From the NCBI GenBank assembly GCA_028287465.1, contig JAQBPO010000088.1:1-37725 (forward strand): DNA of 37,725 nucleotides, written 5' to 3'. A model generated the notes under the pieces. The model worked only from the letters and a program-made list of their open reading frames with translations. It had not been told where the DNA came from and did no database searches. Positions 1 through 37,725 of the stretch are shown here, one piece after another. The stretch is from Fibrobacterota bacterium. Its GTDB lineage: Bacteria > Fibrobacterota > Fibrobacteria > UBA11236. The first letter of the stretch is position 1. Each line of letters begins with the position of its first letter. Made by a program: the position numbers and the translations under genes.

Positions 1-1
1 C

Positions 2-895
2 GGGCAATGCACCATCTGCCACGTGGGCCGCGGCAGCCTGGGTTTCATCACGCCGCAGTTGAACCGTCCTTCCAAGGCCAACGCCTCCGTCAACCAGCTC
101 GCGGATCTCTTCGCGAAGGGCGTCCTCTCCAAGAACCCCCTGGCCGCCAATCCCGCCGCGATGAAATGGGCCGGCCTGGACGATGCGGGCGCGTCCCTGG
201 AAGCGCGCGCGCGCTCCTACCTGGCCGCCAACTGCTCCCATTGCCACGGCAACGGCAACAAATCCTTCACCGGCGTCGACCACGACTTCGATTACCTGAA
301 CGCGAACATGAAGTTCATGTACGATGAGAAGGATCCTTTCGCCTCCGGTCCCTACATGGGCAAGCCTTCCTTCTTCGATCCGACCACGCCCATGCTCATG
401 TATCCCGGACATGCCGACAGTTCCTTCGCGCTCCTGCGCATGCTGACCCGCGGCACCTTCGAGTCCCCGGACATGACTCAGATGCCGCCCCTGGCGACCT
501 ACCAGCCCGATTCCGCCGCCTTGCGGGTATTGGCGGATTGGACCTGCACCGTGGGCAAGAAGCCCGCGGGAGCCGGCTGCAAGCTGCCGGACGTCCCCCA
601 GGATCATTACTGGTCGACGGCCTCCATCGCCCGCCATGGCGGGATCCCGGGCGGAAATGCCGGGTTGCGGGCATCCATCCTCAAGGGCTTTCTCCGGATG
701 GACGCGCCGGGCATGGAAGGGAACGGCTCGGAGACCGCCGATGGCGCGTCGCCCTCCCTCATCGATATCCATGGCAAGGCGGTTCCCTTGCGGCCGGCCG
801 GCCGCGGACGCTATGCCCTTCCGGGAGCCTTGCCTCCGGGAACCTATTTCCTGAGGTGGCGGGGAACATCGATCGCGGTGAGCGCCGGGATCTGA
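2..895 (+). CDS. Diheme cytochrome c-like protein, HNE_0200-like family (5' truncated)
   Basis: The reading frame is open from the window edge, so the start lies outside. Two c-type haem motifs are visible: CTICH at bases 8-22 and CSHCH at bases 231-245. Between them lie QLNRP and NQLA, and after them come a PGHADSSF-like stretch and a MPPLAT-like stretch ending in a W. This pattern fits the conserved HNE_0200 family (TIGR03806), periplasmic proteins that I recall being found beside PQQ- or PVC-type dehydrogenases. The last ~50 residues (IDIHGKAV, then LPPGTYFLRW) look like a FlgD-like or type IX-type sorting tail, suggesting export to the cell surface. The next gene starts 64 bases downstream on the same strand, so the two are probably co-transcribed. 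Likely role: electron acceptor for an exported dehydrogenase. Family assignment is from remembered consensus; the substrate is unknown. Confidence 0.75.
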   Translation, partial: GQCTICHVGRGSLGFITPQLNRPSKANASVNQLADLFAKGVLSKNPLAANPAAMKWAGLDDAGASLEARARSYLAANCSHCHGNGNKSFTGVDHDFDYLNANMKFMYDEKDPFASGPYMGKPSFFDPTTPMLMYPGHADSSFALLRMLTRGTFESPDMTQMPPLATYQPDSAALRVLADWTCTVGKKPAGAGCKLPDVPQDHYWSTASIARHGGIPGGNAGLRASILKGFLRMDAPGMEGNGSETADGASPSLIDIHGKAVPLRPAGRGRYALPGALPPGTYFLRWRGTSIAVSAGI

Positions 896-959
896 TTCCT
901 GGCCGGCGCGGGATGGGTCCCGGCGTCGGCATCGAACTCTTTTTTTCCGTGGGGGACAC

Positions 960-3254
960 ATGATGACATCGAACTTCGGCCGCGCTTTCCGTTCCAACCG
1001 CCCGGGCGCTCTCGGCATCGGGATGGGGCTAGGCCTGGCCGCCGCCGCCTTCTCCATGGCCATGGCCTCCACGGCTTCTGCGGCCGCCCTCAAGATCCCG
1101 CTCACCAAGTCCGGCACCTGCCCGGAACTCAAGCGCGAATCCTTTCCCATGGGCGACAACTTCACGGGACGGTTCCTGAACACGAACACGAGCGACATCA
1201 CCATCCGGAACAATTGGGGCACCATCCAGTCCGCGCTCGCTCCCGAGCAGTCCGTCAATTGCACCCAGGTCCCTACGGGTTTCAAGATCGAAGCCTTCGC
1301 CTCGGAAAAGGAGACCGGCAACATCATATCCCTGATGGGCTTCACCTTCGACGAGCGCGGCCGCATCTGGGCGGTGGAGACCTTCGACTACCCCAACGTC
1401 ATCACCGACCCGTTCGCCGGCCATGATCGCATCGTCATCCTCGAGGACACGGACGGCGATCATGTGGTGGACAAGCATACCGTGTTCGCAACCGGATTGA
1501 ACATCCCCCAAGGCATCGAAATCGTCCCTCAGGGCGTCGTGATCGCCATGACTCCCCATGTGGTGCTGTTCGAGGACAAGAACGGCGACGACAAGGCGGA
1601 CGCGCCCCAGGGCAAGATCCTGTATACCGGATTCAAGAAGGGCGATACCCATGGCGGCATCACCCATCTGCGTTACGGCATGGACAACTGGCTGTACGGG
1701 GACATCGGATACAACGGCGGCGTGGTCGGCGGCGTCACTTTCGGTTCGGGCATCGTGCGCATGCGCCTGGACGGCTCCAAGTTCGAATACGTCGGGCCCA
1801 CCGCGGGCGGGAACTCGGCCGGCTTCGGCATGATGGAGGACGGCCAGATATTCTCCCTGGGAGCCACGGGCGGCGGCAATACCCATTCCCAGCACGCCGT
1901 CATCCCCGGAACGGCGGCCGCCCAGATTTCCGCCTACGGAAACGCCTTCAAGGCCATCACCAAGGATCTGATGCAGGGCGACCAGTCCGGCGGGTTCACC
2001 GCGGCCACGGATCATGAGTTCTATACGGCCCGCCTGTTCCCCAAGGAATATTGGAACCGCGCCGCGTTCGTCTCGGACGGAACCGGCCACCTCGTGAACG
2101 TGGACTTCCTGGTCCCCAAGGGCAGCACCTGGTCGAGCACGCGCGTGGACGCCACGCCCAACATCTACGCTTCCACGGACGCCTGGTCCGCCCCCATCCA
2201 GACCCGCGTCGGCCCGGACGGCGCGGTGTGGGTGCTGGACTGGTACACCTACATCTACCTCCACAACGGCATGGGCCCCTCGGGACCGGGCGCTGGTTTC
2301 GAGGATCCTTCCCTGCCCTACCGCAGCCTGCGCGACCGCACCCGCGAACGCATCTACCGCGTGGTTCCCGCGGACGGCAAGGTCGATCCCATCCTCAACC
2401 TCTCCAAGGCCACGCCCGAACAACTGGTCGCGGCCCTGGCCCATTCCAACATGCAATGGCGCATCGCGGCCCAGGTCCAGATCCTGAAGCGGACCACCTT
2501 GCAGGCGGACAAGGACAAGATGGAATCGATGCTGGCGGACGCCCTCAAGAAGAGCTGGGCCAAGGACGGCGCCGGAATCGACGGCTATGCCCTGCACGCC
2601 TTGTGGACCGCGGAAGGCCTCGGGTTCCTGAAGGATCACGCGGCCACCTGGGATCCCATCCTCAAGGCCCTGCTGCTGCATCCCTCCCCCGCCGTGCGCA
2701 TGAACGTGGCGAAGGCCATGCCGAAGACCGCCGCCTCCGCGGCCGCCATCCGGGATCAGGGCACGGTGAACGCCGAGGAACCCCAGGTCCGCCTCTGGGC
2801 CATGCTCGCTCTGGCGGACATGCCGAAGACCGCCGGGATCAACATCTACACCGCCTACCACAATCTGGACTCCTGGTCCAAGCTTGCCTTCGACAAGGCC
2901 AATGCCGGCGCCGGGATCGCGGACGCGGCCATCGTTCCCGCGGTCCCTCCCTTGCATGCCGTCGAGGCGCCTGCGGTCTCGGCCCGCGAACAGCGCTCCA
3001 TCCCCCTGAAGTCGGATATCCGCTTCGGCAAGATCCGGAACGGCGAGTGGCTGCCCTTCCCGGACGGGGGCCTGGCCGCGGGCGTATTGACCGTTTACGA
3101 TTCCCAGGGCAAGGCGGTCGCGAAGTCCGCCTTCGACGGCGCCGCCTGGTCCGCGCCGGTGCGGGGCCTCAATCGCCCCGTCTACCTTTTCGTCTTCCAG
3201 GAACGCGACGGAGGCCGCATCCAGGGCAAGGTCACGGGCGGAGTGGGGCTCTAA
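960..3254 (+). CDS. PVC-type membrane-bound dehydrogenase-like beta-propeller protein, without its own haem
   Basis: The 764-residue product begins with a signal peptide (hydrophobic run, then ASTASAAA near residues 35-42). A propeller follows with the hallmark FDERGRIWAVETFDYPN (about residues 128-144), repeated DxDGD-type loops, then VGPDGAVWVLDWY, as in the Piru_Ver_Nterm/DUF7133 family of sugar-dehydrogenase-like proteins. Residues ~485-650 are alpha-helical and HEAT-like. The C-terminus (LTVYDSQGKAV, then RPVYLFVF) resembles a sorting or FlgD-like tail. Family members often carry a C-terminal CxxCH haem domain. This protein has only two cysteines and no CxxCH, and the gene before it encodes a diheme protein, so the two may form one electron-transfer unit. 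The ATG at 960 is preceded by a G-rich ribosome site (GGGGGA). A second ATG follows at 963. Substrate not identifiable. Confidence 0.75.
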   Translation: MMTSNFGRAFRSNRPGALGIGMGLGLAAAAFSMAMASTASAAALKIPLTKSGTCPELKRESFPMGDNFTGRFLNTNTSDITIRNNWGTIQSALAPEQSVNCTQVPTGFKIEAFASEKETGNIISLMGFTFDERGRIWAVETFDYPNVITDPFAGHDRIVILEDTDGDHVVDKHTVFATGLNIPQGIEIVPQGVVIAMTPHVVLFEDKNGDDKADAPQGKILYTGFKKGDTHGGITHLRYGMDNWLYGDIGYNGGVVGGVTFGSGIVRMRLDGSKFEYVGPTAGGNSAGFGMMEDGQIFSLGATGGGNTHSQHAVIPGTAAAQISAYGNAFKAITKDLMQGDQSGGFTAATDHEFYTARLFPKEYWNRAAFVSDGTGHLVNVDFLVPKGSTWSSTRVDATPNIYASTDAWSAPIQTRVGPDGAVWVLDWYTYIYLHNGMGPSGPGAGFEDPSLPYRSLRDRTRERIYRVVPADGKVDPILNLSKATPEQLVAALAHSNMQWRIAAQVQILKRTTLQADKDKMESMLADALKKSWAKDGAGIDGYALHALWTAEGLGFLKDHAATWDPILKALLLHPSPAVRMNVAKAMPKTAASAAAIRDQGTVNAEEPQVRLWAMLALADMPKTAGINIYTAYHNLDSWSKLAFDKANAGAGIADAAIVPAVPPLHAVEAPAVSAREQRSIPLKSDIRFGKIRNGEWLPFPDGGLAAGVLTVYDSQGKAVAKSAFDGAAWSAPVRGLNRPVYLFVFQERDGGRIQGKVTGGVGL

Positions 3255-3273
3255 GCTCCCGGCCCGGATCCCT

Positions 3274-3768
3274 TCAAGGCCGCACGGCCACCTTGGTCCC
3301 GTCGGGGCGGATGAGCATGAGCGCATGCCGCCCCGAATCCTTCCACTCCGCGAGCTTCACCTTCTCCGCGCCCGCCTGGGCGTACCAGGCCAGGGTCCCG
3401 GGATCGAACCAAAGGCTCGCCGCAGGGTCCCCGCCCTCCATGCTTGCGCAGATATCCAGGCGATTGGGCGTGGCGATCATGAACCAGGCTCTCCCTTCCC
3501 ATTTCATGGCCTGGATCTCCTTCATATTGGTTTTCAGGGTGGTGGGATCGGATCCGGACCACGACCCGACCAGATTGAAGAGGGAGAATCCGGCGAGGGA
3601 GCCTGAGGCGTAGCTCTGCGCCACCCCCAGCACCGACAGCGGCAGGGAGCGGGCGCCCTCGGCGAAGGAAGGGTCCGGGGATTCCGGCGGGGATCGCATG
3701 GCCGGGGAGCCGCCGTAACATCCGGTCAAGAGCAGGATCGCAAAAGCGGAAAGCATTCTTCGGTCCAT
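3274..3768 (-). CDS. Small lipoprotein of unknown function
   Basis: The ATG at 3768 is chosen because GGAGGA lies about 9 bases upstream and because it gives a short lipoprotein signal (MDRRMLSAFAILLLTGC) with lipobox LTGC. A longer frame exists but has no such signal. The mature protein (about 147 residues) contains alternating beta-type segments, W and G, with no recognised domain. It ends 20 bases from the stop of the convergent dehydrogenase gene. Its start is divergent from the ferredoxin/MBL gene. Function unknown; membrane-anchored location is well supported. Confidence 0.7.
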   Translation of the reverse strand: MDRRMLSAFAILLLTGCYGGSPAMRSPPESPDPSFAEGARSLPLSVLGVAQSYASGSLAGFSLFNLVGSWSGSDPTTLKTNMKEIQAMKWEGRAWFMIATPNRLDICASMEGGDPAASLWFDPGTLAWYAQAGAEKVKLAEWKDSGRHALMLIRPDGTKVAVRP

Positions 3769-3841
3769 GATCGCAATCCTCCGCATAGGCGGGAATGGTC
3801 CCGCCCTGCCGGAAGGAACATAAATTTCCGGACCGGGGGGT

Positions 3842-3866
3842 GAAACAACGGATTGTACATTGTTTC
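3842..3866. promoter_or_regulatory. Inverted repeat in the divergent intergenic region (candidate operator)
   Basis: GAAACAA (3842-3848) and TTGTTTC (3860-3866) are perfect 7-base inverted arms with an 11-base spacer. They end two bases before the ATG of the ferredoxin/MBL gene and lie about 75 bases upstream of the divergent lipoprotein start. No regulator gene is adjacent. The symmetry and position suggest a protein-binding site, but this is unproven. Confidence 0.35.
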
Positions 3867-3868
3867 CC

Positions 3869-4744
3869 ATGGCCCACCCCAAGCGTAGGCTTCCCGGGAA
3901 CGCCGCGGGCGATTTCTACGTGGATGAAACCTGCATCGATTGCGAGACCTGCCGCTGGCTGGCCCCGGAAACCTTTTTCCCCGTGGCGGGGCAATCCGCG
4001 GTCCTCCGGCAGCCGGGATCCCCCGAGGCGAGGCGCCAGGCCCTTTTGGCGGCCGTCGCCTGCCCGACCGCCTCCATCGGCACATTGGCTGCCGCGCCGG
4101 AAATGGCCGAGGCGCGCGCGGCCTTCCCCGTACCCATCGCGGAGGAGGTGTATTATTGCGGTTACCATAGCCCCAAGTCCTTCGGCGCCGCAAGCTACCT
4201 CATCGTGCGTCCGGAAGGCAACGTGCTGGTCGATTCTCCCCGACGTTCGGAAACCCTGGCGGCGCGCATCGAGTCCATGGGCGGGGCGCGCTGGTTGTTC
4301 CTCACCCACGGGGACGACGTGGCCGATCATGGATTCTGGCGCGAACGCCTGGGATGCGAACGCATCCTCCACGTAGGGGACGCAGGGGGATCGACCCTGG
4401 ACTGCGAAAGGATCCTTAGCGGAGGGGATACGGTGGAATTGGCGCCCGATCTCCGGATCATCCCGGTCCCGGGCCATACGGAAGGCAGTTGCGCCCTGCT
4501 CTACCGCGAATCCTTCCTGTTCACCGGGGATCACCTGGCCTGGTCGGAGCGGCGGGGGCATTTGTACGCCTTCCGCGACGCCTGCTGGCATTCCTGGAGG
4601 CGCCAGACCGAATCGATGGGGAAACTCGCGGGTTACGGTTTCGAATGGGTGCTGCCGGGACACGGCCGCCGCTTCCATTCCGATCGGGAAACCATGCGCG
4701 CCCAGATGGAAGAATGCCTGGAGTGGATGCGGGGGCGAGGCTAG
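3869..4744 (+). CDS. Ferredoxin-metallo-beta-lactamase fold fusion protein
   Basis: From the ATG at 3869 the protein is 291 residues. Residues 22-28 carry CxxCxxC, and an ACP at residue 65 completes a 4Fe-4S ferredoxin-like module. The rest is a metallo-beta-lactamase fold. LTHGDDVADH (146-154) is the metal motif, with Asp where the usual second His of HxHxDH sits. PGHTEGS (His203), TGDH (Asp221) and PGHG (His265) supply the other ligands. As I recall, cyanobacterial and plant homologues carry a similar THRDDVADH variant, so this looks like a family trait and not a mutation. Likely a cytosolic redox-linked hydrolase or oxygenase; the substrate is unknown. A TTG at 3860 is an alternative start. 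No clear Shine-Dalgarno sequence precedes the ATG. Confidence 0.8.
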   Translation: MAHPKRRLPGNAAGDFYVDETCIDCETCRWLAPETFFPVAGQSAVLRQPGSPEARRQALLAAVACPTASIGTLAAAPEMAEARAAFPVPIAEEVYYCGYHSPKSFGAASYLIVRPEGNVLVDSPRRSETLAARIESMGGARWLFLTHGDDVADHGFWRERLGCERILHVGDAGGSTLDCERILSGGDTVELAPDLRIIPVPGHTEGSCALLYRESFLFTGDHLAWSERRGHLYAFRDACWHSWRRQTESMGKLAGYGFEWVLPGHGRRFHSDRETMRAQMEECLEWMRGRG

Positions 4745-4766
4745 GCGCCCAGGGTCCGGCCGGGGT

Positions 4767-4916
4767 TCAGATCGTGGACCGGCCCTGCCATACGCGGAAG
4801 AGGATGACCGCGATCGCGGCGACGAGAAGCAGATGCGCGAGCCCGCCCAGGGAAACGGACGTGGCCATCGACACCAGCCATAGCGCGAGAAGAACCGCGC
4901 AAAGCACCCAAAGCAT
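4767..4916 (-). CDS. Small lmo0937-type membrane protein (49 residues)
   Basis: A short minus-strand gene begins at the ATG at 4916, preceded by AGGGGGAT about 6 bases upstream, and ends with TGA at 4767. The protein starts MLWVLCAVLLALWLVSMATS, has a central SLGGLAHLLLVAA segment, then a second hydrophobic stretch and a short basic end (RVWQGR). Two transmembrane segments joined at a conserved GG(L)xHLLL turn are typical of the lmo0937 family. That family is widespread, often stress-linked, and of unknown function. The gene lies antisense to the 3' region of the ferredoxin/MBL transcript. Confidence 0.8.
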   Translation of the reverse strand: MLWVLCAVLLALWLVSMATSVSLGGLAHLLLVAAIAVILFRVWQGRSTI

Positions 4917-4957
4917 TGTAAATCCCCCTGAATCCGATAGACCTATAAATATCTTTT

Positions 4958-4989
4958 AATCCCCCGGCCCGGAGGGATTTCTTTTTTTT
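4958..4989 (+). terminator. Rho-independent terminator after the ferredoxin/MBL gene
   Basis: AATCCC (4958-4963) pairs with GGGATT (4974-4979); further C-G pairs lie inside the stem, with one bulged base. A T-rich run follows (4978-4989, eight Ts at the end). It is on the plus strand, 214 bases after the MBL stop and beyond the antisense small membrane gene. The MBL transcript would therefore run across that gene. Confidence 0.65.
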
Positions 4990-5058
4990 CTTGCGGTCCT
5001 GGAGGTCCGGCGGCCATGGGGCTGGAGGGCATCGGCATGTTACGAACGTATTACACCG

Positions 5059-5093
5059 TTGACATCCGGAAGGATTTGAGTATAATTCCGGAT
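5059..5093 (+). promoter_or_regulatory. Consensus sigma70-type promoter with overlapping inverted repeat (operator)
   Basis: TTGACA (5059-5064) and TATAAT (5081-5086) are both perfect consensus boxes with a 16-base spacer. The predicted transcription start is about 5093. ATCCGGAA (5064-5071) and TTCCGGAT (5086-5093) are perfect 8-base inverted arms separated by 14 bases. They flank the -10 box and reach the start point, where a repressor could block transcription. This is the strongest promoter visible in the window. Confidence 0.8.
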
Positions 5094-5228
5094 ATGACTT
5101 CCGTCGCTATCCGTCTTCCCCTTACCCAGCCGATTTGGCGTTCCGGCCGCGTCGCCATGTGCCATACCATGGCCATGCGCGCATCCGTACACGCGAAATA
5201 CGGGAGGATCAGGAGCGGGTTGCTTTAA
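5094..5228 (+). CDS. Possible leaderless 44-codon leader peptide
   Basis: An ATG begins 7 bases after the end of the -10 box, at or next to the predicted +1, so the transcript would be leaderless. The ORF encodes 44 residues (begins MTSVAIRLPLTQPIW, rich in Arg, ends RIRSGLL) and stops with TAA at 5226-5228. Third-position GC is lower than in the neighbouring genes. No known domain is visible. The stop lies at the end of the 5' arm of an antiterminator-like pairing, which is where a ribosome would influence RNA folding. It could equally be non-coding structured RNA; translation is unproven. Confidence 0.4.
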   Translation: MTSVAIRLPLTQPIWRSGRVAMCHTMAMRASVHAKYGRIRSGLL

Positions 5229-5289
5229 TACGGAGGTTCACGGACCTTTCAAAAGAAGCCCGCTCCCCAGGAGCGGGCTTCTTTTTTTT
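5212..5289 (+). terminator. Terminator with a competing antiterminator arm (attenuator)
   Basis: Terminator: AAAGAAGCCCGCTCC (5252-5266) pairs perfectly with GGAGCGGGCTTCTTT (5270-5284), a 15-base stem with a 3-base loop, and eight Ts follow at 5282-5289. Antiterminator: GGAGCGGGTTGCTTT (5212-5226) can pair with the same 5252-5266 arm in 14 of 15 positions, counting one G-U pair. The two structures are mutually exclusive. The Shine-Dalgarno sequence of the next gene begins 12 bases after the T run. Confidence 0.7.
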
Positions 5290-5312
5290 GCTTTTTTCCT
5301 AGGGAGGCGCAG

Positions 5313-6227
5313 ATGGTTACGGCCACGGTTTCGAACAGGCAGGCAAACGCCGGGGCGGAGAAAAGCGCGGTAAACCGTACCCGTGAGGGAAGCGGATCCC
5401 ATCGGATGCCCGCGCCTCCAGGAAACGGAAAAACCGGAATTCCCAAACCGATGGGGACCGGCCGGTTTCAGGGCCCGGCGGAATCCGGCCTGGAAGGCTC
5501 CTTCCTTCCCGACCCGGAAATCCTGGCGTCCTTCCTGATCAATGCCCTGTACCTTTTCGGCGACCAGGCGATCGCGGCCTATGGAGGGGTGCCGGAGGGC
5601 GTAACGGACAGGTTAACCCGCCTCGGCCACGGCGTCTCGGAAGGGGCCTATTCCGGCGCGGGAAGGAACGATGGCGGACGGGGAGGCAGGTCCGGCGCCA
5701 TGGGCCCTCGCGGCGCCGGAATCCCTCTGCCGCGACCGCTGCGGGGCACCGGGCGCGATCGCGCCTTGTTCCTGGCGAGGGCCTTCGGGCGCGGCGGCGA
5801 CGCCGATATCCTCGCGGGCCTCAAGGCCATGCGCGCTACGGTGCGGCCGGGGGGATTGATCTGCTTCCACGTTTTCGATCGCGATCGCGCGTGGAGCCTC
5901 GTGGGCGAGAGGGCGCAGGCCTGGAACGGAACGCTCGCGCAGGTGCGCGTGGGCTTCGAACCCGGGACGGGGCGTTTGACGGCGCGCCCGTCGGAACCCT
6001 TCGCCCCGGGACTCAGGGCCGAAGGGGGCTGCGGCGCCTATTCCATCAAGGCTTGGAACCTTGCCGAAATCCAGGCCCTGCTCCGGAGCGCCGGCCTGGA
6101 CCTGGAGCGCGCTTACGGCGATTGGGACGGGCGTAGCCCGGAAGCCGCGGGAGGCGAAACGGCAAGGCTGATCCTCGTGGCGGCCAGGCCCAGGCGCGCC
6201 CGAAGGGCGACCCGCGACCGGAGCTGA
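5313..6227 (+). CDS. SAM-methyltransferase-like protein, degenerate N-terminal half
   Basis: The ATG at 5313 is preceded by AGGGAGG (5301-5307) at 5 bases spacing, so it is a well-formed translation start. The C-terminal half fits class I methyltransferases: LFLARAFGRGGDADILAGL, then VRPGGLICFHVFDRD (roughly residues 172-190), and an AEIQALLRSAGLDLERAYGDWDG ending, as in the post-motif strands. The N-terminal ~150 residues are Gly/Arg-rich and show no clear SAM-binding GxGxG motif. The gene may be decaying, frameshifted or highly diverged. It lies directly downstream of the attenuator at 5212-5289 and may be controlled by it. Substrate unknown. Confidence 0.5.
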   Translation: MVTATVSNRQANAGAEKSAVNRTREGSGSHRMPAPPGNGKTGIPKPMGTGRFQGPAESGLEGSFLPDPEILASFLINALYLFGDQAIAAYGGVPEGVTDRLTRLGHGVSEGAYSGAGRNDGGRGGRSGAMGPRGAGIPLPRPLRGTGRDRALFLARAFGRGGDADILAGLKAMRATVRPGGLICFHVFDRDRAWSLVGERAQAWNGTLAQVRVGFEPGTGRLTARPSEPFAPGLRAEGGCGAYSIKAWNLAEIQALLRSAGLDLERAYGDWDGRSPEAAGGETARLILVAARPRRARRATRDRS

Positions 6228-6355
6228 AGCCGGGTCGAGGGGGATTGTTCCCGGATCCGCGGCGACAGTTATCCCCCCACCCCCGGTATCGGGCATTTAT
6301 TTTCCCCATATCGGGAACGGCCGCCTTGGTCCCGAATCCGCCCTTGGAGGCCCTG

Positions 6356-7435
6356 ATGATCGCATTCCTGATATGCCTGGCCATGCTGTTGCCTTTCCGC
6401 GCAGCCGCCCGTTCCGACGCCGCGGTTCCTGCCCTGCAGGCCTCCGTAAGCGACCGTACCGGGCCGCCCGATGCCCCGAACCTGCGTCCGGATCCGCAGG
6501 CCCCGCGCCGCAAGGTTCTCATCATCGGCATCGACGGAATGCGGCCCGACGCCCTCCTCTCGGTAGAGACGCCCAACCTCAAGGGACTCATCCGCGCGGG
6601 CGCCTTCGCCTCGAGCGCAACGGCGGACAGCATCACCCGCAGCGGACCGGGCTGGGCCAGCGTCCTCACCGGAGTCTGGCACGACAAGCATCATGTCTAT
6701 GACAACGTGATCGGGACCTTCCACGGGGACGCCTACCCGGCGTTCTTCAAACGCCTGAAGGAAAGCCGCCCGGACCTGTTCACCGCCTGCATCGTGAATT
6801 GGGCCCCCATCCGCGATCGCCTGATGTCCGGGATCGATCTGGCCCTGGCCCCCGGCAACGACGATTCCGTCGCTTCGCGCGCCTCGAGCCTACTGCTGCG
6901 CGGGGATCCGGACGTCCTTTTCCTGCACTTCGACGCGCCCGATCATGCCGGGCACAAATACGGATTCAGCCGGTTCTCCCCGCCCTACCGCCATGCCGTG
7001 GCCAGCGTGGACAGGCAGGTGGGCAAGGTCATGGAAGCCCTGCAGGCCAGGCCCGGACTCTATCGCGAGGATTGGTTGATCCTGGTGACCACGGATCATG
7101 GGGGCAGCTTCCGCCATCATGGCCGGGACATCCGCGCCCATCGGCGGGTATTCCTGATCGTTTCCGGCAACGACAGCATGCGCGGGACCAGGCTATCCGG
7201 CGTTTCCCTGGTGGATGTGGCCCCAACGGCGATGGCCTTCCTGGGGGTGCCGGTCGACCCGGGCTGGGGATGGGAAGGGAAGGCGGTGGGCCTGAAGGAC
7301 CTGCCGCCGGAAACCATGCAGGCCGAAGGCAGGCGACAGGCGGGAGACGCACAACAGGACGGAAACGGACCACAGGCGGGCGATGTCATCATCCCGGCGG
7401 CTGCCCTGCCGGTCAAGACCCCGGTGGGCGGTTAA
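6356..7435 (+). CDS. Exported nucleotide pyrophosphatase/phosphodiesterase-type phosphatase
   Basis: The ATG at 6356 has GGAGG 5 bases upstream and gives a signal peptide (MIAFLICLAMLLPFRAAARS). The 359-residue protein belongs to the alkaline phosphatase superfamily. IIGIDGMRPDAL holds the first metal Asp (D60). SGPGWASVLTG is in the nucleophile position (probably Ser96). HFDAPDHAGHKYG (from residue 191) and TTDHGG (from residue 246) supply the second metal site. These are the landmarks of NPP-like phosphodiesterases. It probably acts in the periplasm or outside the cell on phosphodiesters or phosphate esters. The tail after ~residue 320 is low-complexity (Gln/Gly/Asp-rich). It ends 7 bases from the convergent response-regulator gene. 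Confidence 0.8.
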   Translation: MIAFLICLAMLLPFRAAARSDAAVPALQASVSDRTGPPDAPNLRPDPQAPRRKVLIIGIDGMRPDALLSVETPNLKGLIRAGAFASSATADSITRSGPGWASVLTGVWHDKHHVYDNVIGTFHGDAYPAFFKRLKESRPDLFTACIVNWAPIRDRLMSGIDLALAPGNDDSVASRASSLLLRGDPDVLFLHFDAPDHAGHKYGFSRFSPPYRHAVASVDRQVGKVMEALQARPGLYREDWLILVTTDHGGSFRHHGRDIRAHRRVFLIVSGNDSMRGTRLSGVSLVDVAPTAMAFLGVPVDPGWGWEGKAVGLKDLPPETMQAEGRRQAGDAQQDGNGPQAGDVIIPAAALPVKTPVGG

Positions 7436-7442
7436 CCGGCTT

Positions 7443-7931
7443 TCAGAGTTCGTCCTCGGGATCGCCCAGGGGGGCGGATTCCTTGTCTCCGATGAAGGAG
7501 GCGGATTCGGCGAGGTGGGCCACCTTCCTCAGCAACAGATCCGGAGTGAAAGGCTTGGGCAGGAATTCGGCCGAGGAATCCCCCAACTCGTCCTGCACGC
7601 CGTCATTGGCGGCATATCCGGAGATGTAGAGGACCTTGATCTCGGGCCGCATCAGGCGGATGCACGAGGCCAATTCGTTCCCGCTCATGAAGGGGGGCAT
7701 CACCTGATCGGCGATGAGGATCTGGATGGGCCCCTCATGGGCGTCCGAGAGGCGCATGGCCTGATCCGAATCGTACGCCTTGAGGACCTTGTAGCCCTGG
7801 GAAACCAGGGTGGCGTCCACCAGGGCGCGGACGGAAACGTCATCGTCAACCAGAAGAACGGTTATCCCGTTGGGACGGGCGCCGGAGAAGGATCCCCCGC
7901 CGCCCGCATTATCGTATGGAAATGGTTTCAT
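7443..7931 (-). CDS. Single-domain response regulator (receiver domain)
   Basis: This 162-residue protein is one CheY-like receiver domain. The acidic pocket is VDDD (residues 28-31). The phospho-acceptor is Asp75 in IADQVMPP. The Ser/Thr switch is in ISGY (Ser104), and the conserved Lys is in LPKPF (Lys126). Short low-complexity flanks precede and follow the domain. It has no output domain, so it must signal through a partner. It starts 9 bases after the sigma factor gene on the same strand, so the two are probably co-transcribed. Partner kinase not visible here. Confidence 0.85.
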   Translation of the reverse strand: MKPFPYDNAGGGGSFSGARPNGITVLLVDDDVSVRALVDATLVSQGYKVLKAYDSDQAMRLSDAHEGPIQILIADQVMPPFMSGNELASCIRLMRPEIKVLYISGYAANDGVQDELGDSSAEFLPKPFTPDLLLRKVAHLAESASFIGDKESAPLGDPEDEL

Positions 7932-7940
7932 GTATTGGGG

Positions 7941-8999
7941 TCAACCTTTGAAGCGTTGGAGTTTGGCCAGACGGGATGGGTGACGAAGACGCTTAAGGGC
8001 CTTCTCCTTGATTTGCCGGACGCGTTCGCGCGTCAGGTTGAAGCGCTGGGCGATCTCTTCGAGGGTATAGGTGGTTTCCAGCCCGATCCCGTAATAGAGA
8101 CGGACCACCTTCTCTTCGCGCTCGTCCAGGCTTCCCAGGATGTCCTTCATCTCTTCGCGGAGGGAGAAGGCCATGGTGCTCTTGTCGGGGCTTTCGACGT
8201 TATGATCCTCGAGCACGTCCTCGAGGCGCCCATCCTCGCCATCCTTTACGGGCGCGTCCAGGGACATGGGCGAAGCGCTCAGCTGGAGGCTTTCATGGAT
8301 CTCGTGGATGCCCACGCCCATCTCCTCGGCGAGTTCCGATACGGTGGGCGCGCGGCCCAGCTTCTGCTCGAGCTTGACGCTGGTCTTGCCCATCTTATGG
8401 ATGGTGCCGACGCGGCTGGGCGGGATATTGATGACGCGGGACTGGTCGGCCAGGGACGAGAGGATGGCCTGGCGGATCCACCAGACGGCATAGGAGATGA
8501 ACTTGAAGTTCATGGTCTCATCGAAGCGCTTGGCGGCGCGGATGAGGCCGAGGTTTCCCTCATTGATCAGGTCTCCGAGGGGCAGGCCCTGGTATTGGTA
8601 ATTGCGGCACACCGCCACCACGAACTTGAGATTGGCCTGGACCAGGGTGTTCAGCGCTTCCTTGTCGCCGGCGCGGATGCGCCTCGCCAGTTCGGCTTCC
8701 TGGGAGAGGGTGAGATTGTTGTTCTGGCTTATTTCCCTGAGATAGGCCGCGAGGCCGGAATCGTCTCCCAGGAACTTGACGGATGCGGACTTCGTTTCCT
8801 TCTTGATGGCCGGGCGCTTTTTGGCGGGAGCCGGGGGGGCTTCCATCGCGGTTTCCGCAGCGGCCATCGAACCGTCTCCGGACGGCGAACCGTCTCCGGA
8901 CGGCGAACCGTCTTCGGACGGCGAACCGTCTCCTGACGGCAGGGGCAGCTCTTCCACCGAAGTGGCGCCGCGTTCTTGTGGTAGGTTGATCTCGCTCAA
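7941..8999 (-). CDS. rpoD: RpoD-like sigma-70 factor without region 1.1
   Basis: The protein has a low-complexity N-terminus, then region 1.2 (GLAAYLREISQ), region 2 (NEGNLGLIRAAKRFD, then FKFISYAVWWIRQAI), region 3, and region 4 ending in a helix-turn-helix (YTLEEIAQRFNLTRERVRQI, then RLRHP). It lacks region 1.1, as do the short primary sigmas of Bacteroidota-like lineages. The primary-sigma role is inferred. The start is uncertain: TTG at 8999 has a good GAGGAG ribosome site 6 bases upstream, while ATG at 9035 has none. I prefer the TTG (352 residues). The N-terminal linker carries four SPSGDG repeats. The response regulator follows 9 bases downstream. Confidence 0.85.
   Translation of the reverse strand: MSEINLPQERGATSVEELPLPSGDGSPSEDGSPSGDGSPSGDGSMAAAETAMEAPPAPAKKRPAIKKETKSASVKFLGDDSGLAAYLREISQNNNLTLSQEAELARRIRAGDKEALNTLVQANLKFVVAVCRNYQYQGLPLGDLINEGNLGLIRAAKRFDETMNFKFISYAVWWIRQAILSSLADQSRVINIPPSRVGTIHKMGKTSVKLEQKLGRAPTVSELAEEMGVGIHEIHESLQLSASPMSLDAPVKDGEDGRLEDVLEDHNVESPDKSTMAFSLREEMKDILGSLDEREEKVVRLYYGIGLETTYTLEEIAQRFNLTRERVRQIKEKALKRLRHPSRLAKLQRFKG
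8869..8940 (-). repeat. Four 18-base tandem repeats inside the sigma factor gene
   Basis: The unit GAACCGTCTCCGGACGGC occurs four times with one or two changes (8869-8886, 8887-8904, 8905-8922, 8923-8940). It encodes SPSGDG-type hexapeptides in the flexible N-terminal region, in frame. Copy number could vary without breaking the gene. Confidence 0.9.
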
Positions 9000-9189
9000 A
9001 ATAGGCTCCTCTGTATAAGGTACCTTCACGGGCATGGGTATTAAATTCTTTATTAGGCGATCTTCAGGCAAGGAAAGACTGGAAAAGTTCCCCGCTGGGC
9101 TTGATCGGGGCCAAAAGAAACGTTTATAGGGTTTCCGCGGCAATTTTCCCGACGTTACCCTGACCGGAGGCCGGCCCGGAAAAACGGGT

Positions 9190-10800
9190 TCAGGGCAAGG
9201 CGATGCGCATGGCCTGCGCCTGGGGACCCGGCGCCTGGACCAGGTAGAGGCCGAAACCCAGGGGCCGGCCCGAATCGTCCCGGCAATCCCACTGGGCCTC
9301 GCCGTTCACCAGGGCCAGGGTGCGCACCAGCCTCCCGGCGGGATCGCGAATCAGGAGATTCCCGATAGCGGCTGCCGATGCCGCGCCGTATCCGGGGATG
9401 GCCTGGAAACGCACGGTCCCATCCCGTCCCGCAAGGACCTTGAATCCGGGGGATGCCGGCGATGCAGGAGTCCGGGGTATCAGGGCCATCGGATCTCCGG
9501 GCCGGATGGGAATGGTATCGGTCACGGCGCGCGTTCCATGGAATACCTTGGTGATCTCCCCCGCCAACCGCAGGTACCAGTCCGCGGGAAGGTCCAGGCC
9601 GTCCGCGTCCAGGGTCAGCCAGTAGCCCTTGTCCGGCGCATCGGCGCGCTTGGGAGCGATCTTGAACATGGCCGTGCCTTCGTCCACCTCGTCGAACATG
9701 GCGATCTTCAGGGCCTCGGCGCCCGCGGCCTTGGCGTTCATGGCCTGGCGCCAGAGGAACTTCCCGCCCTTGCGGGGAATCTGGTTGGCGGGGCCGGCGT
9801 TCAGGTTCTTCCAGGAGAACCCGGGGAAGACCACGGGCACGTAGAAGTTACCGTTCAGCTTCGTTTCGGCCAGATCCGGGATGAGGGACGTCTTCTTCCA
9901 GTTGTCCACGCCGGCGGAATCCCCGTAGCGGCCGACGGCCCAAGGCTGGATCGCGTCCATGGATTTGTACACGGGCTTCCACGCCGGATCGGTACGCGCG
10001 TCCTGGTTGAGCGGGCGCCACCAGGAAGGCGTGCCGCCCATGTAGTAGATGCGGTACTTTTCCGCGGCCCCGGTCTTGAACCAGGCGATGAAGGCGGCGG
10101 CGGCGGCGGGATCGGCGGGCGGGTGGTTATCGGTGAATCCGATCCCCCATACCGAGACGACGGGCTTGCCGTTCTCATGCAGATAGCCCGGCGCGGTGGC
10201 GACCTTCAAGGAGTCGACGAGATACATCCAATCCTTCTTGATGGCGTCGGCGAAGCCCGCGTCCGAGGCGCCGGATACATCGTATTCGATGGCGAAGACG
10301 CGTCCGTACGCGGCGGCGGCCTTCATGGCGTTCTTGAGGACAACGTCCCCGGTGGAGCGCTTCCAGGAGGTCTCGCCCACGAAGCGCTGGATATAGACGC
10401 CGTCCAGGCCGTACTCCTGCATCCAGCGGAAGTGCGCGTCCACGATGGCCGGGGTCTTGGCGGTGAAGAGGTAGGCTTGTTTCGCGCCGATCCGGAAATC
10501 GCCCGCGGGGCAGAGATCCGCGGCCTTGAATTCCCGGAGATCGGGATAGGCATCCACGGTCATGGTCCCTTCCGCGGGAACGCCGTGGGACCAATGGGTC
10601 CAACCGCCGCCCGAAAGCGGACAGTCGAACCATCCTTGGTACCCGAACAGGACCTTGTTCTTCAGGGTGGTCGCATCGATGACGGAAGCCGATCCCGCGG
10701 AGACGCTTCCGATGCCCAGAACGCCGGCGGTCATGAGCGCGATCGCGGCCTCGGCCGCAAGCGCGCGCTTGCCCCGGAACGGAGAGAAAACTTCGGTCAT
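9190..10800 (-). CDS. Exported glycoside hydrolase family 71/99-like protein
   Basis: The ATG at 10800 has GGGGGAG upstream. The 536-residue product has a signal peptide (ALAAEAAIALMTAGVLGIGSV), then VLFGYQGWFDCP, HFRWMQEYGLDGVYIQRF and GRVFAIEYDVSG, a known signature of GH71/99-like proteins. FDEVDEGTAMF near residue 395 carries likely acidic residues. The last ~80 residues (LLIRDPAGRLVRTLAL, then GFGLYLVQ) form a FlgD-like tail. It is the third gene of a minus-strand cluster but lies 201 bases after the GH99-like gene, so it may have its own promoter. Expected to act on alpha-linked glucan or mannan; the substrate is inferred. Confidence 0.75.
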   Translation of the reverse strand: MTEVFSPFRGKRALAAEAAIALMTAGVLGIGSVSAGSASVIDATTLKNKVLFGYQGWFDCPLSGGGWTHWSHGVPAEGTMTVDAYPDLREFKAADLCPAGDFRIGAKQAYLFTAKTPAIVDAHFRWMQEYGLDGVYIQRFVGETSWKRSTGDVVLKNAMKAAAAYGRVFAIEYDVSGASDAGFADAIKKDWMYLVDSLKVATAPGYLHENGKPVVSVWGIGFTDNHPPADPAAAAAFIAWFKTGAAEKYRIYYMGGTPSWWRPLNQDARTDPAWKPVYKSMDAIQPWAVGRYGDSAGVDNWKKTSLIPDLAETKLNGNFYVPVVFPGFSWKNLNAGPANQIPRKGGKFLWRQAMNAKAAGAEALKIAMFDEVDEGTAMFKIAPKRADAPDKGYWLTLDADGLDLPADWYLRLAGEITKVFHGTRAVTDTIPIRPGDPMALIPRTPASPASPGFKVLAGRDGTVRFQAIPGYGAASAAAIGNLLIRDPAGRLVRTLALVNGEAQWDCRDDSGRPLGFGLYLVQAPGPQAQAMRIALP

Positions 10801-11001
10801 CTGGAACTCCCCCTGGACGATCCGGAAACGGAATCGGCCTTTCAGGGCCGATGCGAAACCGTTCTCCAAGGGTAAGCCCGGGAGGGAGCCGATGCACTAT
10901 AAATTTTGGTAAAGCCGGGGCGGGAAACGGTGCGAATCGTAACCCTTCCGATTCCGATCCGCTTGGATTTCTGGAGGTTGTCGAGGGAGGTTGGGGCCGG
11001 A

Positions 11002-12762
11002 TCAGCGGCCGATGCCGGGAAGGCATTCCCGGTGGGTGATGCCGCCGGAGGTTACCGTCAGGAACCGGATGCCTCCGTCCGGGACCATGCCGAGATCGTA
11101 CACGCCGCCGCCGAAAAAGTACCTGGAAGCCAGGGCATGGCCTTGGACGTCGGTAACGGTGATTTCCACGGGTTCCGGGCCCGGAGGGTTCACGCGGAAG
11201 GATGCCGCGGTCCAGGTGACGCGCCAGGATCGCAATCCGGAGGCCGTCACGGCCCGGCGGGAATCGCGGGACAGGGCGACCGAGGCGGTATCCACGGTGA
11301 ACCAGGCATCCGTATCCAGGCCGCCTTTGGCGATGATGGATCCAGCGGCGTCCAGGGAAGGCTTCAGCCAGGCGCCGGTCTTCTTCGACTGCAAAGCGAT
11401 AGTCGCGCCCTGCTTGGATACCTTGAAGATCTCCCAGGTGCCGACGTAATCGTCGATGGGATAAAGGAGGCTGTCCGAATAGACGCCCAGGTATTTCCCG
11501 GAAACGGGATCCTTCAGGGCCGCCTCATCGTTCCCCAGATCGATCAGGATCAGGGACTGCGAGGCCGTCTCGCAACCCGCGCGGACGGTGACATTGCCCT
11601 TGGCCGACTTTTCCACGCACAGGTAGGCGTTCTTGAAAACGGATTTGAGCCGCAAGGGGGTCTGCCTGACCGGAGCCACCGGTTCCTGGCGCGAGTGGGT
11701 CCCTTCCACCACGAAGGCGTCGCGGAAGACCTGCAAGGGCTTGCTGCCATGCTCGACCGAAGGCTCGAGGCTGGTGCCCTCGAACCATTCGTTCCAGCTG
11801 GTGACCATGTAGATCCGGTTCAGGCTGTCGCCCGCGGGAGCCCATTGGGGCAGGGCCTTGATCTCCTTGATGACGGTCCTGAACTGCGCGTCCGATCCCG
11901 GCAGGGGCGGATGGCCGGGCCGGAAATCCTTGTAGTAAGGCATGATGGGCGGGTGGAAGACGGTCTTTTCGGCCCACTTCTGGTAATACGGCATGGCCAC
12001 GCGGCGTTGATAGAAGAGGGCGGAATCGTTGGGCTGGAGCAGGGCCGCCTCGTAGGAGTTGTAGGAGACATAGGAATCGAAGACGCTGAAGCGGTTGCGG
12101 ATGCCGTTGCGGGCCGTCAAGGGATCGGATTGCGTCCCGATGAAGGCCTCGTCCGCCATGAGGTAGACCGGCCCCACGTGGGCGCGCAGGCTGTCCAGGT
12201 GCTGGGAACCGAAGTTCTTGAAGGTGCGCGTTACGTAAACCAGGACCACGGGCTTGCCGTCGATCTTGTAATACGAAGGATGGCTCCAGAAATTGTCCTT
12301 GAAGTAGACGAAGATGTCGATCCACGCCTTACGGACGGCCGCGGAATCGAAATCGACGATGCCGTCCCGCTTCCCGTCCAGGGTGTCCAGCTCGCCGAGG
12401 GGCTCCACCACCATGGCGAACTTGATCTTGTTGTTGTTGGGCGCCTTCATGAAGCCGGACTTCAGGTAGGTATCCGTCACGTCCGTCTTCTTCCACCAGG
12501 ACATGAAGAACACGTCGATGCCGTAATAGGCGGCCGTATCGATATGCTTGACCACCACGGGCATGCTATCGCTCTGGTACCAGCCCAGGGTGGGCGTCAG
12601 TTGCGAGGCCAGATCCTTCCATTTGCCCGGGAAGTACCAGGGATAATAATAAGCGCCTACCGCGTCCTTGCGCTGGGGCAAGGCGGGGACGGCTGATGCC
12701 GGGGCCGCCATAAAGGCGAAGAGCAGGGAGAGTAGGATTCCCCGCCTGAGGGTGATACGCAT
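11002..12762 (-). CDS. Glycoside hydrolase family 99-like protein with beta-trefoil and tail domains
   Basis: Signal peptide MRITLRRGILLSLLFAFMAA, then the GH99 signature AYYYPWY (37-43). SWNEWFEGTSLEPS (322-335) carries the acidic residues (Glu325, Glu328, Glu333) in the position of the catalytic pair of GH99 endo-alpha-mannosidases. Residues ~370-495 look like a fascin-type beta-trefoil (VFKNAYLCVEK, then SGKYLGVYS, then KKTGAWLKPS), often a carbohydrate-binding fold. The C-terminus is a sorting-type tail (ITVTDVQGHAL). AAAGGAAA precedes the ATG at 12762. It begins 14 bases after the GxGYxYP gene stop, so the two are very probably one operon. Activity is inferred from family only. Confidence 0.8.
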   Translation of the reverse strand: MRITLRRGILLSLLFAFMAAPASAVPALPQRKDAVGAYYYPWYFPGKWKDLASQLTPTLGWYQSDSMPVVVKHIDTAAYYGIDVFFMSWWKKTDVTDTYLKSGFMKAPNNNKIKFAMVVEPLGELDTLDGKRDGIVDFDSAAVRKAWIDIFVYFKDNFWSHPSYYKIDGKPVVLVYVTRTFKNFGSQHLDSLRAHVGPVYLMADEAFIGTQSDPLTARNGIRNRFSVFDSYVSYNSYEAALLQPNDSALFYQRRVAMPYYQKWAEKTVFHPPIMPYYKDFRPGHPPLPGSDAQFRTVIKEIKALPQWAPAGDSLNRIYMVTSWNEWFEGTSLEPSVEHGSKPLQVFRDAFVVEGTHSRQEPVAPVRQTPLRLKSVFKNAYLCVEKSAKGNVTVRAGCETASQSLILIDLGNDEAALKDPVSGKYLGVYSDSLLYPIDDYVGTWEIFKVSKQGATIALQSKKTGAWLKPSLDAAGSIIAKGGLDTDAWFTVDTASVALSRDSRRAVTASGLRSWRVTWTAASFRVNPPGPEPVEITVTDVQGHALASRYFFGGGVYDLGMVPDGGIRFLTVTSGGITHRECLPGIGR

Positions 12763-12776
12763 GGATTTGTTTCCTT

Positions 12777-14564
12777 TTATCTGGTTTGTACCGCGGCGCC
12801 ATCACCCCTGGCGGCATCGCGATTCGTTCCGGTCCTGATTTCGTGTGATTCCTCCAACGGTTTCCTGCCCGCCGCGTCGCGGACGCCGGACCCCGATGGT
12901 CCCTGGAAATAAGCCCCTGGGACGCGGATGCGCAAGTCCGCAGCGGCTTTTCCCGCATCACGCAGCGGCACGCCGCCCATTCCACCCATTCCACCCATTT
13001 GCGCGAGAGCCGCGGGCTGTCCGTACCAGGCCTTGGCGGTATTGATGAAAGCGGTCGGCAGCATGAATACGTACTTGTTGGGGAAGTTCCGATTGAGGGA
13101 GTCCGCCACCGCCTTGAGCTTGGCGTACCCGTTGGGCACGAAATCCGGGGTGATGACCTTCATGGCCCGGAACTGGGGCTCGGCGGCATTGGAAGCCACG
13201 CCCGCCAGATCCTTGTAGACGCTGTCCGCATTGCGGCGTTCCTTGATGTATTCGTTGAACAGGGCCACGCCGTTCTGGAACAGGGGCTTGGTGAAAGGCT
13301 GCCCGTAATTGTGGAAAAGGCCCTCCAGGCCGCAGGTGCGGGTATAGCTGTCGTATTCGGGCGTGGGATAGGTGGTCCACCAGAGGCTGCCCGCATGGAA
13401 GCCCGCGTCGGCGAGCCACTTCTTGTTGATGTCCAGCCAGCCGGGATACATCGAGGGACTGAAGAAAACGGTGTAGATGAACTGGAAGCCGCAGGGCCCG
13501 GAGATCAGCTCGTCGTTGGGTTTCTTGTTGTCGTAGAAGAAATCCATCAAGGGGGGATTCAACTCCTGCAGGCCCGGATTGAGGGGCGTGCCCACGGGAA
13601 TGGTGCCGCGCGCCGGATCCTTCCAGATGGCATAGATGCCGTTCTGATCGAACTGGATATTGTCCCCGTCGCTCCACAGGAAGCAGACGTAGACCTTGCC
13701 TTTCTCCGCGACGATGCCCGGGCGCATCGGCTGGGCGTAGGTCTTGTTGGGGAAACTGGCCCAGAAGCTGCCGTTCGCGTAATAGTCGCTCGCCACGTAT
13801 CCGATGCCGAACTTGTTCGCGACCTTGTTCGCATGATCCTCCACGTTGGCGTAGCCCATCAGGGACGCGCCCACCGCGTACTTGCCTGCCTGGAGGATCT
13901 TCTCGATCTCGGCGGTCTCGGCGGGATTGTCGAAGTCCAGCCAGAAGACGAAGCCCTTGGCGGCGACGGCGTAATCGAACAGGGGGATGGAGAAATGGTA
14001 CTTGATGACGAAAACCGATTTTCTGGTGCAATTGGGCATCAGGTTCTCGAGGGCCCAGTCGTACGCGGGGATCCGGCCCGTCCAGCGCGTGCGGAAATCC
14101 TCCACGGTACCGGCCCAGGCCGAACCCTTCAGGAGGGAATCGCGCATCTCCGAGGTCAGCGGAACCCCGGCCTGCTGGGACGAGGCCATCATGGCCAGGT
14201 AGAAGGACCAATCCTTCTTGGGGTCGTACAGGAATATCTTCTTCACCCGGCCCTGGTACGCCCCCCATAGGGTGCGCAGGCCGGACATCGAATCGGAGGT
14301 GACCACGGGCGGTAGAACCTCGAAAGGCTTCTTGCTCATCTCGAGCTGCTCGCGGTCATGATCCCGGGTGATCACGTAGGCTTCCGCCGCCGTCTGGTTG
14401 ATCATCCCTCCCAGGCACAAGGCCGAGATGCGCGCGTCCTCCTTATCGCGGCGCGCGTCGAAGACGTACGCCTTGGCGGCGGAGGGCGTTTTCACGTACA
14501 GGCCGGCGGCGGACCAGGCATGGTGCAGGCCGATGGCGCAAAGCAGAGCTGCGATTTTTTTCAA
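12777..14564 (-). CDS. GxGYxYP-family putative glycoside hydrolase
   Basis: The TTG at 14564 is the preferred start because GGGGAG sits 5 bases upstream and the frame then gives a signal peptide (LKKIAALLCAIGLHHAWS). The core fits the GxGYxYP family: FDYAVAAKGFVFWLDFDNPAE, then YVCFLWSDGDNIQFD, then LWWTTYPTPEYDS. The family is a predicted TIM-barrel hydrolase of unknown substrate, usually found in polysaccharide loci. The 595-residue protein ends with a GGMGGMGGV run and a ~60-residue charged, unordered tail of unknown role. It is the first gene of the cluster with the GH99-like gene. Confidence 0.75.
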   Translation of the reverse strand: MKKIAALLCAIGLHHAWSAAGLYVKTPSAAKAYVFDARRDKEDARISALCLGGMINQTAAEAYVITRDHDREQLEMSKKPFEVLPPVVTSDSMSGLRTLWGAYQGRVKKIFLYDPKKDWSFYLAMMASSQQAGVPLTSEMRDSLLKGSAWAGTVEDFRTRWTGRIPAYDWALENLMPNCTRKSVFVIKYHFSIPLFDYAVAAKGFVFWLDFDNPAETAEIEKILQAGKYAVGASLMGYANVEDHANKVANKFGIGYVASDYYANGSFWASFPNKTYAQPMRPGIVAEKGKVYVCFLWSDGDNIQFDQNGIYAIWKDPARGTIPVGTPLNPGLQELNPPLMDFFYDNKKPNDELISGPCGFQFIYTVFFSPSMYPGWLDINKKWLADAGFHAGSLWWTTYPTPEYDSYTRTCGLEGLFHNYGQPFTKPLFQNGVALFNEYIKERRNADSVYKDLAGVASNAAEPQFRAMKVITPDFVPNGYAKLKAVADSLNRNFPNKYVFMLPTAFINTAKAWYGQPAALAQMGGMGGMGGVPLRDAGKAAADLRIRVPGAYFQGPSGSGVRDAAGRKPLEESHEIRTGTNRDAARGDGAAVQTR

Positions 14565-14637
14565 GTGGGCTCCCCAAAGCCGATTGGTGCATCCGGGTCC
14601 GCGTTGGATGGCAAGTAACCCGGAAGGCTGTAAGGAT

Positions 14638-14667
14638 AAATAAGAATGGCGCGGCCCGGTTGTACAA
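14638..14667 (-). promoter_or_regulatory. Weak promoter-like pair upstream of the GxGYxYP gene
   Basis: On the minus strand TTGTAC (14662-14667) and TTATTT (14638-14643) are separated by 18 bases, about 75 bases upstream of the TTG start. The -10 box is poor. An inverted repeat GTAAC-N6-GTTAC (14720-14735) lies further upstream, and AAGTAACCC occurs at both 14612 and 14718. Only suggestive. Confidence 0.25.
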
Positions 14668-14795
14668 AAACCGCCTTTCACGTGTAGGAAATCCGCGTCC
14701 TGGAAAAGGCATTTCCCAAGTAACCCTGATGTTACCTGGAATGGACTGAATTGGGGGATCCCGGCCTATCGGGAGCGATACGCGGCGGACACTTT

Positions 14796-14817
14796 GCGTT
14801 CTCCCCGGGGAGAACGC
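14796..14817. promoter_or_regulatory. Perfect 22-base palindrome downstream of the tolC-like gene
   Basis: GCGTTCTCCCC followed directly by GGGGAGAACGC is a perfect 22-base palindrome, 18 bases after the TolC-family stop. It could be a hairpin terminator, but there is no T run on either strand. It could also be a protein-binding site for the GxGYxYP cluster, whose start is 232 bases away. Confidence 0.4.
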
Positions 14818-14834
14818 TTTGCAAGGCCTGGTCG

Positions 14835-16178
14835 CTAAGGGGAGGATCGGGCGAGGCGTCCGGCGAGCCGGAGCAGCTCGGTTTCCGCGCGTTTGCTTTC
14901 GAATCGGGCCGAAACGAGCCGGGTTTCCGCCGACACGAAATTTTCTTGTGCCGCGCGCAATTCCAGGGAGGCGATGGTGCCCAGGCGCAGGCGCTCCATA
15001 GCGATCCCTACGTTCTCCCGGGCCAAGGCCAGGTTGGAGGTTTCCAGGGCGAGGACCTCGAGGCTGGCCCCGTAAGAGGCATGCGCTTCCGCCAGGGAGG
15101 CGTCGACGGCGGCCTTGGCCTCGTCGTATTGGAGCCCGGCCCGGGCCACGGCCCGTCTGGCATTGCGGTAATCGTCCGGCAAGGTGAACCCGTCGAACAG
15201 GTTCATCTTCACGTTCACGCCGTAATTGAGGCCATAGGCCTCGTTGGACTTGATGAAGCCGGCCTGGGACTCGGTGAGGCCGTAATTGTAGCCGAGGGAA
15301 AGCCCCAATTGCGGGAACAGGCGGCCCACGTATTCCCGATAGCCCGCGGAGGCGACCTGCTGGCTGAGCTTGGCCTGGCGGACCGCGGGGGACTCTTTCA
15401 AGGCGGCGCCGCGGAGGCCCTCGAAGGGCGGCGGAGGGCCCAAGGCGATGGAATCTTCCACTTCATAGGCCGCGGAATCGTCCCGGGCCAGGAGGGTGTT
15501 GAGGTTCCGTCTGGCATTGGCCAGGGTCACGGCCTGCCGCAGGCGCGCCGAGAGATCCGAGTTCAGATCGAGTTGGGCCTGCAGCATCTCCAGCTTGGAT
15601 ACCGATCCGAAGCCGTATTTGCCCTGGGTGATCTTGACCCGCTCCCGGGAAAGCGCCACCGCCGAATCCAGGGCCGCCAGTACGGTACGTTGCCGCACCA
15701 CGTCCACATAGGTCAGGATCACGTCGGCGGCCAGGTTCTGGCGCGCCTGCTCCCGGCGCTCGTCCGCCAAGGCCGCGGTCGCCCCCAGGCGCTTGTAGGC
15801 GGCCAGGGATGAGAACCCTTCGAACACGGTCCAGGTCCCGGTCACCCCGGCGACCTTGGAGGTCGACTCCGCGCCCTTCCTCGTTTCCGGCGCGGTGCCG
15901 ACGCGCTCCTGGCGCGTATCGTTGACGCTCTTGGTATAGGAGGCGTTGGCGTCGACCTGGGGCAAAACGCCGGCCCGGCCCCAGGAGACCTCATCCGCGG
16001 CGGAACGGGCCTCCAGGACGGAGACGCGGTAGGTGCGGTTGGAGTCCAGGGAAAGGGCGAGGGCGTCGGCGAGGGTCAGTTTGGTTTGGCCGAAAGCGGG
16101 ATTTTGCGAAATGAAAATCGAAATCTGGGCGATGCAGATTGAAAGAGAAAGAGTCGTTCCCATCCGGACCCCCTTCAT
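14835..16178 (-). CDS. TolC-family outer membrane efflux channel
   Basis: The 447-residue protein has a signal peptide with a basic start (MKGVRMG) and a cleavage-like AFG|Q region. Two repeats of the outer membrane efflux protein type follow (LTLADALALSLDSN, then the paired segment near residues 270-440). The ATG at 16178 overlaps the RND gene stop as ATGA. A second ATG at 16163 has a better ribosome site but would remove the basic n-region, so the first is chosen. It is the last gene of an adaptor-RND-TolC operon and would form the outer membrane duct. Substrate unknown. Confidence 0.9.
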   Translation of the reverse strand: MKGVRMGTTLSLSICIAQISIFISQNPAFGQTKLTLADALALSLDSNRTYRVSVLEARSAADEVSWGRAGVLPQVDANASYTKSVNDTRQERVGTAPETRKGAESTSKVAGVTGTWTVFEGFSSLAAYKRLGATAALADERREQARQNLAADVILTYVDVVRQRTVLAALDSAVALSRERVKITQGKYGFGSVSKLEMLQAQLDLNSDLSARLRQAVTLANARRNLNTLLARDDSAAYEVEDSIALGPPPPFEGLRGAALKESPAVRQAKLSQQVASAGYREYVGRLFPQLGLSLGYNYGLTESQAGFIKSNEAYGLNYGVNVKMNLFDGFTLPDDYRNARRAVARAGLQYDEAKAAVDASLAEAHASYGASLEVLALETSNLALARENVGIAMERLRLGTIASLELRAAQENFVSAETRLVSARFESKRAETELLRLAGRLARSSP

Positions 16179-19100
16179 CGTTCCACCCGATTCCCCGCAT
16201 GCGCGGCCTCTTCCAGGATCTCATCCTCGTCTTCGCGCGGCAGATCCCCCCGCTTGGCGAGGTAGCCGTACATCGCGGGCACTACGTACAGGGTCAGCAC
16301 CAGGGAGAAGAGCAGGCCCCCGATCACGGCGATGCCCATGGGCATGCGGCTCTTGGCTCCCGCACCCAGGGCCAGGGCGATGGGCAGGGTCCCCAGCACG
16401 GTGGCCAGGCTGGTCATGACGATGGGCCGGAAGCGCGAGGCCGCCGCGTCCACCACGGCTTCCGTCAGCCCCAGCCCGTGATGCCGGCGCTGGTTGGCGA
16501 ACTCGACGATCAGGATGCCGTTCTTGGTCACCAGGCCGATGAGCATGATGATGCCGATCTCGCTGAAGATGTTCAGGGTCTGGTTGAAATACCAAAGGGC
16601 CATCATGGCGCCGCAAAGCGCCAGGGGCACGGTGAACATGACGATGAACGGATCGCGGTAGCTCTCGAACTGGGCCGCCAGCACCAGGTACACCAGCACC
16701 AGGGCGAGGATGGCGGCGAAGAACAGGCCTCCCGAGGCTTCCGCCTGATCGCGGGCGGGCCCGGCCAGGGCGGTGACGTAGCTTTCGTCCAATACCTTGG
16801 CGGCCACCCCCTGCATGGCCGTGATGCCGTCCCCCAGGGTCATCCCCGGGGCGAGGCCGGCGGAAACCGTGGCGGAGACGTAGCGGTTGTAGCGGAACAA
16901 TTGGGGCGGATTGATCTGCTCGGTGTAGGTGACCAGGTTGTCCAGGCTCACCGGTTCGCCGCGATTGTTCTTCACCTCGATGTTCTTGAGATCCCCAGGT
17001 TCCTTGCGGAACTGCCTGTCCACCTGGCCGATCACCTGGTATTGCCGGCCATCCTTGATGAAGTAGTCGAAGCGCAATCCGCTGAAGGCGAGCTGCAGGG
17101 CCGTGGCCACGTCCCGGACGGAGACGCCCAGGCTGCGCATGCGCTCCCGATCGATGTCCACGCGGAGCTCGGGCTTGTTGAGCTTGAGGTTCTCGTCCAC
17201 CACCGAGAAGGTCGGGTTCGCGCGGGCCTCCTCGACGAATTTGGGGAGCACCTCCTTCAGCTTCTCGAAGGTGGGGGCCTGGATGATCATCTGCACGGGC
17301 AGGCCGTTGCGCGCGCCCACCTGGATGGTCTGGTCGAAGGTCGCGTTCACGCGGGCCCCGGTCAGGGCCTTGACCTTGGCCGTGGCGGCCTCCATGATCT
17401 GCATCTGGGAGCGCTTGCGCTTCTCCGGCTCGACCAGGTACATGCGGATGAAGCCGGTATTGACCGAGGTCCCCGAGAAGCTGGGCGCGGTAACCGAGAG
17501 CAGCATTTCGGATTCCGGCACCGCTTCGGTAACGGTCTTGATCATCCGGTCCATGTAGGCTTCCATGTACTCGTAGGTGGAGCCTTCCTGCGCCGTGGCG
17601 TTGACCATGAACATGCCCCGGTCCTCGACCGGCGCGAGCTCCTGCTTGATATGGAGGAAGAACCATACCCCCGATGCCATGGAGGCGGCGACGATGGCCA
17701 GGGCCACCCAGCGGCGCTCCATGAAGGATTCCAGGCTGGAACGGTAGCCGTCCTGGAGGCTCCGGAAGAAGGGTTCCGTGATTTCGTAGAACCGGCTGTG
17801 CTTATGGCGCGTCTTCACGATGCGCGTGGTCATCATGGGCGTGAGGGACAGGGAGACGAAGGCGGAGATGAAGACGGACCCCGCCACCACCACGCCGAAC
17901 TCGCGGAAGAGGCGGCCCGTGAAGCCCTGCAGGAAGATGATGGGCAGGAAGACCACGCCGAGCACGAGGGTGGTCGAGACGACGGCGAAGAAGATTTCCG
18001 CCGCGCCCTTGCGCCCCGCCGTCATGGGATCCATGCCCTTTTCGATCTTGGCGTAGATGTTCTCCAGCACCACGATGGCGTCGTCCACCACCAGGCCGAT
18101 GGCGAGCACGATGCCCAGCAAGGTCAATACGTTGATGGTGAATCCGGACAGCCACATCACGAAGAAGGTGCCCACCAGGGACACCGGGATGGCGATCACG
18201 GGGATGATGGTGGTGCGCCAATCGCGGAGGAAGAGGAAGATGATCAGGAGCACCAGGATGAAGGCGATGAAAACCGTCTCCTTCACCTCGAGGATGGACT
18301 TCTCGATGAAGCGGGTGCTGTCGAAACCGAGCTTGATGACCACGTCCTTGGGGGCGTCGGCCTTGACCCGATCGAAGCGTTTGTAGAATTCCTTGGCGAT
18401 GGCCAGGTTGTTGGCCCCGGGCTGGGCCGTGAGCGCCAAGCCGATCATGGGCACTCCGTTGCTCTTCAGGATGGTCCGTTCGTTCTCGGCGCCCAGGACC
18501 GCCCGGCCCACGTCGCGGAAACGCACCACCCGGGCGCCGTCGGCCCGGACGATCAGGTTGTTGAAGTCGTCCGTCGACTTCAACATGCCCATGGTCCTCA
18601 CCGTGAGCTCGGTCTCCTTCCCCTCGATGCGTCCCGAGGGAAGCTCCACGTTCTCGGCGTTCAGGGCGTTACGAACGTCCAGTACGGTGAGGGAATAGGC
18701 GGCCAGCTTCTTCGGGTCGATCCAAAGGCGCATGGCGTATTTCTTCTCGCCCCAGATGCGGACCTCGGCCACCCCGGGAATGGTCTGGAAACGCTCCTTG
18801 AGGCGCGTGCCGATGGCGGTCACGTCCAGGATGTCCCGGGTATCGCTCTGTACGGTCACCATGATGATCGGGAACGCATTGGCATCCGCCTTGGCCACCG
18901 TGGGCGGATCCGCGTCCACGGGCAGGCTCCGGATCACGCGCGAAACGCGGTCCCGGACGTCATTGGAGGCGGCCTCCAGATCGACCCCCAGGTCGAACTC
19001 CACCGTGATGTTGCTCTGCTGCTCCCGGCTCACCGAGGTGATGGAGCGGATGCCCGAGATGCCGTTGATGGATTCCTCGATGATCTCCGTGATCTGGGAT

Positions 19101-19279
19101 TGGACGATATCCGCGCTCGCGCCGCGGTAGGACGTGGATACGGTGATGGTGGGCGGATCCACGGCCGGGAACTCGCGGACGCCCAGGTAGAAATACCCGA
19201 TCAACCCGAAGACGATGATGAGGATGGACGCGACCGTCGCGAGTACGGGACGCTTGATGCTGATGGAGGAAAGGCTCAT
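16175..19279 (-). CDS. RND efflux pump, HAE-1 (AcrB-like) family
   Basis: The protein is 1034 residues, full length for the family. It has the first transmembrane helix (ISIKRPVLATVASILIIVFG), two large periplasmic loops and two six-helix blocks. The proton-relay motif is GLVVDDAIVVLENI, with the DD pair in helix 4. These mark the hydrophobe/amphiphile efflux family and not the heavy-metal family. GAGGT precedes the ATG at 19279. It starts 12 bases after the adaptor gene stop and ends in the ATGA overlap with the TolC-family gene. It pumps amphiphilic compounds from the periplasm or inner membrane; which ones is unknown. Confidence 0.93.
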   Translation of the reverse strand: MSLSSISIKRPVLATVASILIIVFGLIGYFYLGVREFPAVDPPTITVSTSYRGASADIVQSQITEIIEESINGISGIRSITSVSREQQSNITVEFDLGVDLEAASNDVRDRVSRVIRSLPVDADPPTVAKADANAFPIIMVTVQSDTRDILDVTAIGTRLKERFQTIPGVAEVRIWGEKKYAMRLWIDPKKLAAYSLTVLDVRNALNAENVELPSGRIEGKETELTVRTMGMLKSTDDFNNLIVRADGARVVRFRDVGRAVLGAENERTILKSNGVPMIGLALTAQPGANNLAIAKEFYKRFDRVKADAPKDVVIKLGFDSTRFIEKSILEVKETVFIAFILVLLIIFLFLRDWRTTIIPVIAIPVSLVGTFFVMWLSGFTINVLTLLGIVLAIGLVVDDAIVVLENIYAKIEKGMDPMTAGRKGAAEIFFAVVSTTLVLGVVFLPIIFLQGFTGRLFREFGVVVAGSVFISAFVSLSLTPMMTTRIVKTRHKHSRFYEITEPFFRSLQDGYRSSLESFMERRWVALAIVAASMASGVWFFLHIKQELAPVEDRGMFMVNATAQEGSTYEYMEAYMDRMIKTVTEAVPESEMLLSVTAPSFSGTSVNTGFIRMYLVEPEKRKRSQMQIMEAATAKVKALTGARVNATFDQTIQVGARNGLPVQMIIQAPTFEKLKEVLPKFVEEARANPTFSVVDENLKLNKPELRVDIDRERMRSLGVSVRDVATALQLAFSGLRFDYFIKDGRQYQVIGQVDRQFRKEPGDLKNIEVKNNRGEPVSLDNLVTYTEQINPPQLFRYNRYVSATVSAGLAPGMTLGDGITAMQGVAAKVLDESYVTALAGPARDQAEASGGLFFAAILALVLVYLVLAAQFESYRDPFIVMFTVPLALCGAMMALWYFNQTLNIFSEIGIIMLIGLVTKNGILIVEFANQRRHHGLGLTEAVVDAAASRFRPIVMTSLATVLGTLPIALALGAGAKSRMPMGIAVIGGLLFSLVLTLYVVPAMYGYLAKRGDLPREDEDEILEEAAHAGNRVER

Positions 19280-19291
19280 GATCGTTTTACC

Positions 19292-20467
19292 TCAATCGAC
19301 GCGGGACAGGGTGACCGCGGATCCGGGCCGGATCTGCACGACCCCGGAAGTGATGACGGTGTCGCCGACCGCGAGGCCGCCGGTGATCTGGACCGTCGAG
19401 TCCGTGCGCATTCCCGCCTGCACGGGGCGGGGCTCGGCCTTGCCGCCCTTGAAGAGGAACACCTTGGTGCCGCGGGCGTCGGCGGAAACCGCCTGGCTGG
19501 GCACCACCAGGGCCGCTTCCACGGTCTGGAACGGCATTTCCACGGTGGCGAAGGCTCCCGGCAGGATGCGGCCCGCCGGATTGGGGCACATGGCGCGCAA
19601 GCGCAAGGTGCGGGTTTCCGGGTCGATGCGGGGATCGACGGCATACACCTTGCCCTGGTAACGCGTATCCGCGCCTTGGATGGTGAAGTTGACGGCCTGC
19701 CCGGCCTTGACCAGACCGGCGTATTTCCCGGGCACCGTGAAGTCCACCTTCACGGGATCGATTTCCTGGAGGGTGGTGATGAGGGTGGCGGAGCTGACGA
19801 AGGCGCCGTCGCTGACCTGCTTGAGGCCCACCACCCCGCCGAAGGGCGCGCGCAATTCCGTCTTGTCCAGCTGCGCCCGCAGGAGCTGGGATTCCGCCTT
19901 GGCCAGGTTGAGCTCGTTCAGGGCCTGGTCGTAATCCTTCTGGGAAACCGCTTCGATCTTGAGCTGCATCTTCATCCGGTACTCGTTGTCCTCGGCCAGC
20001 TTGCGCCGGGATTGCGCCTGCAGGGCGCGGGCCTGGAGCTCGGAGTCGTCGATCTTGACGAGAAGCTCGCCTTTCCTGACGCGGGAACCCTCCTTGAAGG
20101 AAATGCGGCTGATCTTGCCTTGCACTTCGCTGCGGATTTCCACCTCTTCGTTGGCGAGGACGTTGCCGGAGCTGGAGATGCTGTTCTCCAGACGCTCCGC
20201 CTGGAGTACCCTGGCGGTTACGGGAACGGCCGGTCCTCCGGGTCCTCCCGGCCCCCCAGGTCCTCCTGGGCCTTTGCCGCCGTTGGGCGCGCCGCCGGGC
20301 CCTGGACCGCCCGCGGCGGGGACGGCGGATGCGCCGGCAGCCGTAGGTCCCTTCGCTCCAGGGGCGCCGCCGGGGGCTTCAGCCTTCTTGGGCTTCAGGA
20401 ATACGAGCAGTCCTACCGCGACGAGCGCGATCAGAATGACGGAAATGCGACCGGTGGGTTTGGACAA
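19292..20467 (-). CDS. RND periplasmic adaptor (membrane fusion protein) with Gly-Pro-rich linker
   Basis: The TTG at 20467 has AGGAG 7 bases upstream and gives an N-terminal membrane anchor (ISVILIALVAVGLLVFL). Residues ~30-80 are a low-complexity linker rich in Gly, Pro and Ala with GGP repeats. The rest is a standard adaptor: biotinyl-lipoyl-like half (VEIRSEVQGKISRI), coiled-coil hairpin (~residues 130-190), second lipoyl half (LRAPFGGVVGL), then beta-barrel domains (VDFTVPGKYAGLV). First gene of the operon. No nearby transcriptional regulator is visible. Confidence 0.9.
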   Translation of the reverse strand: MSKPTGRISVILIALVAVGLLVFLKPKKAEAPGGAPGAKGPTAAGASAVPAAGGPGPGGAPNGGKGPGGPGGPGGPGGPAVPVTARVLQAERLENSISSSGNVLANEEVEIRSEVQGKISRISFKEGSRVRKGELLVKIDDSELQARALQAQSRRKLAEDNEYRMKMQLKIEAVSQKDYDQALNELNLAKAESQLLRAQLDKTELRAPFGGVVGLKQVSDGAFVSSATLITTLQEIDPVKVDFTVPGKYAGLVKAGQAVNFTIQGADTRYQGKVYAVDPRIDPETRTLRLRAMCPNPAGRILPGAFATVEMPFQTVEAALVVPSQAVSADARGTKVFLFKGGKAEPRPVQAGMRTDSTVQITGGLAVGDTVITSGVVQIRPGSAVTLSRVD

Positions 20468-20918
20468 AAGAGCGCTCCTTGAGGGAAACCGAGGATTGGT
20501 GGCAATAATTTAGCAAATGGACAGGTTGGGAAATGCCGTTGCGGCCTTGTGTCTTCTTGCGCACGCACTCGGCAAGGACGGAATGGACCGGTTACTGGCG
20601 GGTTCCTGTTGTGGGTCTGGCGGGTTCCTGTGTGGGTCCCGATTAAGACAAGTCGGCGGCAGCGGAGGTTCCAGGTAAAATACCTTTCAGGCGGCCTGGG
20701 CATCCGGAAAAAAACAACCTCGATTCCAAGCCGTATTCGCCCTATCGCCCATGCGCCCGGGTCAAGACGTTCCAACTATCCCGATTCCGCATGCGTGAAA
20801 GTTTGCAAACCCGTCCGGAATATTTTTTTTCCCTAACAGCGCCCTTCCCCGACTTCTGGTCATGAGTACGCCAAAAGACGGGTTTGTCGCGGGGCTGAAA
20901 AGGATTAGGGGAATTCGA
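20468..20918. other. 451-base intergenic region between divergent operons
   Basis: No convincing gene is seen on either strand. The stretch holds an imperfect tandem repeat (unit TGGCGGGTTCCTG plus a GTGGGTC end) at 20596-20617 and 20618-20638, an AT-rich patch near 20500-20520 that may hold the adaptor operon promoter, and a T8 patch at 20823-20830 upstream of the next plus-strand gene. No clear consensus promoter was found in either direction. Confidence 0.5.
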
Positions 20919-22316
20919 TTGCGCACAAGGAACCCAAATAGACGCCGGCTCCGCGGTACCGGGATTCCGCCGACCTTCCTCATGTTGGCCTTGGCGATCC
21001 TTCCCATGGGGGCCTGGGCCAAGAAGAGCCCTCGCGCATCCTCCCTGCCGCCTCCGGTCTATTCCATGACGGGCCCCCGCCTGATTACCATCCTCGATCC
21101 GGTCAACCTCACGACGGGCCTCCCCGATCCGGAATCGGGAGCCATGTTGCGCAAGACCCTCCTGCAGAACCCGGCGTGGAGCGTGCTGGACGGGGACACC
21201 ACCGGGAAGCTGCTGCGCGAATACGGGCTCGATCCGGATCTTCCCTGCATGGAATTCCAATGCGCCTATGATGCCGGAAACGCCCTGCAGACCGAATTCG
21301 TGCTTTTCGGCACCACCACCTCCCTGCCCGAACTCCATGCCTATACCCTGGATCTCGTGCATGTGCCGACCTCCCAGGTGATCTGGTCGCGGGTGGGCGA
21401 AGTCCCCAAGCGCACCGGCGGGCAGAGGCAGTCCCGCTCCGGGAACGTGCTCGAGGGTTCGCTCCAATTCGCCGTATCCGACCTCGATCCCGCCGGCCTG
21501 AACCTCCGCAAGACCCCGTCCATGGGGCTGCTCGGGGTCATGGACGCCGGGCAATCCACCCCGCATTCCCGCGTGGTCCTGCATCGCGCCCTTTCCCACG
21601 CTTACGCTTCCCGCGCCTATGACCTGCTCGGCCCCGCCGAGCTCGATGAATTGATGGCGGCCCTGGATCTGAGGGGCGGCCCGGAAAACCAGAACCGCCT
21701 GGCCGCAGCCGATCCCCAGGATGCCGGCGACGCCACCGGATTGGCGGGAACCGGCGGCATGGGCGGTTCGGGCTCCCAGAGCGGGATGACCGGAACGGGC
21801 GGGCGCGGCGCTTCGGGCGACGACATCCTTTCCGTGGGCAACAAGATGGGGGTCCGCTACCTGCTCTGGAGCAAGGTCGAAACCGAAGGGCGCGACTATA
21901 AGATGGACCTTTCCCTGTACGACGTGCCCGCGCGCAAGCTCGTCCGGCATTGGCCCGCCAGGCAATCCTCCGATTTCAATTCCCTGCTGGGCCTGGAAGA
22001 TCGATTCATGACCGCCCTGGGGAACGGGGCCCCGATCTCCCAATCCCCGAAGGGATCCGGTAAATCCGGCTTGGCGATTTTCGGGAAGGTCGCGTCGATC
22101 ACCTTGGCCACCGCGGCCGGGGCGGCCCTGGGCTTCCTCGCCTACCAGAACAAGCAGCAGGCGGACGTGGAATATTCGCGCTTCAAGCAGGCGCGCACCG
22201 AGCAGGAAGCCGCGGCGGCGAAGCGCAACGTCATGGAGCAGGACAGCCAGGCGAGGCGCTTCGGCGCTTTGGGCGGCCTCAGCCTGGCCGTGGGAGCCGC
22301 AGTATGGGCCTTCTGA
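20919..22316 (+). CDS. Exported protein of unknown function, possibly CsgG/TolB-like
   Basis: The TTG at 20919 is chosen because AGGGGA lies 6 bases upstream and because it gives a signal peptide with a basic start and PPTFLMLALAILPMGAWA. An ATG at 20862 is possible but has no ribosome site. The body has two segments that look like penicillin-binding-activator or CsgG-like folds: one opens RLITILDPV and contains LDGDTTGKLLREYG; the other contains VGNKMGVRYLLWSKVE. Between them lies a Gly-rich spacer (GTGGMGGSGSQSG). The C-terminus has two hydrophobic stretches around a charged helix. The next gene overlaps its end by 13 bases. Family call is weak. Confidence 0.6.
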   Translation: MRTRNPNRRRLRGTGIPPTFLMLALAILPMGAWAKKSPRASSLPPPVYSMTGPRLITILDPVNLTTGLPDPESGAMLRKTLLQNPAWSVLDGDTTGKLLREYGLDPDLPCMEFQCAYDAGNALQTEFVLFGTTTSLPELHAYTLDLVHVPTSQVIWSRVGEVPKRTGGQRQSRSGNVLEGSLQFAVSDLDPAGLNLRKTPSMGLLGVMDAGQSTPHSRVVLHRALSHAYASRAYDLLGPAELDELMAALDLRGGPENQNRLAAADPQDAGDATGLAGTGGMGGSGSQSGMTGTGGRGASGDDILSVGNKMGVRYLLWSKVETEGRDYKMDLSLYDVPARKLVRHWPARQSSDFNSLLGLEDRFMTALGNGAPISQSPKGSGKSGLAIFGKVASITLATAAGAALGFLAYQNKQQADVEYSRFKQARTEQEAAAAKRNVMEQDSQARRFGALGGLSLAVGAAVWAF

Positions 22317-23377
22317 TCCTTTCCTTCATCCTGGCCCTGCTCACCGGCCTGACGGGATGCTCCCGGGATTTCAACAGTCCCTACCTGGCCGAGCCCCAGG
22401 ACAACACCTCCCCTTGGGCCATAGATTCCGATCATGACGGCGTGGCCGACAGCGTGGAGAAATACGCGCCCGGTTGCACCAGCGAAGCCGATATCTGCCT
22501 GGCCCTGGCGCAACAGGCCCAGGCCCTGGGGAAACCGGCGGGCGATGTCCTCGTCACTTCCATTTCCGCGCCGGACATGACCCTGGCGGTGGGGGAAACC
22601 AAATCCGCCCAGGTGCAACTGCTCCCCGCGAACGCGACGTCCAAGAACTACGAATTGAGCAGCAAGAACGGCAACGTGGCCGTGGTCCGGCCGGGAGGCA
22701 TCTATGCCGCGGGCGAAGGCACCTCCACCGTCACGGTGCATGCCCTGGACGGCAGCGACAAGACCGCGCAGTTCAAGGTTACCGTGGTCGCCGCGGTGAA
22801 GAAGATCAGCGCCAAGAACCTCACCTTGAAACTGGGCTCCGGGGCCGTCGCGCCGGATGTGGCATTCGCCCCGCCCGAAGCCGCCGCGACCGCGTCCGCC
22901 GGTTTTTTTTTGACCGGAGGTGAACCCGCCATCGCCGTGGTCACGGCGGACCGGAGGCATGTCGAGGCCCGCGGGCCCGGCACCACCACCTTCCTGGTCC
23001 TTTTGAACGACAATCCCGTGGCGGGCGCCTTCGATGTGAAGGTGGAAGCCCCGGCGAAGCGGGTGGAATCGGCCCAAGCCGAACCCATGAGCTTTACCCT
23101 GCTGAACCTGTTGGAATCCGGCCGCAAAAGGCCCGTGGTGCATTGGACCCCTTCCGATGCCGCCGACAAGGAATACGCCCTGGCGAGCAGCAACGCCCGC
23201 GTCGCGAAAATCGTGGGGGACCAGGTCGAGGCCGGCGTCCCCGGCCAGGCCTACGTGACCCTGGTGACCCATGACGGCGGGTTCAAGAGCTACTTCTCCG
23301 TTACGGTGTCCCTGTTGGCCGTCTGCGATAAGGACGATTGCGAAGAGGAAAAGGACAACAAGGGCAAGGGCGGCTAG
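22304..23377 (+). CDS. Lipoprotein with Ca-binding-type motif and bacterial Ig-like domain
   Basis: The signal is MGLLILSFILALLTGLTGC with a good lipobox. A DSDHDGVADSVE motif (~residues 41-52) resembles calcium-binding thrombospondin type 3 or EF-hand loops. Residues ~85-160 form a Big_2-like Ig domain (MTLAVGETKSAQVQLLPANA, then GTSTVTV). Two further beta-type segments follow. The ATG has GGGAG 8 bases upstream and overlaps the previous gene by 13 bases, so the pair is coupled. A T9 run at 22903-22911 lies in codons 200-203. The stop shares CTAG with the convergent cusA stop. Likely a surface or periplasmic structural protein. Confidence 0.75.
   Translation: MGLLILSFILALLTGLTGCSRDFNSPYLAEPQDNTSPWAIDSDHDGVADSVEKYAPGCTSEADICLALAQQAQALGKPAGDVLVTSISAPDMTLAVGETKSAQVQLLPANATSKNYELSSKNGNVAVVRPGGIYAAGEGTSTVTVHALDGSDKTAQFKVTVVAAVKKISAKNLTLKLGSGAVAPDVAFAPPEAAATASAGFFLTGGEPAIAVVTADRRHVEARGPGTTTFLVLLNDNPVAGAFDVKVEAPAKRVESAQAEPMSFTLLNLLESGRKRPVVHWTPSDAADKEYALASSNARVAKIVGDQVEAGVPGQAYVTLVTHDGGFKSYFSVTVSLLAVCDKDDCEEEKDNKGKGG
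22903..22911 (+). repeat. T9 homopolymer inside a GC-rich lipoprotein gene
   Basis: Nine consecutive Ts encode FFL in an otherwise GC-rich frame. With eight Ts the frame stops at once (TTT TTT TGA). With ten it stops within eight codons. A Shine-Dalgarno-like GGAGGTGA (22916-22923) follows immediately. Replication or transcription slippage would switch the protein off after its first Ig-like domain. Confidence 0.85.
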
Positions 23378-26300
23378 TCCTTCGCCAGGCCTTTCCTCCG
23401 CCACAGGAAATAGATGGCGGGATACACCGCCAGCTCCATCAGCACCGAAGTGAAAACCCCTCCCACCATCGGCGCGGCGATGCGCTTCATGACGTCCGAT
23501 CCGGTCCCATGGCTCCACATGATGGGGATCAGGCCGGCCAGGATGACCGAAGCCGTCATGATCTTGGGCCGCACGCGCTGCACCGCGCCCACGTCGATGG
23601 CCTGCCTCAGGTCGCGCAGGTTCCTCATGGTCCCCGACGCCTTGGCCGCCTCGTACGCGCGCTCCAGGTAGAGGAGCATCACCACCCCGGTCTCGGCGTC
23701 GAGCCCGGCCAGGGCTATCAATCCCACCCATACCGCCAGGCTCATGTTGAACCCCAGCAGGTACAGGTACCATACCGCCCCCACGAGGGAGAAGGGCACG
23801 GCCAGCAGCACGATGGCGGTCTTCACCAGGGATCCCGTATTCAGGTAGAGGAGGATCATGATGATGAACAGGGTGAGGGGGATGACCAGCATCAGCCGCT
23901 TCTGCGCCCGCTGCATGAATTCGAACTCCCCGCTCCAGACCAGATTGTAACCGGTCGGGAGGCTGATGCCGCCGGTGATGGCCTTCTGCGCGTCCTTGAT
24001 ATAGGAACCGATGTCCGTGCCCCGCATGTCCACGAAGACCCAGGCGTTCGGGCGCGCGCCTTCGGTGCGGATGACCATGGGACCGCGCGTGGGGATGAGC
24101 TCGGCGATCTGGCCCAGGGGAACCTGATGCCCGGACGGGGTCGCTATCAGCACCCGTTTCAGGTCCTCGAGGTTGTCGCGCAGCTCGCGGCTGTAACGGA
24201 GGCTGACGGGATACCGCTCCAGGCCTTCCACCGTGGTCGTCACCGTCATGCCGCCCAGGGCCGTCTGGATCACGCTTTGCACGTCCGCGATATTGATGCC
24301 GTAGCGCGCCGCTTCCGCGCGGTTGATGTTCACGTCCAGGTAGTTGCCGCCCACCGCCCTTTCCGCGAATGCCGAGGAGGTATGCGGCACCGTGCGCATC
24401 AGGGCCTCCACCTCCTGCCCGATCTTCTGCAGGGTGTCCAGGTTGGGCCCCGAGATCTTGATGCCCACCGGCGTCTTGATCCCCGTGGAAAGCATGTCGG
24501 TCCGGTTCTTGATGGGCATGGTCCATGAATTCGTGAGCCCGGGGAACTTCAGGGCCGCGTCCATCTCCCCGATCAGCTTGTCCGGAGTCATGCCCTTGCG
24601 CCATCTATTTTCGGGTTTCAGGCGGATGGTGGTCTCCACCATGTCCAGGCCCGCCGGATCGGTCGCCGTCTCCGCGCGGCCGATCTTCCCGAACACCTGC
24701 TCCACCTCCGGGAAGGTCATCAGGATCTTGTCGGTCTGTTGCAGGATCTCCTTGGATTTGGTCACGGAAATGCCGGGCAGGGAGGTGGGCATGTAGAGCA
24801 GATCGCCCTCGAAGAGGGAAGGCATGAATTCCGAACCCAGCCGGCTGAAGGGGATGGCCGTGATGAGGACGATGAGCGCCGCGATCGCCAATACCGCCTT
24901 CGGGAATTTGAGGACGGAATCGACTACCGGGTGGTAGATCCCGATCAGGAACCGGTTGATGGGGTTCCGGTGCTCCGGCAGGATCTTCCCCCGGATGAAA
25001 AAGCCCATCAGGATGGGGACTATGGTGATGGCCAGGATGGAGGATGCGGCCATGGCATAGGTCTTGGTGAAGGCCAGGGGGCGGAACAACCGCCCCTCCT
25101 GGGCTTCCAGGGTGAATACGGGGATGAAGGAAACGGTGATGACGAGCAGGGACCAGAACAGGGCCGGCCCTACCTCCTTGGACGCGTCCAGGATGATCTC
25201 CCAATGCTCCTTCCGCTCCGCCTCGGGCTTCAGGTTCTCGTGCTCCAGGTGCTTATGGGCGTTCTCGATGAGGATGATGGCCCCGTCCACCATGGCCCCG
25301 ATGGCGATGGCGATGCCGCCCAGGGACATGATGTTCGCGTTGATGCCCTGGAACCGCATGATGAAGAAGGCCATGAGGATGGCGGCCGGCAAGGTGAAGA
25401 TGGCCACCATGGCGCTGCGGACATGGAGCAGGAAGATGCCGCATACGATCGCGACGATGATCATCTCCTCCATCAATTTCCACCTCAGGTTTTCCACCGC
25501 CCGCTCGATGAGCTGGGAACGGTCGTAGGTGGGAACTATCCTCACGTCGGGGGGAAGGCCCCCTTTCAGGACCTCCAGCTTCTTCTTCACCGCATCGATG
25601 ACTTCCAGGGCGTTCTGCCCGTAGCGCATCACGATGATGCCGCCGGCCACCTCGCCCTGGCCGTTCAGCTCGGCGATGCCGCGCCGCATTTCCGGCCCGA
25701 TATTGATGTCGGCGATATCCTTCAGGCGGACGGGCGTGCCCGTGGACGCGTTCATGGCGACGGGAAGGTTCTTGATGTCCTCCAGGTTCTTGAGGTAGCC
25801 CAGGCCGCGGATCATGAATTCCGCCTCGCCCATCTCGATGACTTCGCCGCCGGCGTCGGAGTTGCCTTTCTGGATGGCCGATTCCACCATGCCCAGGGAG
25901 ATGCCGTACCCCTGGAGCCTGACCGGATCCACGTTGACCTGGTATTGCTTGACGAACCCGCCCACGCTGGCGACCTCGCTTACGCCTTCGATGCTGGCGA
26001 GCTGGTATTTGAGGTACCAATCCTGCAGGGATCGGAGTTCCTGCAGGGATCGGGAATCGGAAACCAGGGCGTATTCATAGACCCATCCCACCCCGCTGGC
26101 ATCGGGGCCCAAGGTCGGGCTTACCCCCGGCGGCAGGCGCTTCTGCGCCGTGTTCAGGTATTCCAGCACGCGGCTCCGGGCCCAATAGATGTCGGTGCCG
26201 TCCTCGAAGATGACGTAGACCAGGGAGTACCCGAAAAAGGAATAGCCCCGCACCACCTTGGCGCCGGGAACCGAGACCATGGACGTGGTCAGGGGATAGG

Positions 26301-26502
26301 TGACCTGGTCCTCCACGATCCGCGGCGACTGGCCCTTATGCTCCGTATAGACGATCACCTGCGCGTCGCTGAGATCGGGGAGGGCGTCGATGGGGGTCTT
26401 CGACAGGGAATACGCGCCGAACCCTATGGCCAGGATGGTCATCAATATGACCAGGACCTTGTTCCGGATGGACCAGGTGATGATGCGCTCGAGCATGGTC
26501 AT
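23374..26502 (-). CDS. cusA: Cu(I)/Ag(I) RND efflux pump (CusA family)
   Basis: The 1042-residue protein is a heavy-metal RND pump. It has the family start (ITWSIRNKVLVILMTILAIG), the DALPDLSDAQVIV segment, and the periplasmic methionine regions GSEFMPSLFEGDLLYMPTSL and RTDMLSTGIKTPVGIK, typical of CusA Cu(I)/Ag(I) pumps. The helix 4 motif is GAMVDGAIILIENA, with the Asp and Glu of the metal class. The ATG at 26502 overlaps the cusB stop as ATGA. The stop shares CTAG with the convergent lipoprotein gene. It drives Cu(I) and probably Ag(I) export from the periplasm through CusB and CusC. Confidence 0.93.
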   Translation of the reverse strand: MTMLERIITWSIRNKVLVILMTILAIGFGAYSLSKTPIDALPDLSDAQVIVYTEHKGQSPRIVEDQVTYPLTTSMVSVPGAKVVRGYSFFGYSLVYVIFEDGTDIYWARSRVLEYLNTAQKRLPPGVSPTLGPDASGVGWVYEYALVSDSRSLQELRSLQDWYLKYQLASIEGVSEVASVGGFVKQYQVNVDPVRLQGYGISLGMVESAIQKGNSDAGGEVIEMGEAEFMIRGLGYLKNLEDIKNLPVAMNASTGTPVRLKDIADINIGPEMRRGIAELNGQGEVAGGIIVMRYGQNALEVIDAVKKKLEVLKGGLPPDVRIVPTYDRSQLIERAVENLRWKLMEEMIIVAIVCGIFLLHVRSAMVAIFTLPAAILMAFFIMRFQGINANIMSLGGIAIAIGAMVDGAIILIENAHKHLEHENLKPEAERKEHWEIILDASKEVGPALFWSLLVITVSFIPVFTLEAQEGRLFRPLAFTKTYAMAASSILAITIVPILMGFFIRGKILPEHRNPINRFLIGIYHPVVDSVLKFPKAVLAIAALIVLITAIPFSRLGSEFMPSLFEGDLLYMPTSLPGISVTKSKEILQQTDKILMTFPEVEQVFGKIGRAETATDPAGLDMVETTIRLKPENRWRKGMTPDKLIGEMDAALKFPGLTNSWTMPIKNRTDMLSTGIKTPVGIKISGPNLDTLQKIGQEVEALMRTVPHTSSAFAERAVGGNYLDVNINRAEAARYGINIADVQSVIQTALGGMTVTTTVEGLERYPVSLRYSRELRDNLEDLKRVLIATPSGHQVPLGQIAELIPTRGPMVIRTEGARPNAWVFVDMRGTDIGSYIKDAQKAITGGISLPTGYNLVWSGEFEFMQRAQKRLMLVIPLTLFIIMILLYLNTGSLVKTAIVLLAVPFSLVGAVWYLYLLGFNMSLAVWVGLIALAGLDAETGVVMLLYLERAYEAAKASGTMRNLRDLRQAIDVGAVQRVRPKIMTASVILAGLIPIMWSHGTGSDVMKRIAAPMVGGVFTSVLMELAVYPAIYFLWRRKGLAKD

Positions 26503-27818
26503 TCCGCGTTCCCCGCCTGGGATTGCGCCGACCCGAGTTGCCGGATGGCCGCCTTCAGGTTGCTCTCCGAATCGATCAGGAACTGGGACGAGATCACCAG
26601 GCTCTCGCCTTCGGCCAGGCCTTCCAGCACTTCGACGTATTCGTTCGAGGACGCGCCCAGCTTGACCTCCCGCGGCTCGAAATACCCTCCGCCCAAGGCC
26701 ACGATGGCGATGTTACGCCGCCCCGAACGGATGATGGACTGTTCGGGCACCGCCACCGCCTCGCGACGCGCCCCGGACAGGATGCGCACGGTCGCGAACA
26801 TTTCCGGCTTGATGTCCAGGGAAGGGGTATTGGGGACCTCGATGCGGACCTCCGCCGTCTTGGTCTGCTCGTCCAGCACGGGCGACACGAAGGTCACCTT
26901 CCCCTGGAAAGGCTTGCCGGGTTGGTAGCTGAGCTCCACCTCCGCCGGACTCCCCACCTTGGCCAAGGCGAGATCCCGCTGGTACACGCTGGCCACGACC
27001 CATACCTTGGACAGGTCGGCGATCTTGTAGAGCTCCATCCCCGGCGTTATGTTCTGGCCCTGGACCACCATCTTCTCGATCACCACCCCGGAGGCGGGCG
27101 ATACGATGGAGAGGGTGTTGCGGGCATGGCCCAGCTTCTCGAGGGATTCGATCTCCCTGGGGGACACGCCCCAGTTCAAGAGCCGGCGGCGCGAGCTTTC
27201 CACCAGATCGCGCGAACCGGAACCCTCGGTCCCTTGCATGCCATTCGCGTAACGCAGGGCCTGGAGGTATTCTTCCTGGGTGCTCACGAGGTCCGGGCTG
27301 TACAGTTCCAGCAGCGGCTGGCCCTTGCCCACCTTCTGGCCCGTAACGTTCACGTTCAGCCTTTCCGCATAGCCCATGACCCGGGCGTTCACCAGGGTCA
27401 GGCGGCTTTCGTCCACCTTCACCTTCCCGCTGGTGCGGATTTCCGCGCGCATGTCCCGCTTGGCTACGGGTTCGGTCTTGACGCCCATGTTCTGCACCGT
27501 GGCGGGATCGATGCGGATCCCCCTCGAGCCCTGTCCCGCGCCGTCCATCGGGCCGGCCGGCCCTCCGCCTCCCGCCGTGTCCCCCGCGCCGCCGGCCCGC
27601 TCCCCGTCCACCGGCACCAGGGTCATCCCGCAAATGGGGCAATTGCCCGGCTTGTCGGAGATGTATTGCGGATGCATGGCGCAGGTGTACAGGGTCTTGT
27701 GGACATGCGCGGGCTTCGGGTCCGCGGGCGCTACGGCGCCCCGTTTCACGTGCCAAAGGCCGCCGCCTGCGATGGCCAGCGCCAGGAGCACCCATGGGAT
27801 CAGGTTCGCCTTTTTCAT
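26499..27818 (-). CDS. cusB: Cu(I)/Ag(I) efflux adaptor with N-terminal metal-binding domain (CusB family)
   Basis: An N-terminal anchor (LIPWVLLALAIAGGG) is followed by a heavy-metal-binding domain: YTCAMHPQYI and CPICGM, with Cys46, His49, Cys60 and Cys63. A Gly-rich linker and a standard adaptor fold follow (VMGYAERLNVNVTGQKVGKG, coiled coil, VSPASGVVIEKMVVQGQNI, barrel). The metal-binding domain marks it as a CusB/CzcB-type adaptor of a metal pump. ATGA overlaps join it to cusC upstream and cusA downstream. Confidence 0.92.
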   Translation of the reverse strand: MKKANLIPWVLLALAIAGGGLWHVKRGAVAPADPKPAHVHKTLYTCAMHPQYISDKPGNCPICGMTLVPVDGERAGGAGDTAGGGGPAGPMDGAGQGSRGIRIDPATVQNMGVKTEPVAKRDMRAEIRTSGKVKVDESRLTLVNARVMGYAERLNVNVTGQKVGKGQPLLELYSPDLVSTQEEYLQALRYANGMQGTEGSGSRDLVESSRRRLLNWGVSPREIESLEKLGHARNTLSIVSPASGVVIEKMVVQGQNITPGMELYKIADLSKVWVVASVYQRDLALAKVGSPAEVELSYQPGKPFQGKVTFVSPVLDEQTKTAEVRIEVPNTPSLDIKPEMFATVRILSGARREAVAVPEQSIIRSGRRNIAIVALGGGYFEPREVKLGASSNEYVEVLEGLAEGESLVISSQFLIDSESNLKAAIRQLGSAQSQAGNAE

Positions 27819-29134
27819 TTTCCATCTCCTGCGGATAATCTTGATTGGATCGCGTCGAGGCCGAGGCCTACGGCCTCCTCCAAATCGGCCTGGCTGGACA
27901 ATAGCCGCATCAACGCCATTTCGGAATTCTCCCTGGCCATCAGGCTCACGCGATAGGCATCGAGCACGGCCATGAATTCGCTTTTCCCGCCTTGATATGA
28001 AATCAAGGTCGACTCCAGGGCCTGTTTCGCCTGGGGCACGAGCACGTTGCGGGAGACCCGGGCCAGCTCCCGGCCGCTCATCGCCTTCAACCAGGCGGCC
28101 TGGGCCCGCGCCGAAACCGTGTTCTTCCTGTCCAGGTATTCCTGCTCCGCCGCATCGAGGTTCGCCTGGCCTTGCTCCACCGCCGCCTTGTATCTCGGAA
28201 GGGACCAGAACGCCAGGGGCACGTTCATGCTGACCATCACGGACCAGTAATCGTTGAGCTCGCCGCCGTGGGTTCCCGAAGGCATCCGCAGCATATCCTT
28301 ATAGGCGCCGCCCACCATGAAATCCGGCAGGTAGTCCTTCCTGGCCACGGACTTCTCCGCCTCGCGCATGCGGATGGAGGCCTTCATTTCCTGGAGTTCC
28401 GGATGGCTTTCCTCCAACAGCGGCCCAAGCCGATCCTGCGCCCAGGCCATCTCCGCGGGCTCCAGGGTATCCCGCACCGAAACCGTTTCCCCTATTTTCC
28501 GGTTCAGCAAGGCGTTCAGCATTCCTTGCGCCGCCTGGCGGGATTGGCCGAGGAGGATGCTGTCCGACTTCAGGATGGTCTGTTCCGCCTGGGCGCGGAG
28601 GATGTCCGCCTGGCGCCCGATGCCCACCTCGTATTGCCGCCGGGCGATTTCCACCAGGCGGTTCATGAGGGCTTGGCCCTCCCGGTTGATTTCCATGCGC
28701 CGATCCAGCAGGTACAGCTCGTAATACCCGGTTTTCACATCGCGAATGACCTTGCGCTTCAGGCCTTCGAGCCCGGCCTCGCTCATCTCCGCGTGCCGGT
28801 GTTCGGCATCGATGCGTGAGCCGATCTTCCCGGGGAAGGGAAAGGCCTGTTGGATGGAGTAGTCGATTTCCGCCTGGTTCCTGATGGGGTCGGGAAACGA
28901 CCGCACCGGCGCCTGGTAGAACTCGACCCCGATCTGCGGGGCCTCCAGGGACCAGTTATGCCCGGGAGAAGAGTGGAGCGCCTTGACCCGGAAGGCCGCG
29001 GCCTTGATGGCCGGATTGTCCTTCAGGGCGAGTTCGACCAGGGCGGGAAGCGTTTCCCCCGCCGCATGCGCGGATGGGACGGGAAAAAGGAACCCGGCGA
29101 AAAGGACGGCGGCCGTCAGTCTGAGTGGGAGCAT
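27815..29134 (-). CDS. cusC: TolC-family outer membrane channel of the copper pump (CusC family)
   Basis: The 439-residue form starts at the ATG at 29134, with GGAAGG 9 bases upstream. The ATG at 29143 has its only ribosome-like site touching it, so it is less likely. The signal peptide is MLPLRLTAAVLFAGFLFPV with cleavage near AHA|A. The efflux-channel repeats include LPALVELALKDNPAIKA, then QQAFPFPGKIGSR and VGIGRQADILRAQAEQ. The final ATGA couples it to cusB. It would complete the copper efflux duct. No lipobox is visible, unlike E. coli CusC. Confidence 0.88.
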   Translation of the reverse strand: MLPLRLTAAVLFAGFLFPVPSAHAAGETLPALVELALKDNPAIKAAAFRVKALHSSPGHNWSLEAPQIGVEFYQAPVRSFPDPIRNQAEIDYSIQQAFPFPGKIGSRIDAEHRHAEMSEAGLEGLKRKVIRDVKTGYYELYLLDRRMEINREGQALMNRLVEIARRQYEVGIGRQADILRAQAEQTILKSDSILLGQSRQAAQGMLNALLNRKIGETVSVRDTLEPAEMAWAQDRLGPLLEESHPELQEMKASIRMREAEKSVARKDYLPDFMVGGAYKDMLRMPSGTHGGELNDYWSVMVSMNVPLAFWSLPRYKAAVEQGQANLDAAEQEYLDRKNTVSARAQAAWLKAMSGRELARVSRNVLVPQAKQALESTLISYQGGKSEFMAVLDAYRVSLMARENSEMALMRLLSSQADLEEAVGLGLDAIQSRLSAGDGK

Positions 29135-29198
29135 TTCCTGCATCCTTCCGAACGGAAAAGGGGGAACGAAAACCATTCCTGCGGGATACGGACCCGGA

Positions 29199-29220
29199 TC
29201 CATCGTTATCCGGCGATGGA
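29199..29220. promoter_or_regulatory. Inverted repeat upstream of cusC
   Basis: TCCATCG (29199-29205) and CGATGGA (29214-29220) are perfect 7-base arms with an 8-base spacer, 65 bases upstream of the cusC start. It could be an operator or an RNA hairpin. It does not resemble the TACCC/GGGTA operator of csoR. Confidence 0.3.
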
Positions 29221-29308
29221 AAAACCCATGGGCGGATCGATGAACGGGTAGGGAGGCGCGGTTCCTTTCGGCTCCGTTCAGGGAGAACGGGGAAGCGCGC
29301 GAGGGATG

Positions 29309-29725
29309 CTAAATGAGGAGGCGGAGCTGGGTAAGATAGAGGGGCGGCGAAGAGCCGGACCGGAGGGCGCGCGGGGCCGGGGCCTCGGGCGCATCCTGGA
29401 CCGTAATCGGAAGAACGGCGACGACCAGCCCGGTCATGTCGGGCGTCCCGGCCTTGTCGGAAGCGATTTGCGGAAGCTTCCGGTTGGCGTCCTGGATGCA
29501 GCAACCGGAAGGAACGGGGGCGCCCGGTTTTTCAGGGGCCGCCACCGTCTTGGGGCAGCAGGCATGGGCGGATTCGGAAACCGTTCCCGTAGCGAAGGCA
29601 TTCTTGAGGAAGGCGCCCAGCTTATGGTTCACGATGCAACAGCTGAACACCTGGCTGCAGAAGAAAGCGGTCATCACGCAAAGCGAGAAGACCTGCCTGA
29701 GCCGATTGGAGGTAAGCCGGGACAT
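29309..29725 (-). CDS. Cysteine-rich exported small protein in the copper island
   Basis: From the ATG at 29725 the product is 138 residues. It has a basic start and a hydrophobic segment (VFSLCVMTAFFCSQVFSCC), then three Cys-Cys pairs: CC29-30, CC56-57 and CC75-76, plus Cys16 and Cys23. The end is PPLYLTQLRLLI. I recall small proteins with similar endings beside metal efflux operons. It lies between copA and cusCBA on the same strand, so a copper-binding or copper-transfer role is likely but unproven. A TATATT box (29732-29737) ends 6 bases before this ATG, so transcription from it would be leaderless or nearly so. An ATG at 29770 is an alternative. Confidence 0.6.
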   Translation of the reverse strand: MSRLTSNRLRQVFSLCVMTAFFCSQVFSCCIVNHKLGAFLKNAFATGTVSESAHACCPKTVAAPEKPGAPVPSGCCIQDANRKLPQIASDKAGTPDMTGLVVAVLPITVQDAPEAPAPRALRSGSSPPLYLTQLRLLI

Positions 29726-29885
29726 GGCCTTAATATACCACCTGCCCGGGGATCGGAACCGTTTTTTCATGGGGATCGGCCTTTTCCCGGAGGAAAGTCC
29801 GGGCAAAACGCGCCGGTTACGGGGCGGATCCCGGGTTTCCGAAGTCCCCATCCTTCCCCGCCGCGGCTTCCGTCCCGCCGCCCAT

Positions 29886-32186
29886 TCATAGCGCCGGCCG
29901 GAACCGCTTCAACCGCAGGCTGTTCCCCATCACGAAGACGCTGGAGAGACCCATGGCCGCGCCGGCCAGCACGGGGCTCAGATCCCATCCCCACCGGTGC
30001 AAGGCTCCCGCGGCCACCGGGATCAGCACGGCGTTATAGGCGAAGGCCCAGAACAGGTTCAGGCGGATGGTGCGCATCACCGCGCGCGCCAGGGCCAGGC
30101 TGCGGGGCACCCCGCGCAAATCCCCGGTCATCAGGACGATGTCCCCGGCCGCGATGGCCACGTCCGATCCGCCCGCCATCGCCAACCCCGCATCCGCCGA
30201 AGCGAGCGCGGGCGCATCGTTGATCCCGTCCCCGACGAAGGCCACCTTCCCTTTGCCGGCCTCGCGCATCGCGAGCACGGCTGCGGACTTCCCGCCCGGC
30301 AGCAGGCCGGAGCGCACGTCCGGAATCCCCAGGGCCGCGCCCGCCGCCCGGGCGGGGGCTTCCCTATCCCCGGTCAGGATGGTCACCTCCGCCCCCATCT
30401 TCCGCAAAGCGTCCATGGCTTCCCGCGCTTCCGGCCGCAAGGGATCGCTGACCGCCGCCAAGCCGACGCGGCGGCCGTCGATGGCGATATGGATCAGGCC
30501 CGCGCCTTCCCCTTCCAACCGGGCGATGTCCCCGCCGAAAGCGCCGGGGTCCGCCCCGATCTCCTCCATCAGGCGCGCCGAGCCCACGGCCACGCGATGC
30601 CCCGCGATCTCGCCTTCCACTCCGGATCCCGCCCGGTCGCGGAACGCCGATGTAAAGGCCGGAACCACCCCGCGTCCCTTGGCATAGGCGACCAGCGCCT
30701 TGGCCAGGGGATGCGCGCTGAGGGCTTCCAAACCCGCGGCGAGGGCCAAGACCTTATCTTCAGACTCCTCCGACGCCTTCCCCGGTCCGCCCGCCGCTCC
30801 GGTCCCTCCGCCGTCCCGGGCCGCGAACCAGGTAACCTGCGGGTTTCCCTGGGTCAGGGTGCCCGTCTTGTCCAGGGCGAACCGGTCCGCTTCGGCCAGG
30901 GATTGCAGGGCCGCGCCGTCCCGCACGATCAGGCCAAGTTCCGCCGCCCGGCCCGTTCCCGCCAGGATGGCCGCGGGCGTGGCGAGACCCATGGCGCAAG
31001 GGCACGCGATGACCAGCACGGCCACCGCATGGACAAGGGCCGCCGGAAAGGCAGGCGCCGGGGCCAGCCACAGCCATGCCGCGAAAGTGAGGGCTGCTAA
31101 CGCCAGCACCGCCGGCGTGAACACCGCCACCACCCGGTCCGCCGCGTCCTGGATCGGGGGCCTGGAAACCTGCGCCTCCTCGACCATGCGGATGATATGG
31201 GCCAGGGCGGTATCCGCGCCCACCCGCTCCGCGCGGAAGGTGAGATGGCCGTCGGTATTCAAGGTGCCTCCGGTCACCCTGTCCCCGATCCGCTTTGACT
31301 TGGGGGCCGCCTCGCCGGTGAGCATGCTTTCGTCCACGCGGCTTTCGCCGGACAGGACCACCCCGTCCACCGGCACCCGGTCGCCGGGCCGCACCGCCAG
31401 TTCATCCCCCGGAATGACGGCGGCGATCTCCACGTCCACTTCCGAGCCCCGGCGCAAGAGGCGCGCGCGCAAAGGCTTCAGATCGAGCAGGCGACGGATG
31501 GCTTCCGCCCCGCGGCCCTTGGCCTTGGCCTCCAGGTATTTCCCCAGCAGCACCAGGGCGATGACCACGGCCGCGGCCTCGAAATAGACATCGCGGGCTC
31601 CGGGCGGGAACGCCGTGGGCGCCAAGGTCGCGACGGCGCTCGACAGGTAGGCGGACCCGGTGCCGATCATCACCAGGGTATTCATGTCCGGGCTGCGGTG
31701 CCGCAGGGCGCTCCAGCCCCGTTTGAAAAACCGCCGGCCGGGGCCGAACATCACCGGCGTGGCCAGGGCCATCTGGATCAGATTCCAGAATCCATCCGAC
31801 GGGTTGAGGCGCATCCGAATGCCCATCAAGGCCGGGAACGCCATGGGCAGCATGGACAGGAGCAGCACGGGGATGCCGAACAGGAGGGCGAAGGCCAGGT
31901 CCCCGCGGAGCCTCGCCGATTCCTCCCCCGTTCCGGCATCCCCGTCCTTCAGGGCCACCGGTCCGTAGCCCGCGTCCCGCACCGATGCGAACAAATCCTC
32001 CTCGCCCACTTGGGCGGGATCGAAATCGACGTCCGCACGGGAGGTCGCCAGGTTCACCCTCGCCTCCCCCACCCCGGGAAGCTTCTTCAGGGCGCGCTCC
32101 ACGCGGCCCACGCAATTCGCGCAGGTCATGCCCTCCACGCCGAAGCTGGCATGGGAGCCGGTCCGGTCAACTGTATTTGAGGACAT
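29886..32186 (-). CDS. copA: Cu(I)-exporting P1B-type ATPase
   Basis: The 766-residue enzyme has one N-terminal heavy-metal domain (GMTCANC, Cys22 and Cys25) and eight membrane helices. The actuator loop has TGE (290-292), the transport motif is CPC (395-397), the phosphorylation site is DKTGT (Asp439), the HP pair is at 492-493 and the hinge is GDGINDAP (652-659). The last helices contain AFAYNAV and MGLSSV, the YN and MxxSS signatures of Cu(I) pumps. It exports Cu(I) from the cytoplasm using ATP. The ATG at 32186 has AAGGAG 7 bases upstream and lies inside the end of csoR (20-base overlap), so the two are coupled. Confidence 0.95.
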
Positions 32187-32457
32187 CCATCAACTCCTTG
32201 ATCAGTTCACCCGCGTCTCCGCGGGCCTGGGCCGTCGCCACATGGTTGCGGAGGTGGCCTTCGAGCACCACCTCCCTGGCCTTCTCCAGCCCGCCCATCA
32301 CCGCCTTGATCTGGCGCATGACGTCGACGCAATAGACTTCGTCGTTCTCGAGCATGCGCTGGATGCCCTCCAGATGGCCCTTGGCCGTGGCCAACCGCTT
32401 GCGGGCCGCCTCGCGCGACTCCGCCGGCATGCAGAGATGATGTTGGTGCTTTCCCAT
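32167..32457 (-). CDS. csoR: CsoR-family copper-sensing repressor (Cys-His-His type)
   Basis: The 96-residue protein is an all-helical CsoR/RcnR-family repressor: [34 protein letters not shown] and [11 protein letters not shown]. The metal ligands would be Cys43, His68 and His72 (C-x24-H-x3-H). Classical CsoR has Cys at the last position; His there occurs in Thermus CsoR and in RcnR. The N-terminus is His-rich (KHQHHLC). Because it is translationally coupled to copA, a copper role is the best call, though Ni/Co sensing cannot be excluded by sequence alone. GGGGAG lies about 9 bases before the ATG. Confidence 0.9.
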
Positions 32458-32512
32458 TCCCGATGCTCCCCGTTATGCAATGCCTTGAGGACCTGTGCCC
32501 GTCCATCCTTCA

Positions 32513-32536
32513 TACCCTCCCCCCCTGGGGTGGGTA
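32513..32536 (-). promoter_or_regulatory. CsoR operator over the csoR-copA transcription start
   Basis: TACCC (32513-32517) and GGGTA (32532-32536) flank a C-run and a G-run, giving the inverted TACCC...GGGTA arrangement with GC-rich core known from CsoR operators. The element begins about 9 bases downstream of the -10 box, covering roughly +2 to +25, so a bound repressor would block transcription. Confidence 0.7.
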
Positions 32537-32544
32537 GCCGTGAT

Positions 32545-32573
32545 AATATACGGCATCCCGGGGAATCGGGCAA
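32545..32573 (-). promoter_or_regulatory. Promoter of csoR-copA
   Basis: On the minus strand TTGCCC (32568-32573) and TATATT (32545-32550) are separated by exactly 17 bases. The predicted start is near 32538, giving an ~80-base leader before csoR. The CsoR-type operator lies immediately downstream. Confidence 0.7.
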
Positions 32574-32732
32574 CCCATGGCCCGGGAATTCCGCCCGGGG
32601 CGCGATTCCCGGCGGCTTGAAGGCGTTCCGGATGCGTCCAGACGCAAAAAGCGGGAATTTCCGGAGGCGGTTTCCCGGTTTCAGCGCCGCTCGGCGGGAA
32701 CCGGTCCGGGGCCGATTACTAATTTTCAGGCC

Positions 32733-32927
32733 ATGTTCGATCGCATCATGGAAAACTCGATGGCCATCTGGATGCTGGTCTCGGCCGTGTTTCCCATCTT
32801 CTTTTTCGGCACCATCATCAAGGCGGTGCTCCATTTCAGGCGCAGACGAGGGCTCCTGGAATACCTGCCGCGGATCCCGGTTCCCCAGGCCCGGTTCGAA
32901 CAGGACGATTGGGTCCCGAGTCCCTAG
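32733..32927 (+). CDS. Small single-pass membrane protein of unknown function
   Basis: From the ATG at 32733 the product is 64 residues: a short amphipathic start, one transmembrane segment (AIWMLVSAVFPIFFFGTII), a basic cluster (HFRRRRG) that puts the C-terminus in the cytoplasm, and a Pro-rich acidic end. Only CAGG precedes the ATG. It is divergent from csoR, with ~275 bases between the starts, and convergent with the acyltransferase-like gene. Unknown family; the membrane character supports a real gene. Confidence 0.5.
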   Translation: MFDRIMENSMAIWMLVSAVFPIFFFGTIIKAVLHFRRRRGLLEYLPRIPVPQARFEQDDWVPSP

Positions 32928-32953
32928 CCTTCACAAGCCCCGGGCCCCAAGGC

Positions 32954-34063
32954 CTAAACCGTAACCTTCCGGCTACGGCGCGCCCGGGCGAAGCGATCTC
33001 GCCCCAGGACCCATAGGTAACAGAGCGCGATCACGATAAGGACGGCCGCGTCCCCTTGCCAGGATCGCGCCAAGGGACGCTTCCCTCCCCGCAAAACCAG
33101 GATGGCGAGCAGGGAAAGGTGCAGGATGTACACGTCCAGGCTCCGCCGGCCCATGGGAAGCAGCCAGCGGGCGGTCCGGTCCAGGAACGGTCGGGCCAGG
33201 GCCAGGGCCGCATAGGCCAGTACGACCAGGGACGCGATCATGGGAACCAGGATGGGCCTCAGGTTGTAATAGGGCACCGTCTTCTCAAGATGCGCCTCGC
33301 CCTTGGCCCAGGAGAGGACGCGCACGGTTTCATATCGCCCCAGGGGTTTTGAAAAGACCTCCGCGAAACCGTGTCGGCTCAGGATGAGCGCCAGGGCCAG
33401 CACGGCCGCCCCCGCCATCGCGGCCAGCGCAGCCCCGCCTCGCCGCTCCAGATATATCGCGCCCAAGGCGCCCAGGCAGGCGAAGAGGAACAACGGCAGC
33501 ATGGGACTGTTCCCGCCGTTCAGGATGAAAATCTTCAGGCCGCGCGCGTCCAACCACCAGTGCAGCCCGGTCAATGCGGCCGCCACCGCCAGCAGAAGGG
33601 GTATGGGGCGAGGCGCGCTGACCAGGAACATCCCCAACAGGCCGGTATAGGCGATGGTGGCGAGGATGCCGCTCATGGTCACGGCGTCGGGGAGATGGAA
33701 CCCTTCCTCCAAGGTGTAGAACAGGCAGGATACGGCCCAAAGGGCCGCGGCGCGGACGGCTTGTTTGCGGTACCACTTCCCGCGCCCCAGGCCCCGCGAT
33801 CGGGAGGCCGACCAGGAATGCGCCAGGGAGGCGCCCACCAGGATCAGGAACAGGGACGCCGTCAACGGCTCGATGAGGAGGGAGAAGAGGCTCCAGGCGC
33901 GCCGTTCATCCCAGGCGATCATCCGGGTGGTATGGGAGGCGATCATCAGGAGCACCGCGATCAGGCGCAAGGCGTCCAGGGCATTGTCCCGGGTCCCTCG
34001 TTCCGAACGGGCGGGCGCGGCGGCGAGGCCGGCCAATCCGGTTTCCGTTTCCTGTTCCGGCAT
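32954..34063 (-). CDS. Multi-pass membrane acyltransferase-like protein
   Basis: The 369-residue protein has about ten hydrophobic segments. It opens with ALDALRLIAVLLMIASHTTRMI, close to the start of DUF1624/heparan-alpha-glucosaminide acetyltransferase and OpgC-type acyltransferases, where the His is in the active region. It closes with GRRSLDVYILHLSLLAIL, the family's typical GxxSLxxYxxH end. It probably transfers acyl groups to a glycan or lipid across the inner membrane. No good ribosome site precedes the ATG at 34063. Its partner substrate is not visible. Confidence 0.7.
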   Translation of the reverse strand: MPEQETETGLAGLAAAPARSERGTRDNALDALRLIAVLLMIASHTTRMIAWDERRAWSLFSLLIEPLTASLFLILVGASLAHSWSASRSRGLGRGKWYRKQAVRAAALWAVSCLFYTLEEGFHLPDAVTMSGILATIAYTGLLGMFLVSAPRPIPLLLAVAAALTGLHWWLDARGLKIFILNGGNSPMLPLFLFACLGALGAIYLERRGGAALAAMAGAAVLALALILSRHGFAEVFSKPLGRYETVRVLSWAKGEAHLEKTVPYYNLRPILVPMIASLVVLAYAALALARPFLDRTARWLLPMGRRSLDVYILHLSLLAILVLRGGKRPLARSWQGDAAVLIVIALCYLWVLGRDRFARARRSRKVTV

Positions 34064-34161
34064 ACGGGGTAAGGTAGCATTTGCGCGGAGCGCCGCCCGA
34101 CGGGCCTCCGCCTTCTACGCCTTCCAGGCCCTCTGCGCCTTTTGCTCCGGCTTCGACCCGC

Positions 34162-36513
34162 TCAGTAGGCTTCGGCCTTGCCGGACGCCAGGTAGCGCGA
34201 GATGCCCGTGAGGTATTCCTTGGAACTGCCGTAACGCGTGAAGCCCCATTTGCGGATGCCCGTCTCGATGACCGGCAGGCTGAGCGTATCCCCGACGCGG
34301 ACCTCGTTCAGGGCCTTGCCCGGATTGTGCTTCTGCAACAGCCAGAAGGGGAGTTCCCGCTCCTGCGCCCAGTTCCACAGGTTCATCCCCTTGGTCACGG
34401 GCAAGGGCTCGGTCATGGAAACGTAATAGTTGCTGTAGAAATCCTCCTCGATGGCGCGGTAGTACTCCTCCCTGCGCTTCACGAATTCCTTGGCCTTGTC
34501 CTCGGCGAGCGGAATGCGCATGCGCCTTCCCATGCGGAAATCCTTCGGATTGCGGAGCTTGTTGATCGTCCGCAAGGTCTTTTCCGGGATCCAGGCCCAT
34601 TCCGCGTAATGGGAAAGGGTCTCCTCGGTGCCGACCTGGAAGGTCAGGCTCCCGTCCGCGTAGGCGTATTCGAGATTGTAGATGGAGGGATTGAACCGAT
34701 CCATGGGATGCGCCAGCTTGTCGATGTCGGAAGCCTGCAGGGCCAGGCTCGAATCGATGATGCGCTCATCCGGACGGGTTGCGCCGGCCGGCTGCGGCGC
34801 GGCCGGAGCGACACCGGGAACGGCGGGAGCCTGGGGACGGGACAAGGAGGCCAAGGGGGCGCTCTGGGGTTCGGTCTTGGGAAGCGGCGCCGTGGGAATG
34901 GGCCGGGCGGGTGTCCCCCCCTCTTCGGTCTCCCGCGCCTTCTCCAGGGCCAGCCGGCGCGCCGCCTCGCGCGCGTTCTCGCGGGTTTCGGATCGGGTCT
35001 GGCCCGCCGCGCTGATGGAGGTCTGGGGCTTGGCTTCGGCCGCGGCGCGCCTATCCCTTTCCCTGGCCTTGCGGCCCTGCTTCTTGCCGGGTTGCGCGGC
35101 CAGGGGATCGGCGTTGCCCTGCGCATTGTCCACCTTGTCCTGGGCGGCGGACAGCGGCAGGGTCGCGGCAGGTAACGCTTCCGTTACCGCGGATGCCGGC
35201 ACGGCGGAGGGTTCCGCCATGGCGACGGCCACGGGAGCCTGGACCGCGGGTGCGGCGCCTTGCCGCGGAATCGTACCGTTGGAGGCCAGGACCTGGCCGC
35301 CCAGCTTGCCGGAAACCGCGGCCAGATCCAAGGCGAAGGGAAGCTTGAGCGCGAACCCCTTGGGCAATTGGGAATTGCCGCGGAAGGTGGCGGGGCGCAG
35401 GCCCAGGTTGTATTCCTCCAGTTCGGCCGGGGTCAGGCCCGTAAGCGTGCAAAGGAACCGCACGCCGACCGGCTTGGACAGCACCAGGTATTGGAACCGG
35501 AGCGGCTCCATCTTGCGAAGGTCGGGGAAGATGGAGTCGGCCTTCATGGCGATGCTCGAGGCCGCCAGGAATTCGGCGTAGAAATTCTTGGAGGCGAAGC
35601 CGAAGGAGTTGGAGTAGTAGCTCTTGATGATGGTGCCCAGATCCCGCGTCCCGGTCTCGCGCGCGGCCCTGGCCAGGCCCCCGGGCCCGTGGTTGTAAGC
35701 GACGATGGCCAACGGCCAGCTCTTCAGCCACCGGAAGTTGTACATCAGCATCTTGGAGGCCGCCAGGGTGGAGGCATGCGGATCGCGACGCTCGTCCACC
35801 TGGTAACCGACCTTCATCTTGAAAAGCTTGGCCGAGGATTTCATGAACTGCCACATGCCCGCGGCGCCCACCTTGGAATAGGCGTACGGATAGAACGAGG
35901 ATTCGACATGGGGCAGGTACCGCAGGCGCTCGGGAACCCCTTGCGCGGCGAAGATGGAATCGATCAGCGGCAGATAGCGGTAGGACCTTTCCAGCCCGGC
36001 GCGGTACTTGCCCTTGAGACCCCGCTGGAAGCGGATGCGCTCGACGGAAAGCATGATGCCCGTGCTGTCCCAGAAGGCCGGGAAGCGGGACCGGAGCTCG
36101 CGATCCTTCGGGGTCCAGGAGGCGGTGTCCTTGGCGAGCAGGGCCCGGACCTCATCCTGGAGCGCGTGCACGTGGGCCTCGGCCATTTTCGCCGAAGCGC
36201 GGCCCTGGCCCGGGGCGCTCACCTTGCGGAAAACCATATCCGGGTAGAATGGATCGTGAAGGAGCCCTTCGTCATCCCCCACCTCGGCGTAGATGGCGAA
36301 CCAGAACCGCGCCTGGTCTAGGATAAACTCGTCGGCCGTGAACACGGCATCGGTGATGATGGGGTAATGCCTGCCGTCGAAATATCCCGCGGCATCCGCG
36401 CGGTCCGCTCCCGACAAAAGGAGGGAGGCGGCCAACAGGAATCCCGCCAAGGGGATGGGGCGCGCGGAAACGGTAGTCGGTTCGGAGCCGGGTCCGCGGG
36501 AATGGTCGGGCAT
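34162..36513 (-). CDS. mltD: MltD-type membrane-bound lytic transglycosylase with LysM repeats
   Basis: The ATG at 36513 gives a 783-residue protein with a signal peptide (PLAGFLLAASLLLSGADRADA). The SLT domain contains LPHVESSFYPYAYSKVG, catalytic Glu204, GMWQFM and AYNHGPGG. Residues ~400-610 are a long, low-complexity linker rich in Ala, Pro and charged residues. Two LysM-like peptidoglycan-binding segments follow at ~625-670 and ~711-755. The enzyme cleaves peptidoglycan glycan strands in the periplasm. The linker is much longer than in E. coli MltD. No clear Shine-Dalgarno sequence is seen, and no lipobox. Confidence 0.88.
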   Translation of the reverse strand: MPDHSRGPGSEPTTVSARPIPLAGFLLAASLLLSGADRADAAGYFDGRHYPIITDAVFTADEFILDQARFWFAIYAEVGDDEGLLHDPFYPDMVFRKVSAPGQGRASAKMAEAHVHALQDEVRALLAKDTASWTPKDRELRSRFPAFWDSTGIMLSVERIRFQRGLKGKYRAGLERSYRYLPLIDSIFAAQGVPERLRYLPHVESSFYPYAYSKVGAAGMWQFMKSSAKLFKMKVGYQVDERRDPHASTLAASKMLMYNFRWLKSWPLAIVAYNHGPGGLARAARETGTRDLGTIIKSYYSNSFGFASKNFYAEFLAASSIAMKADSIFPDLRKMEPLRFQYLVLSKPVGVRFLCTLTGLTPAELEEYNLGLRPATFRGNSQLPKGFALKLPFALDLAAVSGKLGGQVLASNGTIPRQGAAPAVQAPVAVAMAEPSAVPASAVTEALPAATLPLSAAQDKVDNAQGNADPLAAQPGKKQGRKARERDRRAAAEAKPQTSISAAGQTRSETRENAREAARRLALEKARETEEGGTPARPIPTAPLPKTEPQSAPLASLSRPQAPAVPGVAPAAPQPAGATRPDERIIDSSLALQASDIDKLAHPMDRFNPSIYNLEYAYADGSLTFQVGTEETLSHYAEWAWIPEKTLRTINKLRNPKDFRMGRRMRIPLAEDKAKEFVKRREEYYRAIEEDFYSNYYVSMTEPLPVTKGMNLWNWAQERELPFWLLQKHNPGKALNEVRVGDTLSLPVIETGIRKWGFTRYGSSKEYLTGISRYLASGKAEAY

Positions 36514-36705
36514 GTTCTTGGTCCATGGAAAGGAGAGACAGGAAAGTACCGGTTTCGTCGCCGGCAGGCAACCGGGTCTTCGCCGCGGTCCGCCGGTCCC
36601 ATTATATCCGAACCGGAACCGCCCAGGCAAGCGGGGCGTTTCCGTTAACGCCTCAGACGGCCGGCGCCCGGGTGGAAAAATAGTGGTTTGACGATCCCGA
36701 AGGAT

Positions 36706-36735
36706 AAAAAAAAGGCCCCGATTTACCGGGGCCTT
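36706..36735 (-). terminator. Rho-independent terminator of the H1-like gene
   Basis: On the minus strand AAGGCCCCG and CGGGGCCTT form a 9-base perfect stem with a 6-base loop, followed by an eight-T run (A run at 36706-36713 in plus coordinates). It begins 6 bases after the gene stop. Confidence 0.9.
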
Positions 36736-36740
36736 CGAAA

Positions 36741-37724
36741 TCAATCGACAATGGGGACCGGTCCGACCGGAGGGCCATCGGTCTCGTCCTCGTCTTCCTC
36801 TTCCGCGTCTTCCGCGACGGCTTCGCCTTCCTTCTTCATCAGGGTGGGATGGAAGTCGATTTTGCGCGCCTCCTTGGTCTCGCCCAAGTGGAGGATTTCC
36901 GCGCAATCGTCGCAGTATCCCAGCTCCTTGTCGATGGTGAAGCGTTCGGACACCTGGTTGATGCCGCATTTGGTGCAAAGCTGCGGGCGCAGCATATTGC
37001 GCTTGAAGATATGCTGGTGCTCGAGCTCGCGTTCGATGCGTTCGACCAGTTCCTCGGGGCTCTCCTCGCCGCCGCTGCCCCGGCGTCGATTCTGGATGTC
37101 GGCGGGAATGGGGGATGCGGTCGTCTTGTCGCCGCGCTTGATGATGCGTTCCGCGCCGATGGCCACTTCATGGAAGAAGGTCTTGGACGTCTTCTTGGGC
37201 GCGACCTTGGCGTCCGCCGGGAGGTTCTTCAGCTGTTGCTTGGCGACGGCGTCCTTGACGGCGCCGAGGGCCTTGGAGGGCGGAACCTTATCCTTGGCCG
37301 CGGCACGCGCCGCGGTGGCGGCCAGGCTGCGTTGGGCCTTTTCCATGGGTCCCTTGGCAATCGGGATCTTGGGCGCCTTGGGGACCTTCGGGGGCTTGGG
37401 AACGGGAGGGGGCTTGGGCGGTTTGACCGCTTTGGCGGGAATGGCCGGCTTTACGACGGGAGCCGCGGCCTTGGGAGCGGCAGCCTTCGCGGGGGCGGCG
37501 GCTTTGGCGGCCTTGGGCTCTTCCTTCTTGGCTTTAGCGGGGGCGGGAGCCGCGGCTTTTTTGGCGGGCTCAACCTTCTTCTTCGCGGCCGGCGCGGGAA
37601 CGGACTTGGTGGCGCCGCCCTTGGCCGGAGGCACGGGTTTGACGGGCGCCTTTTTGGCCGGTGCGGCGGCTTTGGCGGGAACGGGCTTTTTCGCCGGAGC
37701 CTTGGCGGCCGGCGCGGCCTTGGC
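36741..37724 (-). CDS. Histone H1-like Lys/Ala/Pro-rich protein with C-terminal zinc ribbon (5' truncated)
   Basis: The frame is open to the window edge, so the start is missing. At least 327 residues are visible. The first ~130 are built of AAPAKKA-, KPPKPP- and AKAAAP-type segments, like bacterial histone H1 or Hc1-type tails that bind DNA. A central part has HEVAIGAERIIKRGDK. A compact C-terminal module contains LCTKCGINQVSERF and LGYCDDCAEIL, two CxxC pairs that would bind one zinc ion, similar to TraR/DksA-type zinc fingers. The acidic end (EEEDEDETDG) is notable. A DNA- or RNA-polymerase-associated role is likely; the exact family is not recognised. Confidence 0.7.
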   Translation of the reverse strand, partial: AKAAPAAKAPAKKPVPAKAAAPAKKAPVKPVPPAKGGATKSVPAPAAKKKVEPAKKAAAPAPAKAKKEEPKAAKAAAPAKAAAPKAAAPVVKPAIPAKAVKPPKPPPVPKPPKVPKAPKIPIAKGPMEKAQRSLAATAARAAAKDKVPPSKALGAVKDAVAKQQLKNLPADAKVAPKKTSKTFFHEVAIGAERIIKRGDKTTASPIPADIQNRRRGSGGEESPEELVERIERELEHQHIFKRNMLRPQLCTKCGINQVSERFTIDKELGYCDDCAEILHLGETKEARKIDFHPTLMKKEGEAVAEDAEEEDEDETDGPPVGPVPIVD

Positions 37725-37725
37725 C

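Follow-up and report, generated by a model that had tools for sequence, protein, structure and literature searches.

A probable ribosome-mediated transcription attenuator with a predicted leaderless leader ORF ahead of a methyltransferase-like gene in Fibrobacterota

Introduction

In the classical trp, his and ilv attenuators of Enterobacteria, a leader peptide is encoded ahead of mutually exclusive antiterminator and terminator structures, and the position of the ribosome on the leader is the switch; these leaders have a Shine-Dalgarno sequence and a 1:2 pause hairpin. Leaderless versions have been described in two lineages. The 5′ end of the Sinorhizobium meliloti trpL transcript (peTrpL/rnTrpL) is the leader ATG itself; this leader serves the tryptophan operon and encodes a peptide of 14 amino acids that also acts in trans, and attenuation releases a small RNA (PMC7298713). 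Streptomyces lividans has the leaderless leader peptides leuL, trpL, ilvL and metL, which precede genes for amino-acid synthesis, amino-acid import or tRNA ligases (PMC8079986). According to a 2010 survey, the Proteobacteria and Actinobacteria were the only groups with demonstrated leader-peptide systems before its own examples from Firmicutes (PMC2965389); in the open-licence literature we found no report of leader peptides in Fibrobacter.

Here we describe an element from a Fibrobacterota bacterium, located in a 37,725-nucleotide stretch of DNA (contig JAQBPO010000088.1, the whole of which we call the window), that is very probably a ribosome-mediated transcription attenuator. The initial annotation of this DNA had proposed transcription attenuation combined with repressor control; the attenuation half is upheld by a layout shared by six species, by a pairing that is kept and partly covaries, and by related leaders elsewhere, and the repressor half is not upheld.

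Results

Our comparison set consists of the genome that contains the window and five further species of the genus, found via orthologues of the downstream gene; all six genomes are related, so counts across species are not independent. The element is on the plus strand. Its promoter (5059–5086) is composed of a −35 hexamer TTGACA (5059–5064), a 16-nt spacer and a −10 hexamer TATAAT (5081–5086); it agrees with the consensus at 12 of 12 positions, as the initial annotation stated, and is the sole such site in positions 1–12000 of the window. Both hexamers are kept in all six species, where they read TTGA(C/A) and TATA(A/C)T. Seven nucleotides downstream of TATAAT is the ATG (5094) of a predicted leaderless leader ORF of 44 codons plus TAA (MTSVAIRLPLTQPIWRSGRVAMCHTMAMRASVHAKYGRIRSGLL, 5094–5228; stop codon at 5226–5228); this ORF had been overlooked, and its last codons and stop form the antiterminator strand described below. 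The orthologous leaders begin with ATGAC 6–7 nt from the −10 box and run for 43–48 codons to a stop in an open frame (6/6 species); had the species been independent, which is not the case, six open in-frame ORFs would be expected by chance with a probability of ~2e-5. The leader peptides are only 23–45% identical across species, that is, the constraint on the amino acids is weak, as expected where translation of the leader matters more than its product. The layout as a whole (promoter, ORF, GAGCGGG motif, hairpin, terminator and the same gene) is kept in the six species despite divergent flanks.

Because ATG 5094 is found at the expected start of transcription, a start judged here from position, the mRNA should be leaderless. 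The start of the leader is fixed by three species (G001, G004 and G005) in which the reading frame is interrupted 10 codons ahead of the conserved ATG and contains no other ATG before it. We rejected a 70-aa ORF from ATG 5016, which begins before the promoter and whose frame is closed upstream in three species. Four genes that resemble MarR, TetR or ArsR regulators by sequence have their ATG 6–8 nt past a consensus-like −10 box; leaderless mRNAs may, therefore, be common in the genus.

The end of the leader overlaps the antiterminator 5′ strand (5212–5226), whose core is GAGCGGG (5213–5219). Downstream are a small hairpin that would lie within the antiterminator (5232–5249; stem 5232–5238/5243–5249) and a strand (5252–5266) that is shared by the folds of both states, that is, it is the 3′ strand of the antiterminator and also the 5′ arm of the terminator. 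The intrinsic terminator (5251–5297) is a stem-loop at 5251–5285 with 16 pairs, nine of them G-C, followed by a T-rich tract; it is present in all six species. The Shine-Dalgarno sequence AGGGAGG (5301–5307; a similar GGAGG in 6/6) and the ATG of the regulated gene (5313) follow directly. The strong terminator, the closely following gene and the alternative pairing of 5212–5226 with 5252–5266 had all been recognized in the initial annotation; we find that the alternative pairing is the minimum-energy fold of this segment (−27.2 kcal/mol, z = −3.0), and the whole leader with its terminator folds with z = −5.9.

Conservation of the 5212–5226 strand in relatives was a test set beforehand; all six species retain the strand, and its position does not vary, the distance from the first base of GAGCGGG to the end of the stop codon always being exactly 16 nt. 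The core of the terminator 5′ arm is located 29–32 nt past the leader stop, and the antiterminator fold is obtained in each species. Covariation, which was to be sought in the upstream regions of relatives, is seen in one part of the structure: the small hairpin has a stem at this place in 6/6 species, with two-sided changes at five pairs; however, the core GAGCGGG/CCCGCTC is invariant and carries no information on covariation. In G001 a second helix is UUGU/ACAA rather than the CUU/AAG of the other species; this matches the antiterminator and not the T tract of the terminator. A covariance model of the other five species finds the element in the window at 67.7 bits, and 86% of the cells in the model-fitted alignment are paired, compared with 36–56% in slid versions. 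A classical 1:2 pause helix was considered and rejected; in most species, shuffled leaders pair with the antiterminator strand at least as strongly as the real upstream leader does.

We then modeled the choice between the two structures by combining a ribosome footprint with equilibrium folding. The RNA was taken to the end of the terminator 5′ arm, and a ribosome was placed at each codon with its front edge 15 nt past the start of the A site. In all six species, the probability of the antiterminator in this model is 0.99–1.0 for naked RNA and for ribosomes stalled upstream, and it falls to 0 from approximately two codons before the strand through the stop codon. Of the features that define a leader-peptide attenuator, the locus has those that sequence and folding can show: a short ORF between promoter and terminator (6/6 species), an intrinsic terminator ahead of the regulated gene, a mutually exclusive antiterminator with an invariant core and a covarying hairpin, and, in the folding model for the six species, a ribosome whose position chooses between the two structures.

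The regulated gene (5313–6227, plus strand) encodes a genus-restricted protein of 304 amino acids. The initial annotation called it methyltransferase-like, and this description fits the fold: the predicted structure (mean pLDDT 67.6, moderate confidence) has the overall fold of class I SAM-dependent methyltransferases, with a best Foldseek match to CcbJ (E 4e-11, 13% identity), and NmbA, a bacillithiol methyltransferase, appears as a further match in a profile search (E 8e-5). The description does not extend to the SAM-binding site, where a pattern search for motif I (E/DxGxGxG) found none in the six orthologues; the family is possibly a degenerate enzyme. The protein has no match of its own in Pfam or NCBIfam. 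A search for homologues outside the genus found none among 168 genomes from the phylum (E 1e-8) or in viral contigs, and beyond the phylum it gave a marginal match in Pseudonocardia alone. A variable Gly-rich stretch (residues ~113–145) of the family is predicted to be disordered.

In the five further species, the orthologues of the regulated gene adjoin the same upstream gene. This gene (3860–4744 in the window) encodes a fusion of 4Fe-4S ferredoxin and metallo-beta-lactamase domains; it adjoins the attenuator in 6/6 species and is also found elsewhere in the family. A small membrane protein of the lmo0937 family (NF033488, E 1.6e-10) is encoded between it and the attenuator (4770–4917, minus strand).

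The covariance model of the other five species also gave weaker matches, among which were apparently leaderless leader ORFs before other genes. These sister attenuators were found by pattern and covariance-model searches, with the weaker matches inspected in families f1 and f2; by eye, five of the inspected loci do not have such a leader layout. In most members, Ser-Gly codons (AGC GGN) near the end of the ORF form the antiterminator strand, as in the window element, and the leaderless ORF and a GAGCGGGC-type terminator are also shared; however, the codons enriched in the leaders differ, and the downstream genes are unrelated.

The first group, set A, precedes the gene for citramalate synthase (cimA, best match TIGR00977) at nine loci that have a leader ORF, an antiterminator and a terminator. 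The leaders contain clusters of Ile codons (e.g., MSQRLIAIIRIIIDSGRSGL); in six of them Ile occurs 30 times versus 3.4 expected (p = 5e-20). Nine genomes of family f1 have such Ile-rich leaders before cimA, and none was found at the cimA loci scanned in other families. The set A leaders are apparently leaderless in the genus of the window, and these attenuators have seemingly not been described in Fibrobacterota. The second group, set B, precedes an EamA-like transporter gene (weak Pfam match) at six loci, with terminators; Lys occurs 18 times versus 4.7 expected (p = 2e-6), and Trp is always present. One member of set B is found in another family of the order, and G001 also has such a leader, with its downstream gene unconfirmed. 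Some members of both sets have a low antiterminator probability as naked RNA; the sets may therefore have different default states.

The codon that the window set (the element and its five orthologues) would sense is less evident. Met is the most enriched residue, with 12 occurrences in the six leaders versus 3.0 expected (p = 6e-5, uncorrected for the 20 residues compared and for the relatedness of the sequences); Cys is mildly enriched. In every species, a Met codon is located ~9–13 codons before the antiterminator strand, near the place of the Ile runs in set A; in the window, Met codons 22, 26 and 28 of the leader (5157–5177) are the candidate stall region. In two species the leader has only one internal Met codon, and, unlike the Ile leaders, the window-set leaders have no run of a single codon. 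A SAM riboswitch, as a sign of other control by Met or SAM, was not found in the genome of the window. Judged from these codon counts, Met as the signal is a lead, not a result.

Discussion

The mechanism that we propose is as follows. RNA polymerase would start at the first base of ATG 5094 or right beside it, as its position suggests, and the transcript would open with the leader ORF, the 44 codons of which would be translated by a ribosome. A ribosome at the stop codon (5226–5228) would cover 5212–5226 and block the antiterminator; the terminator (5251–5285) would then fold, and transcription would stop before the gene. With ribosomes stalled in mid-leader or not loaded, 5212–5226 would pair with 5252–5266, and polymerase would read through into the methyltransferase-like gene. 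This direction is derived from the folding model: because the antiterminator is lost with a ribosome at the end of the leader, finished translation of the leader should terminate transcription, and because it is probable with an upstream stall or no ribosome, a stall or failed loading should give read-through. A shortage of charged Met-tRNA is the leading candidate for the signal. The strongest argument that ribosome position also matters in the window element is provided by set A, whose leaders have the codon expected for their pathway.

The same machinery could respond to a different stall, caused by a ribosome-targeting compound, by translation stress or by the nascent peptide, as in antibiotic-inducible leaders. 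Because, in the folding model, any stall upstream lets the antiterminator form, as does a leader free of ribosomes, no particular codon is needed, and this reading would also suit leaders that have no codon run and share a Trp-Arg pair in 6/6 species. However, the sister leaders of cimA clearly bear amino-acid codons, the few conserved residues of the window-set leaders argue against peptide-specific arrest, and in the family search the regulated protein is unlike known resistance enzymes; we regard this stall as unlikely, although a serious contender. Much less probable is an independent gene for a small RNA or small protein that ends at its own terminator and leaves the gene at 5313 outside its control. 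The terminator is strong, and a terminated product of ~195 nt is expected under either reading, but no further promoter-like site is found between the terminator and the gene, the gap between them is short in 6/6 species, and the antiterminator pairing would have no reason to be kept. (6S RNA, which we considered for the length and rod-like fold, was discarded; RF00013 has no match in the genome.)

The initial annotation left the decision to a ligand, a ribosome or a protein, and the evidence favors the ribosome. A small-molecule riboswitch or a protein-binding antiterminator with an incidental ORF would be consistent with a leader RNA that is well folded overall (z = −2.9 for 5094–5240); however, no Rfam family reaches its gathering score in the window and a permissive threshold gave terminator look-alikes alone, in agreement with the earlier statement that no known riboswitch class is recognizable. 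In addition, no conserved aptamer-like structure is found upstream, where pairing with the strand mostly does not exceed that of shuffled leaders, and all six species preserve the ORF with its start, stop and reading frame, so we give this reading very little credence. Least probable of all is control of the promoter by a repressor that binds the palindrome over the −10 box. The 8-base inverted arms reported in the initial annotation are present (ATCCGGAA at 5064–5071 and TTCCGGAT at 5086–5093), perfect and well placed, but the pair occurs once in the 5.8-Mb genome and is missing from all five relatives. Such repeats are common by chance: the window contains 38 perfect 8-bp inverted repeats with a spacing of 4–24 nt, or ~0.06 per 60 bp. 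As a unique, unconserved palindrome of a frequent kind, it was rejected as evidence for a repressor.

Three conserved sets in one Fibrobacterota family, each of them apparently leaderless, take the mechanism of the preferred reading, ribosome-mediated attenuation, into a further phylum; the Ile leaders before a gene of the Ile pathway are an internal positive control, and the window set points to a signal for a genus-restricted, uncharacterized protein. In its most far-reaching form, which we consider doubtful, a Met-responsive leaderless attenuator would, under a shortage of charged Met-tRNA, turn on a degenerate methyltransferase-fold protein that has given up the usual use of SAM; with the attenuators of cimA and the transporter, it would form a lineage-wide Fibrobacterota system in which gene expression is coupled to stalling on leaderless mRNAs.

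The window element resembles the trp, his and ilv attenuators of Enterobacteria in its leader peptide, its exclusive structures and, in the folding model, its ribosome-position switch; it differs in its predicted leaderless ORF and in that no conserved 1:2 helix was found. As in S. meliloti trpL, the transcript is predicted to begin at the leader ATG, and attenuation would release a small RNA; however, the regulated gene is not a tryptophan operon, and the leader has 44 codons, compared with a peptide of 14 amino acids. The S. lividans leaders belong to another phylum, with no shared sequence seen, and the window element has an orphan methyltransferase-like gene and a longer leader with no codon run; in both, however, the ORF starts with the transcript (in the window element by prediction), precedes the regulated gene and is followed by hairpins. 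Because metL of S. lividans is leaderless and contains Met (PMC8079986), a Met leader of the type suggested here is not without precedent.
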